Shown here piece by piece: positions 1-64,000 of a stretch of 64,000 nt of DNA. The DNA is from Actinomycetales bacterium (GTDB lineage Bacteria; Actinomycetota; Actinomycetes; S36-B12; UBA5976), in NCBI GenBank assembly GCA_027484085.1, contig JAIXQF010000004.1, positions 382,162-446,161 on the forward strand. The letters are read 5' to 3'. Numbering within the stretch: position 1 is the stretch's first letter; each line of letters begins with the position of its first letter. The notes below the pieces were generated by a model. That model did not search any database, was not told where the DNA came from, and saw only the letters and a program-made list of their open reading frames with translations. The position numbers were made by a program, and so were the translations under genes.

Positions 1-188
1 GTCGCGCACAAGATCAGGGTCGCGCAGATGACACCGAAGAAGTGATTCGTCGCCGACTTGAAGTTTACGAAGAGCAAACTGCACCGCTAACTTCGTTATA
101 TAAATCGCGCGGCATACTTGTGCAAGTCGATGGACTTGGAACTGTTGAAGAAGTCTCTGCGCGAATCTCTGCTGCGTTAAACAGTTAG
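1..188 (+). CDS. adk: adenylate kinase, C-terminal part (5' truncated)
   Basis: An open frame runs in from the left edge (first full codon at 3) and stops with TAG at 186-188. The visible residues (DDTEEVIRRRLEVYEEQT then LYKSRGILVQVDGLGTVEEV) match the C-terminal end of adenylate kinase, including the Arg-rich stretch that contacts phosphates before the last helix. The enzyme interconverts ATP+AMP and 2 ADP in the cytoplasm. The order adk-map-infA is standard for Gram-positive ribosomal clusters and supports the call. The N-terminal P-loop and lid lie outside the window. Confidence 0.9.
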   Translation, partial: RAQDQGRADDTEEVIRRRLEVYEEQTAPLTSLYKSRGILVQVDGLGTVEEVSARISAALNS

Positions 189-197
189 TAGAGCCAA

Positions 198-1028
198 ATG
201 TTTGGTCGCAAAAGTAAATTTGAAATTAAAACGCCTGAGCAATTTCTATTGATGCGTAAAGCCGGACTCGTGGTTGCTGATGTGCTTGCGCGCATGCAAC
301 TTGAAGCTGTTCCTGGTGTGACAACAGCAGACCTTGATCGCATCGCTCGCGAAATGCTGAAATCTGCCGGAGCCGAATCTTCATTTCTAGGTTACTTCGG
401 CTACCCATCAGTGATTTGCGCTTCAGTAAATGAAGAAGTGGTTCATGCAATTCCGAATGCGCGAACTTTAATTGATGGTGACATTTTGTCGGTTGACTTT
501 GGTGCAATCGTCGAAGGCTGGAATGGCGATGCGGCAGTAACAATTGAGATTGGCTCACCAGTTGAAAAACAATCTGCGCTTAGCAAGACAACTGAACTTT
601 CCATGTGGGCAGGGTTATCTAAAGCTGTTGCTGGTAATCGACTTTCAGACATTAGTCACGCAGTAGAAAAAACAATTCGCTCAGCTGGACCGTATGGAAT
701 TTTGGAAGAGTACGGCGGTCACGGCATTGGAACCAAAATGCATATGGATCCGTTAGTTCCTAATTACGGTGAGCCTGGACATGGTCCGGAACTAGTAGTT
801 GGAATGGCGCTTGCTATCGAACCAATGGCAACCCTAGGCAGCCGACATGTCAGAACTTTGGATGACGATTGGACGGTCGTGACTACGGATGGGTCGCGTG
901 CGGCGCATTGGGAACACACTGTTGCGATCACCGAAGAGGGCCCTTGGGTACTAACTGCCCACGATGGTGGGGCTGAGTACTTTGCAGCCAATGGAATCCC
1001 AAGTCCAGCGTCAAAATACGCAGTTTGA
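198..1028 (+). CDS. map: methionine aminopeptidase, type I
   Basis: This 276-residue M24-family metalloenzyme removes the initiator Met from nascent proteins. All five metal ligands are visible: D100 (SVDFGA), D111 (NGDAAVT), H175 (GGHGIGT), E208 (AIEPMAT) and E239 (HWEHTVAIT); the substrate-binding His is H83 in VVHAIPN. The length fits the short single-domain bacterial enzyme without an SH3-type zinc extension. It begins 9 bp after adk, so the two are probably co-transcribed, as in most bacteria. A 174-bp gap with no clear promoter match separates it from infA. Confidence 0.97.
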   Translation: MFGRKSKFEIKTPEQFLLMRKAGLVVADVLARMQLEAVPGVTTADLDRIAREMLKSAGAESSFLGYFGYPSVICASVNEEVVHAIPNARTLIDGDILSVDFGAIVEGWNGDAAVTIEIGSPVEKQSALSKTTELSMWAGLSKAVAGNRLSDISHAVEKTIRSAGPYGILEEYGGHGIGTKMHMDPLVPNYGEPGHGPELVVGMALAIEPMATLGSRHVRTLDDDWTVVTTDGSRAAHWEHTVAITEEGPWVLTAHDGGAEYFAANGIPSPASKYAV

Positions 1029-1202
1029 GCTGGATTTAGACCTCAATTTGGTCTTATTGCCGAGCGAAAATCCAAAAAACCCTTATTTCTATAGGGGGTC
1101 AATCCCAGGATTTCATGTTTTGCAGGGTATTGCCGTAACATCGGACGTCGGTCCTCTTGCAATTCCGTAAGAGAGCCGCTTCCAAGGGAGTACAAGACCT
1201 TT

Positions 1203-1424
1203 ATGGCCAAAAAAGACGGCGCCATCGAAATCGAGGGCACCATCACCGAGGCTCTGCCGAACGCAATGTTCCGCGTAGAACTCGAAAATGGTCACAAAGT
1301 ACTTGCACACATTTCCGGCAAGATGCGTATGCACTACATCCGTATCCTGCCTGATGACAAGGTTGTTGTGGAGCTATCTCCATACGATCTAACCCGTGGA
1401 AGAATTGTCTACCGCTACAAGTGA
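1203..1424 (+). CDS. infA: translation initiation factor IF-1
   Basis: The 73-residue protein is a single S1-like OB fold that binds the ribosomal A site during initiation. It begins [14 protein letters not shown] and ends with [11 protein letters not shown], both typical of IF-1, and the length is exactly that of the family. It heads the infA-rpmJ-rpsM-rpsK-rpsD-rpoA-rplQ series; the stop is 14 bp before the GTG of rpmJ. Confidence 0.98.
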
Positions 1425-1438
1425 TCAGGATCTAAAAA

Positions 1439-1552
1439 GTGAAGGTTAATCCCTCAGTTAAGCCAATGTGCGACAAGTGTAAAGTCATTCGTCGTCATGG
1501 TGTAGTCATGGTTATTTGCGAAAACCCACGCCACAAACAGCGTCAGGGATAA
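1439..1552 (+). CDS. rpmJ: 50S ribosomal protein L36
   Basis: A very short frame of 37 codons from GTG 1439 to TAA 1550-1552 encodes the complete L36 protein (starts [20 protein letters not shown]). The zinc ribbon ligands C11, C14, C27 and H32 are all present, so this is the zinc-containing C+ form rather than the zinc-free paralog. The position directly between infA and rpsM is the canonical place for rpmJ. Confidence 0.97.
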
Positions 1553-1737
1553 GCAGTATTCGATTCGTTTAGCCCCCAAGCTAAACAACAACAAAAGACG
1601 ATCACCCGATCCCGAATGAACGCGTGCGTGAATTCGGAACGACACCCTCAGGTGTGTAAAGGCTGAGGACCTTGTCAGGCGGCAAGGAATGGTGAACGTG
1701 CGAGACCTTTACCACGAAAAGAAATGAGTTACGCCTG
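1553..1737 (+). promoter_or_regulatory. structured leader in front of rpsM (candidate alpha-operon control region)
   Basis: This 185-bp gap is much larger than the others in the cluster and is rich in inverted repeats: a perfect 7-bp hairpin at 1567-1586 (GTTTAGC/GCTAAAC), CCGAAT/ATTCGG at 1612-1637, ACACC-CTCA-GGTGT at 1642-1655, and a CCTTG/CAAGG pair near 1670-1687. In other bacteria S4 represses the rpsM-rpsK-rpsD-rpoA-rplQ operon by binding a structured leader at this location. Such a role here is inference; no known S4 leader fold was matched. Confidence 0.4.
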
Positions 1738-2115
1738 ATGGCACGCCTTGTTGGTGTCGACCTCCCGCGCGAAAAGCGTCTAGAGATCGCCCTTACATAT
1801 ATCTTCGGCATTGGCCGTACCCGCGCGGATGAAATCCTTGCGGCTACCGGCATCAGCCCAGATCTTCGCGTTAAGGACCTAACGGATGAGCAATTGATTC
1901 CGTTACGCGAATACATCGAAGCCAACTTCAAAATTGAAGGTGACCTTCGTCGCGAGGTACAAGCAGATATTCGTCGCAAGATCGAAATCGGTTCGTACCA
2001 AGGAATCCGTCATCGTCGTGGAATGCCTGTCCGTGGACAGCGCACCCACACCAACGCCCGTACCCGTAAAGGTCCGAAGAAGACCGTGGCTGGAAAGAAG
2101 AAAGTCAGTAAGTAA
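1738..2115 (+). CDS. rpsM: 30S ribosomal protein S13
   Basis: The 125-residue protein begins [20 protein letters not shown], has the helix-two-turn-helix segment [16 protein letters not shown], and ends in the basic tail ([18 protein letters not shown]) that contacts P-site tRNA. Length and order are normal. It is followed after 36 bp by rpsK. Confidence 0.98.
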
Positions 2116-2151
2116 TTACTGACCTCTTCCCAATCGAGAAAAAGGAATCCA

Positions 2152-2559
2152 ATGCCTCCAAAGAAAGCTACTGCGGCCGGTGCAAAGAAAATCCGTCGCA
2201 AGGAAAAGAAGAATGTTGCTGTAGGTCAGGCCTACATCAAGTCGACATTCAACAACACAATCGTTTCAATCACCGATCCATCTGGTGCTGTTATCTCTTG
2301 GTCATCTGCTGGCCAGGTTGGTTTCAAGGGAAGCCGTAAGAGCACACCGTTCGCGGCTCAGATGGCTGCCGAAGCTGCTGCAAAGCGTGCGATGGAACAC
2401 GGTATGAAGAAAGTTGATGTTTTTGTAAAGGGCCCAGGCTCAGGTCGCGAAACCGCGATCCGTTCCCTGCAGGCCTCTGGTCTTGAGGTCGGAACGATCC
2501 AAGACATGACCCCTGTCCCTCATAACGGATGCCGCCCGCCAAAGCGTCGCCGCGTCTGA
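2152..2559 (+). CDS. rpsK: 30S ribosomal protein S11
   Basis: The 135-residue platform protein has the family signature region ([20 protein letters not shown]) and the conserved C-terminus [18 protein letters not shown]. The basic N-terminal tail ([19 protein letters not shown]) is typical of Actinobacteria. The start has an AAAGGA ribosome-binding site about 6 bp upstream. It lies between rpsM and rpsD as in the alpha operon. Confidence 0.98.
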
Positions 2560-2585
2560 TACGAAGAATTTAGGAGACAAAACTC

Positions 2586-3212
2586 ATGGCTCGTTATACC
2601 GGTCCCGATTGCAAGCGTTGCCGTCGCGAAAAAACAAAGTTATTCCTCAAGGGTTCAAAGTGTGAATCACCAAAGTGCCCAATGGAATCCCGTCCTTACC
2701 CTCCAGGCCAGCACGGTCGTGGGCGCGCTAAGGAATCCGAGTACTTATTACAGATGCGTGAAAAGCAGAAGACTGCACGTATTTACGGTGTGCTAGAAAA
2801 GCAGTTCCGCGGATACTACGAAGAAGCTAGCCGTAAGCACGGCAAGACAGGTGAAAACCTACTTCGCATTCTTGAATCACGTCTGGACAATGTTGTGTTC
2901 CGCGCTGGCTTTGCAAAGAGCCGCGACATGGCACGTCAGATTGTTCGTCACGGACATATCGTTGTTAATGGCCAGAAGGTAGACATCCCGTCTTTCCGCG
3001 TCAGCCCGAACGACGTTATTGAAGTTCGTAAGTCATCACTTGAAATGACACCATTCCAAGTTGCTTACGCAGAAATTGGCGAACGTACCGTTCCTGCTTG
3101 GTTGGAAGTTATTCCAGCTGGCATGCGCATCCTGGTTCACTCCCTACCTGCACGTGAGGTCATTGACACTCAGGTACAGGAACAGTTGATCGTCGAACTT
3201 TACTCCAAGTAA
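2586..3212 (+). CDS. rpsD: 30S ribosomal protein S4, zinc-binding form
   Basis: The 208-residue primary assembly protein binds 16S rRNA and in many bacteria represses its own operon. The N-terminus carries four cysteines (C9, C12, C26, C31) forming a zinc knuckle, so it is the C+ type. The S4 RNA-binding domain ([20 protein letters not shown] followed by [14 protein letters not shown]) is intact. GGAGA just upstream supports the ATG at 2586. Together with C+ L36 it adds to the zinc demand of the ribosome. Confidence 0.98.
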
Positions 3213-3270
3213 TTAACATCCCCATCAAACAGCGACTTCAAATAGTGGTCGTCGCCGGAAGGAAATAACT

Positions 3271-4392
3271 GTGCTGATCTCAGTCCGCCCAGAACTAAAA
3301 GAAGAAGTACTATCCGAAACACGTTCCCGCTTCGTGCTTGCACCGCTAGAACCAGGTTTTGGTTACACACTTGGTAACTCACTACGTCGCACATTGCTTT
3401 CATCCATTCCAGGTGCAGCAATCACAAGCATCAAGCTTGATGGCGTACTACACGAATTCACCACCATCGAAGGCGTTAAGGAAGACATCACTGAAGTCAT
3501 CCTGAACCTTAAGAACTTGGTTGTGTCTTCACAGTTCGACGAGCCAGTAACTATGTACTTAAAGAAGCAGGGCCCAGGCCCAGTTACAGCTGCTGACATT
3601 GCGCCACCAGCTGGTGTTGAAATCTTCAACCCAGAATTGTTCCTAGCTACCCTTAATGACAAGGGCAAGCTAGACATGGAAATCGTTGTTGAGCAGGGTC
3701 GTGGATACATTTCTGCTGCTAACAACAAGGCAAGCGGTGGCGAAATTGGCCGAATTCCAATCGATTCAATTTACTCACCAGTGCTAAAGGTCACTTACAA
3801 GGTTGAAGCAACACGTGTTGAACAGCGCACTGACTTCGATTCACTTGTAATTGACGTTGAAACCAAGGGTTCAATTGCACCTCGCGATGCGATCGCATCT
3901 GCTGGCGCAACACTTGTTGAATTGTTCGGTCTTGCCCGTGAACTAAACGTTGATGCTGAAGGTATCGAAATCGGTCCATCAGTTACAGATCAGTTCGCAG
4001 CCGAGCAGCTAAGCATGCCGGTTGAAGCACTTGACCTAACTGTTCGTTCATACAACTGCCTAAAGCGCGAAGGAATCCACACCGTTGGAGAACTAATCAC
4101 ACGCTCCGAAGCAGACTTGATGGACATCCGTAACTTTGGCGCCAAGTCAATTGACGAAGTCAAGGACAAGTTGGCCTCAATGGGAATCGCACTTAAGGAT
4201 TCACCTCCAGGATTTGATCCAAGCCAGTACGCATCGGCATTTGACGATGATTACAACGAAGACGAAGAAGAAGTATTTGCACCTGCCGGTTCATATGCGA
4301 CTTTCCAGTCCGAAGCAGCACCTGCTGAAGAATCAGCCGATGATGCAACCGCCGATGATGACCAAAGTTTCGCTGAGGATGAGCAGCTCTAA
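3271..4392 (+). CDS. rpoA: DNA-directed RNA polymerase alpha subunit
   Basis: The 373-residue protein starts with GTG 3271, preceded by AAGGAA. The alpha-NTD (assembly and dimerisation; [15 protein letters not shown]) covers about residues 1-230 and the alpha-CTD (helix-hairpin-helix that binds UP elements and activators; [16 protein letters not shown] and [13 protein letters not shown]) about 245-310. The last about 60 residues are an Asp/Glu/Ala-rich low-complexity tail, longer than the family norm. The tail matches a similar one on the neighbouring L17. Confidence 0.98.
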
Positions 4393-4432
4393 CGAGCACT
4401 CATTTCCAGTAACGAATTGACAGGAGAGAAAC

Positions 4433-5083
4433 ATGCCACAGCCATCCAAAGGCAAGCGAATGGGCGGAAGCCCATCTCACGAGCGCCTAATCTTGGCTAA
4501 CCTCGCAACTGCGTTGTTCGAGCATGGTCGCATCACAACGACTGAAGCGCGCGCACGTCGTCTGCGTCCAGTTGCAGAGCGATTGATCACAATCTCAAAG
4601 AAGGGCGATCTACATGCCCGTCGTCGAGTTTTGACAGTTATCCGCAACAAGGATGTAGTGCACACACTTTTCGCTGAGATTGGCCCACGCTACGAAAACC
4701 GCGAAGGTGGTTACACCCGCATCGTCAAGATTGGTCCACGTAAGGGCGACAACGCTCCTATGGCAGTGATCGAACTTGTTGAAGCTCTTGACGCAGCTCG
4801 CGCTGCTGAAGGTGTTGCACGTCGTGCAGCCAAGGAAGCCGAATTGGCTGCCGCTGCTAAGGCTGCAGAAGAGGCAAAGGCCGCTAAGGCCGCCGCCGCA
4901 GAAGCACCTGAAGCAGAAGAGATTGCAGCTGAAGATGCTCCATCTGAAACCGTTGTTGATGAGGTAGTGGATTCTGCCGAAGAAGTTGCAGCTGTTGAAG
5001 AAGTTGCAGTAATTGAGGAAGAAGCAGCTTCAGAAGCCGCCACTGACTCAGATGCTTCAGAAGAAAAAACTGACGAAGCGTAA
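4433..5083 (+). CDS. rplQ: 50S ribosomal protein L17 with long acidic C-terminal extension
   Basis: Residues 1-120 are a normal L17 core ([39 protein letters not shown]). Residues about 125-216 form an Ala/Glu-rich extension, first a helical [16 protein letters not shown] stretch and then an acidic tail with Val-Glu-Glu repeats. Extended L17 proteins are known in Actinobacteria, but at 216 residues this one is long. A GGAGAG ribosome-binding site is 8 bp upstream of the ATG. It is followed after 4 bp by truA. Confidence 0.97.
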
Positions 5084-5087
5084 ATAA

Positions 5088-5942
5088 ATGGTTCTATCGA
5101 ATGAGCCCCTCGTTGCTAACGCAGCGCAGGGGCTCATTCGCATTCGCGGCAAAATCGCATACGACGGGAAAGATTTCTCGGGCTGGGGAATGCAACCAGA
5201 TCGTCGGACTGTCCAGGGCGAAATTGAAGCTGCGCTCTCGACACTGCTTCGTGTAGATCGAGTGATTGTTCAGTGTGCCGGACGAACCGATGCTGGAGTG
5301 CATGCCACTGCACAGGTTATCCATTTCGATATTGCTGAAAAAGACGCAATGGAAATGAAGGATCTCACCTACAAAATCAATGCGATACTTCCCGAAGATA
5401 TTTCTATTCAAGAATTGGAAGTAACAACCTCAGATTTTGATGCCAGATTCGCAGCGCTATCGCGAAGTTACGAGTATTTGATTTATCAAGGACAGCGCAA
5501 CCCCTTACTTCGGGATCGTGCGCATAGAAGTTACTTGCCGTTAGATGTTCCGGCCATGAATGAAGCAAGCCAATCCTTAATTGGCCTGCATGACTTCTCG
5601 GCATTCTGCAAAAAGCGCGAAGGCGCCACAACTATTCGAACCTTAAAGAAGTTCGACTGGTCAGAAACACCCGATGGACTAATCAAGGTTGAACTTGAAG
5701 CAGACGCTTTTTGCTATTCAATGGTGCGCGGCTTAATTGGCGCTGTCCTTGCTGTCGGCGAAGGAAAGTTTGATAAAGCTTGGTTAGAAAGTTACTTAGC
5801 CGGCAAGGAACGCGAAGCTCATGTATATGCGGCCCCGGCCTTAGGTCTGACTCTGGTTGACGTTAAGTACCCAGCACCGAGTGAATATGCGAAAAGAATT
5901 TCTGAAACGTTGCAAGCAAGGGATTCAGATGGGGCATCTTGA
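5088..5942 (+). CDS. truA: tRNA pseudouridine(38-40) synthase
   Basis: The 284-residue enzyme isomerises uridines 38-40 in the anticodon arm. The catalytic Asp is D68 in CAGRTDAGVHA, and the fold continues through YDGKDFSGWGMQ, SRSYEYLIY and FCYSMVRGLIGAVLAVG, all family hallmarks. The start is 4 bp after rplQ with no strong ribosome-binding site, suggesting translational coupling. The last 14 bp overlap the preferred start of the next gene. Confidence 0.95.
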   Translation: MVLSNEPLVANAAQGLIRIRGKIAYDGKDFSGWGMQPDRRTVQGEIEAALSTLLRVDRVIVQCAGRTDAGVHATAQVIHFDIAEKDAMEMKDLTYKINAILPEDISIQELEVTTSDFDARFAALSRSYEYLIYQGQRNPLLRDRAHRSYLPLDVPAMNEASQSLIGLHDFSAFCKKREGATTIRTLKKFDWSETPDGLIKVELEADAFCYSMVRGLIGAVLAVGEGKFDKAWLESYLAGKEREAHVYAAPALGLTLVDVKYPAPSEYAKRISETLQARDSDGAS

Positions 5943-7602
5943 TGTCCAGCATGTAACTTACTCACTTCCAGATGGTCGAATCTTGCTACTGGATGTTTCG
6001 TTTCGAGTAGGTGAAGGGGCGATTACCGCCCTCATTGGCGCAAATGGCGCAGGCAAATCAACTTTGATGCGAATGATTGCTGGTGATGAGCAACCACATG
6101 AAGGCAGCATTGCCCGCACTGGCGGCCTTGGCGTAATGCGTCAGTTTGTAGGACATATGACTGATGGCACAGTTCGCGACCTACTGTTGACTGTGGCACC
6201 ACCTGCGATTGCTCAAACGGCAGCTCGAATTGATGCAACCGAGTTAGCGATGCTCGAAGACGACAGCGAAAAGAATCAAATGGCATATGCCCAAGCAATC
6301 GCTGACTGGTCTGACGTTGGTGGATATGACATTGAGGTACTTTGGGATGTGTGCACCATGGCAGCAATTCAATTGCCATTTGATCAAGCACAATATCGAT
6401 CTGCTGGCAGCCTCTCGGGCGGTGAGCAAAAGCGATTAGTTCTTGAAGCACTATTGCGCGGCCCAGAAGAAGTGTTGTTACTTGATGAGCCAGATAACTA
6501 CCTAGATGTACCAGGTAAAAAATGGCTCGAAGATCAATTGAATGAAACTAAGAAGACTGTTCTCTACGTAAGTCACGACCGCGAACTACTGGCGAATACT
6601 GCAAAACAAATTGTTACTTTGGAGTTAGGACACGCTGGCAATTCGGTCTGGATTCATGGCGGAGGATTTGCAAGCCATGGTCAGGCACGCAAAGATCGCT
6701 TCGCTCGGTTGGAAGAGCTTCGTCGTCGCTGGGATGAAGAACATCAAAAGATTAAAGATCTCGTCCAAATGCTTAAAGTAAAAGCGAAATTCAATGATGG
6801 TTTAGCGTCTCGGTATCAAGCTGCCCAAACCCGATTAAAGAAGTTTGAAGAAATCGGTCCACCACAAGAGATTCCAATTGAACAGAACGTGAAGATGCGC
6901 CTCAAAGGCGGCCGTACCGGTAAGCGGGCGGTAGTTTGCGAGCAACTTTCCTTGACGGGTCTAGTTGAACCTTTTGATTTAGAAATCTGGTTTGGTGAAC
7001 GTGTTGGAATTCTTGGCGCAAATGGCTCAGGTAAGAGTCACTTCTTGCGCTTACTTGCTGCTGGCGGATCCGATCCAGAACTAGAGCATCTACCAATCAG
7101 TGATGTAACGATTGATCCTGTTGCTCACACTGGAATTGCCAAACTCGGCGCTCGGATTCGTCCTGGTTGGTTTGCCCAGACCCATCACCACCCAGAATTG
7201 CTTGGCCGCACACTGATTGAAATTTTGCACCGCGGTGACGAACATCGAAGCGGCATGCAGCAAGAGCAATCAGCACGAGCCCTTGATCGTTACGGCTTGG
7301 CTGGCGCAAGTGAGCAAAAGTTTGAATCACTTTCAGGTGGCCAGCAGGCTCGATTCCAGATTTTGTTACTCGAGTTGTCCGGTGCAACTTTGCTGTTGCT
7401 CGATGAGCCAACCGATAACTTAGATCTTGAATCAGCTGAATCCTTAGAACGTGCGCTCGATGCCTTTGAAGGAACGGTTCTTGCCGTGACTCACGACCGC
7501 TGGTTCTCGCGCACAATGGATCGATTCGTAGTTTTCGGCGGGGATTCAACAGTTCGCGAATCAGATGAACCCGTGTGGGACGAGAAACGGGCGAAAAGGT
7601 AA
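5929..7602 (+). CDS. ABC-F family ATPase (translation factor or ribosome-protection type)
   Basis: The 557-residue cytoplasmic protein has two ABC domains and no membrane segments. ABC1 has Walker A GANGAGKST, signature LSGGEQKRL and Walker B LLLDEPDNYLD; ABC2 has GANGSGKSH, LSGGQQARF and LLLLDEPTDNLD. Between them is a charged helical linker (about residues 235-310) of the kind that reaches into the ribosomal E site in EttA or antibiotic-protection ABC-F proteins. ATG 5929 is chosen over an upstream in-frame ATG at 5857 because it overlaps the end of truA by only 14 bp and begins the ABC fold directly. Whether it is housekeeping or protective cannot be told from sequence alone. Confidence 0.9.
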   Translation: MGHLDVQHVTYSLPDGRILLLDVSFRVGEGAITALIGANGAGKSTLMRMIAGDEQPHEGSIARTGGLGVMRQFVGHMTDGTVRDLLLTVAPPAIAQTAARIDATELAMLEDDSEKNQMAYAQAIADWSDVGGYDIEVLWDVCTMAAIQLPFDQAQYRSAGSLSGGEQKRLVLEALLRGPEEVLLLDEPDNYLDVPGKKWLEDQLNETKKTVLYVSHDRELLANTAKQIVTLELGHAGNSVWIHGGGFASHGQARKDRFARLEELRRRWDEEHQKIKDLVQMLKVKAKFNDGLASRYQAAQTRLKKFEEIGPPQEIPIEQNVKMRLKGGRTGKRAVVCEQLSLTGLVEPFDLEIWFGERVGILGANGSGKSHFLRLLAAGGSDPELEHLPISDVTIDPVAHTGIAKLGARIRPGWFAQTHHHPELLGRTLIEILHRGDEHRSGMQQEQSARALDRYGLAGASEQKFESLSGGQQARFQILLLELSGATLLLLDEPTDNLDLESAESLERALDAFEGTVLAVTHDRWFSRTMDRFVVFGGDSTVRESDEPVWDEKRAKR

Positions 7603-7612
7603 TCTGGCAACC

Positions 7613-7903
7613 ATGATTATGGAAACCGCATTCATGGAGATTGTGCCTGGCAAAGAACTTGAGTTTGAACAAGCGATGGAACGGGCGAAAGCCGTAGTTG
7701 CGCAAGCAAAAGGGTTTCAAGTTATTCACGTACATCGCGGCATCGAACAGCCTTCAACATATCTAATTGCAATTGGCTGGGACTCTGTCGAAGATCACAT
7801 GGTTGGGTTTCGCGAGTCAGAGTTGTTTACACAGTGGCGCGGATTAATCGGACCATTCTTTGCAAATCCGCCAGCGGTAACTCACTGGGAATTACAGGCG
7901 TAA
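7613..7903 (+). CDS. ABM-domain (antibiotic biosynthesis monooxygenase-like) small protein
   Basis: About 96 residues with the ferredoxin-like dimeric alpha/beta barrel pattern: a beta-strand METAFMEIVPGKELEFE, the helix EQAMERAKAVVAQAKGF, then QVIHVHRGIEQPSTYLIAIGW. The FFANPPAVTHWEL ending is typical of ABM/DUF4188-like proteins. Members include cofactor-free oxygenases and heme-degrading enzymes, but most are unassigned; no heme-ligand motif is obvious. ATG 7613 lies 10 bp after the ABC-F stop; ATG 7619 is an equal alternative. Confidence 0.7.
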   Translation: MIMETAFMEIVPGKELEFEQAMERAKAVVAQAKGFQVIHVHRGIEQPSTYLIAIGWDSVEDHMVGFRESELFTQWRGLIGPFFANPPAVTHWELQA

Positions 7904-7945
7904 TTACCTGCGGTAAGTACTGGGAATTACAGGCGTAACTACCTG
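7884..7945. repeat. 27-bp direct repeat, two copies
   Basis: Copies at 7884-7910 and 7919-7945 (ACTGGGAATTACAGGCGTAA followed by TTACCTG or CTACCTG) differ at one base and are 35 bp apart start to start. The first copy contains the last codons and stop of the ABM-domain gene; the second lies in the gap before the convergent hydrolase. Each copy also contains a near-palindrome (CAGGCGTAATTACCTG). The pattern is a recent short tandem duplication. Confidence 0.9.
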
Positions 7946-7949
7946 TGAT

Positions 7950-9074
7950 CTATCCAAGTGCATGAGCGATTGCGCGACAGGCATTGTGAGCATCCAGATG
8001 CATCTCTTCGGAGTCTGGATTTGGCCACGATGATTGTTTAGCAACGACAACACCACGAGGACGATCCACATAAAGCATTTGGCCGTGAATTCCGATTCCC
8101 ATAATCACATCTGGATCAAAACCTGGTTTGTAACAGAATGAGCGGTAAACGCCTTTCTCAAAGAAGTCCTTGAAGTCGCCAGTTGCCCATTGTTCAGCGC
8201 TCCCGTTTTCATAAACATCGCGCAAAAACTCCGGATCGATAACACCCATTCCACCATCGCGAATCATCATGCCAAACCGAACTAAGTCACGTGGGATGGC
8301 GGATAGTCCACCAGCTGCTCGGGGAGAACCCTCTCGATCTACTGTGATGTGGGCCGGAGCCTCGGTGCCGATTTTGCTCCAAATGAATTTAGAAAGCGCT
8401 TCGGCATATTGCATTCCACTAGCAGATTCGATTACCCAGCCGACAAGGTCTGTAGTCGGCGACATGTAGCGAAACTTCTGTCCATGCTCACCCTCTTTTT
8501 TGCGGGAGGCGATGAAGTCATGCAAATTTGGGGCGCCAAGGGGAGCGGGATACCAACCCACAGAATGGCGGTAGGCAATGATGTCTGGGCCAGGCGTGTA
8601 GTCCTCTTCGAACTGATAACTAGCAGCCATGTCCAGCAAGTTACGTACGGTTGCATCTCCAAAACCACTGTCAGCAATCTCGGGAACATACTTCGTGACT
8701 AGGTCATCAACGTTGATCATGCCTTCTTGCACTAGCGCACCAACGAGCATCCCAGTGAATGACTTAGTGACGCTGAAAATCAAGTGTGGCTCAACATCAC
8801 GGACTCCAGGAGCTAGCCATTCAAAAACTAGATCCTCACCTTTCACTGCCGTGAAAGAGTCAGTGTTTGATTTTGGTAGGAAATCCAATAACTGAGTAAC
8901 ACCTCTATGTGTTTCAACAGGGATTTCACCAAGTTTTGCATCGACTTTCTGATTTAGCACTCGGGGATTTGCTGCGCAATCAATTTGTGCTGTTGGAATC
9001 AATTCCCGAACATGGCGAAACGACCAAAAGGTGTTTTCGGGAAGTAGCCAGTTATCAAGTGTGGGCCGAGTCAT
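7950..9074 (-). CDS. serine hydrolase, class C beta-lactamase fold
   Basis: The 374-residue protein has the SxxK catalytic motif (FSVTKSFTGM, about residue 100), the Tyr motif in FRYMSPTTDLVGWV, and a C-terminal HGQ in GIGIHGQMLYVD in place of the KTG triad. This combination occurs in the esterase/6-aminohexanoate-dimer-hydrolase-like branch of the beta-lactamase/PBP clan. No signal peptide is visible, so it is probably cytoplasmic. It lies 4 bp downstream of the MFS gene, indicating one transcription unit. The substrate is unknown; antibiotic hydrolysis is possible but not shown. Confidence 0.85.
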   Translation of the reverse strand: MTRPTLDNWLLPENTFWSFRHVRELIPTAQIDCAANPRVLNQKVDAKLGEIPVETHRGVTQLLDFLPKSNTDSFTAVKGEDLVFEWLAPGVRDVEPHLIFSVTKSFTGMLVGALVQEGMINVDDLVTKYVPEIADSGFGDATVRNLLDMAASYQFEEDYTPGPDIIAYRHSVGWYPAPLGAPNLHDFIASRKKEGEHGQKFRYMSPTTDLVGWVIESASGMQYAEALSKFIWSKIGTEAPAHITVDREGSPRAAGGLSAIPRDLVRFGMMIRDGGMGVIDPEFLRDVYENGSAEQWATGDFKDFFEKGVYRSFCYKPGFDPDVIMGIGIHGQMLYVDRPRGVVVAKQSSWPNPDSEEMHLDAHNACRAIAHALG

Positions 9075-9078
9075 GTAT

Positions 9079-10302
9079 TTAGTATGACGCTTTGCGATCC
9101 AAATCGTGTAGATCTGGCAACAACATTATGAATAACTGGAAGACAATCAGGATGGAAACTGCAGCGATGTAAACGGGGCGAACACCAAACGCATCCACAC
9201 TCAATCCGGTAACAAACATTCCAATTGGTCCACTCGCGTAAAACAGAGACGTCTGTACGCCAAAAACGCGACCTTGGATATGCGGAGCAACACGTTGCTG
9301 AACCAGCGAGTTCATTAATGGGTTCATTGGACCCCAACCAAGTCCAAGCAAAAATCCAGACAAGACAAACAGCCCAATAGGAGGGAAGAAGGTCATCGGA
9401 ATCATGGCAAGTGAAGTTGCAGCAAGTGCGCCGATAACAATTGTGCGTTTCTTGAAGCGACTAACTAAGCGCGGATAGGCAAGCATAGATGCGATGCCGC
9501 CGGCTGCCATTGACGACAAAACGAAACCGAGTCCACGTGGGTCATCGATGTCAGAAAAGTACTTAGGTAAAACTACAGATTCAGTTGGAAGATAAACCAT
9601 GGCCAAGAACACAATTGAGATCGTTAAATAATACATAGCTTTGTCAGACTTAAGGACTTGCAACCCACGTAATGTGCTGGTCCAAAACTTTTCTTGGTCG
9701 TTAATCTCTTCGCGATGTTCCAGGCCTAGATCGCCAACATGCAACATGGAAATCAAAACGATTGCCAGAATAAATGCAAAGAAGACAATCCACATAGAGT
9801 TAGCGGCACCAACGAGGGAAATTGCGATAGCGCCTAGAGCGGGACCTAATGCCCAACCTCCAGAAAACACTGCCTCATGCCAGGAATTAAGTTTGTCCAT
9901 CGAAGTGTTACTGGCTTTAGCTACGTCAGGAATCAAAGACTTGCGTGCGGTGTAACCGGCAGGGTCAAAGGCTGCGCCAAGAACTGCGAATGTGGCGATA
10001 GATGCGAACGTTAATCCAAACAGCGAATCCCAAATCGGAAACAACATCACGGAGAGAGCTGAGAGTAAATCCGAACCTATAGATACGCGCTTGCGGCCGT
10101 AATGATCTATCAGCGCACCAACAAACGGCGAGATGAAGATGCCTGGAATGGTCGAAACAGCAACCACAATTCCAGCTTGGGTCGCCGATCCGGTGCGTTC
10201 GAAGATCAGCCAGGGGATCGTAATGATGGCAATGGCGTTACTCAGGCCAGATAGCGCATTGGCACCTTCGAGCAGGTATAGGGGGCGACGGCTGACTTTC
10301 AT
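9079..10302 (-). CDS. MFS transporter, exporter-like (MFS_3 type)
   Basis: The 407-residue protein has about 12 hydrophobic segments and the loop 2-3 motif GALIDHYGRKRVSIGSDLL. Overall it resembles the enterobactin-exporter/macrolide-efflux branch of the major facilitator superfamily. It is the first gene of a two-gene unit with the serine hydrolase. It diverges from rplM across a 214-bp gap. A drug or metabolite export role is inference from subfamily only. Confidence 0.85.
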   Translation of the reverse strand: MKVSRRPLYLLEGANALSGLSNAIAIITIPWLIFERTGSATQAGIVVAVSTIPGIFISPFVGALIDHYGRKRVSIGSDLLSALSVMLFPIWDSLFGLTFASIATFAVLGAAFDPAGYTARKSLIPDVAKASNTSMDKLNSWHEAVFSGGWALGPALGAIAISLVGAANSMWIVFFAFILAIVLISMLHVGDLGLEHREEINDQEKFWTSTLRGLQVLKSDKAMYYLTISIVFLAMVYLPTESVVLPKYFSDIDDPRGLGFVLSSMAAGGIASMLAYPRLVSRFKKRTIVIGALAATSLAMIPMTFFPPIGLFVLSGFLLGLGWGPMNPLMNSLVQQRVAPHIQGRVFGVQTSLFYASGPIGMFVTGLSVDAFGVRPVYIAAVSILIVFQLFIMLLPDLHDLDRKASY

Positions 10303-10410
10303 GAGCCTTTAGCACATCCCTTTTTCGTAGCCGCTGGGCAGATTTGGCAAAAATGCCTTGATTTAGCGGATTTCCTAGAATTGAGCCTATCCCAGGGATT
10401 CCACCTCGTT

Positions 10411-10440
10411 TTGACCCACGCCCAGAAATACAGGTAATCT
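10411..10440 (+). promoter_or_regulatory. candidate sigma70-type promoter for rplM-rpsI
   Basis: A -35 TTGACC at 10411-10416 and a -10 TAATCT at 10435-10440 are separated by 18 bp, about 77 bp before the GTG of rplM. A small hairpin TGCC-TTTA-GGCA follows in the leader. The gap has no other gene. Confidence 0.5.
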
Positions 10441-10516
10441 AAGGATTCGTTGTGCCTTTAGGCATAAGGAAAACTAGCAATTTAAACCCCATTTATTTAG
10501 ACAAAGAAGGCTCACT

Positions 10517-10960
10517 GTGCGCACGTACTCACCAAAGCCAGGCGATGTGAATCGCGAATGGCATGTAATCGATGCAACTGACGTTGTTTTAGGACGTCTT
10601 GCGTCACAAGTTGCTGTGCTGTTGCGCGGCAAGCACAAGCCAATCTTTGCACCACACGTTGATACCGGTGACTTCGTAATTGTTATCAATGCCGAAAAGA
10701 TTGCCCTAACCGGCCAAAAGCGCGAGCAGAAGATGGACTACCGTCACTCAGGTTTCCCAGGCGGCTTGCGCGCGACTAACTATGTTGAATTGCTAGCAAC
10801 AAACCCACGTCGTGCAATTGAAAAAGCCGTTAAGGGAATGCTTCCGCATAACAAGCTAAGCGATGCTCAAATCACAAAGCTAAAGGTTTACGCAGGCGAT
10901 GTTCACCCACATGCAGCTCAAAACCCAAAGCCATACGAGATCTCTCAGGTAGCGCAGTAA
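10517..10960 (+). CDS. rplM: 50S ribosomal protein L13
   Basis: The 147-residue protein has the hallmark segments [36 protein letters not shown] and GMLPHNKL. The GTG start at 10517 is followed directly by [14 protein letters not shown], the usual actinobacterial N-terminus. It is followed after 38 bp by rpsI, the universal rplM-rpsI pair. Confidence 0.97.
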
Positions 10961-10998
10961 GCGCTCGCGGATAAATAGATTTTTACGAAGGGAAAAAA

Positions 10999-11508
10999 AT
11001 GTCAGAGAACGAAGTAGACGTAACAGATGCCATTCTTGGCGAAGAGGCAGAAGCAGAGTTGACGGAGTACACATCCGAAACCCCTGCAGCTGCAGTTCGC
11101 GAACCACGTAAGGCACCAGACACACCTGGCGCTGCAACTGGTCGACGCAAGGAAGCCATTGCTCGCGTTCGCATCGTTCCAGGCACCGGTCGTTGGGTTA
11201 TCAACGGTCGCACCCTTGAGGATTACTTCCCTAACAAGGTGCACCAGCAGCTTGTAAATGACCCATTCAAGACTCTTAACTTCGAAGGCGCTTACGACGT
11301 AATAGCACGCATCGATGGTGGCGGAATCTCTGGCCAGGCTGGCGCATTGCGTCTTGGTGTGGCTCGTTGCTTGAACGCAATCGATGTTGAAGGTAACCGC
11401 GGTGACCTTAAGAAGGCTGGCTTCCTAACTCGTGATGCACGCATCAAGGAACGCAAGAAGTACGGTCTGAAGAAGGCTCGTAAGGCTCCGCAATACTCCA
11501 AGCGTTAA
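10999..11508 (+). CDS. rpsI: 30S ribosomal protein S9 with acidic N-terminal extension
   Basis: The S9 core starts near residue 45 ([20 protein letters not shown]) and ends with the basic tail [16 protein letters not shown] whose last Arg contacts P-site tRNA. The first about 40 residues are an acidic extension ([20 protein letters not shown]), as in many Actinobacteria. GAAGGGAAA lies upstream of ATG 10999. glmM starts 3 bp after the stop. Confidence 0.97.
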
Positions 11509-11511
11509 ATC

Positions 11512-12870
11512 ATGTCGGGCCGACTTTTTGGCACCGATGGCGTTCGTGGTTTAGCGAACGGTCTTTTAACAGCTGAGCTAGCGACCAATCTAGGTGTTGC
11601 AGCGGCGCAAGTTTTAGCCGAGCGTGGGGAATTTTCTTCACATAAGGCTGACCGCCCATTTGCCATTGTTGGTCGCGATCCGCGAGCTAGCGGAGAATTT
11701 CTACAATCGGCTATCACTGCTGGTTTAGCCAGTGCTGGCGTTGACGTTATTGATGTCGGAGTTTTGCCAACGCCGGCAGTGGCATTCCTAACTGATTTAA
11801 CTGGTGCAGATTTGGGTGTCATGCTTTCGGCATCTCACAATGCCATGCCAGATAACGGGATCAAATTCTTTGCTCGTGGTGGCGTAAAACTCGATGATGC
11901 AATCGAAGATGCGATTGAGGCTCACTTAGAGATTGTTAGCGAGTTGCCGATCGGCGCAGGCGTTGGCCGAATTCGAAGTGACCACGACTTGGTAGAAAAG
12001 TATTTGCATCATTTGAATTCGAGTATCTCTAATTCACTCGAAGGCTTAACCGTTGTAGTTGATGGGGCCAATGGCTCAGCTTCACTCGTGGGCCCAGAAG
12101 CACTTCGTCGTGCAGGTGCTCAAGTTGTTTCAATCCACTGTGAACCAGATGGCCTCAACATCAATGAAAATTGTGGATCAACCCACATGGATGATTTGTT
12201 TGCTGCTGTTGTAAAGCACGGCGCTGATTTAGGTATCGCTCACGATGGAGACGCAGACCGCTGCTTAGCTGTGGATGCTGATGGAAACTTTGTAGATGGC
12301 GATCAGATTTTGGCAATTCTGGCATCCGGCCGTAAAGCGCGTGGGGCGTTAGTTGGAAACACCGTTGTTGCAACTGTGATGTCTAACTTGGGATTCAACA
12401 TAGCCATGAAAGAACGCGACATTGATGTAATCGCAGCAGCAGTCGGGGATAGGTACGTACTTGAAGAAATGCGCATGGGCGGCTTCACAATTGGTGGCGA
12501 ACAAAGTGGACACGTTGTCTTAAGCGAGTTCGCTACGACCGGTGACGGTGTTTTAACTGCGCTTCATTTGATGTCCGAAATGAAATCAACCGGTAAATCA
12601 ATGAAAGAACTAGCTGCGATCGTAAATAGATTGCCTCAGGTATTGATTAACGTTTCGAATGTAGACAAAGGATCAATTTCTAAATCTGCTGTATCGGATG
12701 CAGTTTCAAAATTGAACCAGGAACTCGGTGATACCGGACGAATTCTGCTTCGCCCTAGTGGAACTGAGCCACTGATTCGCGTGATGGTTGAGGCTGCCAC
12801 CGCTGAACAGGCTAATGCAGTTGCAAAAGAACTTGCTGATGTGGTCGCTACCCACTGCGCACTTGCCTAA
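11512..12870 (+). CDS. glmM: phosphoglucosamine mutase
   Basis: The 452-residue enzyme converts glucosamine-6-phosphate to glucosamine-1-phosphate for UDP-GlcNAc synthesis. The phosphoserine is S108 in MLSASHN, the metal loop is DGDADR, the sugar loop GGEQSGH, and the phosphate loop RPSGTEPLIRV near the C-terminus. It starts 3 bp after rpsI and is followed after 16 bp by glmS, so two consecutive steps of the pathway are paired. Confidence 0.97.
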   Translation: MSGRLFGTDGVRGLANGLLTAELATNLGVAAAQVLAERGEFSSHKADRPFAIVGRDPRASGEFLQSAITAGLASAGVDVIDVGVLPTPAVAFLTDLTGADLGVMLSASHNAMPDNGIKFFARGGVKLDDAIEDAIEAHLEIVSELPIGAGVGRIRSDHDLVEKYLHHLNSSISNSLEGLTVVVDGANGSASLVGPEALRRAGAQVVSIHCEPDGLNINENCGSTHMDDLFAAVVKHGADLGIAHDGDADRCLAVDADGNFVDGDQILAILASGRKARGALVGNTVVATVMSNLGFNIAMKERDIDVIAAAVGDRYVLEEMRMGGFTIGGEQSGHVVLSEFATTGDGVLTALHLMSEMKSTGKSMKELAAIVNRLPQVLINVSNVDKGSISKSAVSDAVSKLNQELGDTGRILLRPSGTEPLIRVMVEAATAEQANAVAKELADVVATHCALA

Positions 12871-12886
12871 TCACTAGACTGAAGAC

Positions 12887-14728
12887 ATGTGCGGAATCGT
12901 TGGATATGTTGGCCCGCAGCAAGCCCAAGATGTAGTTATTGAAGGTCTGCGCCGACTTGAATACCGAGGTTATGACTCCGCGGGCATCGCTATCGTTTCT
13001 GACCAAGCAATCCAAACCCGCAAGAAGGCTGGAAAGTTAGCCAACCTCGAAGCAGAGTTACTCGAAAACCCAATTTCCACCTCGCATACCGGCATTGGCC
13101 ACACTCGCTGGGCGACACATGGTGCACCAAACGATGTCAACGCCCATCCGCATGTGAGTGAAGACGGAACTATCGCAGTAATCCATAACGGAATCATTGA
13201 AAACTTTGCAATGCTTCGCGACAAGCTAATTGCTGAAGGTGTAACCCTGCGCAGCCAGACTGATACTGAAGTTGTTGCACACCTGCTCTCCAAGCAAATG
13301 AAATCCACACCTGGATTGGCCGACGCGCTGCGTGAAGTGTGCCAAGTACTGACCGGTGCTTTCACTCTTGTTGTTGTTCATGCCGATACCCCAGATGTGG
13401 TGGTCGCTGCTCGTCGTAACTCTCCACTTGTAGTTGGTCGTGGTGATGGCGAAAACTTCCTAGCTTCTGACGTTGCTGCATTTATCGCACATACTCGTAA
13501 CGCCATCGAGCTTGGTCAAGATCAAATCGTCGAAATCACCCCAAACTCAATCGAAGTGACAGATTTCTTTGGCAAGCCTGCTGACTTCACTGAATATGAA
13601 GTCACTTGGGATGCAGCAGCTGCAGAAAAGGGTGGCTTCGACCTCTTCATGCTTAAAGAGATCGCAGAGCAACCAAAAGCAGTTGCTGACACACTACTTG
13701 GACGCATTGATAATTCTGGAAAAGTTACCCTTGCAGATTTGGGTCTTGATGATGATTTCCTAAAGTCAATCGACAAGATCATCATTACTGCTTGCGGAAC
13801 TGCCTATCACTCAGGTTTGATCGCAAAGTATGCAATTGAACATTGGACTCGAATTCCTTGCGAAGTTGAACTAGCAAGCGAATTTAGATACCGCGATCCA
13901 ATTTTGACTCCAACAACATTGGTAGTTGCGATTAGTCAGTCCGGTGAAACCATGGACACTCTGATGGCTATGCGTTACGCCCGCGAACAAGGTGCAAAGG
14001 TTCTCGCGATCTGTAACAGCAATGGTTCAACCATTCCACGCGAAAGCGATGCTGTTATCTATACCCACGCTGGCCCTGAGATTGCAGTGGCTTCCACCAA
14101 GGCTTTCTTGACTCAGATTGTTGCTTGCTATTTGTTTGCAATGTATCTAGCGCAAACCAGGGGCACCGGTTACGGCAAAGACGCAGCTTCAGTTGCACTC
14201 GAACTCAGTGACATGCCAAGAATGATCGACTTAGTCCTGGATACAACCGAAGGCGTAAAGGCAATCGCCAAAAAGTTAATCGACAAGCAATCTGTGCTTT
14301 TCTTGGGCCGCAGTGTTGGTTTCCCGGTTGCCCTTGAAGGAGCTTTAAAGCTCAAGGAATTGGCTTACATGCACGCAGAAGGATTTGCGGCTGGCGAATT
14401 AAAGCACGGCCCGATCGCATTGATTGAAGATGGCATTCCAGTATTTGTTGTTGTGCCACCGCAAGATGATGAGTTGCACGACAAGATCGTTTCTAACATT
14501 CAAGAAGTCCGAGCTCGTGGTGCACTAACTATCGTGCTAGCTGAAGAGGGCGACGAATCGATTAATGAATTTTCTGATCACATCATTCGCCTACCTAAAT
14601 GCCCTGCATTAATGCAGCCATTAGTTGCTACCGTCCCGCTGCAGATTTTCTCTTGTGAGATGGCGACAGTTAAGGGCTATGACGTAGATCAACCGAGAAA
14701 CTTGGCGAAAAGCGTCACTGTTGAGTAA
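12887..14728 (+). CDS. glmS: glutamine--fructose-6-phosphate aminotransferase (isomerizing)
   Basis: The 613-residue enzyme makes glucosamine-6-phosphate from fructose-6-phosphate and glutamine. The N-terminal glutaminase domain has the nucleophile C2 (MCGIVGYVG) and RRLEYRGYDSAG; two SIS sugar-isomerase domains follow (AISQSGETMDTL; GRSVGFPVALEGALKLKE), and the C-terminus is PRNLAKSVTVE. No glmS ribozyme is expected or seen. The stop codon lies inside the stem of a strong hairpin (14720-14750). Confidence 0.98.
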   Translation: MCGIVGYVGPQQAQDVVIEGLRRLEYRGYDSAGIAIVSDQAIQTRKKAGKLANLEAELLENPISTSHTGIGHTRWATHGAPNDVNAHPHVSEDGTIAVIHNGIIENFAMLRDKLIAEGVTLRSQTDTEVVAHLLSKQMKSTPGLADALREVCQVLTGAFTLVVVHADTPDVVVAARRNSPLVVGRGDGENFLASDVAAFIAHTRNAIELGQDQIVEITPNSIEVTDFFGKPADFTEYEVTWDAAAAEKGGFDLFMLKEIAEQPKAVADTLLGRIDNSGKVTLADLGLDDDFLKSIDKIIITACGTAYHSGLIAKYAIEHWTRIPCEVELASEFRYRDPILTPTTLVVAISQSGETMDTLMAMRYAREQGAKVLAICNSNGSTIPRESDAVIYTHAGPEIAVASTKAFLTQIVACYLFAMYLAQTRGTGYGKDAASVALELSDMPRMIDLVLDTTEGVKAIAKKLIDKQSVLFLGRSVGFPVALEGALKLKELAYMHAEGFAAGELKHGPIALIEDGIPVFVVVPPQDDELHDKIVSNIQEVRARGALTIVLAEEGDESINEFSDHIIRLPKCPALMQPLVATVPLQIFSCEMATVKGYDVDQPRNLAKSVTVE

Positions 14729-14883
14729 ATCTCAGAGAGATTTGCTCAACCAATAAACACTGAACGTTCAGTACTAATTGGTTAAGTAATCCCCAGAGCG
14801 GATTACTTAAAACAGTGTTTATTTGCTAGACAATCGCCATAGCCGATTGTCTAGTAGGTTGCTGTTGCTTCCGCTCAACAGCA
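14720..14883. repeat. array of strong hairpins after glmS
   Basis: Four non-identical inverted repeats follow each other. 14720-14750: 13-bp stem with one G-T pair, loop CAGAG, containing the glmS stop. 14782-14810: 11-bp stem TTAAGTAATCC with loop CCAGAGC. 14826-14854: 11-bp perfect stem CTAGACAATCG with loop CCATAGC. 14860-14883: 8-bp stem TGCTGTTG. In addition an 11-bp pair AATAAACACTG/CAGTGTTTATT (14752-14762 with 14813-14823) encloses the second hairpin and a 14-bp palindrome at 14759-14772. None has a U-tract. They could be U-less terminators or RNA-stabilising elements. Confidence 0.75.
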
Positions 14884-15005
14884 CCGTAAGCCAACTGTAG
14901 CCAGAGTTACCCCTGTTACAAAAATGACATAATTCCTGCCCCCAGAAATTACGGGTTCCTTTGGCTCAAGTTTGAAAAAACCCGTATTCACGGCAAAGTT
15001 AAGGC
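14884..15005. other. upstream region of acpS
   Basis: The rest of the 277-bp glmS-acpS gap contains no gene. It holds one long-loop inverted repeat, ACGGGTT at 14951-14957 with AACCCGT at 14979-14985. It presumably contains the promoter of the acpS-alr-tsa operon, but no convincing -35/-10 pair was found. Confidence 0.4.
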
Positions 15006-15374
15006 ATGGCCATTGTTGGAATCGGAGTCGATGTCGTGGACTTGGCGCGCTTTTCCAAGGTGGTTTACCGAACGCCAGGAATACTTGATCGCCTATTTAC
15101 CAAGGCTGAGCAAACCGGGGTGGCTGGAAAGCAGTTAGCTCTGGTTTCCCTTGCTGGCAGGTTTGCGGTCAAAGAAGCGGTAGCCAAAGCACTAGGCGCT
15201 CCAGCAGGAATGGAATGGCATGACTGCGAAGTCAGCAATGGTGGCGCTCCAACAATTTCGCTTCGTGGGACTGTGGCTTCGGTTGCAGATAGCAAAGGTG
15301 TCACCAATTGGCATGTCTCATTAAGCCATGATGGACCGGTAGCAATCGCATACGTAATCGCAGAGAAAGTTTAG
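15006..15374 (+). CDS. acpS: holo-[acyl-carrier-protein] synthase
   Basis: The 122-residue enzyme transfers phosphopantetheine from CoA to acyl carrier protein. It has the two metal-binding motifs: [12 protein letters not shown] (Asp of the first) and [13 protein letters not shown] (the FxxKE(A/S) motif). The length is that of the AcpS type. alr follows after 8 bp. Confidence 0.95.
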
Positions 15375-15382
15375 GTTTTCAA

Positions 15383-16516
15383 ATGTCTGCTCATGTAACA
15401 GCGCGTATCGACTTAGGCGCTTTAGCACACAATGTGCGAGTTCTAAAAGAGCGCACTGGCGGTCGTAAGTTAATGGTTGTTGTTAAAGCCGATGCCTATG
15501 GACATGGGTTAGTTAAATGCGGTCAAGCTGCGGTTAATGCTGGAGCCGACTATTTGGGTGTGGCGCTGCTTGAAGAGGCAGTCGCGCTACGTGAAGGAAA
15601 TGTTCCCGGCCCAATTCTTGCTTGGTTGAATACCTCCAACGATCGATTCGCTGAATGCATCGCACGCGATATTGATTTGGGCGTTAATTCATTAGCGACC
15701 CTCAAGGCAATTAGTAATGCGGCTTATTCCGTGGATCGCGTTGCTCGCATCCACGTTAAAGTCGACACCGGCCTAAATCGAAATGGCGTAACTCTCGCAG
15801 ATTTACCAGATTTGATTTCTGCACTTAGTAAATCCGAAGCCGAAGGCACCGTAAAGGTTGTTGGTGTGATGTCGCACTTTGCCTATGCTGACGAACCAAG
15901 TAATTCAACTATCGGTGATCAAATTGCAGAATTCAAAACTGCTGTGGACTTACTCGAAGCGGCAAACTTTGAAATTGAAGTGAAGCACTTGGCAAATTCA
16001 GCTGCGACACTCGCTTTGCCTGAAACCTATTTCAATATGGTTCGCCCCGGCGTAGCCGCTTATGGCGTTTCACCAGGGGAAGAAGTAGGCAAAGCAACTG
16101 ACTTTGACCTCAAACCAGTTATGACACTTTGCGCTCCGATTGCATTGATAAAGCAGGTTCCTGCTGGCACGGGAGTTTCGTATGCGCATCAGTACCACAC
16201 ATCAACTGACACGAAATTGGCATTGATTCCAGCCGGATACGCTGACGGAGTTCCACGCAGCGCAACCAACCGTGGTCCTGTTTTGGTGGGTGGCGAAATC
16301 CGTAAGATTGCGGGCCGAGTTTGTATGGATCAGTTCGTTCTTGACGTGGGCGATTTAGATGTCGCCCTAGGTGATGAGGTTGTGCTCTTTGGTGACCCAG
16401 AGCGGGGCGAGCCAAGTGTTGAGGATTGGGCCGAAGCAGCTGGAACTATCTCGTATGAAATCATCACTCGAATTGGCCCTCGCGTACATCGCGAATTCAT
16501 AAACAATTCTTGGTAG
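15383..16516 (+). CDS. alr: alanine racemase
   Basis: The 377-residue PLP enzyme makes D-alanine for peptidoglycan. The PLP lysine is K35 in VVVKADAYGHG, the second base is the Tyr in GVSYAHQYHT, and the C-terminal beta domain has IPAGYADGVPR and GRVCMDQFVLDVG. The stop overlaps the earliest possible start of tsaE. Confidence 0.97.
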   Translation: MSAHVTARIDLGALAHNVRVLKERTGGRKLMVVVKADAYGHGLVKCGQAAVNAGADYLGVALLEEAVALREGNVPGPILAWLNTSNDRFAECIARDIDLGVNSLATLKAISNAAYSVDRVARIHVKVDTGLNRNGVTLADLPDLISALSKSEAEGTVKVVGVMSHFAYADEPSNSTIGDQIAEFKTAVDLLEAANFEIEVKHLANSAATLALPETYFNMVRPGVAAYGVSPGEEVGKATDFDLKPVMTLCAPIALIKQVPAGTGVSYAHQYHTSTDTKLALIPAGYADGVPRSATNRGPVLVGGEIRKIAGRVCMDQFVLDVGDLDVALGDEVVLFGDPERGEPSVEDWAEAAGTISYEIITRIGPRVHREFINNSW

Positions 16517-16521
16517 TAACT

Positions 16522-17007
16522 GTGGTTTTTTCCGTTTCTACTTCAGAACAAATGCAAATTTTTGGGCAACAAATTGGTGCTCTTTTGGTTGCAGGCGATG
16601 TTGTTGTTTTAAGCGGCCCATTAGGAGCCGGGAAGACCACCTTTGTGCAGGGGCTGGCTGAACAACTCGAGGTACAAGGTGTTGTTACTAGTCCTACGTT
16701 TGTAGTTTCTCGAGTGCATAAACCGAAAGCCGACGGTCTTGCGTTAGTGCATGTTGATGCGTATCGACTTTCCAGTCAGAGCGACTTGGTCGATTTAGAT
16801 CTTGATGCCACAAAGAACGCAGTGTTCGTAATTGAGTGGGGCAAAGACTTCGTATCCGGAGTTACCGATAGTTGGCTTGAAATCGATGTCGAAAGATCCC
16901 AAGACTTAATTGATCCAGATGATGCTGCAAGTGGCATCCGAACCATCACGGTAACTGCCGTGGGTGATCGTTGGACCGATGTAGATTTAGCTGGGTCGTT
17001 GACGTGA
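16522..17007 (+). CDS. tsaE: tRNA t6A synthesis ATPase TsaE
   Basis: About 161 residues with a P-loop at G32-T39 (SGPLGAGKTTFVQGL), switch-like SPTFVVSR and Walker B-like HVDAYRL, followed by IEWGKDF; these define TsaE. It supplies ATPase activity to the TsaB-TsaD complex that makes t6A37. GTG 16522 is preferred; TTG 16510 overlapping alr is also in frame. The end overlaps tsaB by GTGA. The C-terminal about 30 residues are longer than in E. coli. Confidence 0.92.
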   Translation: MVFSVSTSEQMQIFGQQIGALLVAGDVVVLSGPLGAGKTTFVQGLAEQLEVQGVVTSPTFVVSRVHKPKADGLALVHVDAYRLSSQSDLVDLDLDATKNAVFVIEWGKDFVSGVTDSWLEIDVERSQDLIDPDDAASGIRTITVTAVGDRWTDVDLAGSLT

Positions 17008-17621
17008 ACGTATTAGCAATCGATACCTCCGTTGGAGTTAGTGTCGCAATCTTGCGAAGCGATGGTGAAGTTATCCAAAGCAAAGCTGTAGACCACGGTA
17101 TGCAAGGAGAACTAACGGCTGAATTGATTTCGCAAGTTGCTGTCGACGCGGGTCTAGGAATACCAGAAATTACCAATGTTGTCGTTGGCGTTGGCCCTGG
17201 ACCATTTACTGGATTACGGGTAGGCCTGGTCACGGCTGGTGTTTTTGCACACGCGCGAGATATCCCAATTCATGGCATCTGCTCGTTGGATGCAATTGCC
17301 TTTGACTTTGCGAAACCTTGCGTAGTGGTTACTGATGCGCGCCGAAAAGAACTTTATTGGGCACATTATGACGGGTTGCGAATTGGTGATCCTCAAGTTT
17401 CAAAACCAGAAGTAATAGCAGCCCAGTTTCCTGATTCATTATTTGTTGGTCCTGGCGCTCAGCTTTATCCAGAATCAATCGCAGGTGAGGTAATGGAACT
17501 GAGGGCAGGTTCCTTAGCAAAACTCTTTGCGTCAGGATCTGCGCAATTGGTTGATGTTTCTCCCATGTATTTGCGTAAACCAGATGCCGTGGAACCGACG
17601 ATTCGAAAGTCGGTGCTGTAG
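17004..17621 (+). CDS. tsaB: tRNA t6A synthesis protein TsaB
   Basis: About 205 residues with the ASKHA N-terminal fold (VNVLAIDTSVGVSVAIL) and GVGPGPFTGLRVGLVTA; it is the non-catalytic partner of TsaD. GTG 17004 overlaps the TGA of tsaE (GTGA), which sets the start. Its stop overlaps the GTG of rimI by one base. The order tsaE-tsaB-rimI-tsaD is conserved in Actinobacteria. Confidence 0.93.
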   Translation: MNVLAIDTSVGVSVAILRSDGEVIQSKAVDHGMQGELTAELISQVAVDAGLGIPEITNVVVGVGPGPFTGLRVGLVTAGVFAHARDIPIHGICSLDAIAFDFAKPCVVVTDARRKELYWAHYDGLRIGDPQVSKPEVIAAQFPDSLFVGPGAQLYPESIAGEVMELRAGSLAKLFASGSAQLVDVSPMYLRKPDAVEPTIRKSVL

Positions 17622-18073
17622 TGCTAGAGATTAGACCAATGACCAAAGACGATTTAACAGCTGTGCTTGCTATCGAATCGGACCTTTTCCCCGTTGATGC
17701 CTGGACGAAAGAACTTTTCCTGGGTGAACTGGCAGAAGTTTCAAACTCTCGCGATGTCGCTGTAGCGGCCATTGAATCCGAAATTGTTGGCTATGCCTCA
17801 TTTAGATACGTGGGTAGACAGGGTGACGTTAACACTGTTGCCGTTTCGAGTGGGCACCAAGGCAAAGGCATTGGGACAGCTTTAATGGATTGGCTTGAGT
17901 CGCAAGCGTCGCTGCGGAATGTCAGAGAGATATTCTTAGAAGTTCGAAGCGATAACGAAGCTGCGCTGAAGATGTATGGCTCGCGTGGGTATGAACGAAT
18001 TGATGTCAGGCGAAATTATTACGGCAACACGATTGATGCAAACATCATGCGAAAGCGAGTTGCTAATGTCTGA
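17621..18073 (+). CDS. rimI: GNAT N-acetyltransferase, ribosomal-protein-alanine acetyltransferase RimI
   Basis: The 150-residue GNAT protein has the acetyl-CoA loop [15 protein letters not shown] and the C-terminal [21 protein letters not shown] and RRNYYG motif typical of RimI. RimI acetylates protein N-termini (S18 in E. coli); actual substrates here are unknown. The GTG start shares one base with the tsaB stop and the end overlaps tsaD by 8 bp. Confidence 0.92.
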
Positions 18074-19112
18074 GCCATTGATTTTAGGAATCGAAACTTC
18101 GTGCGATGAAACTGGCATTGGAATTGTGCGCGGCACAACTTTATTGGCTGATGAAGTTGCTTCGAGTGTTGACGAGCATGCTCGGTTTGGTGGTGTCGTC
18201 CCAGAAATCGCGAGCCGCGCTCATTTGGAAGCTATGGTTCCAACCATTGAGCGAGCATGCAAAACGGCAAATATCAAACTTGCCGATGTTGACGCCATTG
18301 CTGTGACATCAGGCCCAGGTTTGGCCGGAGCGCTTCTAGTTGGAGTTGCAGCCGCGAAGTCGTTAGCGGTGGCCCTAGGCAAACCCATATACGGAGTGAA
18401 TCATTTAGCGGCCCACGTTTGCGTTGATCAACTTGAGCATGGCCCGCTAGATGAACCAAGCGTTGCAATGTTGGTTTCGGGTGGACACTCTTCGTTACTT
18501 TTGGTTCCAGACATTACTGAAGATGTAATTCAACTCGGGCAAACAATTGACGATGCTGCTGGTGAGGCATTCGACAAGATCGCTCGCGTATTGGGTCTGC
18601 CATTTCCAGGTGGGCCATACATTGATAAAGCTGCGCAGTCTGGAAATCCGGAAGCTATTGATTTTCCGCGCGGTCTAACTACGCCAAAAGACCTGGCTAA
18701 GCACCGCTTTGACGTTTCGTTCTCAGGCTTAAAGACAGCAGTTGCGCGCTGGATTGAAACAGAGCAACGCAATGGAAATGCTGTGATGGTTAATGATGTG
18801 GCCGCATCGTTTCAAGAAGCAATAGTTGATGTCCTGTTGCGAAAAGCGATCGATGCCTGCCTGAGTAACGACGTTGGCACGTTGGTCATTGGAGGGGGAG
18901 TTGCGGCGAATAGTCGACTAAGGGCAGAAGCCGCGCATCGATGCCTTGAACACAACATTTCACTGCGCATTCCACGTCCTGGGTTGTGCACCGACAATGG
19001 CGCCATGGTCGCAGCTTTAGGTTCCGAATTGGTCAAACGTGGGCGCGATGCATCACAATTAAGTTTCGCAACAGATTCTTCAATGAACATAAAAGACGTG
19101 GTGGCAAAGTGA
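18066..19112 (+). CDS. tsaD: tRNA N6-threonylcarbamoyladenosine transferase
   Basis: The 348-residue ASKHA-fold enzyme transfers threonylcarbamoyl to A37 of ANN-decoding tRNAs. It begins [17 protein letters not shown] and has the metal-binding HxxxH in NHLAAHVC, the GGH-containing [11 protein letters not shown], and a C-terminal [11 protein letters not shown] with [12 protein letters not shown] 18066 is chosen because it overlaps rimI by 8 bp and begins the conserved fold. The stop overlaps the next GTG (GTGA). Confidence 0.97.
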
Positions 19113-20020
19113 CAAGTTTTGCAAGTTGGTTAGCCGAAGGACCGTGGCCAATTGATGGCGGACTATCTGGTGAATTAGAGAAGCGCGGACATAACTTAGC
19201 GGACAAACTATGGTCCGCTCGATTACTCCGTGATGCACCAGAGGCAATTGCAGAAGTGCATCAAGATTATGTAGATGCAGGTGGCCGAGTCATCATCACT
19301 GCTTCGTATCAAGCTAGTCGAGCTGGCTTTGTGGCAACTGGCATGACTGAAGAACAAGCGGATGACTTAATGCGCTTGTCAATCACGCTTGCAAAAGAAG
19401 TTGCGGCGACTGCAGAGGAAAAGGTTTGGGTAGCTGCCAGCGTTGGCCCATACGGCGCAGTACTTGGTGGCGGCCAAGAATATGTTGGTAACTACGGCGT
19501 TGCTCACGAAGACCTAGTTAAGTTCCATCGCGAGCGAATTGAAGTTTTAACAAGCGCCAAACCTGATTTATTCGCCTGCGAAACCATTCCAGATTTGGAT
19601 GAGGTTCGAGCCTTGGTTGAAGTATTGAACGACTATCCCGAAATTCCGGCCTGGATCACAATGAGTGCCCAAGATGGCGCTTCGACTTGTGCGGGACAAG
19701 GTATCGGGCATCTTGCCGAGATAGTTAAAGATTGCAATTCAGTCGTAGCTATCGGTATCAATTGCACCATGCCTGAACACGTAACCTCGTTGCTGAGCAA
19801 ATTATCCGCGAAAACTTCATTACCGCTAGTTGTCTATCCAAACGCTGGCCGAGTGTGGGACGGCGTAAACATGTGCTGGATTGGCGAAGGGCACGATACG
19901 CTTCCAACTCAAATCATCACAGAGTGGGTAAAAGCTGGGGCGAAGTTAATTGGTGGTTGCTGTGGCTTAGGACCAGATGCGATCACTCAGCTAGAAAAAG
20001 ATTTAGCTCAACTTAGATAA
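19109..20020 (+). CDS. mmuM: homocysteine S-methyltransferase (MmuM-like)
   Basis: About 303 residues. It has the betaine/SMM-homocysteine methyltransferase fold with zinc ligands: Cys in GINCTMPEH and the double Cys of [13 protein letters not shown] near the C-terminus. It likely makes methionine from homocysteine and S-methylmethionine or AdoMet. The GTG at 19109 overlaps the tsaD TGA; an upstream ATG in frame lies inside tsaD and is unlikely. Its end overlaps the convergent methyltransferase by 13 bp. Confidence 0.9.
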
Positions 20021-21231
20021 CGTCGACAAATCAAAGCTTGCGGTCCCGCGTCATCTCGGTAGATCGCAATTACTAACTCTTTGGTTCCTGAACTAGAAGC
20101 TTTAACAGCAGTTTTTCGAATCGCCTCGACATCTAACTGCATTCCGCGAGTCATAACAGTAACGCCGGATGTCTCAACGTCTTTTAAGTTCGCGGCCAGT
20201 TGTTTGTCTGAGAATTTGAAACGGGATTCAATTCGCAAAACACTTGCCAGATCAGGCGAATGCTCAGAAAGATCAGCGACTGCTTCAGTGTCACTTGAAG
20301 TTAGCCAAGCTATGTGTTCATTTACCAAACCACCATTACACATTCGCGCAACAGAATCCAGAGCACTAGCCCGAATCAATGCTGGATCGGGAATCACCAA
20401 GTAATCACCAAGTGGCGCTGTCTCAGTGACCGAGTCACCTAAAACTTCGAATACCTTGTCATTTTCAGAATCTAGTAATACTGCTGCCCGGATTCCTGTT
20501 CCGTTGCTGCTCAAAAAACATTCCACCAAGTCGCCATCAGAACTTATCCATCGTGCATCCCAGTTCATTAGTTCTGCTTTATCAATACCAGGAGCAACCT
20601 TCGCAATCACTGGATGATTTTGTGAAATCTTGTTAATGGTTTCCCAGCTGGGTGACCATTGAGAAGGATTGAAGATTCTTTTGGTGTTACCCAATGAATC
20701 TTTTGCAGCGCTTGGATCTCTTCTTGCGGGATCAACAAAAACCACATCGACATCATTTGGGATTTCAAAGTCATTCGCATCGGCACAGTGCACCACTACA
20801 TCGAATTGCTTCAGGTTATGTTCTGCTAACTGTGCAATCTCAGGGTCTATTTCAACGCCAGTGACTCGTAATCCATGGCGGGCAAACTCGCGGGCATCAA
20901 AACCAAGTCCACAGGTTAGATCTAAGACGTGAGCGTTCTTGCCAAACTTCTGAGAAACAAAATCAGCTCGGTACCGAGCAACCTGAGGGCGAGTAGCCTG
21001 ACTGATCCCTGCATCGGTTAGTAATAGGTCAGTGGCGGATGCGCCCCACCTGGATTCGAGACGAACCTGCATCTGAGCTTGGCCAAAAGCCGCCGAAATC
21101 AATTCTGGGGCAATTTCGGCAAACTGCTTACGAAGCGCAGGGATCCCAATCAGCGAATCCGAGAAACTCCGGGCAGCCAGAATTACGGATTGCCCCGTTG
21201 GGCTTTGCAGCCAAGAAATGCTCACACCCAA
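20008..21231 (-). CDS. class I SAM-dependent methyltransferase with THUMP-like domain
   Basis: The 407-residue protein has a SAM-binding motif VLDLTCGLGFDAREFARHG (about residue 98), an acidic ribose contact in VTGVEIDPE, and the motif FVDPARRD; the C-terminal half matches the THUMP-like domain found in actinobacterial orphan methyltransferases. The reaction and substrate are unknown; nucleic acid is likely from the THUMP relation. It is transcribed against mmuM and the gene ends overlap. Confidence 0.82.
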   Translation of the reverse strand: MGVSISWLQSPTGQSVILAARSFSDSLIGIPALRKQFAEIAPELISAAFGQAQMQVRLESRWGASATDLLLTDAGISQATRPQVARYRADFVSQKFGKNAHVLDLTCGLGFDAREFARHGLRVTGVEIDPEIAQLAEHNLKQFDVVVHCADANDFEIPNDVDVVFVDPARRDPSAAKDSLGNTKRIFNPSQWSPSWETINKISQNHPVIAKVAPGIDKAELMNWDARWISSDGDLVECFLSSNGTGIRAAVLLDSENDKVFEVLGDSVTETAPLGDYLVIPDPALIRASALDSVARMCNGGLVNEHIAWLTSSDTEAVADLSEHSPDLASVLRIESRFKFSDKQLAANLKDVETSGVTVMTRGMQLDVEAIRKTAVKASSSGTKELVIAIYRDDAGPQALICRRYLS

Positions 21232-21290
21232 ACTATGTCAGACCTTGAATTGGTAGGGTTATGAGGTGCTCACGCGCCAAGTGTGACCCC

Positions 21291-21296
21291 AGGAGG
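21291..21296 (+). promoter_or_regulatory. ribosome-binding site that sets the glutamate dehydrogenase start
   Basis: A perfect AGGAGG lies 9 bp before GTG 21306. This supports GTG 21306 over the in-frame upstream ATG 21261, which would place this sequence inside the coding region. Confidence 0.8.
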
Positions 21297-21305
21297 CTTT
21301 TCAAA

Positions 21306-24300
21306 GTGTCGATTACTTCGCGCGGATCGCGTCGCTTAGAAGAGGCTCGTGACGAGCTAATTTCACGGGTAGAAAAATCCATTTCGCTAGATTTAAGTCC
21401 GGTTGTTTCTCGCTACTTCGATCTAGTAGCTCCAGAAGATTTAGTCGGCACCGAAGTTCGCGATCTAGAGGGACTTATAAAGTCCCACGTTGCATTAGGG
21501 CAAAGCAGAACACCAGGCGTGTCTAAAGTTCAGGCACTTTCCCCAAGTCTTGATTCAAATGGCTGGCAATCACTTCACAGCGTGGTTCAGATTGTCACAG
21601 ATGATATGCCGTTCTTAGTTGACTCCGTTTCAGCAGAGATTTCGCAACAAGGTAGATCAATCCGCGTAGTAGTCCATCCACGTTTCTGGGTTAAGCGTGA
21701 CGAGCGCGGCGAGCTGCTCGAAATCCTTGATCTTGATGTTTTGCCAGGTGACTCATTGCCTGAAGGCGCTATTCAAGAATCTTGGATCAGCGTAGACATT
21801 GATCGCGAAACTGACTCAGTTGACTTAACTGCAATCGAAACCAGCATGCACAATGTTCTGGCAGATGTACGCGCCACTGTTGAGGACTGGGCCGGCATGC
21901 GGGCCAAGCTGGCTGAAGTTGTGGCGGAGATAGAAACTGCAGCTGGAGTTAGCGATCGAGAGCGACGAGAAGCGATTGAATTCCTGAATTGGCTAACCGA
22001 AAATCATTTCACTTTTGTAGGTTACGCAAACTATGACTTATCCAAAAACGTCTTATCCAGAGTGAGTGACTCTGGCCTTGGTACTTTGCGCAACACTTAC
22101 TCCGGAACTAAATCAAGTTTGAATAGTCAAGACCACTCGTCCATGTCGTCGCTGATGGTAATCACAAAGGCCAGAATGCGATCAACCGTTCACCGTCCGG
22201 TTTTCTTGGACTATGTCGGAATCCGACGGGTGGACGCATCAGGCAATCAGATCGGTGAACACAGATTCTTAGGCCTGTTCTCTTCAGCTGCCTATACCCA
22301 GTCAGTAACCAACATCCCAGTACTTTCCAGCAAGGTTGCTGACGTAACGGAATCAATGGCTCTAGGTCGAGATTCACATAGCGGCAAAGACTTGATGCAA
22401 TTCCTCGAAACTTATCCACGCGATGAAATGTTCCAAATTTCACCGGCAGAACTTGAAGATGTTGCTCGTAGGGTTTTGCAACTGCAAGAGCGTCGTCAGG
22501 TTCGAGTGTTTACTCGCACAGAAGTGTTCGGCCGATACATTTCCGCATTGGTCTACTTGCCAAGAGATCGCTATACGACTGAAGTGCGACTTCGTATGGA
22601 AGCAATTCTGTTGCAGGCGTACGGTGCCACTTCTATTGATCACACAGCTCGAGTTTCGGAATCAGTTTTGGCAAGACTTCATTTTGTCATTTTGAAGCCA
22701 CAGGATAAAAGTTTTCCAGACATCGATTTGGAACAACTCGAAGCTGACTTAGCTGATGCGACTCGCTTCTGGGAAGACGACTTCGCTGAGTCGTTAGTCG
22801 ATCAAGTTGGTGAAGAAGACTCAGTGAGATTGCTTCGCGCTTGGGGCGGATCATTCCCAGAGTCCTTCAAGGAAGATGTCCCTGCCGGAGATGCCGTATC
22901 GCACTTAAAGATTCTTGAACAACTTGAAACCCAGGAACCTGGTGCAATCAAGGTTTCGATGTACACCCCTGAGTCACCTGAAGATGGAACCAGACGCTTT
23001 ACGATTTATCGACTCGATCGTCCGATTACGCTTTCGACAGTTCTTCCGATCCTTCACGATCTTGGTGTTGAAGTAATCGATGAACGTGCCTATGACTTGC
23101 GCCGCAAGGACAAGCCAGTTGCTTGGGTTTATGACTTCGGCTTGAACTTTGACGACTCCAGAGTGCCGGAACAGGATTCGTTGTCGGAACGATTCTGCAG
23201 CACCTTTGTGGCCACTTGGCATGGGGAAGTGGATAGTGATCCATTCAATGGCTTGGTCATTAAGGCCGGACTCTCTGCGAGAAACGTGGGAATCATTCGG
23301 GCTTATGCGGCTTATTTGCGCCAAGCCGGATCGCCATTTAGTCAGGGTTACTTGCAACAGGTTTTATTGGCAAACATAAATATCGTCCAATACTTAGTGC
23401 AACTCTTTGCTGTTCGATTCAGTCCTGAATTTGATCAGGACCGTGAAGTGGTTCAGGCGCAACTCATTAGCAAGATAGACGAAGCGCTCGACGCGGTAGC
23501 GAGCTTGGATCACGATCGGATCATGCGCGCAAGTATTGCGCTCGTTTCAGCTACATTGCGAACCAATGTTTACCAACATGATGCTGATGGTAATTATCCG
23601 CAGGTTATGGCATTCAAATTAGATCCAAGTAAAGTTCCGGATCTGCCGCTGCCACTTCCTAAATTTGAAATTTGGGTTTTCTCACCACGAGTTGAGGGCG
23701 TCCACTTACGCTTTGCATCCGTTGCCCGAGGCGGACTTCGTTGGTCAGATCGCCAAGAAGATTTCCGTACCGAAATCCTTGGTTTGGTCAAGGCTCAAAT
23801 GGTGAAGAACACCGTGATTGTTCCAAGCGGCGCTAAGGGCGGCTTCGTACTCAAGCGTGGACCAGAACCAACTGATCGAGATGCTTGGTTAGCAGAAGGT
23901 ATTGCTTGCTATCAGATGTTCATCGGAGCTCTATTAGATGTAACCGACAATCTAGTGAATTCAGAAGTTGTGCCACCGCAGCGAGTAGTTCGACATGACG
24001 TGGATGATCCTTACCTAGTTGTCGCTGCCGATAAGGGCACAGCCACGTTCTCTGATATTGCCAACAAGATCTCCATCGATCGTGGTTTCTGGATGGGCGA
24101 TGCTTTTGCTTCCGGTGGATCTGTTGGTTACGACCACAAAGCAATGGGAATTACAGCCAAGGGTGCCTGGGAATCAGTAAAGCGTCATTTCCTCGAGCTT
24201 GGAGTCAACACTCAAACACAAGACTTCACTGCAGTTGGCATTGGCGATATGAGTGGTGACGTATTTGGAAACGGCATGCTGCTATCAGAGCACATTCGCT

Positions 24301-26138
24301 TAGTTGCAGCTTTCGATCATCGTCACATCTTTATTGACCCAACTCCTGACGCAGCAAAATCATTTGCCGAGCGCCAAAGATTGTTTAACCTACCAAGATC
24401 ATCTTGGGAAGACTACAACGTGAAGTTAATCAGCAAGGGCGGTGGAATTTATCCTCGATCCGTCAAGTCGATTGATTTAACAGCGGAAGCAAAATTAGCT
24501 CTTGGAATTGATCCAGAGGTTGCCAGCCTCACTCCAAATGAATTGCTCACGAAGGTTCTCTTGGCACCAGTTGACTTGTTGTGGAATGGTGGCATTGGAA
24601 CCTACATCAAGTCTGCTTCCGAGACCCATGCGCAAGTGGGTGACAAGGCAAATGATGCTATCCGAGTTAATGGCGGAGATTTGCGGGTACGGGTTGTTGG
24701 CGAAGGCGGCAACTTGGGAGCGACTCAACTCGGAAGAATCGAAGCCGCACGTGCCGGCGTGAAGCTGAATACAGATGCGATTGATAACTCCGCCGGTGTT
24801 GATACTTCTGATCACGAAGTGAATATCAAGATCTTGTTAGACCAGGCCGTTACCGCCGGAGTTTTAAGCGTTGATGATCGAAATACTCAACTTGCAGTTA
24901 TGACGGACGAAGTAGGCGAATTAGTACTTCGTGATAACTACGAACAGAATCTGATTCTGGAGCAGGCTAGATATCAAGGCGCAGAAATGCTTCGAGTCCA
25001 CAAGCGACTAATCGGTCACCTTGAATCAGATGGTCTGTTGAATCGGGCAATTGAGTACTTGCCAACGGATTCCCAATTGGATTCTTTGCATACCCAAGGC
25101 ATGGGGTTAACTTCTCCTGAGCTTTCCGTCCTTATGGCCTACGTGAAAATCGATCTAAGCAAAGACCTTGCAGCTGATGAGATTGTCAACGAAAAATGGT
25201 GTCGAGAAGTTTTACGAAACTACTTCCCAAGTGATCTAAGAATTAAGTTTGCAGACTTGATGGATTCCCATCCGCTTCGCAAGGAAATCATCTCAACAGT
25301 TCTCACCAACGATGTCGTTAATCGCGGCGGCATCACATTCACTTGGCGCGCAGCCGAAGAAAGTGGTGCGGGAACTTCCGAGATCTTGCGTGCTTTTGTT
25401 GTTTCGCGTGAAGTATTCGGACTAAGTGAACTTTGGGAAAAACTCGAATCTCTCGATGGACAGATTTCAACCGATTGCCAAACCCAATTGATTTTGGAAT
25501 CTCGACGATTGCTAGATCGCGCAACACGTTGGTTCTTGCAATCCCGCGGCGGGCGACTAAATGTCGAAGAAGAAATTGAAAAGTTTGCCGCGACAGTTGG
25601 GCAACTAACCCATCTGGTTCCAGGAATGTTGCGCGGTGCGGAACGCGACCGAGCATCAGCAATTGCGAAGAATTTCCAATCTCAGGGCGTTCCTGCGGAC
25701 GTAGCACTTCGCACCGGATGTTTCTTGGATGAATTCTCGCTTCTCGATGTAATTGAAATTGCAAATCGTGAGAAGGCCAGCGCAGAAAATGTTGCCGAGC
25801 TGTACTTTGCACTAAGCGAAAGATACGACATTGATCGCATGTTGTTCCACATCACAGCCTTGGCCCGAGATGACCGATGGACGGCTTATGCGCGATCCGC
25901 ACTTCGTAGCGATCTCTATGTTGCGTTGGCTGCCTTGACCTCCCGAGTTGTGCAAGCAACGAACGAATCAGATTCCATAGATTCTCGGATAAGCCAGTGG
26001 GAAGCCAAATTTGCAGAAGGTGTTGCCCGCACGAGAGCCACACTTAATGAGATTGCTCACAGTGAGCAAAACGACCTAGCCACACTTTCAGTTGCATTAC
26101 GCGCAATTCGTACCCTTGCTGGTCAGGGTGCTAGTTAG
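21306..26138 (+). CDS. gdh: NAD-specific glutamate dehydrogenase, large (about 180 kDa) type
   Basis: The 1610-residue enzyme belongs to the L_180 class that oxidatively deaminates glutamate to 2-oxoglutarate. A long regulatory N-terminal part (about residues 1-700, ACT-like segments) precedes the catalytic core with ARGGLRWSDRQEDFRTEILG and KNTVIVPSGAKGGFVLK, then the NAD-binding part with GIGDMSGDVFGNGML, and a C-terminal helical extension. The start is set by the AGGAGG at 21291. It is the largest gene of the window, a substantial investment for a compact genome, and points to catabolic use of amino acids. Confidence 0.95.
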   Translation: MSITSRGSRRLEEARDELISRVEKSISLDLSPVVSRYFDLVAPEDLVGTEVRDLEGLIKSHVALGQSRTPGVSKVQALSPSLDSNGWQSLHSVVQIVTDDMPFLVDSVSAEISQQGRSIRVVVHPRFWVKRDERGELLEILDLDVLPGDSLPEGAIQESWISVDIDRETDSVDLTAIETSMHNVLADVRATVEDWAGMRAKLAEVVAEIETAAGVSDRERREAIEFLNWLTENHFTFVGYANYDLSKNVLSRVSDSGLGTLRNTYSGTKSSLNSQDHSSMSSLMVITKARMRSTVHRPVFLDYVGIRRVDASGNQIGEHRFLGLFSSAAYTQSVTNIPVLSSKVADVTESMALGRDSHSGKDLMQFLETYPRDEMFQISPAELEDVARRVLQLQERRQVRVFTRTEVFGRYISALVYLPRDRYTTEVRLRMEAILLQAYGATSIDHTARVSESVLARLHFVILKPQDKSFPDIDLEQLEADLADATRFWEDDFAESLVDQVGEEDSVRLLRAWGGSFPESFKEDVPAGDAVSHLKILEQLETQEPGAIKVSMYTPESPEDGTRRFTIYRLDRPITLSTVLPILHDLGVEVIDERAYDLRRKDKPVAWVYDFGLNFDDSRVPEQDSLSERFCSTFVATWHGEVDSDPFNGLVIKAGLSARNVGIIRAYAAYLRQAGSPFSQGYLQQVLLANINIVQYLVQLFAVRFSPEFDQDREVVQAQLISKIDEALDAVASLDHDRIMRASIALVSATLRTNVYQHDADGNYPQVMAFKLDPSKVPDLPLPLPKFEIWVFSPRVEGVHLRFASVARGGLRWSDRQEDFRTEILGLVKAQMVKNTVIVPSGAKGGFVLKRGPEPTDRDAWLAEGIACYQMFIGALLDVTDNLVNSEVVPPQRVVRHDVDDPYLVVAADKGTATFSDIANKISIDRGFWMGDAFASGGSVGYDHKAMGITAKGAWESVKRHFLELGVNTQTQDFTAVGIGDMSGDVFGNGMLLSEHIRLVAAFDHRHIFIDPTPDAAKSFAERQRLFNLPRSSWEDYNVKLISKGGGIYPRSVKSIDLTAEAKLALGIDPEVASLTPNELLTKVLLAPVDLLWNGGIGTYIKSASETHAQVGDKANDAIRVNGGDLRVRVVGEGGNLGATQLGRIEAARAGVKLNTDAIDNSAGVDTSDHEVNIKILLDQAVTAGVLSVDDRNTQLAVMTDEVGELVLRDNYEQNLILEQARYQGAEMLRVHKRLIGHLESDGLLNRAIEYLPTDSQLDSLHTQGMGLTSPELSVLMAYVKIDLSKDLAADEIVNEKWCREVLRNYFPSDLRIKFADLMDSHPLRKEIISTVLTNDVVNRGGITFTWRAAEESGAGTSEILRAFVVSREVFGLSELWEKLESLDGQISTDCQTQLILESRRLLDRATRWFLQSRGGRLNVEEEIEKFAATVGQLTHLVPGMLRGAERDRASAIAKNFQSQGVPADVALRTGCFLDEFSLLDVIEIANREKASAENVAELYFALSERYDIDRMLFHITALARDDRWTAYARSALRSDLYVALAALTSRVVQATNESDSIDSRISQWEAKFAEGVARTRATLNEIAHSEQNDLATLSVALRAIRTLAGQGAS

Positions 26139-26189
26139 TCCGTACTTTCTCAGTTCGTGCGTTTGTAAGGCTCAAAGTAGGGTTTAGGC

Positions 26190-26828
26190 ATGGAAACCGT
26201 ACTTCTGTCTGCCGCATTGACTTCGCAGGTAACAGATTGGCTCAATGCCTACGGTCCGATCCTTTTTTACTTAATCGTCTGGGGCTTGGTTTTTGCTGGC
26301 ACTGGATTTTTCATCGGTGCATTTATCCCTTTCATCACCGGCGACTCGCTAATCTTCGCGGCAGGTTTATTGGCGGCCACAAGTGGTTCGGTGAATATTT
26401 GGGTTCTGACTTTCGGAATTGGCTTGGCCGCGTTTATTGGTGATCAAACTGGATTCGTTTTAGGTCGTCACTACGGTCGGCCATATCTAGACAAGCGCGA
26501 GGGCCCAAGACTTAAATCTGCCATTACGAAGTCCGAAAAGTTTTATGCCGAGCTGGGTTGGTGGGCTGTTGTAGTTGCCCGGTTCATGCCTTGGGCGCGC
26601 GTACTAGTTCCAGCAATCGCTGGCATAGCCCGAATGAACTATTACAAATTCTTAAGCGCAAACTTAGTTGGTGGAATTGCCTGGGGAGTTGGCCTCACCT
26701 TAGCGGGCTACTACGCAGCTACGATCCCGGCAGTAAAGACCGGATCCTATGCAATTGCCACATTCTTTATCGTCGGTTCGATAGTTGCTGGTATCCGCAG
26801 CTGGCTTAACAACCGTAAATCTGCGTAG
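26190..26828 (+). CDS. DedA family membrane protein
   Basis: The 212-residue protein has about five hydrophobic segments and the family motifs FIPFITGDSLIFAAG, GDQTGFVLGRHYGR and VVARFMPWARVLVPAIAG (the F/RxxPxxR membrane re-entrant motif). Several DedA relatives flip undecaprenyl phosphate or phospholipids; this member's substrate is not known. It follows the glutamate dehydrogenase gene after 51 bp. Confidence 0.9.
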   Translation: METVLLSAALTSQVTDWLNAYGPILFYLIVWGLVFAGTGFFIGAFIPFITGDSLIFAAGLLAATSGSVNIWVLTFGIGLAAFIGDQTGFVLGRHYGRPYLDKREGPRLKSAITKSEKFYAELGWWAVVVARFMPWARVLVPAIAGIARMNYYKFLSANLVGGIAWGVGLTLAGYYAATIPAVKTGSYAIATFFIVGSIVAGIRSWLNNRKSA

Positions 26829-27051
26829 CCACTTTATTTATCTTCCGCAAGAGCGCCCGTGGATCTTGTGGAAAAAGTCATTGCTGGGTAATGGTTTCTT
26901 GGGAATGCGCAGCAATTGTCTATCGGTTATCCACAGATTTTTCTGGCCTATTTCGTTAAGTTCAAACATCTCCTAATCTTCATTTACTCGGCTTGGCCCG
27001 AGTAATCGCAACGACTTGACTCATACCAAGTCAAAGCAAATGGGGGAGCTC
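26829..27051. other. intergenic region before the Tad pilus locus, with a DnaA-box-like site
   Basis: The 223-bp gap contains TTATCCACA at 26937-26945, a perfect match to the DnaA box consensus, and an 8-of-9 match in the opposite orientation (TGTGGAAAA, 26867-26875). A 6-bp inverted repeat TTGACT/AGTCAA lies at 27016-27034, just before the start of the pilus ATPase. No gene or terminator was found. DnaA binding is speculative. Confidence 0.4.
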
Positions 27052-28269
27052 ATGTCAGGTGCAGTGGGTGATGTAATTCAAGAAGTTCGGACGCGGGTTC
27101 GGACTGGGGGGATCAGCCCGCGCGACGAATTAGTAGAGATACGTCACATGGTTGAAGACATATTGGCGCAGTCAGCAATTGCGCCTAAAGATGCACCTGA
27201 CCATGAGTGCCCTCAAGAATTGGTTAACGAGATAGCAAACCAAGTTTCCGGATTTGGCCCCCTTCAATCATTGCTTGATGATCCAAGCGTGGAAGAAATC
27301 TGGATCAACGAACCGGGAAGAATATTCGTGGCTCGGAACGGAAAGAGTGAACTCACCAGTGTGATGCTCGGCGATGCAGAAGTTCGCGGACTTGTAGAAA
27401 GAATGTTGGCCTCATCTGGCCGCCGCGTTGACCTTTCTAATCCTTTTGTTGATGCGACGCTTCCAGATGGATCTAGATTGCACGTGGCAATTCCAGATAT
27501 AACCCGAAAACATTGGTCGGTGAATATTCGGAAATATGTCATGGGATCTAAGTCTCTAGACACTTTAGTTTCCGCCGGCACGCTAACAAATCAAGCTGCC
27601 GCATTTTTGCAGGCATGTGTTGTGGCCGGTTTAAACATTGTGGTCTCTGGTGCAACTCAAGCAGGTAAAACCACATTGATGAATGCGCTCCTAAACAGCG
27701 CTCCCTCAAGTGATCGAGTGATTACTTGTGAAGAAGTTTTTGAATTGCAGTTGATAAGCCCCGATTGGGTTGCCTTGCAAACGCGGCAAACAAGTCTGGA
27801 AGGAACCGGCGAGATTCCCTTGCGCCGGTTGATAAAGGAAGCTTTGCGAATGCGACCAACACGATTAGTTGTTGGGGAGGTCCGACAAGAAGAAGCTTTA
27901 GACCTTCTAGTGGCCATGAATGCTGGCATGCCAAGTATGTGCTCTCTGCATGCCAATGGATCTCGCGAGGCCATTTCGAAGTTGTGTTTACTGCCCATGC
28001 TTGCCGGCGCCAATATTTCAGCGGAATTTGTGGTGCCAACCGTTGCTTCAGTTCTAGACATAGTGGTTCACATTGCGCTGCAGCCAGACGGCACTCGACG
28101 CGTGCAGCAGATAACAAATGTCACGGGTCGAGTAGAGGGAAACAGTATTGAGATGGGAGACGTATTCACTTTTCAAAATGGAAGCCTGCAACCGCAGGGC
28201 GTATTTCCAGGAAAGCTTGAGCGCTTCCAGGCAAATGGTATCGACTTAGCAAGTTTGGTTGGTGTCTAA
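27052..28269 (+). CDS. tadA: Tad/Flp pilus assembly ATPase (CpaF/TadA)
   Basis: About 405 residues of the type II/IV secretion ATPase family. An N-terminal domain (FGPLQSLLDDPSVEEIWIN) is followed by Walker A SGATQAGKTTLMNALL, the Asp/Glu box CEEVFELQL, and the His box with MPSMCSLHANGSREAISK. It powers pilus extension with the two TadB/C platform proteins that follow. ATG 27052 is preferred because GGGGGAG lies 5 bp upstream; ATG 27040 and 27016 are also in frame. The gene order resembles Rv3659c-Rv3654c of M. tuberculosis. Confidence 0.9.
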   Translation: MSGAVGDVIQEVRTRVRTGGISPRDELVEIRHMVEDILAQSAIAPKDAPDHECPQELVNEIANQVSGFGPLQSLLDDPSVEEIWINEPGRIFVARNGKSELTSVMLGDAEVRGLVERMLASSGRRVDLSNPFVDATLPDGSRLHVAIPDITRKHWSVNIRKYVMGSKSLDTLVSAGTLTNQAAAFLQACVVAGLNIVVSGATQAGKTTLMNALLNSAPSSDRVITCEEVFELQLISPDWVALQTRQTSLEGTGEIPLRRLIKEALRMRPTRLVVGEVRQEEALDLLVAMNAGMPSMCSLHANGSREAISKLCLLPMLAGANISAEFVVPTVASVLDIVVHIALQPDGTRRVQQITNVTGRVEGNSIEMGDVFTFQNGSLQPQGVFPGKLERFQANGIDLASLVGV

Positions 28270-28271
28270 GA

Positions 28272-28949
28272 ATGGGTCTAATAGTTGGCGTACTTTTTGC
28301 ACTTGGTTTGATTTTCGTTTGGGGCGCGATTCGTGAGCCTGTCGGATTCAAAGGCTTTAATCGCAATCGAAACATAGTGTCATTTTCAAAACGAAGGAAG
28401 CTGCCACCTGATGTTTGGCCCGACGTTGTAGATGACTTGGCATCTGCAATACGCGCTGGACTTTCACTGCCGCAGGCAGTGTTGGAGCTTTGCAATTCCG
28501 GTCCAGAACAACTTCGCCCTTCATTTAAACTTTGCCAAGCTCGATACCAAGCCACTGGAGACTTCAGCTCAGCTCTGCATTTAGTTGCTCAAGATTTAAA
28601 GGATCCACAAGCGGACAAGTTTGTGTCATCAATTTTGGTTGCTCACGAAGTTGGAGGAATGGACCTAGGGGTCCTTTTGCGAACACTTTCTGAGGTCATG
28701 CGCGAAGAACTAGTGCTACGTGGCGAAATTTTGGCGAGGCAAAGTTGGACCATTAACGGAGCGAAACTTGCTGTGGCAGCACCATGGGTTACGGCCCTTC
28801 TCTTATCAACTCGAGATACTGCAGCAAACGTGTACTTATCCGGAAATGGAATTCGCATGCTATTTGCCTGTGCTGTGATTTCCTTGCTGGCCTACTTAGC
28901 AATGATGAAGCTTGCTGAGCTTCCGGTCGAGAAACGACTCATGACATGA
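28272..28949 (+). CDS. tadB: Tad pilus platform protein, TadB-like
   Basis: The 225-residue protein has an N-terminal membrane segment (MGLIVGVLFALGLIFVWG), a cytoplasmic T2SSF domain (DDLASAIRAGLSLPQAVLEL; HEVGGMDLGVLLRTLSEVMREE), and two C-terminal hydrophobic segments. It forms the inner-membrane platform with the next gene. It starts 2 bp after the ATPase and overlaps the following gene by ATGA. Confidence 0.88.
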   Translation: MGLIVGVLFALGLIFVWGAIREPVGFKGFNRNRNIVSFSKRRKLPPDVWPDVVDDLASAIRAGLSLPQAVLELCNSGPEQLRPSFKLCQARYQATGDFSSALHLVAQDLKDPQADKFVSSILVAHEVGGMDLGVLLRTLSEVMREELVLRGEILARQSWTINGAKLAVAAPWVTALLLSTRDTAANVYLSGNGIRMLFACAVISLLAYLAMMKLAELPVEKRLMT

Positions 28950-29833
28950 GTGGAGTTTTCGTAGGAGCCATTTTTGGAATTGGGCTTGTCCTGTTGATTA
29001 GCCTTGCGACACACCCGAGAGTAGGCATGGCTGATCGCATTTCGCCATTTGTGGGGAAAGGTTCAACAAATACATATGGCTACACACATAAATTTCTGGG
29101 TGTGATTAACCGCTGCCTTACAACTAAGACTTGGTCGCCTTGGAGTAAAAACTTTGACGTTTCGAAATGGCTTCGGCAGTCCGAAAGTGATTTATCGCTG
29201 AGTGGCTTTCGCCGCAAACAGCTGTCTTTTGCCGCTCTCGCAATGATGGCCGCAATAGTTTGGACGCTGCTTCGCCTAGGTTCGGGAAAGGGCCTGTCGC
29301 CCCTGATTGCATTCGTTTTGGTTTTCGGAGCATTCATTGGCGGTGGCTGGTATGCCAAATGGGCTTTGGAAAGTAAGGCAAAACGGCGTCGACAAGATAT
29401 TGAAGAACAGCTCCCGGCGGTTCTCGATCTATTAGCTTTTGCTGTTTCTGCCGGAGAACCAGTACTTGTGGCACTTCGCAGAATCTCGAAATCCTGTAGT
29501 GGCCCGCTTGTTACGGAATTAGGAAAGGTCTTAGATTCCGTTAACTCCGGGGAAGGTTTGGTGGCGGCCCTAAATCACATGAGCAATCAGATTGATTCAC
29601 AACCCCTTGGTAGAGTCACACATTCTTTGGAGCTAGCGCTTGAGCGTGGAACACCACTGGCACAAGTTTTAAGGGCTCAAGCCTCTGACGCCCGAGCGCA
29701 TCAAGTTCGTATGTTGCTCGTACTAGCAGGTCACAAAGAAACGTCAATGATGATTCCAGTTGTTTTCTTAATCCTGCCAATGATCGTTGCTGTCGCTCTA
29801 TATCCAGGCTTGATCGCCCTCAAAGTTCTCTGA
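28946..29833 (+). CDS. tadC: Tad pilus platform protein, TadC-like
   Basis: The 295-residue protein has an N-terminal membrane segment, a pair of central segments and a T2SSF domain (EEQLPAVLDLLAFAVSAGEP; LALERGTPLAQVLRAQASDAR; GHKETSMMIPVVFLILPMI). The start is inside the stop of tadB (ATGA), indicating coupled translation. It is a paralog of TadB with the same fold; which is B and which is C is set by order only. Confidence 0.86.
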   Translation: MSGVFVGAIFGIGLVLLISLATHPRVGMADRISPFVGKGSTNTYGYTHKFLGVINRCLTTKTWSPWSKNFDVSKWLRQSESDLSLSGFRRKQLSFAALAMMAAIVWTLLRLGSGKGLSPLIAFVLVFGAFIGGGWYAKWALESKAKRRRQDIEEQLPAVLDLLAFAVSAGEPVLVALRRISKSCSGPLVTELGKVLDSVNSGEGLVAALNHMSNQIDSQPLGRVTHSLELALERGTPLAQVLRAQASDARAHQVRMLLVLAGHKETSMMIPVVFLILPMIVAVALYPGLIALKVL

Positions 29834-29874
29834 AGGCTAGAGAAGAAGTATCACTCGCAGAAAGGAAAGAAGGA

Positions 29875-30093
29875 ATGAATTCACCGAATGAAGTACTTAC
29901 AAATGTTTCTGCTGAATTCCAACGCGCAGCGACAAAGGTTATTGCCAAACTTCGTGATGATCGAGGCGATGTTCCGGGATGGGTGCTGATCACGGTTATG
30001 ACTGCTGGGCTAGTTGTGGCCGTTTGGTCTATTGCAGATGGACAACTTAAGTCAGTACTAACAGAGGCACTACGAAGTGTCTCGCAACCGTAG
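29875..30093 (+). CDS. small Flp-pilin-like protein
   Basis: The 72-residue protein has a charged N-terminal part (about 30 residues) and one hydrophobic segment DVPGWVLITVMTAGLVVAVW, preceded by Gly-Asp. This fits a type IVb (Flp) prepilin with the processing site just before the hydrophobic helix. It occupies the place of Rv3656c in mycobacteria. An AAGGAAAGAAGG stretch precedes ATG 29875. No prepilin peptidase gene is in the window. Confidence 0.72.
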   Translation: MNSPNEVLTNVSAEFQRAATKVIAKLRDDRGDVPGWVLITVMTAGLVVAVWSIADGQLKSVLTEALRSVSQP

Positions 30094-30472
30094 CGACCTA
30101 GCGGCCGAGAACGGCTCCGGAATTGTTGGATTCGTATTGGCTGCACCTCTGTTAGTTGCTGTCTTTATAGCGATAGGACAGATTGCCATGCTTGTTGCAG
30201 ATAAAAGTGTTTTAGATTCAGCTGCAGTAATTGGTGCCCGCGCGGCTGGTGCAGCCGATGCCTCGAATGAAGCAGGAAGAAATGCAGCGCTAAAGGTTCT
30301 GAAAAGTCGAGGCTTTGACCCTAATCCTGGGTCAATCGTCATAAGGCAAGAGCGAACTCAGGGCGTAACTTATGTCTCGGTATCGGTAGCACATCAATTC
30401 AAGACCCCATTCCTAGGACGCGAAATCCTGATCACAGGAAATGCCCGAGCAATTGATGAGGCTTCTCTGTGA
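30077..30472 (+). CDS. TadE-like pseudopilin
   Basis: The 131-residue protein has an N-terminal charged segment ending ENGSG followed by the hydrophobic IVGFVLAAPLLVAVFIAIGQ, the layout of TadE-family minor pilins, and a predicted extracellular beta-rich domain. GTG 30077 overlaps the pilin gene by 17 bp. Its end overlaps the next gene by 4 bp. Confidence 0.78.
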   Translation: MSRNRSDLAAENGSGIVGFVLAAPLLVAVFIAIGQIAMLVADKSVLDSAAVIGARAAGAADASNEAGRNAALKVLKSRGFDPNPGSIVIRQERTQGVTYVSVSVAHQFKTPFLGREILITGNARAIDEASL

Positions 30473-30891
30473 CACGATTTTCTCAAGATGATGGAAATGT
30501 CGTAGTCGAATTCATTGGAGTTACGGTCGCATTCTTGATTCCACTTTCGATCATTGCAAGTTCATGCATGCAAGTTGCTAATACGTACCTATTCACGGAA
30601 GCTTCAGCACGCATAGCCGCCAGAGCATATGTCGTTTCAATGAGTGACTCAGTTGGTGCGCGGGCTGCCAATTCCGCAGTTGCGCTAACTGCTGATGACT
30701 TCAACACCGATGATGCAGGCGTTAGTACCAAGATTTCATGTACATCAAAGCCATGTCTAACTCCTGGTGGATTTGTTACCGTATCGATTAGCAAGCAAGT
30801 AAGACTGGATTTGCCAAGCGTTTTTGGATCACGGACAGTGCTCGTTAGTTCTCGGCACACCACTGCAGTAGATGAGTTGCGAGCGCCATGA
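30469..30891 (+). CDS. TadE/TadF-like pseudopilin
   Basis: The 140-residue protein begins with DDGNVVVEFIGVTVAFLIPL, the conserved G-x-x-x-V-E-F pattern of TadE/F prepilins with the Glu typical of type IV pilins. The mature part has a Cys pair (CTSKPC), plausibly a disulfide. GTG 30469 overlaps the previous gene by GTGA; the next gene starts ATGA at 30888. Confidence 0.78.
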   Translation: MTRFSQDDGNVVVEFIGVTVAFLIPLSIIASSCMQVANTYLFTEASARIAARAYVVSMSDSVGARAANSAVALTADDFNTDDAGVSTKISCTSKPCLTPGGFVTVSISKQVRLDLPSVFGSRTVLVSSRHTTAVDELRAP

Positions 30892-31331
30892 ACATAACCA
30901 AATTTCTGGCTAAAGATGAGGGATCAATTCTCTTATTTGGTATCGGATTATCTTTGGCAGGTTTGATGATTGCCACTGTTTCGATAAATGTTGCTTCGAT
31001 CTGGGTTACTCGCAATGTCTTAGATGGAATTGCGGATGGCGCAGCCCTTTCTGCTGCTCAAGCTATTGATGCTGACTCGATTTACCGTGATGGATTAGGT
31101 ACCGACCTTCGCCTAAATGAAAGACTTGCAAGATCTAAGGTGAACCAATTTGTATTGGTCGCAGACGTTCGTTCTCAAGTGGAAGAGTTTGCAGTTAGGT
31201 CAATTACCGTGTCTGGAACAAGTGTGACCGTGACTGTGCAGGCCAAACCGAGGACGGCTTTTGGATACCTAATGCCAATTTCAAAACCGTTGGTAGTCAG
31301 TGCTGCCAAGGCAGTTAATAAAGTTCGATAA
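30888..31331 (+). CDS. TadG-like pilus-associated protein
   Basis: The 147-residue protein has an N-terminal DEGSILLFGIGLSLAGLMIA hydrophobic segment and the following DGIADGAALSAAQAID region typical of TadG/Rv3654c-like proteins. The mature domain is short and lacks the von Willebrand domain of long TadG proteins. It is the last gene of the overlapping pilus operon, 22 bp before prfB. Confidence 0.72.
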   Translation: MNITKFLAKDEGSILLFGIGLSLAGLMIATVSINVASIWVTRNVLDGIADGAALSAAQAIDADSIYRDGLGTDLRLNERLARSKVNQFVLVADVRSQVEEFAVRSITVSGTSVTVTVQAKPRTAFGYLMPISKPLVVSAAKAVNKVR

Positions 31332-31353
31332 CTTCAAGGTAACCTTATGAACT

Positions 31354-32460
31354 ATGGCTACCGGAGACTTTGCTGTTGATTTAGCAGGTATTAACTCCAC
31401 TCTTTCCAGCATTGAAAAAGTACTTCGAATTGATGACATGCAGGCCGAAGTTGCCGAACTTGAAGTCTTGGCCTCAGCGCCGGATCTATGGGATGACCAA
31501 GCTAATGCACAGCGAGTAACTGGGAAGTTGTCGGTACTTCAGGCTGACATTGGCCGAATTAAGAGCCTTCGCTCGCGCGTAGATGATGTTCAAGTTTTGT
31601 GGGAAATGGGCGAGGCTGAAAATGACCAGGCAATTCTTGAAGAGGCAGGCGCTGAACTAATTGCACTAGAAAAATCAATTGGTGAACTCGAAGTTAGAAC
31701 CCTGCTTTCCGGAGAATACGACCATCGCGAGGCTTTAGTTTCAATTCGCTCTGGCGCAGGCGGTGTTGATGCTGCGGACTGGGCAGAAATGTTACAGCGC
31801 ATGTATTTGCGTTACTGCGAACGCCATGGTTGGACGACGGAAGTTTATGAAACTTCATATGCAGAAGAAGCTGGAATTAAATCAACGACCTTTGCAGTGA
31901 AGGCGCCGTTTGCATACGGAACCTTATCGGTAGAGCAAGGTACTCATAGACTCGTGCGCATTTCGCCCTTTGATAATCAAAGTCGTCGGCAAACTTCATT
32001 TGCTGAAGTCGAAGTTATTCCAGTTGTAGAACAAACTGATTCCGTTGACATACCTGATGATGATCTAAGAGTTGACGTTTATAGATCCTCTGGTCCTGGT
32101 GGTCAGGGCGTAAACACAACCGACTCTGCTGTTCGTCTTACTCACATTCCAACTGGAATTGTTGTCTCGTGCCAAAACGAACGATCGCAATTGCAGAATA
32201 AGGCAACTGCTATGGCGGTTCTGCAAGCAAAAATTCTCGAACGCACTCGCCAGGAAGAACAGGCAAAAATCAATGCTCTGAAAGGGGACACCAGCGGTTC
32301 TTGGGGAAATCAAATGCGGTCTTATGTTCTGCATCCTTACCAAATGGTTAAGGACATTAGAACGGAATTTGAAACCGGAAATACCTCTGCGGTTCTCGAT
32401 GGTGACATTGATCAGTTCGTTGAAGCTGGCATCCGTTGGCGCCGCGAACAGTCCAACTAA
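31354..32460 (+). CDS. prfB: peptide chain release factor 2
   Basis: The 368-residue factor terminates translation at UGA and UAA. The stop-codon-reading tripeptide is S204-P205-F206 and the GGQ peptidyl-hydrolysis motif is at 249-251 ([16 protein letters not shown]). The frame is continuous from ATG 31354, so the programmed frameshift known from E. coli prfB is absent, as expected for Actinobacteria. It precedes ftsE-ftsX-smpB, a classic order. Confidence 0.97.
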
Positions 32461-32581
32461 CTTTTTTGTTTGGATTAAGTTAAGGTCGGCGCGCCCTGCA
32501 CCTTCATCGCCTTCGTGCTATTTATTCTGAATACGTAAGAGTTTTTGAAAACTTTGCGCGCCCATTTAAGGAGACTTCTCT

Positions 32582-33274
32582 GTGATCAACTTTGATAAGG
32601 TCTCCAAGCAATACAAGAACTCCAACACTCCAGCCTTAAATGAAATCGATTTGAATATTGAGCAAGGGGAGTTCGTTTTCCTAGTTGGTCAATCTGGCTC
32701 TGGTAAATCCTCGCTATTGCGCCTTTTATTGAAAGAAGAGAAGCCAACCTCTGGCACGGTAACGGTAGATGGCATCAATGTTGGTAAGTTGCCAAACCGC
32801 AAAGTGCCAGCTTTTCGCCGGTCCATGGGAATCGTTTTTCAGGACTTCCGACTACTTCCTGGAAAAACCGTCTTCGACAACGTTGCTTTTGGCATGGAAG
32901 TAATTGGTAAGTCAAAGAAAGAAATCGAGCAACGAATTCCAGCAATCCTTGATTTGGTTGGTCTTGATGAAAAGGCACATCGCTTACCTTCAGAGCTGTC
33001 TGGCGGAGAGCAGCAGCGAGTTGCGCTTGCTAGAGCATTTGTGAATAAACCAAAACTACTTTTGGCAGATGAGCCAACTGGAAACCTCGATCCATCAACC
33101 AGCGTTGGAATCATGAAATTGCTCGATCGCATTAATCGCACCGGCACCACAATCGTGATGGCAACTCACGATGTTGCCATTGTTGATCAGATGCGGAAAC
33201 GAATTGTGCAAATGGAAAATGGCAACATCATTCGCGACCAAGAGCGCGGCATGTATGGGCATACGGGGCATTAA
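32582..33274 (+). CDS. ftsE: cell division ATP-binding protein FtsE
   Basis: The 230-residue ABC ATPase has Walker [10 protein letters not shown] (36-44), Q-loop [13 protein letters not shown], signature [15 protein letters not shown] and Walker [16 protein letters not shown] 32582 follows a strong AAGGAGA. FtsE drives FtsX, which activates periplasmic/extracellular wall hydrolases at the septum. Confidence 0.97.
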
Positions 33275-33276
33275 TC

Positions 33277-34179
33277 ATGAGACTTTCATTTGTAAGCAAA
33301 GAAGTTGGCAACGGATTACGCCGAAATTTCACCATGACCGTTGCGTTGATTGTTTCGGTAGCAGTCTCTCTTTCGCTGGTAGGAGCAGCGCTGCTTCTAA
33401 GTGCTCAAGTGGACCGCATGAAGGGTTATTGGTACGACAAAATTGAAGTATCCATTTTTCTTTGTGGCGACTCCTCTGTTACCTACACGTGCACCGGCTC
33501 AATAACTATTGAGCAGCGAAAGAATGTTGAACGTATCCTTGACACTTTAGATCCAGTTCAAAATGTTTTCTATGAATCTTCAGCTGATGCCTACGCTCAA
33601 TTCAAAGAACAGTTTGCAGGTTCTGCAATCTTGGCAAACATTAGCCCTGATGCACTTCCGGCATCGTTTCGCGTCAAACTAGACAACCCTGAGAATTTTG
33701 AACAAGTTGCATCTGCCCTGCAATCTGTTCAAGGTGTCGAGTCGATTCAAGATCAACGCAAGTTGCTCGATAGGTTCTTCCAGATCCTTAAGGGATTGCA
33801 ATCCTTTGCACTAGCTATCGCATTGGCGATGTTGTTTGTAACGGTCTTACTGGTTATGAATACCATTCGAGTCGCAGCCTTCGCTCGACGTCGCGAGACT
33901 TCGATCATGCGGTCGGTAGGAGCAAGCAACATGTCAATCCGTCTGCCATTCATTTTGGAAGCTGCCGTGGCTGCAATGCTCGGCTCGACTCTGGCCACGG
34001 CAGGAATTCTGGCCTCGAAGTACTGGCTGATCGACGCCAGATTGGCACCAAACCTGACCTTTATTCCATTTGTGACCTGGAATGAGGTTTTGGTGATTGT
34101 GCCGGTGTTGTACCTAGTTGGGCTCGGAACCACCATTTTGGCTGCCTCAGTGACCCTAAGGCGCTACCTAAAGGGCTAA
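33277..34179 (+). CDS. ftsX: cell division protein FtsX
   Basis: The 300-residue protein has four membrane segments: one near the N-terminus, a large extracellular loop (about residues 45-165), and three C-terminal segments. The loop has a Cys pair (FLCGDSSVTYTCTG), common in actinobacterial FtsX. ATG 33277 follows ftsE after 2 bp. The adjacent M23 protein is the probable hydrolase partner. Confidence 0.95.
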   Translation: MRLSFVSKEVGNGLRRNFTMTVALIVSVAVSLSLVGAALLLSAQVDRMKGYWYDKIEVSIFLCGDSSVTYTCTGSITIEQRKNVERILDTLDPVQNVFYESSADAYAQFKEQFAGSAILANISPDALPASFRVKLDNPENFEQVASALQSVQGVESIQDQRKLLDRFFQILKGLQSFALAIALAMLFVTVLLVMNTIRVAAFARRRETSIMRSVGASNMSIRLPFILEAAVAAMLGSTLATAGILASKYWLIDARLAPNLTFIPFVTWNEVLVIVPVLYLVGLGTTILAASVTLRRYLKG

Positions 34180-34283
34180 AAAGCCAGATTTTCAGACAAT
34201 TTTGCCCCGACACGGGCCGAGTCACATCAGTAACATTGGGCACTTCCGTTACGCTAAAGTTACTTCCCCTTGAACGGAGCAAT

Positions 34284-35531
34284 ATGCGCGCCTTCCTCTC
34301 GCGTCTTAACTCCTCGCGGTATACCCGAGGACTACTTGCCGTTCCCTTGATTTTTTCTCTTTTTCTAAGTCCAGCAATTGCAAAGAGCACCGATATCGAC
34401 AAGCAAGTTGCAGACGCTTCCGAAGCACTAACTAAAGCATCAGCTGCAGTTCTTGCTGCTGCTGAATCCTTAAAGGACGCGCAAGCAAAACTTCCGGCCG
34501 CTCGGGAAGCGATGGCAATTGCCACGGCTAGAGAAACCGAAGCTACTGCGGTTTATAACAAAGCTGCTTCCGACCTTGCGATCTCTAAAGCGGCATACAC
34601 GGCTGCACTTTCTAAAGTGACAAGTAAAGAAGCTGAGATCAGCCAACTACAAAAGAAGGTTGATCAATTCGCTCGCTCGGTTTACCAACAAGGGCAAACT
34701 TCGCAATGGGAAATTATTCTTGAGTCGACTTCACCATCGGACTTAACAATTAGATTGCAAAACATCAAGGCAGTTTCGCTGTCATCGGCAAAAAGCCTCG
34801 ACAGTCTGCTTGGTGCAAAAGCACAACTTACTGTTGATGCTAAAGCCGCCGAAGAAGTTCGGATTGATATGCAGCGAATCGCAAACATTGCTTCACAGGC
34901 ATTGATTGATGCGCAAAATGCTGCCGATAAAGCGGCTGCAGCGAAAGTCGAAGTAGACAAACTCGTAAAGCAAGAAGCTGCCGCCTTGAAGATCGCTGAA
35001 GATGATAAACGCGAAGTTCAGGCTCAGTACAACGAACTTCGTGCCGAACAAAAGCGAATTGCAGCTCTTTCCGGTTCCACAGGAAATCAAGGTCCCGTAG
35101 ACCCGCAAGCAACCGGCCCACTTTCTTGGCCACTTCCAGGTCGGGCCGCTGGTGGCAGCGTGGGTTGGCGCGTACACCCGGTTTACAAATACAAGTCTTG
35201 CCACACTGGCGTTGATAGCGGCGCTCCAAAGGGAACCCCAATTCGTGCCGCTGCATCGGGCATTGTGCTTTCAACAACAGTGAGTCGCGCCTACGGCAAC
35301 ATGACGTTGATTAATCATGGTGATGGCATGGTGACAATGTATGCACATCAATCCTCATTTGCGGTTACTAAAGGCCAATACGTTGAAAATCAAGAAGTCA
35401 TCGGATACGTAGGCTCAACAGGCTTCTCAACTGGTCCACATTTGCACTTTGAGGTGCATCTCAATGGTGTGCCGTACAATCCAATGGGTTGGTTTGGCGG
35501 CTCTCGCACCGTTGTGCCTTGTTGGGGATGA
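34284..35531 (+). CDS. secreted coiled-coil M23 (LytM-type) peptidase, FtsEX partner
   Basis: About 415 residues. A signal peptide (LLAVPLIFSLFLSPAIA) is followed by a long Ala/Lys/Glu-rich coiled coil (about residues 30-265) and a C-terminal LytM domain with zinc ligands in HTGVDSG and GPHLHFEVH. This is the EnvC/RipC layout: the coiled coil contacts FtsX and the peptidase cuts cross-links. ATG 34284 (ribosome-binding site ACGGAG) is chosen; an in-frame ATG at 34236 would hide the signal peptide. It lies between ftsX and smpB. Confidence 0.9.
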   Translation: MRAFLSRLNSSRYTRGLLAVPLIFSLFLSPAIAKSTDIDKQVADASEALTKASAAVLAAAESLKDAQAKLPAAREAMAIATARETEATAVYNKAASDLAISKAAYTAALSKVTSKEAEISQLQKKVDQFARSVYQQGQTSQWEIILESTSPSDLTIRLQNIKAVSLSSAKSLDSLLGAKAQLTVDAKAAEEVRIDMQRIANIASQALIDAQNAADKAAAAKVEVDKLVKQEAAALKIAEDDKREVQAQYNELRAEQKRIAALSGSTGNQGPVDPQATGPLSWPLPGRAAGGSVGWRVHPVYKYKSCHTGVDSGAPKGTPIRAAASGIVLSTTVSRAYGNMTLINHGDGMVTMYAHQSSFAVTKGQYVENQEVIGYVGSTGFSTGPHLHFEVHLNGVPYNPMGWFGGSRTVVPCWG

Positions 35532-35541
35532 GTTGAGTTAA

Positions 35542-36018
35542 GTGGTTAAAGAGCGCGGTCGTAAGGTCATCGCCCAGAACCGGAAAGCTCGCCACGACTT
35601 CACCATCGAAGATGTCTATGAAGCGGGCATGGTTCTGGTCGGAACCGAAGTTAAATCATTGCGAGCTGGTAGAGCCAGTTTGGTTGATGGATATGCGCTG
35701 TTTGAGAACGGCGAAATCTGGCTGCGCGGAGTAAACATTCCCGAATACAACGAAGGCTCATGGACAAACCATGCCCCAACTCGGGCCCGCAAACTGCTGC
35801 TGAATCGACAAGAAATTAGCAAGATCGAAAACAAGCTCAAAGAAAGCGGACTAACTTTGATCCCGCTTAGCCTCTACTTCAATGACGGCAAAGCGAAGGT
35901 TGAAATTGCCATTGCCAGAGGCCGCAAGAATTACGACAAGCGTCAAGCCATCGCTGAAAAGGACGCCAAGCGCGAGACTCAACGTGCGACAGGTCGACGC
36001 GATAAGGGTATGGACTAG
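35542..36018 (+). CDS. smpB: SsrA-binding protein SmpB
   Basis: The 158-residue OB-fold protein binds tmRNA and stalled ribosomes. It has [34 protein letters not shown] and a basic tail (KKNYDKR-like [18 protein letters not shown]) that occupies the empty mRNA channel. GTG 35542 is 10 bp after the M23 gene. The partner tmRNA lies 9 kb away at 44550-44915. Confidence 0.97.
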
Positions 36019-36019
36019 G

Positions 36020-36036
36020 CCCAGTTACTGGGTTTT
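36020..36036 (+). terminator. short terminator-like hairpin after smpB
   Basis: CCCAG-TTA-CTGGG followed by TTTT starts 1 bp after the smpB stop. The stem is only 5 bp, so strength is uncertain, but it fits the end of the prfB-ftsEX-smpB operon. Confidence 0.45.
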
Positions 36037-36066
36037 ATCCAGCCAGGATCGGGCATACTGAAAATC

Positions 36067-36495
36067 ATGAGCGCCTTCAATGAATCCGGTTCCTCGGATT
36101 TGGCGATCTACTTTGGGGATTTCTTGGCAACAATGGCCAGTTGGACTTTTCCAGCCATGTCCGATTCGGTATTGATGGCAAGGCAGCAGGTTACAGCTCT
36201 TCTAAGTAACGAGAACTCAATTGACCTGGATCATGCAATTGCTGTTACCAGTGAACTAGTAGCTAATTCGGTAGTCCATGCAGCGACCGAGCTTCACGTA
36301 GTGCTCGAGCGTTGGCAATACATGGTGAAAGTAGTTGTTGAAGATCTAAATGATCAGATTCCGGTTATGAGATCCATGGATGTTGCAGTTGATTCGGGTC
36401 GAGGCATGCACATCATCGATAAATTCGCAGACCTTTGGGGTTACGAACTCACCGAAAATGGCAAAAGAATTTGGGCTGGATTTACCGTCAACTAG
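36067..36495 (+). CDS. RsbW-like HATPase (anti-sigma-factor-type kinase)
   Basis: The 142-residue protein is a stand-alone GHKL ATPase domain: N-box VTSELVANSVVHA, then DSGRGMHIIDKFADLWGYE as the G-box. This layout is shared by RsbW/SpoIIAB-type serine kinases and orphan actinobacterial ATP-binding regulators. No sigma factor, STAS antagonist or PP2C phosphatase is adjacent, so the target is unknown. Confidence 0.8.
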   Translation: MSAFNESGSSDLAIYFGDFLATMASWTFPAMSDSVLMARQQVTALLSNENSIDLDHAIAVTSELVANSVVHAATELHVVLERWQYMVKVVVEDLNDQIPVMRSMDVAVDSGRGMHIIDKFADLWGYELTENGKRIWAGFTVN

Positions 36496-36523
36496 ACAGT
36501 TCAAAAGTTAGAACTAAATTGAT

Positions 36524-37891
36524 TTAGTAACGCTCAAACCCACGAATCAGTTCAAAGTCTGTTACTGCTTTGTTGAACTGGGCTAGATCGGTATCGACCA
36601 TGTGGGTGTAGTGCTTGTGCACACGCTCACCAAATGCCTCTTTAGCCCAAGCGCTATTGACCCATAATTCACGAGCCATTTGAAGGGTGTTAGGTACGCG
36701 ATCGGTATCAAGCGCGTAAGCATTTCCATCAAAACGTGGTTCAAGCGTCATCTTCTTTTCGATGCCGTCGATTCCCGCCGCAATCATTCCAGCAACTGCT
36801 AGGTAAGGGTTTACATCGCCACCAGGAACTCGGTTTTCTACGCGCAGACTTGGGCCATGTCCGACCAAGCGGTATGAGCAAGTGCGGTTGTCGCGTCCCC
36901 ACTTAATTGCAGTCGGTGCAAAGCTGCCTGGAGCGTAACGCTTGTAGCTATTAATAGTTGGCGCATACATAATGCTCAACTCGCGCATGTGAGCCAGCTG
37001 TCCTGCGAGGTATTGCTTACCAATGTCGCTAAGGCCATCTGGGTCGTTGTCATCAGCTAGAACCATTGAGCCATCTAGTCCGCGGAAGGACAAGTGGATG
37101 TGGCACGAGTTACCTTCGCGCTCATTAAATTTGGCCATGAAAGTTAGGGCGTACCCATCTTGGGCTGCAATTTCCTTTGCACCGGTTTTGTAAACCACAT
37201 GGTGATCACAGGTTGCCAGCGCATCGGTGTACTTAAATGCGATTTCATGTTGTCCAAGGTTGCATTCACCCTTAACGGACTCAACAGTCATTCCGGCGTT
37301 GACCATGGATAGACGAATACGGCGAAGAATTGGTTCAACTCTTGAGGTTCCGATGATGCTGTAGTCAACGTTGTATTGGTTAACTGGAATCAAATCGTGG
37401 TAACGCTTGTTCCAAGCTTCTTCGTAGGTATCTTCAAACAAAATAAATTCAAGTTCGGTTCCCACCATGGCAACCATTCCCATGTCTTCAAGTCGCTTTA
37501 ATTGCTTCTGAAGAATCTGACGTGGAGATTCAGGAATTGGATTGTCATCATGATCGACTAGGTCAGCGAGAACTAGAGCAGTTCCTTCGTGCCAATCGAC
37601 GTAGCGCATTGTCTTTGGGTCAATCTTCATAACCATGTCGCCATAACCGGTATCCCATGACGAAATGTCGTATCCCTGAACGGTATTCATGTCGATGTCG
37701 ACGGCAACTAGATAGTTGCAACCTTCGGTGCCATGATTTAGGACATCGCTCAAAAAGTAGTCACCGTGAAGGCGCTTACCTTGGAGTCGGCCCTGCATGT
37801 CTGTGATGGCGACTATGACGGTATCGATTCGACCTTCTTTAATGTCCTTCGTTAGGGCATCAATCGACAGGGGAAAACTTACCGAGGCCAT
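36524..37891 (-). CDS. glutamine-synthetase-like gamma-glutamyl ligase
   Basis: The 455-residue GS family protein has N-terminal beta-grasp and catalytic domains: ELEFILFEDTYEEAW, CNLGQHEIAFKY, NSCHIHLSFRGLDGS and ENRVPGGDVNPYLAVAGMI. It resembles PuuA/GlnA3-GlnA4-type enzymes that gamma-glutamylate polyamines or ethanolamine, not housekeeping GlnA. Support comes from the neighbours: an aldehyde dehydrogenase divergent to it and a C26 hydrolase and an agmatinase-like enzyme nearby. The amine substrate cannot be read from sequence. Confidence 0.85.
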   Translation of the reverse strand: MASVSFPLSIDALTKDIKEGRIDTVIVAITDMQGRLQGKRLHGDYFLSDVLNHGTEGCNYLVAVDIDMNTVQGYDISSWDTGYGDMVMKIDPKTMRYVDWHEGTALVLADLVDHDDNPIPESPRQILQKQLKRLEDMGMVAMVGTELEFILFEDTYEEAWNKRYHDLIPVNQYNVDYSIIGTSRVEPILRRIRLSMVNAGMTVESVKGECNLGQHEIAFKYTDALATCDHHVVYKTGAKEIAAQDGYALTFMAKFNEREGNSCHIHLSFRGLDGSMVLADDNDPDGLSDIGKQYLAGQLAHMRELSIMYAPTINSYKRYAPGSFAPTAIKWGRDNRTCSYRLVGHGPSLRVENRVPGGDVNPYLAVAGMIAAGIDGIEKKMTLEPRFDGNAYALDTDRVPNTLQMARELWVNSAWAKEAFGERVHKHYTHMVDTDLAQFNKAVTDFELIRGFERY

Positions 37892-38091
37892 GGGATCTCC
37901 TTGTTTAGGCTCAGGATTCTTACTTCTGTGGCTCGAATCTATCGGTTTTTTGGTAAAAAAATCTAGTCTTTTGGCGGTTTCTCAACAATTAGCGGACGAC
38001 CCCTCGGATCGATGTGGGCCTGACTATCGAGCCGAGTAACTCGACTACGCTCTTTCTAGGAAGTTTCCCAAAACCTGGTCGAAGAGGAATT
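37892..38091. promoter_or_regulatory. divergent control region between ligase and aldehyde dehydrogenase genes
   Basis: The 200-bp region holds both promoters. A symmetrical A/T element TTTTTT-GGT-AAAAAAA sits at 37946-37961 and could be an operator or promoter element. A GAAGAGGA ribosome-binding site precedes ATG 38092. No clear -35/-10 pair was found. Confidence 0.4.
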
Positions 38092-39459
38092 ATGAGCGAC
38101 ACATTTGATGTTTTGAATCCAGCAACTGAGGACGTCGTAAAGACCGTTCACATGGCATCAGCAGATGAAATTGATGCCGTTGTAGCAAAAGCTCAAAGCG
38201 CTTGGCCAGCTTGGCGAGATCTAGCACCTGGTGCTCGCGCAGATGTGTTGCGCAAGTTTGCACAGCTTGTCTCTGAGAGCAACGAAGAATTAGCCAGACT
38301 TGAAGTTCTTGAAGCTGGTCACACAATCGGTAATGCTCGCTGGGAAGCACAAAATGTTGCGAATGTTTTGAACTACATGGCTGGTGGCGTTGAACGCCTA
38401 ACTGGACACCAGATTCCGGTCCCAGGTGGCATTGACATTACTTTCCATGAAGCAATCGGCGTTGTGGGAATCATCGTTCCTTGGAACTTCCCAATGCCAG
38501 TTGCCGCTTGGGGATTTGCACCAGCACTTGCTGCTGGTAACACAGTGGTATTGAAGCCAGCTGAAACAACGCCATTAACTGCATTGCGGTTGGCCGAGTT
38601 AGCGCTTGAAGCAGGAATTCCAGAAAACGTTTTCAACGTTGTCCCAGGCTTTGGAAAGGTTGCTGGACAGCGCATCGTTGATCATCCAGCGATCCGCAAA
38701 ATTTGCTTCACGGGTTCAACCGCAGTTGGCACCAGCATTATGCAATCGAGTGCTTCGCAATTGAAGCGCGTAACTCTTGAACTCGGTGGTAAGAGCCCAA
38801 CCATCATCTTTGCGGATGCAGACATTGAGAAGGCTGCCAAGGCTGCCCCAGGTGCAGTATTCGATAACTCTGGTCAAGATTGCTGTGCTCGTTCACGCAT
38901 CTTGGTCCAGCGCAGTGTTTACGATGAAGTGCTTGCCTACATGGAGCCAGTCGTTAAGGGAATGCATACTGGTAACCCAGCTGATGAGTCAGTTGATATG
39001 GGGCCACTGATTAGCGCGCTCCAGCGTGATCGCGTTAGTTCATTCGTGCCAGAAGGTGCGCCTGTCCTGTTCCAAGGTGAAGCACCAACCGGTAAAGGCT
39101 TCTGGTTCCCACCAACCGTGCTTGCACCGATTTCAGAATCTGACATTCAATACAGCCAGGAAATATTTGGCCCAGTTGCTGTGGTGATTCCGTTCGACGA
39201 TGAAGCCGATGCAATTCGGATGGCCAATGGCACAGATTACGGTCTGGCTGGATCCATTTGGACCAGAGATGTCGGTCGAGCAATGCGCATGGCCAGAGGT
39301 GTGGAATCCGGCGTTATTTCCATCAACTCCCACTCAGCCGTTCGCTACTGGACCCCATTTGGCGGCTTTAAGAAGTCGGGAATTGGCCGAGAGCTTGGCC
39401 CACACGCACTTGAGGCGTTTACCGAAACCAAGAACGTATTTATTAGCACTGAGGACTAA
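38092..39459 (+). CDS. NAD(P)-dependent aldehyde dehydrogenase
   Basis: About 455 residues. The cofactor-binding region has [20 protein letters not shown] and [12 protein letters not shown], the general base Glu is in [12 protein letters not shown], and the catalytic Cys in GQDCCARSR. It is the right type for aminoaldehyde (for example gamma-glutamyl-aminobutyraldehyde or betaine aldehyde-like) oxidation. ATG 38092 with GAAGAGGA upstream is chosen over an in-frame ATG at 38014. It begins the three-gene unit with SDR and aldolase. Confidence 0.9.
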
Positions 39460-39507
39460 ACTCAAACTGCCTAAGAAAATTAGGCGTGAACCGAAAGTAG
39501 GAAGTAA

Positions 39508-40272
39508 GTGAAGCGTTTACAAGACCGCGTAGCAGTAATCACCGGCGGCTCAAGTGGCATTGGTAAAGCAACAGCAATTCGTCTAGCCGATGAAGGCGCG
39601 AAAGTTGTTATTGCTGACCTTGATCCAGTTTCAGGCGAACAAGTTGCAGCTCAAGTTGGCGGCATCTTTGTAAAGGCTGATGTAACGAATGCTGATGATG
39701 TTGCAAACATGTACAAAGTTGCATTCGATACTTACGGTTCAGTAGACATTGCGTTCAACAACGCAGGTATCTCACCACCAGATGACGATTCAATTTTGAC
39801 CACAGGCATTGATGCTTGGCGTCGAGTGCAAGAAGTTAACTTAACTTCGGTTTACCTATGCTGCAAGGAAGTTATTCCTTACATGCAGCGCCAGGGCAAG
39901 GGTGCGATCGTTAACACCGCTTCGTTCGTTGCAACTATGGCTGCTGCAACCTCCCAGATTTCTTACACCGCATCAAAGGGTGGCGTGCTAGCCATGACTC
40001 GCGAACTTGGTGTTCAGTTTGCACGCGAAGGCATCCGCGTAAATGCGTTATCGCCTGGCCCTGTAAACACGCCGTTGCTTCAGGAATTGTTCGCAAAAGA
40101 CGTAGAGCGCGCAGCTCGTCGTCTAGTTCACATTCCAATGGGTCGCTTTGGCGAACCAGAAGAAATGGCTGCAGCCGTTGCGTTCCTAGTCAGTGATGAC
40201 TCATCGTTTATGACCGCATCAAACTTCTTGGTTGATGGCGGCATCAGCGGCGCATACGTAACTCCGCTATAA
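39508..40272 (+). CDS. SDR family oxidoreductase
   Basis: The 254-residue classical short-chain dehydrogenase has the cofactor motif TGGSSGIG (12-19), NNAG, and the catalytic YTASKGG with the preceding Ser in NTASF. The acidic residue IADLD after beta-2 suggests NAD(H) preference. GTG 39508 follows GTAGGAAGTA. Substrate unknown; it is co-directional with the aldehyde dehydrogenase. Confidence 0.88.
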   Translation: MKRLQDRVAVITGGSSGIGKATAIRLADEGAKVVIADLDPVSGEQVAAQVGGIFVKADVTNADDVANMYKVAFDTYGSVDIAFNNAGISPPDDDSILTTGIDAWRRVQEVNLTSVYLCCKEVIPYMQRQGKGAIVNTASFVATMAAATSQISYTASKGGVLAMTRELGVQFAREGIRVNALSPGPVNTPLLQELFAKDVERAARRLVHIPMGRFGEPEEMAAAVAFLVSDDSSFMTASNFLVDGGISGAYVTPL

Positions 40273-40310
40273 GTCTTTAACTTTCCTAAAACTTCAAATT
40301 AAGGATTTTC

Positions 40311-41348
40311 ATGGCAAGCGGTATTTGGCGTGGTTTTGCAAGTGACAACTATGCCGGAATCCATCCAGAGATCCTGAAGGCAATGGGTGAAGTTAACTCT
40401 GGACATCAGGTTGCTTATGGCGATGACGTTTACACGGAGCAACTCACTGGGGTAATCCAAAATCAATTCGGATCCGCAGCTGAAGTTTTCCCGGTGTTTA
40501 ACGGCACTGGCGCGAACGTTTGCACGTTGCAAGCAATGTGCAAGCCTTGGGAAGCAGTGGTCTGTGCAACAAGCGCACACATCAATGTTGACGAAGGCGG
40601 CGCTCCAGAGAAAGTCGCTGGCCTAAAGCTGCTTCAGGTGGAAACTCCAGATGGAAAGCTAACTCCTGAGTTAGTCGACAAGCAGGCGTGGGGATTTGGC
40701 AACGAACATCGTGCCCAGCCAAAGGTTGTTTCGATCACAAACTCAACGGAATATGGCACGGTTTACTCGGTTGCTGAAGTAAAAGCACTGGCAGATCATG
40801 CTCACTCGCTAGGTATGTACCTGCACCTTGATGGAGCCCGTATCTCAAATGCGGCAGCCTCATTAGGGTCTACGCTGCGTGCATTTACAACCGATGCGGG
40901 TGTTGATGCGGTATCGCTTGGCGGCACCAAGAACGGGGCAATGGGTGCTGAAGCCATTGTCATCCTAAATCCTGAATTAGCGCCGGCGATTAAGTATGTC
41001 CGTAAGTCTGGAATGCAATTAGCCAGCAAGATGCGATTTATTTCGATTCAGTTAGTCGCAATGTTTGACGGCGATTTGTGGCTCAAGAATGCCCAGCATT
41101 CGAATGCCATGGCTCAGGAGCTGTACAAGGGAATCAAAGACATCCCAGGCGTTGAAGTAGCTCAACCACAGGCAAATGCGCTGTTTCCAATTTTGCCTGC
41201 GGCGAGTATCGAACCTTTGCAGAATGTTGCAAAATTCTATGTCTGGGACCACATGATCAATCAAGTTCGTTGGATGTGCTCATGGGATACAACACAGGAC
41301 GATGTAGATAATTTTGTTGCCGCCGTTAAAAGCGAACTTGCCAACTAA
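40311..41348 (+). CDS. low-specificity L-threonine aldolase-like PLP enzyme
   Basis: The 345-residue fold-type I PLP enzyme has the Lys motif SLGGTKNGAMGAEA and the Asp motif LHLDGARISNA, matching L-threonine aldolase/beta-eliminating lyases (threonine to glycine and acetaldehyde). The neighbouring aldehyde dehydrogenase could oxidise acetaldehyde. It ends overlapping the convergent C26 gene by 4 bp. Confidence 0.87.
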   Translation: MASGIWRGFASDNYAGIHPEILKAMGEVNSGHQVAYGDDVYTEQLTGVIQNQFGSAAEVFPVFNGTGANVCTLQAMCKPWEAVVCATSAHINVDEGGAPEKVAGLKLLQVETPDGKLTPELVDKQAWGFGNEHRAQPKVVSITNSTEYGTVYSVAEVKALADHAHSLGMYLHLDGARISNAAASLGSTLRAFTTDAGVDAVSLGGTKNGAMGAEAIVILNPELAPAIKYVRKSGMQLASKMRFISIQLVAMFDGDLWLKNAQHSNAMAQELYKGIKDIPGVEVAQPQANALFPILPAASIEPLQNVAKFYVWDHMINQVRWMCSWDTTQDDVDNFVAAVKSELAN

Positions 41349-42052
41349 CGGCTAGCGCAGGCTTTAACAAAAGCACGAAATAGATTTTCCGATACCAATT
41401 CGTCATTGCTGAATTCTGGGTGCCATTGCACGCCCAAGACAAACTCGGCAGTTGGATCTTCACACACTTCTACAGTTCCGTCTTCAGCGTAACCAGTGAT
41501 AGTTAAATCACCAGGGGAGTCAACCGCTTGATGGTGACTTGAGTTAACCGTGACTTCGGTTGCTCCAACCAGTTCTGCGATCAAGCTACCTGGCGTGAAG
41601 GTAGCGCCATGATTGTTAAAGGTACCTGGCGCATCACGGTGCAAAGTATTTCCAACTAGATCAGGTAAGTGTTGGTGCAAGGAGCCACCGTGAGCAACAG
41701 CCATGATCTGCAGTCCGCGACAGATTCCAAATACGGGCAAGTTAGCTGCACGGGCAGCTTTGTACAACCCAAGTTCACTGGCATCACGTTCAGTTCGTGG
41801 CTTGTCGGTGCCTTCTTGATGTGGAGCTCCATAACGTGCTGGTTCGATGTCAGCGCCACCTGCCATGACTAAACCGTCCAGGCGAGAAATCGCGTCATGA
41901 TTATCAGCATCCGGCGGAAGTATCACAACTGATGCCCCAGCCGCCTGCAACTTATTCACATAATTCCAAGGAATCAAGGCTGCAGGTTGGTCCCAAGCGC
42001 CCCATTTTGCAGGTTCTAGGTAAGAAGTTAATCCGATAACTGGCTGAGTCAT
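41345..42052 (-). CDS. peptidase C26 / gamma-glutamyl-GABA hydrolase (PuuD-like)
   Basis: The 235-residue class I glutamine amidotransferase-fold enzyme has nucleophile C111 (FGICRGLQ) and the His/Glu of the triad at H211 and E213 (VQWHPEF). PuuD cleaves gamma-glutamyl-GABA in the Puu pathway, and this position next to a ligase and ureohydrolase suggests an analogous step. It is downstream of the agmatinase-like gene by 15 bp, likely one operon. Confidence 0.88.
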   Translation of the reverse strand: MTQPVIGLTSYLEPAKWGAWDQPAALIPWNYVNKLQAAGASVVILPPDADNHDAISRLDGLVMAGGADIEPARYGAPHQEGTDKPRTERDASELGLYKAARAANLPVFGICRGLQIMAVAHGGSLHQHLPDLVGNTLHRDAPGTFNNHGATFTPGSLIAELVGATEVTVNSSHHQAVDSPGDLTITGYAEDGTVEVCEDPTAEFVLGVQWHPEFSNDELVSENLFRAFVKACASR

Positions 42053-42067
42053 GATTTGAGTTTAGGC

Positions 42068-43006
42068 CTAACCTTGCCGCGCAACTAGTCCAAGTACGTT
42101 GCAAATAATTCGCGCATTGTTTAACGCTCCGATTTCATCAACGTCGCTATCTGGCATGAATTCCACCAAGTTAAAGCCTGAGAGCGTTGCCTTCTCGGCA
42201 ATTCCATGTAGCAATTCCACAACGTTCCAGTAGGTCAAGCCACCTGGTGCCCGACCAATAACACCTGGCACGATCGATGGATCCAGTGCATCGCAATCAA
42301 GATCGACAATCACTTTTACGCCAGCTGGAATTAAATCAATAACTTGCTGAATTCCACCAGAAGCAATCTGCCTTGCTGAAACAAACTTAACGCCATGTGA
42401 TTTGGCATCTTCATAATCTTGTGGCCGAGCTGAACCAATTCCGCGTTGCCCAACTTGAACTAAACCTTTGATGTGTGACATTTCAAATGCTCTACGCATG
42501 GTTGATGACAAGCCAAGCCTCTCGCCACCGACTTCATCGCGGTAATCGATGTGGGCATCGATTTGCACAACGAAGTATTCGCCATGTTCTGCAAAGCCTT
42601 CGATCATCGGAATTGGAATCGAGTCATCCCCGCCAATCACAACAGGAACGCCACCTTTGGCAACAATTTGTGAAACGGTCGAGCGAATTCGTTCGCGATT
42701 TCCCGCTCCATCAGATTCATTGAACTCTAAGTTGCCTAAATCAATCGCGTTAACGCCATTAGGGAAGATTGGTCCACCTAGGTCAAAATCCATGTGGTCA
42801 ATGTTGGCTTGATAGTTGCTGATCGCTCCACGAATGGCATCTGGTGCATCCTTGCAATAAGCACCCACAGATGGGTAAGGCGTGGCGCACGGGGCGCCAA
42901 AAACAACTGAGCCTCCAGATACGTCGGCCAGATTTCCTGCAGGAATTCCAATAAAGGTAGACGTTGTTTGGGAACCCATCATGGTTCCAATGTTCTTGCG
43001 CGCCAT
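42068..43006 (-). CDS. agmatinase-like ureohydrolase with altered metal ligand
   Basis: The 312-residue arginase/agmatinase-family protein has metal motifs GGDDS (125-129), DAHID (150-154) and DCDALDP (237-243). In canonical family members the first motif is GGDHS, where the His binds Mn; here it is Asp (D128). The other ligands D150, H152, D154, D237 and D239 are present. It may hydrolyse agmatine, guanidinobutyrate or another guanidino compound, or not be a ureohydrolase at all. It is co-directional with the C26 hydrolase. Confidence 0.85.
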   Translation of the reverse strand: MARKNIGTMMGSQTTSTFIGIPAGNLADVSGGSVVFGAPCATPYPSVGAYCKDAPDAIRGAISNYQANIDHMDFDLGGPIFPNGVNAIDLGNLEFNESDGAGNRERIRSTVSQIVAKGGVPVVIGGDDSIPIPMIEGFAEHGEYFVVQIDAHIDYRDEVGGERLGLSSTMRRAFEMSHIKGLVQVGQRGIGSARPQDYEDAKSHGVKFVSARQIASGGIQQVIDLIPAGVKVIVDLDCDALDPSIVPGVIGRAPGGLTYWNVVELLHGIAEKATLSGFNLVEFMPDSDVDEIGALNNARIICNVLGLVARQG

Positions 43007-43090
43007 GGCTACTCCTTGAGTTACTTAGTCTTGCCAGTTTATGGGTCGGACCAGGGTGACGTGTTGGACTTGATGCGAGAGAATTCAACT

Positions 43091-43843
43091 ATGACTGATC
43101 GTGGATTTGCCGTAGTAACCGGAGCCAGCAGCGGAATTGGCGCAGCAACAGCTCGAGCCTTAGCCAATGAAGGTTTCCAAGTGATTGCAGCGGCTCGGCG
43201 GACGGACCTGCTCGCAGAATTGGCCAGTGAAAACTCACTGATTAGCGCGTGGGAACTGGATGTAACGGACCAAACAAGCGTTGACGCTCTGGTGGCACAC
43301 CTTGCCGACAAAAAGGTAACCGTTTTAGTTGCAAATGCTGGTGGCGCCTTTGACGGCACATCAGTTGCAGATGCCGATGTCGAAAGCTGGATCAAGGCGT
43401 ACGACGTGAACGTAATTGGCGCATTGCGCACCATCAAATCTTTCATTCCAGCATTGATTAAGTCTGGTGAAGGAACCATTGTCTTAATGGGATCGACAGC
43501 TGGCCGAATCGTTTATGAAAATGGTGGCAGTTACACCGCAGCCAAACATGCAGTTGCTGCATTGGCGGAAACTTTACGACTAGAACTTGCTGGTGAACCG
43601 GTGCGCGTAGTTGAACTTGCGCCAGGCATGGTCAAGACGGATGAGTTCGCAGTAAAACGCTTCGGGGGAGACAAAGAGCGGGCTGCAAAAATCTACGAGG
43701 GTGTAGCCGAACCTCTAACAGCAGATGATGTTGCTGAAGCAGTGCGTTGGAGTGTTACGTTGCCGCATCACTTCAACATTGACTTGATGGTAATTCGCCC
43801 ACTAGCGCAAGCAGCTCAGCACAAGGTAGTGCGAAAACTTTAA
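43091..43843 (+). CDS. SDR family oxidoreductase (YdfG-like)
   Basis: About 250 residues with TGASSGIGAATARAL, ANAGGAFDG, and SYTAAKHA with Ser in MGSTAG as the catalytic triad. Arg-Arg-Thr after beta-2 (AARRTD) suggests NADPH preference. Members include 3-hydroxy-acid dehydrogenases (YdfG). ATG 43091 is preferred over in-frame ATGs at 42968 and 43073. It diverges from the agmatinase-like gene and converges with the VOC gene with a 4-bp overlap. Confidence 0.87.
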   Translation: MTDRGFAVVTGASSGIGAATARALANEGFQVIAAARRTDLLAELASENSLISAWELDVTDQTSVDALVAHLADKKVTVLVANAGGAFDGTSVADADVESWIKAYDVNVIGALRTIKSFIPALIKSGEGTIVLMGSTAGRIVYENGGSYTAAKHAVAALAETLRLELAGEPVRVVELAPGMVKTDEFAVKRFGGDKERAAKIYEGVAEPLTADDVAEAVRWSVTLPHHFNIDLMVIRPLAQAAQHKVVRKL

Positions 43844-44322
43844 GTGGTTGCACTTTCATAGGCGATACGCATTGCTTCTAAATCAATCTTGCGCATTTGC
43901 AACATTGCTTCAGTTGCAGCTTTTGCACCTGCTGGATCCGGTCCACCAAGGTATTGCCCCATCTGCGGCGCAGTAACCTGCCAAGAAATTCCAAACTTAT
44001 CTTTGAGCCAGCCGCATTGACTTTCCTGACCACCATCAGCGGTCAAGATCTCCCAGTAATGATCGATGTCGGCCTGATCTTTGCAAGGAATCTGAAACGA
44101 GATTGCCTCGCTATGTGGAAACTGTGGTCCGCCATTTAATCCGATAAATGGCTGATCAAAAATCTTGAAGTCGACAACTACTTCTTCGCCTTGTTGGTTG
44201 CCAGGTGTTTCAGCTGGGGTGATCCAGTTACCTCCGATGCTGCTGTTGGGAAAGATGCTGGTGTAGAACTGTGCGGCTTCTCGGGCATTGCCGTTGAACC
44301 AAAGGCAGGTGGTTAAATTCAT
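43840..44322 (-). CDS. VOC/PhnB-like (glyoxalase-fold) protein
   Basis: The 160-residue protein has the PhnB/3-demethylubiquinone-methyltransferase-like signature TCLWFNGNAREAAQFYTSIF and GWLKDKFGISWQVTAPQ. These proteins are widespread and mostly unassigned; no enzymatic residue set is clear. Confidence 0.82.
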   Translation of the reverse strand: MNLTTCLWFNGNAREAAQFYTSIFPNSSIGGNWITPAETPGNQQGEEVVVDFKIFDQPFIGLNGGPQFPHSEAISFQIPCKDQADIDHYWEILTADGGQESQCGWLKDKFGISWQVTAPQMGQYLGGPDPAGAKAATEAMLQMRKIDLEAMRIAYESATT

Positions 44323-44344
44323 GAGACAAGTTTATTGGTGGTGT

Positions 44345-44542
44345 TGGAGGTGTTCCTTCACTTCGCTCAGTCAACCTCCAGACTGCGCTCGGATACTCAA
44401 GTTCATCGCAGATCTTGCTGGACTTTCAGTCCAGCATCAAATGAAAAACGACGTAACCTTCGATGCAAGCATCGCGGTACGTCGCTTATTCATTTGCATG
44501 CTCACCTAGGCGAGCATGATCTGTGATGCACTTGTGCATCAC
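44345..44542. repeat. array of strong hairpins downstream of tmRNA
   Basis: Five inverted repeats lie side by side. 44345-44380: TGGAGGT/ACCTCCA with a 22-base loop. 44416-44436: 9-bp perfect TGCTGGACT, loop TTC. 44438-44496: long compound stem with CAAATGAA/TTCATTTG outside, CGACGTA/TACGTCG in the middle and CGATG/CATCG at the tip. 44497-44518: CATGCTC/GAGCATG. 44523-44542: 9-bp perfect GTGATGCAC, loop TT, starting 8 bp after the tmRNA 3' end. None has a U-tract. Function is unknown; U-less terminators are one option. Confidence 0.75.
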
Positions 44543-44549
44543 TCACTTG

Positions 44550-44915
44550 TGGTGGAGGTGCCGGGAATCGAACCCGGGTCCTTAGGTGAAGATTTGGTTA
44601 TTCTCCGAGCGCAGTTTGCAGCAGCTTTTCTCTGCCCCGACGTTCACGCAAACAAGATGTCGACAGGCACAGTCACTGTTAGATTTTCCGTCAGAACCCG
44701 CGACCGGTTCCGTTGGTAAGTTCCCTAAATGACACGAGGATCCAGAGCGGGAACGCCCCTGGTCTCGCGGATTCCGAGGCTAGCTTATGCAGCTAGGGCG
44801 AAATCAGTGCGGTTAGATTTGGCACTTATTGTTTTTGCTGGACGTTTACGAGATGACCAACATTCTCGGCTCGCTTCTCCCATTTCGACTACCAAAGTCG
44901 AAACCGTTCACCCCC
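44550..44915 (-). ncRNA. ssrA: tmRNA
   Basis: The 366-nt RNA begins GGGGGTGAACGGTTTCGAC and ends with a tRNA-like domain whose T-arm GGGTTCGATTCCC and 3' CACCTCC-A-CCA pair with the 5' end as a 7-bp acceptor stem. The CCA is encoded. The tag frame at 44785-44823 (read on the minus strand) gives AKSNRTDFALAA then TAA; the ALAA end is the usual protease-degradation signal. With SmpB it rescues stalled ribosomes. Confidence 0.96.
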
Positions 44916-45027
44916 AAGATTTTCATCAGGGGATTACTGGATAGGTAACCACCACTATTTAGTTATGTTCCTATTGTACCCGAGGTACTGACAAGCGAAC
45001 TTCCTTGTGTAATGGCACTATTTAGGT
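44916..45027. other. gap between tmRNA and Rieske gene
   Basis: The 112-bp gap holds the divergent start regions of tmRNA (minus strand) and the Rieske lipoprotein gene (plus strand). No convincing promoter match or repeat was seen. Confidence 0.4.
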
Positions 45028-45492
45028 ATGGGTAATCAAATTGGACGTCGCCAGGTACTTACCGCGGGTGCAGCAGGAATCGCAATGGCAGGAATTGCAG
45101 CTTGCTCGAATACATCAGGTACCGCAGGGCCGTCAGAGGATGAGTTAACGACCTCAGCTCCTTCCACTGGTGGCAATAGCAATGTGATCGCCACTGCTGC
45201 AGACGTCCCCGTCGGTTCAGTTTTTAAGTTCACTGATCCCAAATCAGGATTGCCGGCCTATTTGTTACAGCCTGCCACTGGCACCTTTATTGCCTACAGT
45301 TCGAAGTGCACGCATCAAGGCTGTGTAGTTGATGCCTACCCTGACACCAATGCATTTAAGTGTGCCTGTCATGGGGCTAAATACGATCTAGCGACAGGTG
45401 AACCTGACGAAGCAACTTCAAAAAGTTTGACGGCAACCGCACTTGCAAAGATTGCACTTAGCGTTGAAGGCGACCAAATTTCCGTCGCTTAA
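45028..45492 (+). CDS. Tat-exported Rieske [2Fe-2S] lipoprotein
   Basis: The 154-residue protein has an RR signal (GRRQVLTAGAAGIAMAGIAAC) with a lipobox-like Cys at 26, a Ser/Thr linker, and a Rieske domain: C94-T-H96 and C112-x-x-H115 bind the cluster, and C99 and C114 form the stabilising disulfide. It is an extracellular membrane-anchored electron carrier; a partner oxidase or reductase is not adjacent. Confidence 0.92.
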   Translation: MGNQIGRRQVLTAGAAGIAMAGIAACSNTSGTAGPSEDELTTSAPSTGGNSNVIATAADVPVGSVFKFTDPKSGLPAYLLQPATGTFIAYSSKCTHQGCVVDAYPDTNAFKCACHGAKYDLATGEPDEATSKSLTATALAKIALSVEGDQISVA

Positions 45493-45496
45493 CTTG

Positions 45497-46705
45497 CTAC
45501 TTCAGTTTGATAGTTGCTTCCGCAAGACCTTCAAGCAGACGATCAATTTCTTCGACTGTGTTGTAAGGCGCAAGTCCAGCGCGAATCGCACCGTCATCGC
45601 CTAAGCCAAGATGACGTGAACATTCAATCGCATAGAAGTTTCCAGCTGGAGCATTAACTTTTCGTTCAGCCAAGAATCGGTAAACGTCATCTGAATTGAT
45701 TCCTGCCAAGCTGAACAATTCAGTTGGAGTCTTTAAACGCGCATTGCTATACAGAGTTACGTTTTCCATAGCTTGTAGGCCTTCGCGCAATCGATGATTC
45801 AAAGCATGCTCATGTTCGTCAGCCGCAGTTTGGGAAACGACAATACGTTCTCGCCTGGAACCCGATCCCGGCACCATGTCAGCAATGAAATCAACGGCAG
45901 CAGTGATTCCGGCCAGAAGTTCATAAGGCAAGGTTCCAAGTTCAAATCGCTCAGGAACGTGTTCGGTTGAAGGTAGCAACTTGTCTGGGTGCAAGGTTTC
46001 AAGCAGCGCTGGCGATGCGGTCATTACACCAATGTGTGGACCAAAGAATTTGTAAGGGGAGCAACCGTAAAAGTCAGCGCCCATAGCTTGGAAGTCCACG
46101 ACTGCGTGAGGTGTGTTGTGGACGCCATCAACATAAAGCAACCCACCAACTGCGTGAACCGCTTTGGCAATTGCAGGAATATCAGGTCGAGCACCAATTA
46201 GGTTCGAAGCCGCTGTGATTGCAACAAGTTTGGTGCGATCGGTAAGCACTGCTTCAACATCGGATACATCTAGGTAGCCGGTTGCCGGATCAAAATCGAT
46301 CCAGCGAAGAGTTGCACCAGATTTTTGGGCGTAGCGAACCCAAGGACGTACGTTGGCATCGTGATCTAATCGCGAAGCAACAATTTCGTCACCAGGACCC
46401 CAGTCCTGCGCCAGAGTGCGAGCAATATCGAACGTAATTTGCGTCATGCTTCGGCCGAAGAAAATTCCTTCAGGGGTAGAGCCAAGCAAATCTGCCATCG
46501 CACTTCGGGCATTATCGACGGCTGCTTCAGCATTGCGCTCGGCTTCAGTAATCGTGTACTGGTTAGCCAGTGGCCCCGTCATCGTTTTGCAAATCGCTTG
46601 GCCAACTGAAAGCGGAGTTTGAGTTCCACCTGGGCCATCAAAGTGAGCAACACCTGATTCAAGGGAAGGAAAGGCAGAACGAACGCGAGCAACATCAAAA
46701 GTCAT
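45497..46705 (-). CDS. class V aminotransferase, cysteine desulfurase-like
   Basis: The 402-residue PLP enzyme has the fold and Lys motif GCSPYKFFGPHIG, DHDANVRPWV and VDGVHNTPHAVVD, typical of the cysteine-desulfurase-like family (TIGR01976-type) rather than IscS or SufS. A Cys loop equal to that of true desulfurases is not evident. The substrate is unknown. Confidence 0.8.
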   Translation of the reverse strand: MTFDVARVRSAFPSLESGVAHFDGPGGTQTPLSVGQAICKTMTGPLANQYTITEAERNAEAAVDNARSAMADLLGSTPEGIFFGRSMTQITFDIARTLAQDWGPGDEIVASRLDHDANVRPWVRYAQKSGATLRWIDFDPATGYLDVSDVEAVLTDRTKLVAITAASNLIGARPDIPAIAKAVHAVGGLLYVDGVHNTPHAVVDFQAMGADFYGCSPYKFFGPHIGVMTASPALLETLHPDKLLPSTEHVPERFELGTLPYELLAGITAAVDFIADMVPGSGSRRERIVVSQTAADEHEHALNHRLREGLQAMENVTLYSNARLKTPTELFSLAGINSDDVYRFLAERKVNAPAGNFYAIECSRHLGLGDDGAIRAGLAPYNTVEEIDRLLEGLAEATIKLK

Positions 46706-46729
46706 GTTGCAATCTTATTTCTAAAGCAG

Positions 46730-47395
46730 TTAGCTTTTTCGCTTGATCCAAGTATTTGGCTTTAGATGATCGGCGTGCGGAGCTTCCCAGCCGCGCCAAA
46801 TTGCCATACCGCGAAGCAATACACACAATGCGATCGAACTAATCTCAGCAAATCGGACGAATCCTTGTTCGAACCAGATGATGAACCAGCACGCGCTAAC
46901 CAAAGCCATTGATGCACTCCACGGGCCACGCGACATCACGTCCGGCTTAACGCCAGTTAGTAAGTCGGCGATGATTCCGCCGCCGATTGCAGTTAGCGTT
47001 CCGATAAAGAGCGCCGAACTAATTGGCATGCCAAATAGCAATGCCTTCTCGGTGCCGATGACGGCAAACAGTCCCATGGTTGTTGCATCGAGCATGGTAA
47101 ACAACCACATCGGCTTTAGCAGCAGGTCACCCAACAGCGCACCAATAATGGAGGCGATCACTGCGGTCGTAATGTATCGCCCATGGATCAAGGCGTTGAT
47201 ATCTGTGTTTAACAAAATGTCGCGGATCATTGAGCCGCCGAAGCCAAGCAGAATGCCGACTAAAAGAACGCCAAGCAGAGGGGCTTGGCGAGAATTGGCC
47301 AGCGTGGCCCCAAAAACAGCACCCAAAGCCACCGCCCCGATGTCCAGCCAGAGCGGTAAAACGCCTGGCGTTATAAAGGTCGGTTCAAATGGCAC
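46730..47395 (-). CDS. TRIC/UPF0126-type membrane channel
   Basis: The 221-residue protein has about seven hydrophobic segments and two related repeats, GFGGSMIRDILL and IGGGIIADLLTG, the GGG-containing kinks of prokaryotic TRIC cation channels. In the first repeat the third Gly is Ser. It is separately transcribed between the aminotransferase and pckG. Confidence 0.85.
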   Translation of the reverse strand: MPFEPTFITPGVLPLWLDIGAVALGAVFGATLANSRQAPLLGVLLVGILLGFGGSMIRDILLNTDINALIHGRYITTAVIASIIGALLGDLLLKPMWLFTMLDATTMGLFAVIGTEKALLFGMPISSALFIGTLTAIGGGIIADLLTGVKPDVMSRGPWSASMALVSACWFIIWFEQGFVRFAEISSIALCVLLRGMAIWRGWEAPHADHLKPNTWIKRKS

Positions 47396-47450
47396 GGTTC
47401 TAGTCTAGGAACATCAGTCACTTTGGTCACAAGTGCACTAAATGAAGGTG

Positions 47451-47464
47451 TGTGTTTGCTCACA
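47451..47464. promoter_or_regulatory. candidate CRP/GlxR-type site upstream of pckG
   Basis: TGTG-TTTGCT-CACA matches the TGTG-N6-CACA core of CRP/GlxR operators; the right half TCACA is perfect, the left is TGTGT instead of TGTGA. It lies about 115 bp before the pckG start. cAMP-type control of PEP carboxykinase would fit gluconeogenic use, but this is inference. Confidence 0.4.
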
Positions 47465-47578
47465 GGGCCCAAAATTTGGGGATTTTGGGAGTTTCTGAGT
47501 TAGTTTTTTATTCATTTCGGGTGCATTCTAAGTTAATCCCGTAAAGCCTTACTAGAGGTTTTCAATCAAGGAGTTCTC

Positions 47579-49402
47579 GTGAGCAGTTCAACCATTCCAG
47601 GTTTTGCAGATGCGCCAACAAAAAATAAGCGCCTCCTGGCTTGGGTGCAAGAGGTAGCTGAGTTAACAACTCCAGATCGCATTGAGTGGTGCGATGGTTC
47701 CGATGCAGAATGGGATCGATTAACCCAAGAACTTGTTGCGAGCGGAACTCTCACCCCGCTTAACTCCGAAAAGCGACCTAATTCATTTCTTGCCCGCTCA
47801 CACCCAAGTGACGTAGCGCGCGTTGAAGACCGAACTTACATCTGTTCAGTAAAAGAAGAAGATGCTGGCCCAACCAACAACTGGATGGAACCAAGCGAAA
47901 TGAAGACCATCCTGCGCTCAACATTCAAAGGTTGCATGCGCGGTCGAACCATGTACATCGTTCCATTCTCAATGGGTCCGCTAGGTTCTGACATCAGCGC
48001 ACTTGGCGTTGAGATTACCGACTCCCCATACGTAGTAATCAGCATGAAGATGATGACTCGTATGGGTAAAGCCGCACTTGACCTAATCGGCGAGCATGGC
48101 GACTTTGTACCGGCACTTCATTCCGTTGGCGCACCGCTTGAGCCAGGACAAAAAGACGTGGCGTGGCCATGCAGCGAAACCAAATACATCGTGCAATTCC
48201 CAGAAGAGCGCGAAATCTGGTCCTACGGTTCCGGTTATGGTGGCAACGCACTTCTTGGAAAGAAGTGTTTCGCACTACGTATTGCATCAGTAATGGCACG
48301 CGATGAAATGTGGCTGGCTGAGCACATGTTGATCTTGAAGTTAACTTCGCCTAAGCAAAAGACGCATTACATTGCTGCGGCATTCCCATCAGGTTGCGGC
48401 AAGACAAACCTGGCCATGCTTGAGCCAACAATTCCTGGTTGGAAAGTTGAAACAATTGGTGATGACATTTGCTGGATGCGTCCAGGGCCAGACGGTCGCC
48501 TGTATGCAATTAACCCAGAAGCTGGCTTCTTTGGCGTAGCGCCAGGAACTGGCATGAAGACCAATGCCAACGCGATTCGCTCGCTGTACGCAAACTCATT
48601 GTTTACAAACGTGGCCTTAACTGACGATGGTGACATCTGGTGGGAAGGCTTAACTGACGAAGCTCCAGCGCACTTGATTGACTGGAAGGGCAACGACTGG
48701 ACTCCGGATTCCGATGAAGTTTCAAGTCACGCTAATTCTCGCTTCACCGCACCAGCTGAACAGTGCCCATCTATTTCAGATGAGTGGGATAACCCGGCTG
48801 GCGTTCCAATTTCAGCAATCTTGTTCGGTGGCCGTCGCGCTACAAACGTTCCGCTGGTTGCTCAAGCTCGTAGTTGGAACCACGGCGTATTCATGGGAGC
48901 CACAATTTCCTCCGAAATGACTGCTGCAGCCGTAGGTGGACTTGGTCAATTACGTCGCGATCCGTTCGCAATGCTTCCATTCTGTGGTTACAACATGGCT
49001 GACTACTGGGGTCACTGGGTAAACATGGGTCGCACTTTCGAAAATGTTCCAAAGCTTTTCCAGGTCAACTGGTTCCGCAAGAACGAAGCTGGTGACTTTA
49101 TCTGGCCAGGTTTTGGCGAGAACTCACGCGTCCTAGCTTGGGTTGTTGACCGCTTAGAAAATGAAGCAGAAGGTGTTGACTCACCAGTAGGTATTTTGCC
49201 AATTCGCGAAGACTTGCTGCTGGACGGTCTTGAAATTTCAGAGGGCGATCTAGACGCACTATTTGATGTCGACAAGAGCAGTTGGCTTGCTGAGTGCGAT
49301 CTGACGGATGAATACTTCAGTCAGTTTGACGGTCGAGTCCCAGCCGAACTTCAGGCCGAATTAGCTGACCTAAAGGCGCGCTTAGATTCCCTGTCTGCAT
49401 AG
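47579..49402 (+). CDS. pckG: phosphoenolpyruvate carboxykinase (GTP)
   Basis: The 607-residue enzyme interconverts oxaloacetate and PEP. The P-loop with the reactive Cys is [38 protein letters not shown] and [12 protein letters not shown] are family segments. GTG 47579 follows AAGGAG by 6 bp. It is the main gluconeogenic/anaplerotic enzyme of Actinobacteria. Confidence 0.97.
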
Positions 49403-49452
49403 GGCCAGTTTCCTAAGCTTGGCGACTACCTACGTTTGTTAAGGTAGGTCAT

Positions 49453-49722
49453 ATGGCTGATGAAATTCGCACCGAAGGCGGCATAGTTCTCGACGAACGT
49501 GTTGAAGAGCAGGTCGAACCCGGAGATCATGAGCGCTTCGCGCATTATGTTCAAAAAGAAAAAATTGTCGAAAGCGCAGTCATGGGCGCACCAGTTGTTG
49601 CCTTATGTGGAAAAGTTTGGATTCCAAATCGAGACCCAGGTAAGTTCCCGGTGTGTCCACAGTGCAAGGCAATATTTGAAGGCCTGCCTCCTGGTGGAGA
49701 TAACAGCGACAACTCCGAATGA
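49453..49722 (+). CDS. DUF3039 protein
   Basis: The 89-residue protein has a conserved actinobacterial segment HERFAHYVQKEKIVESAVMG followed by ALCGKVWIPNRDP and CPQC; three Cys (LCG, CPQC) could bind a metal. It is a known small family of unknown function. Its stop overlaps the following MFS gene by ATGA. Confidence 0.88.
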   Translation: MADEIRTEGGIVLDERVEEQVEPGDHERFAHYVQKEKIVESAVMGAPVVALCGKVWIPNRDPGKFPVCPQCKAIFEGLPPGGDNSDNSE

Positions 49723-51116
49723 CAACTTCGCCTTGGGCTCCTGAATACCGGCGACTAAGCATTGGCATCGTTGCCCTAGTAAGTGTTTTTGGATTCGAAG
49801 GCATAGCAATCGGCGCAGTTATGCCAGTTGCCGCTGCCGACCTAAACGCAATTAGCAATTACGCCGTTGCGTTCACAAGTTTCACGATGGCTTCGCTCCT
49901 TGGCATGACGTTTGCTGGTTTGTGGGCAAACCGAATTGGCTTAGCTCGTGTAGTTATCTTCGCGGTTGCCGCGTTGGCGATCGGGTCTCTAGTGGCTGGA
50001 TTTGCGCCAAACTTAGCGGTCCTAACTGTTGGAAGATCAATACAAGGTTTTGCCATGGGTATCGATTTGGTGACTATGTATGTTGTTATCGGACGCATGT
50101 ACCCAGAAGCCTTGCGCGCTAAGGCGCTGGGCATGCTGGCAGGCGCTTGGGTAGTACCGGGATTGATTGGTCCAGGCCTGGCGGGATTGTTGGTCGAGAT
50201 TTCTTCGTGGCGCATGACGTTTTGGATTGTGCCTATTTTGTTGCTTGGCCCGATCATGTTGCTCGTTCCAGAGTTAAAGAAGTTGCCATTTGTTCCTTCC
50301 CCTTTGCGATCAGATTCCAGGCTGCAAATCACTTCAGTATTAATTGCCATTGGCGCACTTTCCATCTTTCAGGCTGGCGCCTCGCACCTTGGTAGATGGA
50401 ATTCATTCTTGCTTGCTGCAATCTTCTTTGGGTCACTTGGCGTAACTGCTTGGTCAACTAAGGCACTCATGCCTACTGGTTTTCTGCGTGCCCGTGAAGG
50501 TATTCCAGCCGTCGTTGGAATGCGTGGTGTTATTGCGGGAGCCTTCTTTGCGGCGGAGATTTACGTTCCGTTGGCATTGCAAGAAATCAGAGGAACTTCG
50601 GTTGCTCTTTCTGGTGGAGTACTGACTGCAGCAACCCTTACTTGGTTTGCCGGCTCGTGGTTGCAAGGAAGTCACAAACTTAAGTTCTCAAGACAACAAG
50701 TCTTATTCGTTGGCGTATTGCTAACAGCTCTTGGCATCGGACTCATCCCAGTTGCAGTGTTTGCGCCAATCGACATTACCGCCTCAGCGTTGTTGGCCAG
50801 TTTGGTTTGGGGCATTGCAGCCTTTGGCATGGGTTTGTGTTTTCCAACACTGGGCGTTCTGATGCTTGATCAGTCTCCGGAAGAAGACCATGCTCGCCAC
50901 AGCGCTTCACTGCAAATGTCAGACTCATTTGGCGTAATCATTGCCACTGCTATTGCGGGCTCTGTCCTAGCTTTTGCCAGTATTCACCAAGGAATTGAAA
51001 GCAAAACTTTTGTCACAATCTGGATCTTCTGTGTTTTGGTCGGACTCAGTGCGCTCCTGTTTATCCCGAAAATTCAAAAAAAGCCGACAGTCCTGCGTGA
51101 GAGACTAAACACATGA
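49719..51116 (+). CDS. MFS transporter, drug:H+ antiporter-like
   Basis: The 465-residue protein has about 12-14 hydrophobic segments; [20 protein letters not shown] represents the loop 2-3 motif and [18 protein letters not shown] resembles motif C of exporters. It overlaps DUF3039 by ATGA and clpS by ATGA, so all are in one transcript. The substrate is unknown. Confidence 0.85.
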
Positions 51117-51391
51117 GTGCACTACCTGTCGAAGATTTAAGTTTAGATCTGCTGACGGATCGACCTTGGATCACTTTGGTTTGGAATGATCCAATTAATT
51201 TGATGTCTTATGTTACGTATGTTTTTCAAACTTACTTTGGGTACGACAAACCAAAAGCCGAACTATTGATGCTCGATGTGCACGAAAAAGGTCGAGCCGT
51301 TGTCAGTACTGGCACCAGGGAAGAGATGGAGCGGGACGTTGCTGCTATGCACTCCTACGGTCTCTGGGCAACCTTGCAAAAGGATGATTAA
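51113..51391 (+). CDS. clpS: ATP-dependent Clp protease adaptor ClpS
   Basis: The 92-residue protein has [20 protein letters not shown] and [17 protein letters not shown], the Asn-Asp loop and ClpC/A-binding surface of ClpS. It delivers N-degron substrates. The start overlaps the MFS stop (ATGA). The following DUF2017 gene begins directly after its stop, the usual clpS-DUF2017 pair of Actinobacteria. Confidence 0.95.
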
Positions 51392-51907
51392 GTGTTTAAA
51401 AACAAACTCGGCGGCAAACTAACACTCGAACTTGACGATGCAGAACTTGGCGTACTGTTACAGTTGTTCGAACAGATGTCAGTGTTGCTGGAGGACCCAG
51501 AAAATGAAAGTGGAGCTGACCCACTTGCCAAGATGCTAAACATGAGCGGTTCAACGCAAATCTCTGAAGATCCCGCGCTCGCCAGACTTTTCCCGGACGG
51601 TTACTCAGATGACGAGCATGCCAGTGCTGATTTTCGAAGGTTTACTGAACAAGACTTAAGGTCACAGAAAATTGCTGCGCTCACTACGGTCACCGAAACC
51701 CTAAAGGAATGGCCGGGTAAAACTAGCGTTACGCCAGAACAAGCACAGGATTGGCTTAAGGCGCTCAACGATCTTCGATTAGTCCTAGGTACCAGACTCG
51801 AAATCACTGATTCATCGGATAGAGATTTGGATCCAGAAGATCCTGGCATGCACCTTTATAACTACTTGACTTACCTTCAAGGAACTTTGATCGACACCCT
51901 GACTTAA
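51392..51907 (+). CDS. DUF2017 protein
   Basis: The 171-residue protein has GGKLTLELDDAELGVLLQLF and a C-terminal NDLRLVLGTRLEI and LYNYLTYLQGTLIDTL, which mark the family. It is nearly always next to clpS, suggesting a role with the adaptor, but no function is established. It ends at a strong terminator. Confidence 0.9.
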   Translation: MFKNKLGGKLTLELDDAELGVLLQLFEQMSVLLEDPENESGADPLAKMLNMSGSTQISEDPALARLFPDGYSDDEHASADFRRFTEQDLRSQKIAALTTVTETLKEWPGKTSVTPEQAQDWLKALNDLRLVLGTRLEITDSSDRDLDPEDPGMHLYNYLTYLQGTLIDTLT

Positions 51908-51913
51908 GGCAAA

Positions 51914-51950
51914 CAAAAACCCCCTAGCCCGAAAGCTAGGGGGTTTTTGT
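51914..51950. terminator. bidirectional rho-independent terminator
   Basis: A 9-bp perfect G/C-rich stem CCCCCTAGC-CCGAAA-GCTAGGGGG is flanked by A5 and T5, extending pairing to 14 bp. It ends both the clpS-DUF2017 transcript (plus strand) and the rhodopsin transcript (minus strand). Confidence 0.95.
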
Positions 51951-51960
51951 TTATTAATTA

Positions 51961-52728
51961 TTAATGTACGCCTTCAGATGCTGCATATGATGCGTCATCT
52001 GCTGCGCTCTTTAGGCGAGCAATCTTGTAGATTGTCAGACCGAAGAGACACTTGGCAAGGATGTCAGCAACGGTGTAACCGACCTGACGACCGACGAAGG
52101 CATTTGCGCCATCGATACCAATCATTGGTAGCAAGTACGAGATTGGGTAGACACCCCAAGTTGCGATAAGCAACAAGCGAAGACGCTTTACAGTTGCTGC
52201 AACTTCAGATGGCTGTGTTTCAAGTGTCTTGGTCAACTCTACGAACAAGATGTAAAGGATGTACAAGAACGGAATTGAAGAAAGTGCACCCCAGATACCC
52301 TTGGTCATCATGTCTGAAGAAACTTCACCTGGGTAACCAAGGATGATCATTGCAGCTGATGCAGGAACTAGACGGGCTGTAAGTGCCTTACGGTTTGCTG
52401 CTGGAAGTGCAAGTACTGCAATGGTTTCCATAAGCAATAGTGGAACAGTTAGTAACCAGTCAACGTAGCGGTAAGCTTCGTTGAATGCTTCGCCACCAGC
52501 GTGTGCTGACTTGAATGAATCGTAGATTCTCCAGTAGTGGTAAAGCGCAATCAGGGTTACAGTTCCTGAGATTACGATTGCCTGGCGGTACTTTGGAAGT
52601 ACGCGACCTTGGCTTAAGTACAGGTAAATTGTCGTGGCAAGCATTGCTGCAAAACCAAGTGACAAGAACCCACTGACAATCATGTATTGATTAGCTGTCA
52701 GTGTAGAAACATCATAGATACCATCCAT
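51961..52728 (-). CDS. microbial rhodopsin, light-driven proton pump (actinorhodopsin-like)
   Basis: The 255-residue seven-helix protein has D90 (Schiff-base counterion), T94 and E101 (proton donor) in RYVDWLLTVPLLLME, i.e. the DTE pump pattern, and the retinal lysine K226 in DILAKCLFGL. H64 in ALYHYW is the counterion-linked His of the proteorhodopsin/xanthorhodopsin group. Position L98 (eight residues after the counterion) predicts green absorption. G147 in WGALSSIPF may be the small residue that lets a carotenoid antenna bind. AAAGGAG precedes the ATG. No retinal-synthesis gene is in the window. Confidence 0.96.
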   Translation of the reverse strand: MDGIYDVSTLTANQYMIVSGFLSLGFAAMLATTIYLYLSQGRVLPKYRQAIVISGTVTLIALYHYWRIYDSFKSAHAGGEAFNEAYRYVDWLLTVPLLLMETIAVLALPAANRKALTARLVPASAAMIILGYPGEVSSDMMTKGIWGALSSIPFLYILYILFVELTKTLETQPSEVAATVKRLRLLLIATWGVYPISYLLPMIGIDGANAFVGRQVGYTVADILAKCLFGLTIYKIARLKSAADDASYAASEGVH

Positions 52729-52903
52729 GAAGTGTTGCTCCTTTTATTGGGAACTGCCGAATCAGTTCAGTTTTTAATGCTGCTCGAGCAGCACTTTGGT
52801 GCTGTATCTAGTCTTGACCTACTCAGGGCCCCTTGCAACATAAACACGCAATGAAACGCGCTATTATTGGGAAAACGCGCGATTTTTAGGGGAAATATCC
52901 AAA
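52729..52903. promoter_or_regulatory. divergent rhodopsin/mec control region with palindromes
   Basis: In the rhodopsin leader are a perfect hairpin GAACTG-CCGAAT-CAGTTC (52751-52768) and a 16-bp perfect palindrome TGCTGCTCGAGCAGCA (52778-52793). Nearer mec, the octamer AAACGCGC occurs twice in the same orientation (52854-52861 and 52873-52880, 19 bp apart) and flanks TATTAT (52862-52867), a possible -10. A TTGACC lies at 52814-52819. Promoter assignment is uncertain. Confidence 0.5.
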
Positions 52904-53320
52904 ATGTTGACTATTTCTCAAGATTTGATTGATCAGATTTTGGCCCATGCCAGGCAGGACCATCCAGACGAAGCCTGTGGCGTAATCGCCGGGCCAGCCG
53001 GATCTGACCTGCCAACTCGATTCATCCCCATGGTTAACGCCGCCAGATCGCCAACTTTTTATGAATTTGATTCAGCTGATCTCCTAAAGCTCTACCGCGA
53101 ACTGGACGCCAATGACGAAGATCCGGTCGTGATTTACCATTCCCATACCGCAACTGAGGCCTATCCATCCCGAACGGATGTCGCCTACGCTTCAGAGCCA
53201 TTTGCCCACTACGTACTTATCTCAACGCGGGAAACTGGCAACCAAGAAGGACCTTACGAATTCAGGTCCTACCGAATCGTTGAAGGCGTTATTACCGAAG
53301 AAGAAATCGAAATAACTTAA
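52904..53320 (+). CDS. mec: JAMM metalloprotease of the CysO pathway (Mec+-like)
   Basis: The 138-residue JAMM protein has the zinc site E23 (DEACGV), H79-S-H81, S89 and D92 (HSHTATEAYPSRTD), with the exact HxH-x7-S-x2-D spacing. In mycobacteria Mec cleaves cysteine from the CysO-cysteine adduct. The cysO and cysM genes are next to it but on the opposite strand, convergent with only 5 bp between mec and cysM. Confidence 0.93.
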   Translation: MLTISQDLIDQILAHARQDHPDEACGVIAGPAGSDLPTRFIPMVNAARSPTFYEFDSADLLKLYRELDANDEDPVVIYHSHTATEAYPSRTDVAYASEPFAHYVLISTRETGNQEGPYEFRSYRIVEGVITEEEIEIT

Positions 53321-53325
53321 TCGGT

Positions 53326-54554
<1,229 letters not shown>

Positions 54555-54736
54555 TTTTTAACGCTTTCAAAAGTTCGGATACCTAAGTGTAAATCAATTT
54601 GCATAACTCTTCTTCTTCAGTCCATTTTCAAGGAATACCGCTTGAAATGTTCAAGCATTGCTCTCTATTGCCAATACTTTGCAACTATTGCGAGTAGTTC
54701 AGGCTTTGCTTCACTTCGTCCGATTACTCTTGTTAA
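54555..54736. other. cysO-murI intergenic region with overlapping inverted repeats
   Basis: The 182-bp gap has TTTCAAG (54626-54632), CTTGAAA (54641-54647) and TTCAAGC (54650-54656): the middle segment can pair with either neighbour, giving two mutually exclusive short hairpins. A repeated CTATTGC occurs near 54665-54691. Promoters of cysO and murI should lie here but no strong match was seen. Confidence 0.4.
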
Positions 54737-55528
54737 GTGAACGATCGCGCTATTGGTGTTATGGATTCAGGCGTAGGTGGCTTGACCGTAGTTCGAGCGA
54801 TTCTCGATCAGTTGCCAAATGAACCAGTTATTTACGTTGGTGATACCGCACATGGTCCATACGGCCCAAGGCCCATTGCGCAAGTGCGTGAGTTGGCACT
54901 GGATGTTCTAGATTCGCTGGTTGACCGCGATGTGAAGATGCTGGTTATTGCCTGCAATTCGGCCAGTGCAGCAATGTTGCGAGATGCCCGAGAGCGTTAT
55001 TCAATCCCAGTCGTTGAAGTCATCCAGCCTGCAGTGCGTCGAGCCGTTGGAGCAACGCACACCGGAAAGATTGGTGTTATTGGAACTCAGGCGACGATCA
55101 CCAGTGACGCCTATGCGGATGCATTTGCAGCCGCGCCACATGTCCAAGTGACTTCGCAAGCCTGCCCGCGCTTTGTTGAGTTTGTTGAAGCTGGTGTTAC
55201 TAATGGCGATGAACTAACCGCCATTGCACGCGAGTATCTACAACCAGTCTTGGCTCAGGACGTTGACACTCTGGTTCTGGGCTGCACGCACTACCCGTTG
55301 TTAACTGGTGTGATTTCGATGATTGCCGGAGACAAAGTAACGCTCGTTTCAAGTGCGGAAGAAACTGCAAAAGATGTCTATCGAATTTTGGTAGAACAAA
55401 ACTTAATTCGAAATCCAAATCTGCCAGCTCCAACTCATGAGTTCTTGGCAACCGGTGAATCGTTTACGCATCTAGCGCGAAGATTCTTAGGTCCAGAAGT
55501 TCTGGAAGTAACTTCGCTCAAGCAATAA
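54737..55528 (+). CDS. murI: glutamate racemase
   Basis: The 263-residue enzyme makes D-glutamate for peptidoglycan. The two catalytic cysteines are C73 (ACNSASAAM) and C183 (LGCTHYPLL); [14 protein letters not shown] and [12 protein letters not shown] are family motifs. GTG 54737 is the first start. The order murI-rph-rdgB follows the actinobacterial block also seen in mycobacteria. Confidence 0.97.
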
Positions 55529-55564
55529 GTGGGGCAAATCTGCCCATGCAATAGAGTCAGAGGC

Positions 55565-56308
55565 GTGACTAATCGCTCAGATGGCCGAATGGCCGACCAA
55601 CTTCGTAATGTAACTTTCAATCGCCAGTGGCTAGATCATGCTGAAGGTAGCGTTCTCGTGGAATTTGGTGCCACCAAAGTCCTTTGCGCAGTTTCTTTCA
55701 GTGAAGGTGTTCCGCGCTGGAAGAAAGGAAGTGGCGAAGGCTGGCTAACTGCTGAGTATTCAATGTTGCCTCGAGCTACTCATACCCGCAACGATCGGGA
55801 AAGCGTCAAAGGCAAGCTAGGTGGCCGTACGCACGAAATCTCGAGACTAATCGGTCGCAGTCTGCGCTCGGTTCTGGACTTATCCTCACTGGGCGAAAAC
55901 ACCATCATGATCGATTGCGATGTTTTGCAGGCTGACGGTGGCACACGAACTGCTGCCATCACTGGCGCATACGTTGCAGTAGCGGATGCAGTTGAATGGG
56001 CCCGCAACTCTGGCTTAGTTGGTAAAGATGCAGTCGTATTGCGTGATTCAGTTGCTGCAGTTTCAGTTGGAATTGTTGACGGCAAGCCATGCCTTGATCT
56101 GCATTATGACGATGATGTTCGCGCCGACACTGATATGAACATAGTCATGACTGGCTCAGGGGCATTCATTGAAGTGCAAGGTACCGCCGAACGCGAACCG
56201 TTTGACAGACATTTGCTGCATGAGTTGTTAGACATGGCAACAATTGGCTGTGTCGAGCTAACGGCAAAGCAAAAAGCTGCATTGGCACTTCCACTTCCTC
56301 CGAGGTAG
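55565..56308 (+). CDS. rph: ribonuclease PH
   Basis: About 247 residues. The phosphate-dependent 3' exonuclease trims tRNA ends. It begins with the NRSDGR...LR motif, then [28 protein letters not shown] (substrate Arg) and [18 protein letters not shown] 55565 is chosen over the in-frame 55529 because it starts directly at the conserved N-terminus. Confidence 0.95.
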
Positions 56309-56313
56309 TTGAA

Positions 56314-56922
56314 ATGAAGTTTGTTTTAGCGACTAGGAATGCCCACAAGGCTGAAGAACTGAAGCGGATCCTGGAAGAACTAAATCTAGATTGCGAACTT
56401 TTCACAGTTGCTGACTTTCCGGGTGCCCCAGAAGTTGAAGAAACTGAAAATACTTTCGAAGGCAATGCACTATTAAAGGCACGAGCCTTAGCAAAGTTCA
56501 CAGGTCTAGCGGCAATTGCAGATGACTCCGGATTGTGCGTTGATGCACTCAATGGAAGTCCTGGAGTGCTATCTGCGCGCTGGTCAGGAGCTTTGGAAAA
56601 TGTGGATCGGGCAAATCTTGAATTAGTGCTAGAGCAGATTAAGGATGTAGCTCCAGAAAACCGCGGAGCAAAGTTTGTATGCGCAGCTGTTGCGGTTTTC
56701 CCAAATGGAAAAGAGCTAGTTGCAGTTGGTGAAATGTTTGGAAATCTGATAGATGCACCAATTGGTGAAAATGGATTCGGATACGACCCAATTTTTGTGC
56801 CATCAGGATTTGAGATTACAACAGCCCAAATGCTTGCTTCCGAAAAGGATGCGATTAGCCATCGAGGCAAGGCGCTGAATCAGCTCGCGCAGCAACTAAG
56901 TGAAGTTATTTCAAAGGATTGA
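56314..56922 (+). CDS. rdgB: XTP/dITP pyrophosphatase (non-canonical purine NTPase)
   Basis: The 202-residue house-cleaning enzyme begins KFVLATRNAHKAEELKRIL and has the metal and base-binding segments TFEGNALLKARA, ADDSGLCVDALNG and GFGYDPIFVP, and the terminal SHRGKAL. It follows rph after 5 bp. Confidence 0.96.
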   Translation: MKFVLATRNAHKAEELKRILEELNLDCELFTVADFPGAPEVEETENTFEGNALLKARALAKFTGLAAIADDSGLCVDALNGSPGVLSARWSGALENVDRANLELVLEQIKDVAPENRGAKFVCAAVAVFPNGKELVAVGEMFGNLIDAPIGENGFGYDPIFVPSGFEITTAQMLASEKDAISHRGKALNQLAQQLSEVISKD

Positions 56923-56939
56923 TCTTCAAGACTTGATAA

Positions 56940-57024
56940 TGGTGCGGGAGGGGGGACTTGAACCCCCACACCCGAAGGCGCCAGATCCTAAATCTGGTGC
57001 GTCTGCCAATTCCGCCACTCCCGC
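56940..57024 (-). tRNA. tRNA-Leu (anticodon UAG)
   Basis: The 85-nt class II tRNA has acceptor GCGGGAG/CTCCCGC, discriminator A, encoded CCA, a long variable arm, T-arm GGGGGTTCAAGTCCCCC and anticodon loop TTTAGGA between CCAGA and TCTGG. UAG reads CUN Leu codons. It is antisense to and 18 bp past rdgB. Confidence 0.95.
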
Positions 57025-57102
57025 ACGTGGGCTCTATTCTGCCAGCAATTACCGCTAACTTCATAATCGGGCCCAGCACCCAGTTTGGGAAACCTAGGTG
57101 AA

Positions 57103-57969
57103 TTACTTGGTAACTATCTCTTCAGGGTGCCGGTCGAGCCCAGCTGATCTCCGGGATCCGCGACCACCGGTTGACGCCAGAACAATAATGAAAAGCCCTG
57201 CACCCACCAAGACGATCATGGTTCCGGAAGGGACATCTGCGTAGTAACTCGAATACATCCCGATCAGGCCACATAACGTGCCAATCAGGGTGCTGTAGGC
57301 AAGCATTCGACCAAATGAATCAGTCAGCATTCTCGCGATAACTGCGGGTATCACGAGCATCGCTGCTACCAAAGTGACACCAATGACTGTCAAGGTGGCC
57401 AAAATTGCTAGTGACAAAACAACCATTAGGGCTGCCTCGATGCGACCAACATTTACTCCAGACACCGCAGCCACGTCGGGATCAAAAGTGCTAAAGAGCA
57501 ATGCTCGGTAGCGCAGAAAAACAAAGCTGGCCGTTAACGCGGTCACAGCTACGAGTCCCACAATTTGTCCGGTTGAGATTCCAAGGATGCTGCCAAACAG
57601 CGCGTTATCAAATGACGGCCCGCTGCTACCAAACTTTGCAAACAGAGCCACACCAAGCGCGAACGAGGCAATCGTGATTACTCCAATTGCGGCATCCGCT
57701 CCTACGCGGCTGCGCTTAGTTACCGTCGTGATAGCAAGCGCTGAGACTATTCCCCAAAGCCCGGCACCAATTGCATAAAACTTTGCTGCGAACAATTGCA
57801 TTGCGGCAAAGCCACCGAAAATCGAATGTGCCAGACCATGACCGATGTAACTCATTCCACGCAGCACGATGTAAACGCCGATTAACCCCAATAGGCCACC
57901 GGACAGACTCGCAACGACTAGTCCCTTTTGAAAGAACGCATAGCTCAACGGCTCTAGAAGAGTTTCCAT
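57103..57969 (-). CDS. znuB: zinc-type ABC importer, membrane permease
   Basis: About 288 residues, ABC-3 family with about eight hydrophobic segments; GHGLAHSIFGG near the N-terminus and GVTLVAAMLVIPAVIARML are typical. ATG 57969 sits 1 bp past the ATPase stop (TGACATG). Zinc rather than manganese is inferred from the binding protein. Confidence 0.92.
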   Translation of the reverse strand: METLLEPLSYAFFQKGLVVASLSGGLLGLIGVYIVLRGMSYIGHGLAHSIFGGFAAMQLFAAKFYAIGAGLWGIVSALAITTVTKRSRVGADAAIGVITIASFALGVALFAKFGSSGPSFDNALFGSILGISTGQIVGLVAVTALTASFVFLRYRALLFSTFDPDVAAVSGVNVGRIEAALMVVLSLAILATLTVIGVTLVAAMLVIPAVIARMLTDSFGRMLAYSTLIGTLCGLIGMYSSYYADVPSGTMIVLVGAGLFIIVLASTGGRGSRRSAGLDRHPEEIVTK

Positions 57970-57970
57970 G

Positions 57971-58756
57971 TCAGATTCTCGATCCAGGTGTGTATGAAGT
58001 TGGTGCTTCGTCAACAACCAGGCGAACGCCTAAATGCTCCAGCACTTCCATTCGAGCCCCAAAGGTTCGTTCGAGAACTTCTGAAGTCATGACATCCTTT
58101 GGTGTTCCTTCGCCAACAATTCGCTTGTTAACGCAAACTAAATGCGGCAGGTGAGTAGCGATGCCATTTAGATCGTGGGTGGTGAGAACTATGGCCATGC
58201 CGTCCTCATGTAGGTCAGCAAGTAAGTGCAAAATGTCGTGACGTGTCGAGATGTCTACGCCACTCGTTGGCTCATCAAGGAGAAGTACTTGCGGTTGTCT
58301 CAATAGAGCGCGAGCCAAGAACATGCGTTGCTGCTGGCCACCCGAGAGTTCGCGAATGTGGCGCTCACCCAAATCACCGATACCCAACCGTTCCAAAACC
58401 GCGGAGACGCTTGCCTTCTCGGAGGCACTTGCCCAAGGCCTAATTCGACTGGACTTACGTGACATTAAGACGCACTCAAATACGGTAATTGGGAAATTCC
58501 AGCTCACTGACTCCAACTGCGGAACGTAGCCCACTCGCAGATCAGGTGCCCGCCAAACTGTGCCCCCAACTGGATTCAAAGTTTGAAGCAGAAGTTTTAG
58601 CAACGTGGTTTTGCCAGCCCCTGATGGGCCAACAATTCCAGTGAACTGGTCCTCGTGGACGTGAAATGAAACGTCTTCGAGCACTAAGTGATCGTCGTAA
58701 CTGGCATCTACGCCAGTAAGCCTGATTAGTTCAGGTCCTACTCCAGTTCCGGTCAC
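57971..58756 (-). CDS. znuC: zinc-type ABC importer, ATP-binding protein
   Basis: The 261-residue ABC ATPase has Walker A GPSGAGKTT, signature ELSGGQQQRMFLARAL and Walker B VLLLDEPTSGVD. FPITVFECVLMSRK resembles the Q-loop side helix of metal importers. It lies 13 bp after the binding-protein gene and 1 bp before the permease. Confidence 0.93.
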   Translation of the reverse strand: MTGTGVGPELIRLTGVDASYDDHLVLEDVSFHVHEDQFTGIVGPSGAGKTTLLKLLLQTLNPVGGTVWRAPDLRVGYVPQLESVSWNFPITVFECVLMSRKSSRIRPWASASEKASVSAVLERLGIGDLGERHIRELSGGQQQRMFLARALLRQPQVLLLDEPTSGVDISTRHDILHLLADLHEDGMAIVLTTHDLNGIATHLPHLVCVNKRIVGEGTPKDVMTSEVLERTFGARMEVLEHLGVRLVVDEAPTSYTPGSRI

Positions 58757-58769
58757 GTCAGAAGTCTAA

Positions 58770-59777
58770 TCACTGAGGGTAGACCGCGCTGCTTGAAGTA
58801 GCCGGCGCAACTGTGATTGCATCGAGCTGGGTTGGTGTTCCACCTAGGCCTGAAATCATTGTCCGATAGTTGTACTTCATTAGACCCAACCAAGAATGCT
58901 CGGCATCACCCGGAGCACCAGGTAGATCGTCATCACGCAATGAATCTTCATAACGTGCCCCAGTTGCGCGCCCTACTTCTTCAAGTACTGCAGATGGGAA
59001 TACTTCCGAGCCAAAGATAGTTGTGACATTCTCAGCCTTAACTTGGTCAATAAGTCTGGCTACTTCAGATGGCGCTGGGTCATCAAAGTTATCTGGCTGA
59101 ATTGCACCAATAACTGTCCAGCCATAGTTCTTTGCAAAGTAGGCATAGGCATCGTGATATGTCAGCAGCTTTAGATTTCCAGCAGGAACACTTTTCTGAT
59201 CAGCAGTCACGGCAGCGCTAAGTTCATTGGCTTGCTGCTCAAAGGTCGCAAAGTTTTCTGCGTAGTAATCCACATTTTCAGGATCAAGGGAACTAAGTTG
59301 ATCGCGGATTACGCCTGCGTACTTGATTGCATAGCTTGGGTCGGTCCAAAGATGTGGGTTTGGCTTACCTTCTTCTTTCGGGAAAGAAAAGTCATAGATA
59401 TAGTCAGACTCAGGGAGCACAAGGGTGCCAATCTCAACAATTTGAGTGTCAGATTTTTTATTTGCCTCGGCCATCTTGATCGTTGGATCTTCCAACTTAA
59501 GTCCGTTTACCAGGATCAGATCTGCATCGCTAAGCAGCTTTGCTACCTTTGGCGAAGGTTCAAAAGTGTGGCTATTGGTGCCTTCAGGGACGATTCCCTC
59601 AACCCGGGCGCGATCGCCAGCGATGGAGGCGGCGATAGAAGTAATAGGTGAAACAGTGGTTGCGATCAATGGACGCGTATCTGCTTCGCCACTTGAGTCG
59701 GTGCTAGAACCCGAAGAGCAGGCAGCTAAGGAAAGAATTAAGGCCATGCCAATGGCACCTAACTTGGTTTTTCTCAT
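58770..59777 (-). CDS. znuA: zinc-type ABC importer, substrate-binding lipoprotein
   Basis: The 335-residue cluster A-I (TroA-like) protein has a lipobox (ILSLAAC, C20). Metal ligands are H70 (NSHTFEPSP), H142 (NPHLWTDP), H208 (TYHDAYAYF) and D278 (YEDSL). The third ligand is His, as in zinc-binding ZnuA; manganese-binding PsaA has Glu there. No His-rich loop of the E. coli type is present. The upstream region carries a near-palindrome (59804-59824). Confidence 0.92.
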   Translation of the reverse strand: MRKTKLGAIGMALILSLAACSSGSSTDSSGEADTRPLIATTVSPITSIAASIAGDRARVEGIVPEGTNSHTFEPSPKVAKLLSDADLILVNGLKLEDPTIKMAEANKKSDTQIVEIGTLVLPESDYIYDFSFPKEEGKPNPHLWTDPSYAIKYAGVIRDQLSSLDPENVDYYAENFATFEQQANELSAAVTADQKSVPAGNLKLLTYHDAYAYFAKNYGWTVIGAIQPDNFDDPAPSEVARLIDQVKAENVTTIFGSEVFPSAVLEEVGRATGARYEDSLRDDDLPGAPGDAEHSWLGLMKYNYRTMISGLGGTPTQLDAITVAPATSSSAVYPQ

Positions 59778-59781
59778 GGCT

Positions 59782-59824
59782 CTATTTTATGACTTTCTAT
59801 TGCTATTGCAAATTATTCGCAATA
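59782..59824 (-). promoter_or_regulatory. znu promoter with candidate metal-repressor operator
   Basis: A 21-bp near-palindrome TATTGCAAATTATTCGCAATA (59804-59824) has 9 of 10 base pairs except two changes and the centre. On the minus strand it contains a -35-like TTGCAA that is followed after 16 bp by TAAAAT (-10) close to the znuA start. Overlap of operator and promoter suggests repression, probably by a Zur- or DtxR-type regulator. The regulator is not in the window. Confidence 0.6.
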
Positions 59825-59893
59825 AGGGTTTCTGTGCTGTCAGTCCAATATGGGGAATTCTGGGATCTTGCTTCTTGCTCGTAGGCTAAGGAC

Positions 59894-60157
59894 ATGGCTG
59901 GATCACATAGCGCAGGCAAAAAGCGCACCGCAGACGACATTGTCGCTGAGATCGAGGCCACCTGCCTGCGAATCAACGCAAATGTTGTTTCGCTTGAAAA
60001 GCTAGCCAAACCAGCCGCCTTTGCGGCCCGCGGGCTGGGTTCAGCTGGGGCATTCTTCTTGGATGAAGAAGGTCAAATTCGCAGAGATCGTGTAATCACT
60101 GTTGCGACAGCTGGAATTGGATTGTTCGGACTACTAAAACGATCCGGTAAAAATTAA
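59894..60157 (+). CDS. small DUF3618-like membrane-associated protein
   Basis: The 87-residue protein has an N-terminal RTADDIVAEIEATCLRINANVVSLEKLAKP segment resembling DUF3618 and a C-terminal hydrophobic VITVATAGIGLFGLLKR. Function unknown. It diverges from znuA across the operator region and could share regulation. Confidence 0.65.
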   Translation: MAGSHSAGKKRTADDIVAEIEATCLRINANVVSLEKLAKPAAFAARGLGSAGAFFLDEEGQIRRDRVITVATAGIGLFGLLKRSGKN

Positions 60158-60765
60158 TCTGCTTGGTGATTAATTGGCATAGCTGCCATGTGATGACGTC
60201 GGCATAAGACTTCATAACTTACGACACCAGAATCGCCTGCGGTATCTCCAACCGCTACTTGTTCACCCTCGGTCACCATGACGCCATCGAGAGTTCGCGC
60301 ATTGTGAGTTCCGCGCCGGCCACACCAGCAGAGTGCTTCAACTTGCAAAACTTGAATACGATCGGCAAGTTCAAATAACCGAGCTGAGCCTGGAAATAAT
60401 TCGGTTCTGAAGTCACTTGCAATGCCAAATGCGAAAACGTCGATATCTAAATCATCAACAACGTGAGCTAGTTGGTTGATTTGATCCCGGGTGTAGAACT
60501 GTGCTTCATCACAGATGAAGTAATCCAGCGGATTATCTTTTGAGTTTTCAGCCAGAGCAAGTGCAAAAAAATCTGTGGCATCGGAAACTTCAACTGCTGC
60601 CACCTCTAGACCCAAACGACTGGAAAGTACGCCAGCTCCAGCGCGATCATTTCGGGTAAAAACGAAACCGCGACGCCCGCGACTGGCATGGGTGTAGTTC
60701 ACTTGGGCGGCCAGCGTTGATTTACCGCAGTCCATAGTGCCAGTGAAGAAAACTAATTCAGCCAT
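60154..60765 (-). CDS. tdk: thymidine kinase
   Basis: About 203 residues, TK1-type: P-loop GTMDCGKST (9-17), FTRNDRAG, the catalytic DEAQFYT and the lasso-loop region; the zinc-type C-terminal cysteines are in CWCGRRGTHNAR and VLCRRHH. ATG 60765 (MAELVFFTG) is preferred to an in-frame ATG at 60828. It salvages thymidine. Its end overlaps the DUF3618-like gene by 4 bp. Confidence 0.93.
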   Translation of the reverse strand: MAELVFFTGTMDCGKSTLAAQVNYTHASRGRRGFVFTRNDRAGAGVLSSRLGLEVAAVEVSDATDFFALALAENSKDNPLDYFICDEAQFYTRDQINQLAHVVDDLDIDVFAFGIASDFRTELFPGSARLFELADRIQVLQVEALCWCGRRGTHNARTLDGVMVTEGEQVAVGDTAGDSGVVSYEVLCRRHHMAAMPINHQAD

Positions 60766-60859
60766 GTTTTTCCGAGCCTTAGCAGCGATTGTTCGCCTTA
60801 CCCAGAAGTGTATTTGAGAGAACTTCACTAGCCAATTTTTCTTAGGTTACGCTGGAAAT

Positions 60860-61759
60860 ATGAATCCTTCCCCAGCAGTGCCAAACTCCTTAAAGTCCAG
60901 ATTCGGACTTGCGGTTTATGCCCTAATTGCGACCGTGGCTTTGCTTGGGTGTAGCCCGGATTCGAATGAGACCCCAAGTGCTTCACCAACTTTGAGCGAT
61001 TCACCATCGCCATCAGCAAGCTCAACGATCGATGTTGTACAGGATTACTCGTTCTACTTTGTCGGCGAAACCGCACAAGGATTTCGTCTCGTTCGGGAAG
61101 TGCATCAGGTCAGCAAGATCGAAAATGACCTAGGAGACGACAAAGGGTTTAACTCTTTAGTGATGCTGGTTAATGGTCAACTTCCGCCGTTTGATGGTGA
61201 CCACGTAACGCTCTGGAACAACGGGACCAAAGTTAATAGCGTGGTGACCGTCGATGGCGTAGCAACAGTTGACTTAACTCTTGGGCGAATCTCGTTTGGC
61301 TCGGAATCTGAACTGCGTGCAATCGATCAAATTGTGTGGACCTTGATTGCAAATGACCCATCAGTTAAGTCGGTGAAATTCACCGTAGATGGAGTTGAGT
61401 CTGAGTCGCTTGCAGGTCATGTTGATTTTGGTCAAACATTCGCACTTGCCCCAAGTTATGAAGTGTTGGCTCCGGTTTGGATTGACCTTTTGGATCGCAG
61501 TGATGTGAAAAATCCAGTTTCGATTTCTGGCTCAGCCTGCACCTTCGAAGCAGCAGTTGCCTGGGAACTAACAAAAAATGCAAAAGTCATAAAGTCCGGT
61601 GGCACAACCGCAGCGATTGCTTGTCCAGATCGATCTGATTGGAACCTTGATCTTGGCGAGTTAGCTACCGGTAGTTATGTTCTTAAAGTCTCAGACCTGT
61701 CTGCCAAAGACGGCAGCGTGATTTTCGCTGACACTAAGGCGTTCACAGTTGTCGACTAG
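60860..61759 (+). CDS. GerMN-Gmad2 domain lipoprotein
   Basis: The 299-residue protein has a lipoprotein signal (LIATVALLGC, C31), a Ser/Pro linker, a GerMN domain (about residues 60-175: YSFYFVGETAQGFRLVRE, SLVMLVNGQ) and a C-terminal immunoglobulin-like Gmad2 domain (VSISGSACTFEAAVAWEL, GSYVLKVSDLSAKDG). These domains are named from spore germination but also occur in non-spore-forming Actinobacteria, for example LpqB-like proteins. Function unknown. Confidence 0.8.
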   Translation: MNPSPAVPNSLKSRFGLAVYALIATVALLGCSPDSNETPSASPTLSDSPSPSASSTIDVVQDYSFYFVGETAQGFRLVREVHQVSKIENDLGDDKGFNSLVMLVNGQLPPFDGDHVTLWNNGTKVNSVVTVDGVATVDLTLGRISFGSESELRAIDQIVWTLIANDPSVKSVKFTVDGVESESLAGHVDFGQTFALAPSYEVLAPVWIDLLDRSDVKNPVSISGSACTFEAAVAWELTKNAKVIKSGGTTAAIACPDRSDWNLDLGELATGSYVLKVSDLSAKDGSVIFADTKAFTVVD

Positions 61760-61770
61760 TTAGATGCCGG

Positions 61771-63246
61771 TTAGCGCATTATGAAAGGGTCGCTAATCGG
61801 CGCTTCGCTGGTATTGATCCAAACTGATTTGGTTCGGGTGTAATCCAGGATTGACTCTGCGCCAGCCTCGCGACCAGTTCCACTTTGTCCGTAGCCACCA
61901 AAAGGCACCATTGGCGAAATCATTCGATAGGTATTGACCCAGACAATTCCGGCTCGCAACGATTTCACAAATCGATGAGCGCGCCCGATGTCTTTTGTGA
62001 AGACACCAGATGCCAATCCGTATTCGCTGTCATTTGCAATCGCGAGGGCTTCTGCATCGGTTTCAAATTTCAGCACACTAAGTACTGGTCCAAATATTTC
62101 TTCTTGTACACATGCCACAGCCGAATTAGCACAATCCAAAATTGTTGGTTCGTAGTAGTAGCCAGATTCAAAACCAGCTGGAATCTTTCCACCGGTAAGT
62201 AGTTTGCTGCCTGATGCGACACTGCGATCCACAACATCTTGAACATGAGTTAGTTGCCGCAGGGTAGCAAGTGGGCCCATTTCGGTTTCAAGGTCCTGTG
62301 GGTCACCGATCTTGATTCGCTGCGCTTTGGCCACCAGTATGTCCATCAACTGATCATGAACACTGGAATGCACCAATAAGCGAGAGCCTGCAACACAGCT
62401 CTGGCCAGTTGCTGCAAAGATTCCGGAAACGATTGCATTCGCTGCACTTTCCAGATCGGCATCTTCAAAAACTAAAACTGGAGACTTGCCACCAAGCTCA
62501 AGGGAAACTGCAGCGAGATTGTTTGCCGAATTCATGACTATTTGTTTTGCGGTAGTCGGACCGCCGGTAAATGCGATGCGATCAACTAGTGGATGGCTTG
62601 TTAGTGCCTTGCCACAAGTGTCGCCCATGCCAGTAATTATGTTTACAACTCCTGGCGGAAAGCCGGCTTCATCGATTAACTTTGCAAACTTAAGCAGGGG
62701 AGCCGGGCCATCCTCTGATGCCTTGAGCACGACCGTGCAACCAGCAGCAAGAGCTGGCGCTAACTTAACGGCCGATAGAAACATTTGTGAGTTCCAAGGC
62801 ACTATCGCAGCAACGACTCCAATTGGTTCGCGTCTGGTGTAAGCCTCCATGTCAGGCTTATCAACATCAAAGTGCGCGCCCTGTAGTTTGTCGGCAAGGC
62901 CAGCGAAGTATCTGTAGTACTCGGCAATGTACAAAATCACCGCGCGGGTTTCGCGGCGGATTTTTCCAGTGTCTTTAGTTTCAAGTTCGGCAAGTACGTC
63001 AGCATTTGCAGCCATCAGGTCAGCTAGTTTGTAAAGTAGCTTTCCGCGAGCGCTAGCGTTCAATGTTGGCCAGACACCAGTTGTGAATGTCACATGCGCA
63101 GCCTGAACTGCGCGATCAACATCGGCTTCAACAGCTTTAGGCATAAGCGCCCAAGCGACACCAGTTGCGGGATCGAGACTTTCAAAAGTTTCATTGGCAG
63201 ATTCGAATTTGCCATTAATGAACTGCTGGAAGCTTTCCAATGCCAT
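61771..63246 (-). CDS. NAD(P)-dependent aldehyde dehydrogenase
   Basis: The 491-residue enzyme has the cofactor segment PWNSQMFLSAVKLAPALAAG, the Glu in [12 protein letters not shown] and the catalytic Cys in GQSCVAGSR. QEEIFGPVLSV and FGGYGQSGTGREAG complete the fold. It is distant from the 38-kb aldehyde dehydrogenase in sequence. It follows the LLM-class gene by 32 bp, suggesting one unit; substrate unknown. Confidence 0.92.
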   Translation of the reverse strand: MALESFQQFINGKFESANETFESLDPATGVAWALMPKAVEADVDRAVQAAHVTFTTGVWPTLNASARGKLLYKLADLMAANADVLAELETKDTGKIRRETRAVILYIAEYYRYFAGLADKLQGAHFDVDKPDMEAYTRREPIGVVAAIVPWNSQMFLSAVKLAPALAAGCTVVLKASEDGPAPLLKFAKLIDEAGFPPGVVNIITGMGDTCGKALTSHPLVDRIAFTGGPTTAKQIVMNSANNLAAVSLELGGKSPVLVFEDADLESAANAIVSGIFAATGQSCVAGSRLLVHSSVHDQLMDILVAKAQRIKIGDPQDLETEMGPLATLRQLTHVQDVVDRSVASGSKLLTGGKIPAGFESGYYYEPTILDCANSAVACVQEEIFGPVLSVLKFETDAEALAIANDSEYGLASGVFTKDIGRAHRFVKSLRAGIVWVNTYRMISPMVPFGGYGQSGTGREAGAESILDYTRTKSVWINTSEAPISDPFIMR

Positions 63247-63278
63247 ACGAACTCCTGGTTGGTGAAATCTGAATCCTC

Positions 63279-64000
63279 TTACGAGAAAGCAGGCATTACT
63301 TCGTCAATGAACAACTTTAGGCTGTCTCGTTTTTGCTCGTAAGACATTGCGCTATCTAGCCAAATACTGAACTGGGTGTAGCCCATTTCTTCATATGTCT
63401 TAAGCCGAGCAATCACTTCTTCCGGAGTTCCAACAAGGCAGTTCTTGCGCATTACTTCCGGAGCTAGATGTGGCTGAGCATCAATTTCCGCTTGGGTAAT
63501 TGGCTCAATGAAACCGTCTTTGATTGGCGCTTCTGCCTTAAACCATTTGCCAAAGTAGAGGAAGAATTTTTGTAGGCCTGAAGCGCCCTTCATTAATTCT
63601 TCTTCAGTTTTGGCAACGTAAGTGTGCATCAAGAGCATTAACTTTGGTCGGGGAACTTCTGGGTGTGCAGCACAGGCAGTGTTGAACTTATCCATCAAGA
63701 CTTTAACTTCTTCATCGCCACTAGCCAATGGTGTGACCTGCACATTGCAACCTGAAGCGACTGCGAAGTCATGGGTTTGTGGATCGCGCGCGGCAATCCA
63801 AATTGGAATTGGATTTTGGATTGCGCGTGGCACGGCAGTTGTTTCTGGGAACTTCCAGTACTCGCCATCGTGAGTGTAATTTCCAATTAGAAGTTGTTGC
63901 ACTGCTGGAACAAGTTCACGCATTCGCAAACCGGCTTCGGCGGCATCTAAGCCAGGCATTAAGCGTTCGTACTCAAACATGTAAGCGCCGCGGGCGATAC
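63279..64000 (-). CDS. LLM-class flavin-dependent oxidoreductase, C-terminal part
   Basis: The frame runs off the right edge; 240 residues are visible. IARGAYMFEYERLMPG at the left of the visible part and VGTPEEVIARLKTYEEMGYTQFSIWLD are typical of the luciferase-like TIM barrel (FMN or F420). The N-terminus lies outside the window. With the downstream aldehyde dehydrogenase it could oxidise a small organic compound to an aldehyde and then acid; this is inference. Confidence 0.85.
   Translation of the reverse strand, partial: IARGAYMFEYERLMPGLDAAEAGLRMRELVPAVQQLLIGNYTHDGEYWKFPETTAVPRAIQNPIPIWIAARDPQTHDFAVASGCNVQVTPLASGDEEVKVLMDKFNTACAAHPEVPRPKLMLLMHTYVAKTEEELMKGASGLQKFFLYFGKWFKAEAPIKDGFIEPITQAEIDAQPHLAPEVMRKNCLVGTPEEVIARLKTYEEMGYTQFSIWLDSAMSYEQKRDSLKLFIDEVMPAFS

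Follow-up and report, generated by a model that had tools for sequence, protein, structure and literature searches.

The hairpin array behind the tmRNA gene of the window, as we call the whole 64,000-nucleotide stretch of actinobacterial DNA analyzed here, is best explained as one gene-less insertion unit of ~207 bp that lies at the tmRNA 3' end, regenerates that end and brings in a terminator, a reading whose chances we put at about even. Comparison with related genomes shows modular units that share a direct orientation, boundaries at a common core, a location behind tmRNA and two main displaced lengths, and that are present in some relatives and absent from others. Related units stand behind tmRNA in other aquatic actinobacteria, across several families of the order and sometimes in tandem.

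The array occupies the space between the start codon of a VOC-like gene (44322) and the tmRNA 3' end (44550); as both genes lie on the minus strand, it is best read on that strand, where it starts directly after the tmRNA 3' CCA. The original prediction of five stems in the ~200 bp between the two genes is confirmed in position and in detail (Table 1), including the 59-nt compound stem and the perfect 9-bp stems with tiny loops, one with a 3-nt loop and the other with 2 nt between its arms. The hairpins are real and far beyond chance: the minus strand of 44323-44549 folds at -97.5 kcal/mol (z -7.7) and the plus strand at -95.2 kcal/mol (z -7.9), with shuffle means of ~-61 and 0 of 200 shuffles as good in either case. 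In the predicted fold the array forms a single object, a cloverleaf of three hairpins followed by a separate hairpin that ends in CACCTCCA. According to single-sequence folds, an outer stem can close the cloverleaf by pairing the first hairpin region (44523-44542) with ~44392-44414; an alignment-based count for this stem is unusable, as the covariance model described below registers no such stem. A consensus terminator scan of the window unit, which allows loops of 3-8 only and so excludes the nested hairpin, reported no terminator. At the gathering score, Rfam 15 matches only the tmRNA and one tRNA in the window, and a scan of seven loci gave, besides tmRNA, only weak sub-threshold matches; a known RNA family was accordingly rejected as the identity of the array (Clostridiales-1 in L016, for example, reaches 29.9 bits of the 48 required).

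Table 1. Features of the array and its neighbors, in window coordinates
Feature	Position	Strand	Description
tmRNA gene, presumed insertion target	44550-44915	minus	tag AKSNRTDFALAA; ARAGORN; Rfam RF00023, 148 bits
Core CACCTCCAC in tmRNA acceptor stem	44552-44560	minus	repeated at unit boundaries in relatives
Cloverleaf part of unit	44390-44547	minus	full-length match of the covariance model from four relatives, 67.7 bits; folds
First hairpin	44523-44542	minus	arms 44523-44531/44534-44542, 9 bp perfect; alternative pairing with ~44392-44414
First leaf hairpin of cloverleaf	44497-44518	minus	arms 44497-44507/44508-44518, 11 nt, 91% complementary
Long compound hairpin, 59 nt	44438-44496	minus	apical UGCUUGCA; U5 run in 3' arm (44444-44448); proposed tmRNA terminator
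Third leaf hairpin	44416-44436	minus	arms 44416-44424/44428-44436, 9 bp perfect, GAA 3-nt loop
End hairpin, type 1	44345-44380	minus	GGAGGTTGA, short variable stem with GAA loop, GGAACACCTCCA; proposed recombination site
End-hairpin stem	44345-44351/44374-44380		7 bp; sequence stem search
Displaced near-copy of tmRNA 3' end	44345-44352	minus	CACCTCCA, 8/9 core letters
Downstream VOC/PhnB-like gene (PF06983)	43840-44322	minus	outside the unit

Within the genus, where 20 of 23 genomes yield a tmRNA match, the same anatomy in different letters is found behind tmRNA in G005, G020, G004 and G016 (L011, L016, L020, L024). A covariance model built from these four relatives, with the window left out, finds the window behind its tmRNA with an E value of 1e-14 and a partial copy in G010 (E 3e-8). 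The only other matches better than E 0.01 are reverse-strand echoes, four in number, at these same places; a family-wide search with the model matches 6 of 43 genomes, all of them in the genus. In the five-sequence alignment 97.6% of the cells are paired and 24 of 43 pairs changed on both sides (shuffles mean 9.7, slid versions at most 5), a covariation count drawn from only five sequences in about three groups and from an alignment fitted to the model. Several other members of the genus carry an ordinary terminator-like hairpin in place of the cloverleaf, and in G007, G010 and G012 cloverleaf remnants lie further from tmRNA.

The surroundings of the array vary as well. The first gene behind it differs between species of the genus, with VOC and SDR genes alongside, as read by eye from translations, DoxX-like and DUF805-like genes and a possible HigB-like toxin (L017). 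Genomes differ in whether they encode the terminal CCA of tmRNA (L011, L016, L020, L024 and other ends), and the letters that follow CACCTCCAC at tmRNA 3' ends appear to be part of the inserted unit. In G022, G021, G013 and G002 only the first 89-96 bases of a tmRNA precede the contig end (L026, L027, L028, L029); G002 has a full tmRNA on another contig too, and such an end is perhaps an assembly break in shared sequence.

To place the array in a wider context, we turned to the order, in which 123 of the 166 genomes searched have a tmRNA match above the Rfam cut-off. ARAGORN finds the gene in 96 of 97 loci, and removal of the false calls L126 and L159 and of five flanks shorter than 150 bp left 89 flanks. 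In the 600 bp that follow tmRNA, these flanks contain 33 exact copies of the 9-nt core of their own host in direct orientation, distributed over 23 flanks, and no inverted copy; the next 1000 bp hold no direct and one inverted copy. The negative terminator scan above weighs against an insertion reading, as does the failure to link a recombinase or a viral, phage or plasmid carrier to the units (below). Further points against it come from the copies themselves: 66 of the 89 flanks have no exact core copy, the window is absent from the 23 that do since its own copy has one mismatch, and the displaced copies follow the tmRNA variants of their hosts (e.g., TCTCGG in L124, TCCCGC in L125 and L177), as local duplication would produce too. 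The core copies bound gene-less units of ~60-200 bp, a strong hairpin first and an end hairpin after it, and many of the units are near-equal in size and layout (e.g., 108-115 bp). Some stand alone and others in tandem (L125, L129, L130, L158, L177 and L081, and in the genus L045, L053 and L055), with adjacent units of different kinds in L081, L129 and L130. The best local hairpin has a median of -27.8 kcal/mol in tmRNA-proximal stretches versus -20.0 kcal/mol further down, and a hairpin of -15 kcal/mol or better is present in the first 110 nt of 86 of 90 flanks versus 69 of 89 control stretches. The match of the displaced copy to the host tmRNA spans 15 nt in 15 copies, 9 nt in 12, 10 nt in two, 13 nt in one and 6 nt in one, as counted over 31 copies (30 of the 33 exact ones and one with a mismatch, with the simple repeats of L046, two in number, and of L051, one, omitted), and these two main lengths mark two main joints, at the T-arm and the acceptor stem. 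Most of the genomes are draft assemblies in which repeats can be misassembled, yet units of the same kind occur in assemblies from different samples.

The end hairpins fall into two types, whose outer parts read GGAGGTT/AACACCTCC or CGGGA/TCCCGG in an alignment inspected by eye. Type 1 combines constant outer parts with a variable inner stem; its pattern, GAGGTTGN{8,30}GAACACCTC, occurs in nine copies in 8 of the 23 genus genomes, all within 300 bp downstream of tmRNA, against none for the reversed control. Its loop is C-GNA-G in 13 of 17 aligned copies and C-AAA-G in four, and GNA triloops are unusually stable in DNA. Type 2 is composed of CGGGAATCGGGAGGAG, a variable stem, CGACGG(A/C/G)TCCCGG and the core, with small variations among 17 sequences, and its 13 copies in 12 of the 166 genomes all lie within 180 bp downstream of tmRNA (reversed control, 0). 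When the type 2 pattern with the core was scanned against 84,980 species, it returned 10 contigs, all 10 with tmRNA beside it on the same strand; their titles name eight actinobacteria (two of them Candidatus Nanopelagicales) and two entries of uncultured bacterium, and several of the contigs were already part of the order-wide set. The pattern GGTTN{10,30}AACACCTCCAC was found at 21 places in 16 of the 166 genomes. Outside the genus only L081 has tmRNA among the loci tested (L095, which overlaps L086, left out), one place within the genus (G017, L092) is without tmRNA, and the other places were taken as chance on a reading of L080 and 500 bases of L083.

Two pairs of relatives present filled and empty sites with exact boundaries. 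In the first, 109 bp separate tmRNA in G012 from a stretch that lies directly behind tmRNA in G004; this stretch is the start of the cloverleaf unit, which in G012 lacks ~80 bp of inner hairpins. In the second, G050 has 88 bp ahead of a 162-bp stretch that comes immediately after tmRNA in G098. This stretch is 92.0% identical between the two genomes and the tmRNA genes are 84.6% identical, a difference that would fit transfer and would fit constraint too. In both pairs we infer insertion, not deletion, as the direction of change. Furthermore, 43 of the 55 shifted matches of at least 60 bp between flanks start no more than 3 bp from the core in both partners, and the other 12, judged from their positions, look like downstream coding sequence or inner hairpin parts; the shared core somewhat favors matches that start there, but similarity is genuinely lost upstream of it. 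On these comparisons, the filled and empty sites and the core-starting matches indicate that units have been gained and shuffled at tmRNA.

We propose the following model, in which a unit, read in the tmRNA direction, would consist of a structured terminator, here the cloverleaf, and a far-end hairpin whose last letters nearly copy the tmRNA 3' end. A new unit would join the tmRNA 3' end at either of two positions, the T-arm or the acceptor stem; the tmRNA end would be regenerated and the old end would come to lie beyond the unit, the terminator of the newcomer would take over, and the older unit would be pushed away and could decay. Joining would presumably proceed by site-specific recombination through an enzyme acting in trans, with the end hairpin as its putative recombination site, and the cloverleaf would end tmRNA transcription. 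The units are too small to house a gene and thus have no integrase gene inside. Tyrosine-recombinase hits (PF00589) number 1-3 in the genomes of the genus and two in 14 of the 23, the two common ones being presumably XerC and XerD; elsewhere the array-bearing genomes G052, G070 and G100 have two hits each and G031 has 15. None of the tyrosine recombinases of 14 array-bearing genomes outside the genus lies on the tmRNA contig, and within the genus G010 has one hit on that contig, ~25 kb upstream. With no recombinase gene in the units or tied to the tmRNA contig, either a host Xer or serine recombinase would act in trans or repeat recombination would suffice. A bolder version of the model, which we consider rather unlikely, is an integron-like system without genes: the tmRNA 3' end would serve as a fixed landing site beside which cassettes are captured, each composed of a tmRNA terminator and a hairpin site, which a host enzyme such as XerC/XerD would recombine while it is folded and single-stranded, and the terminator of an important RNA gene would itself become mobile and exchangeable.

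The alternative that survives best needs no dedicated recombinase and attributes the units to tandem duplication, unequal crossing-over and homologous recombination through the tmRNA gene, with template switching at hairpins keeping the stems perfect. It accounts for copies that follow the host's own tmRNA variants and for array-bearing genomes with just two tyrosine recombinases, and it is consistent with a simple tandem duplication seen in the genus (L045). A second gene end points the same way. The array behind glmS (window 14720-14888) begins at the glmS stop codon, folds with a z of -8.1 and varies within the genus, its hairpins differing between relatives, and in 5 of 16 genus genomes the final 9 nt of glmS reappear in inverted form 12-13 nt downstream, and in one they reappear in direct form (the window's own copy of the glmS end is imperfect), which suggests a general process at gene ends. 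Since similar processes at two gene ends favor a general cause, recombination between repeats keeps a quarter of the weight. It fits poorly with the two main displaced lengths, with a type 2 left arm that is identical across several families, with neighboring units of different kinds in one array, and with exact copies that are direct only and near tmRNA only.

An origin of the units as scars of large tmRNA islands or prophages, with the interior deleted and the left-end terminator joined to the right-end fragment, appears improbable. Two published descriptions speak for it: in PMC4383910 a regenerated gene with a displaced 3' fragment is the signature of integration into tDNA, and PMC3146451 describes Dehalococcoides ssrA-GIs as tandem islands with 20-bp ssrA repeats, T-loop insertion and a serine recombinase, 15 of them without integration modules. 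The near-equal size and layout of many units, however, would be unexpected from independent deletions, and in the 14-kb flanks examined in the genus same-strand core copies occur only within ~330 bp of tmRNA. No viral, phage or plasmid carrier of the units emerged from pattern and blastn searches either: type 2 patterns had 0 matches in viral contigs, and blastn found no match to two L158 units among phages and plasmids, nor to the window unit among phages. Type 1 patterns did match 9 and 14 stretches of viral contigs, which we judged to be chance given folds and context unlike those of the units; each of the 14 is crossed by an open frame (108-781 aa), and none contains a tmRNA according to ARAGORN.

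We also consider it quite doubtful that the array is an RNA structure or 3' trailer that governs the maturation or level of tmRNA and is selected as RNA. The covariation of the cloverleaf and the U-run in the tmRNA sense would suit such a role, as would an excess of G-T over A-C in the hairpins, which amounts to 27 to 2 in type 2, where an invariant pair alone supplies 16, and 14 to 2 in type 1, where a single pair supplies 10. Against it, other relatives have a simple terminator-like hairpin instead, both strands of the array fold equally well, the units shuffle, and the cloverleaf of G012 has been cut down once a new unit stood in front.

The array had also been taken as a possible sign of a recurrent intergenic element class, which does exist at the tmRNA 3' end of other species and is not supported around the genome itself. 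Short segments thought to look alike at 14.87 and 54.71 kb are only weakly similar: CACTTCGCTCAG, with at most two mismatches, has nine occurrences in the window where 6.3 would be expected, a number reached in 16 of 100 shuffles, and the 54.71-kb segment offers nothing but 7-bp stems and a single 17-nt repeat at 71%. The suggested likeness to the glmS array holds for style, strong hairpins from a gene's 3' end, and not for sequence, as none was found to be shared. A DNA search of the genome with the array gave a best other match of 29 bits, and the next best match of the cloverleaf model there has an E value of 0.298. In a 464-kb sample of the genome (the window and twenty 20-kb stretches of a single contig, scanned in 11,516 steps of 200 nt each), a G+C-corrected fold scan with separate peaks ranks the tmRNA array second and the glmS array third. 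Regions dense in inverted repeats do occur in this sample, at nine places with at least three hairpins of at least 8 pairs in 230 bp; the densest are the glmS array (4 in 166 bp) and the tmRNA array (3 in 127 bp), and the remaining ones are looser groups or, at L239, a tandem of ordinary terminators. In total the sample contains 491 hairpins of at least 8 pairs versus 320 in one block shuffle. An element class of hairpin arrays spread over the intergenic regions of this genome is hardly credible, for all that the glmS array is equally strong and similar in style, because neither search finds related sequence elsewhere in the genome and the sample yields only looser groups, tandem terminators and one known-type leader; a dispersed repeat was rejected on the same searches and scans.

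Other structured places in the sample deserve mention in their own right. The strongest fold of all is the tandem-duplicated terminator at L239 (11139-11226), where two ordinary terminators, ~60 bp apart and nearly identical including their flanks, stand before a following gene. The hairpin-rich rpsO-pnp space (L247:4156-4399), rank 5 in the fold scan, is probably a structured pnp leader, and the glmS array perhaps reflects a parallel process at a protein gene. Around the 13 tRNA genes of the sample, a search for tRNA 3'-end copies of at least 10 nt within 400 bp found none save an 11-nt one at tRNA-His.

Read as a gene-less insertion unit at tmRNA, the array resembles several known systems in part. 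It is reminiscent of intrinsic terminators, with a strong hairpin directly behind a gene and, as read by eye, a U-run in the tmRNA sense, and differs from them in its cloverleaf with a long nested hairpin and in a second, site-like hairpin. REP/BIME-type palindromic repeats are short, gene-less, palindromic and intergenic, as are the units described here, which unlike them sit behind tmRNA and are not dispersed. In work by Williams from 2003, enterobacterial tmRNA elements reportedly carry the ssrA terminator at the attachment site, an idea that a terminator-bearing unit would fit. With tmRNA islands, as described for Islander (PMC4383910) and for the Dehalococcoides ssrA-GIs (PMC3146451), the units share a regenerated tmRNA 3' end, a direct displaced 3' fragment, tandem arrays and insertion at the T-arm or 3' end; the displaced fragment lies downstream in direct orientation, with 33 direct and 0 inverted copies in the 89 flanks and 8 of 9 letters in the window. 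In contrast to these islands, the units measure ~60-200 bp rather than kilobases, have no genes and no integrase, and end in a hairpin with a variable stem. Islander rejects candidates below 2 kb or without an integrase (PMC4383910), and such units would therefore be missed. Like integron arrays with gene-less cassettes (PMC11014356), they stand in tandem behind a fixed site, with the newest beside it, and have a foldable end site with constant ends and a variable stem; unlike in integrons, the outer boxes, read by eye, are tmRNA sequence and not the attC boxes GTTRRRY/RYYYAAC, and the cassettes carry a terminator-like hairpin. Among open-licence papers we found none on gene-less units at tmRNA in these bacteria.

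The tmRNA gene is a favored landing site for islands, and its flanks here hold a much smaller kind of unit that falls below Islander-type filters. These units appear to carry only what a harmless intruder at tmRNA needs, namely a regenerated gene end and a new terminator. If they move by themselves, they would rank with the smallest site-specific mobile DNAs that we know of, and hairpin-site recombination could be tested on them outside integrons; otherwise, they would show how terminators pass between lineages.
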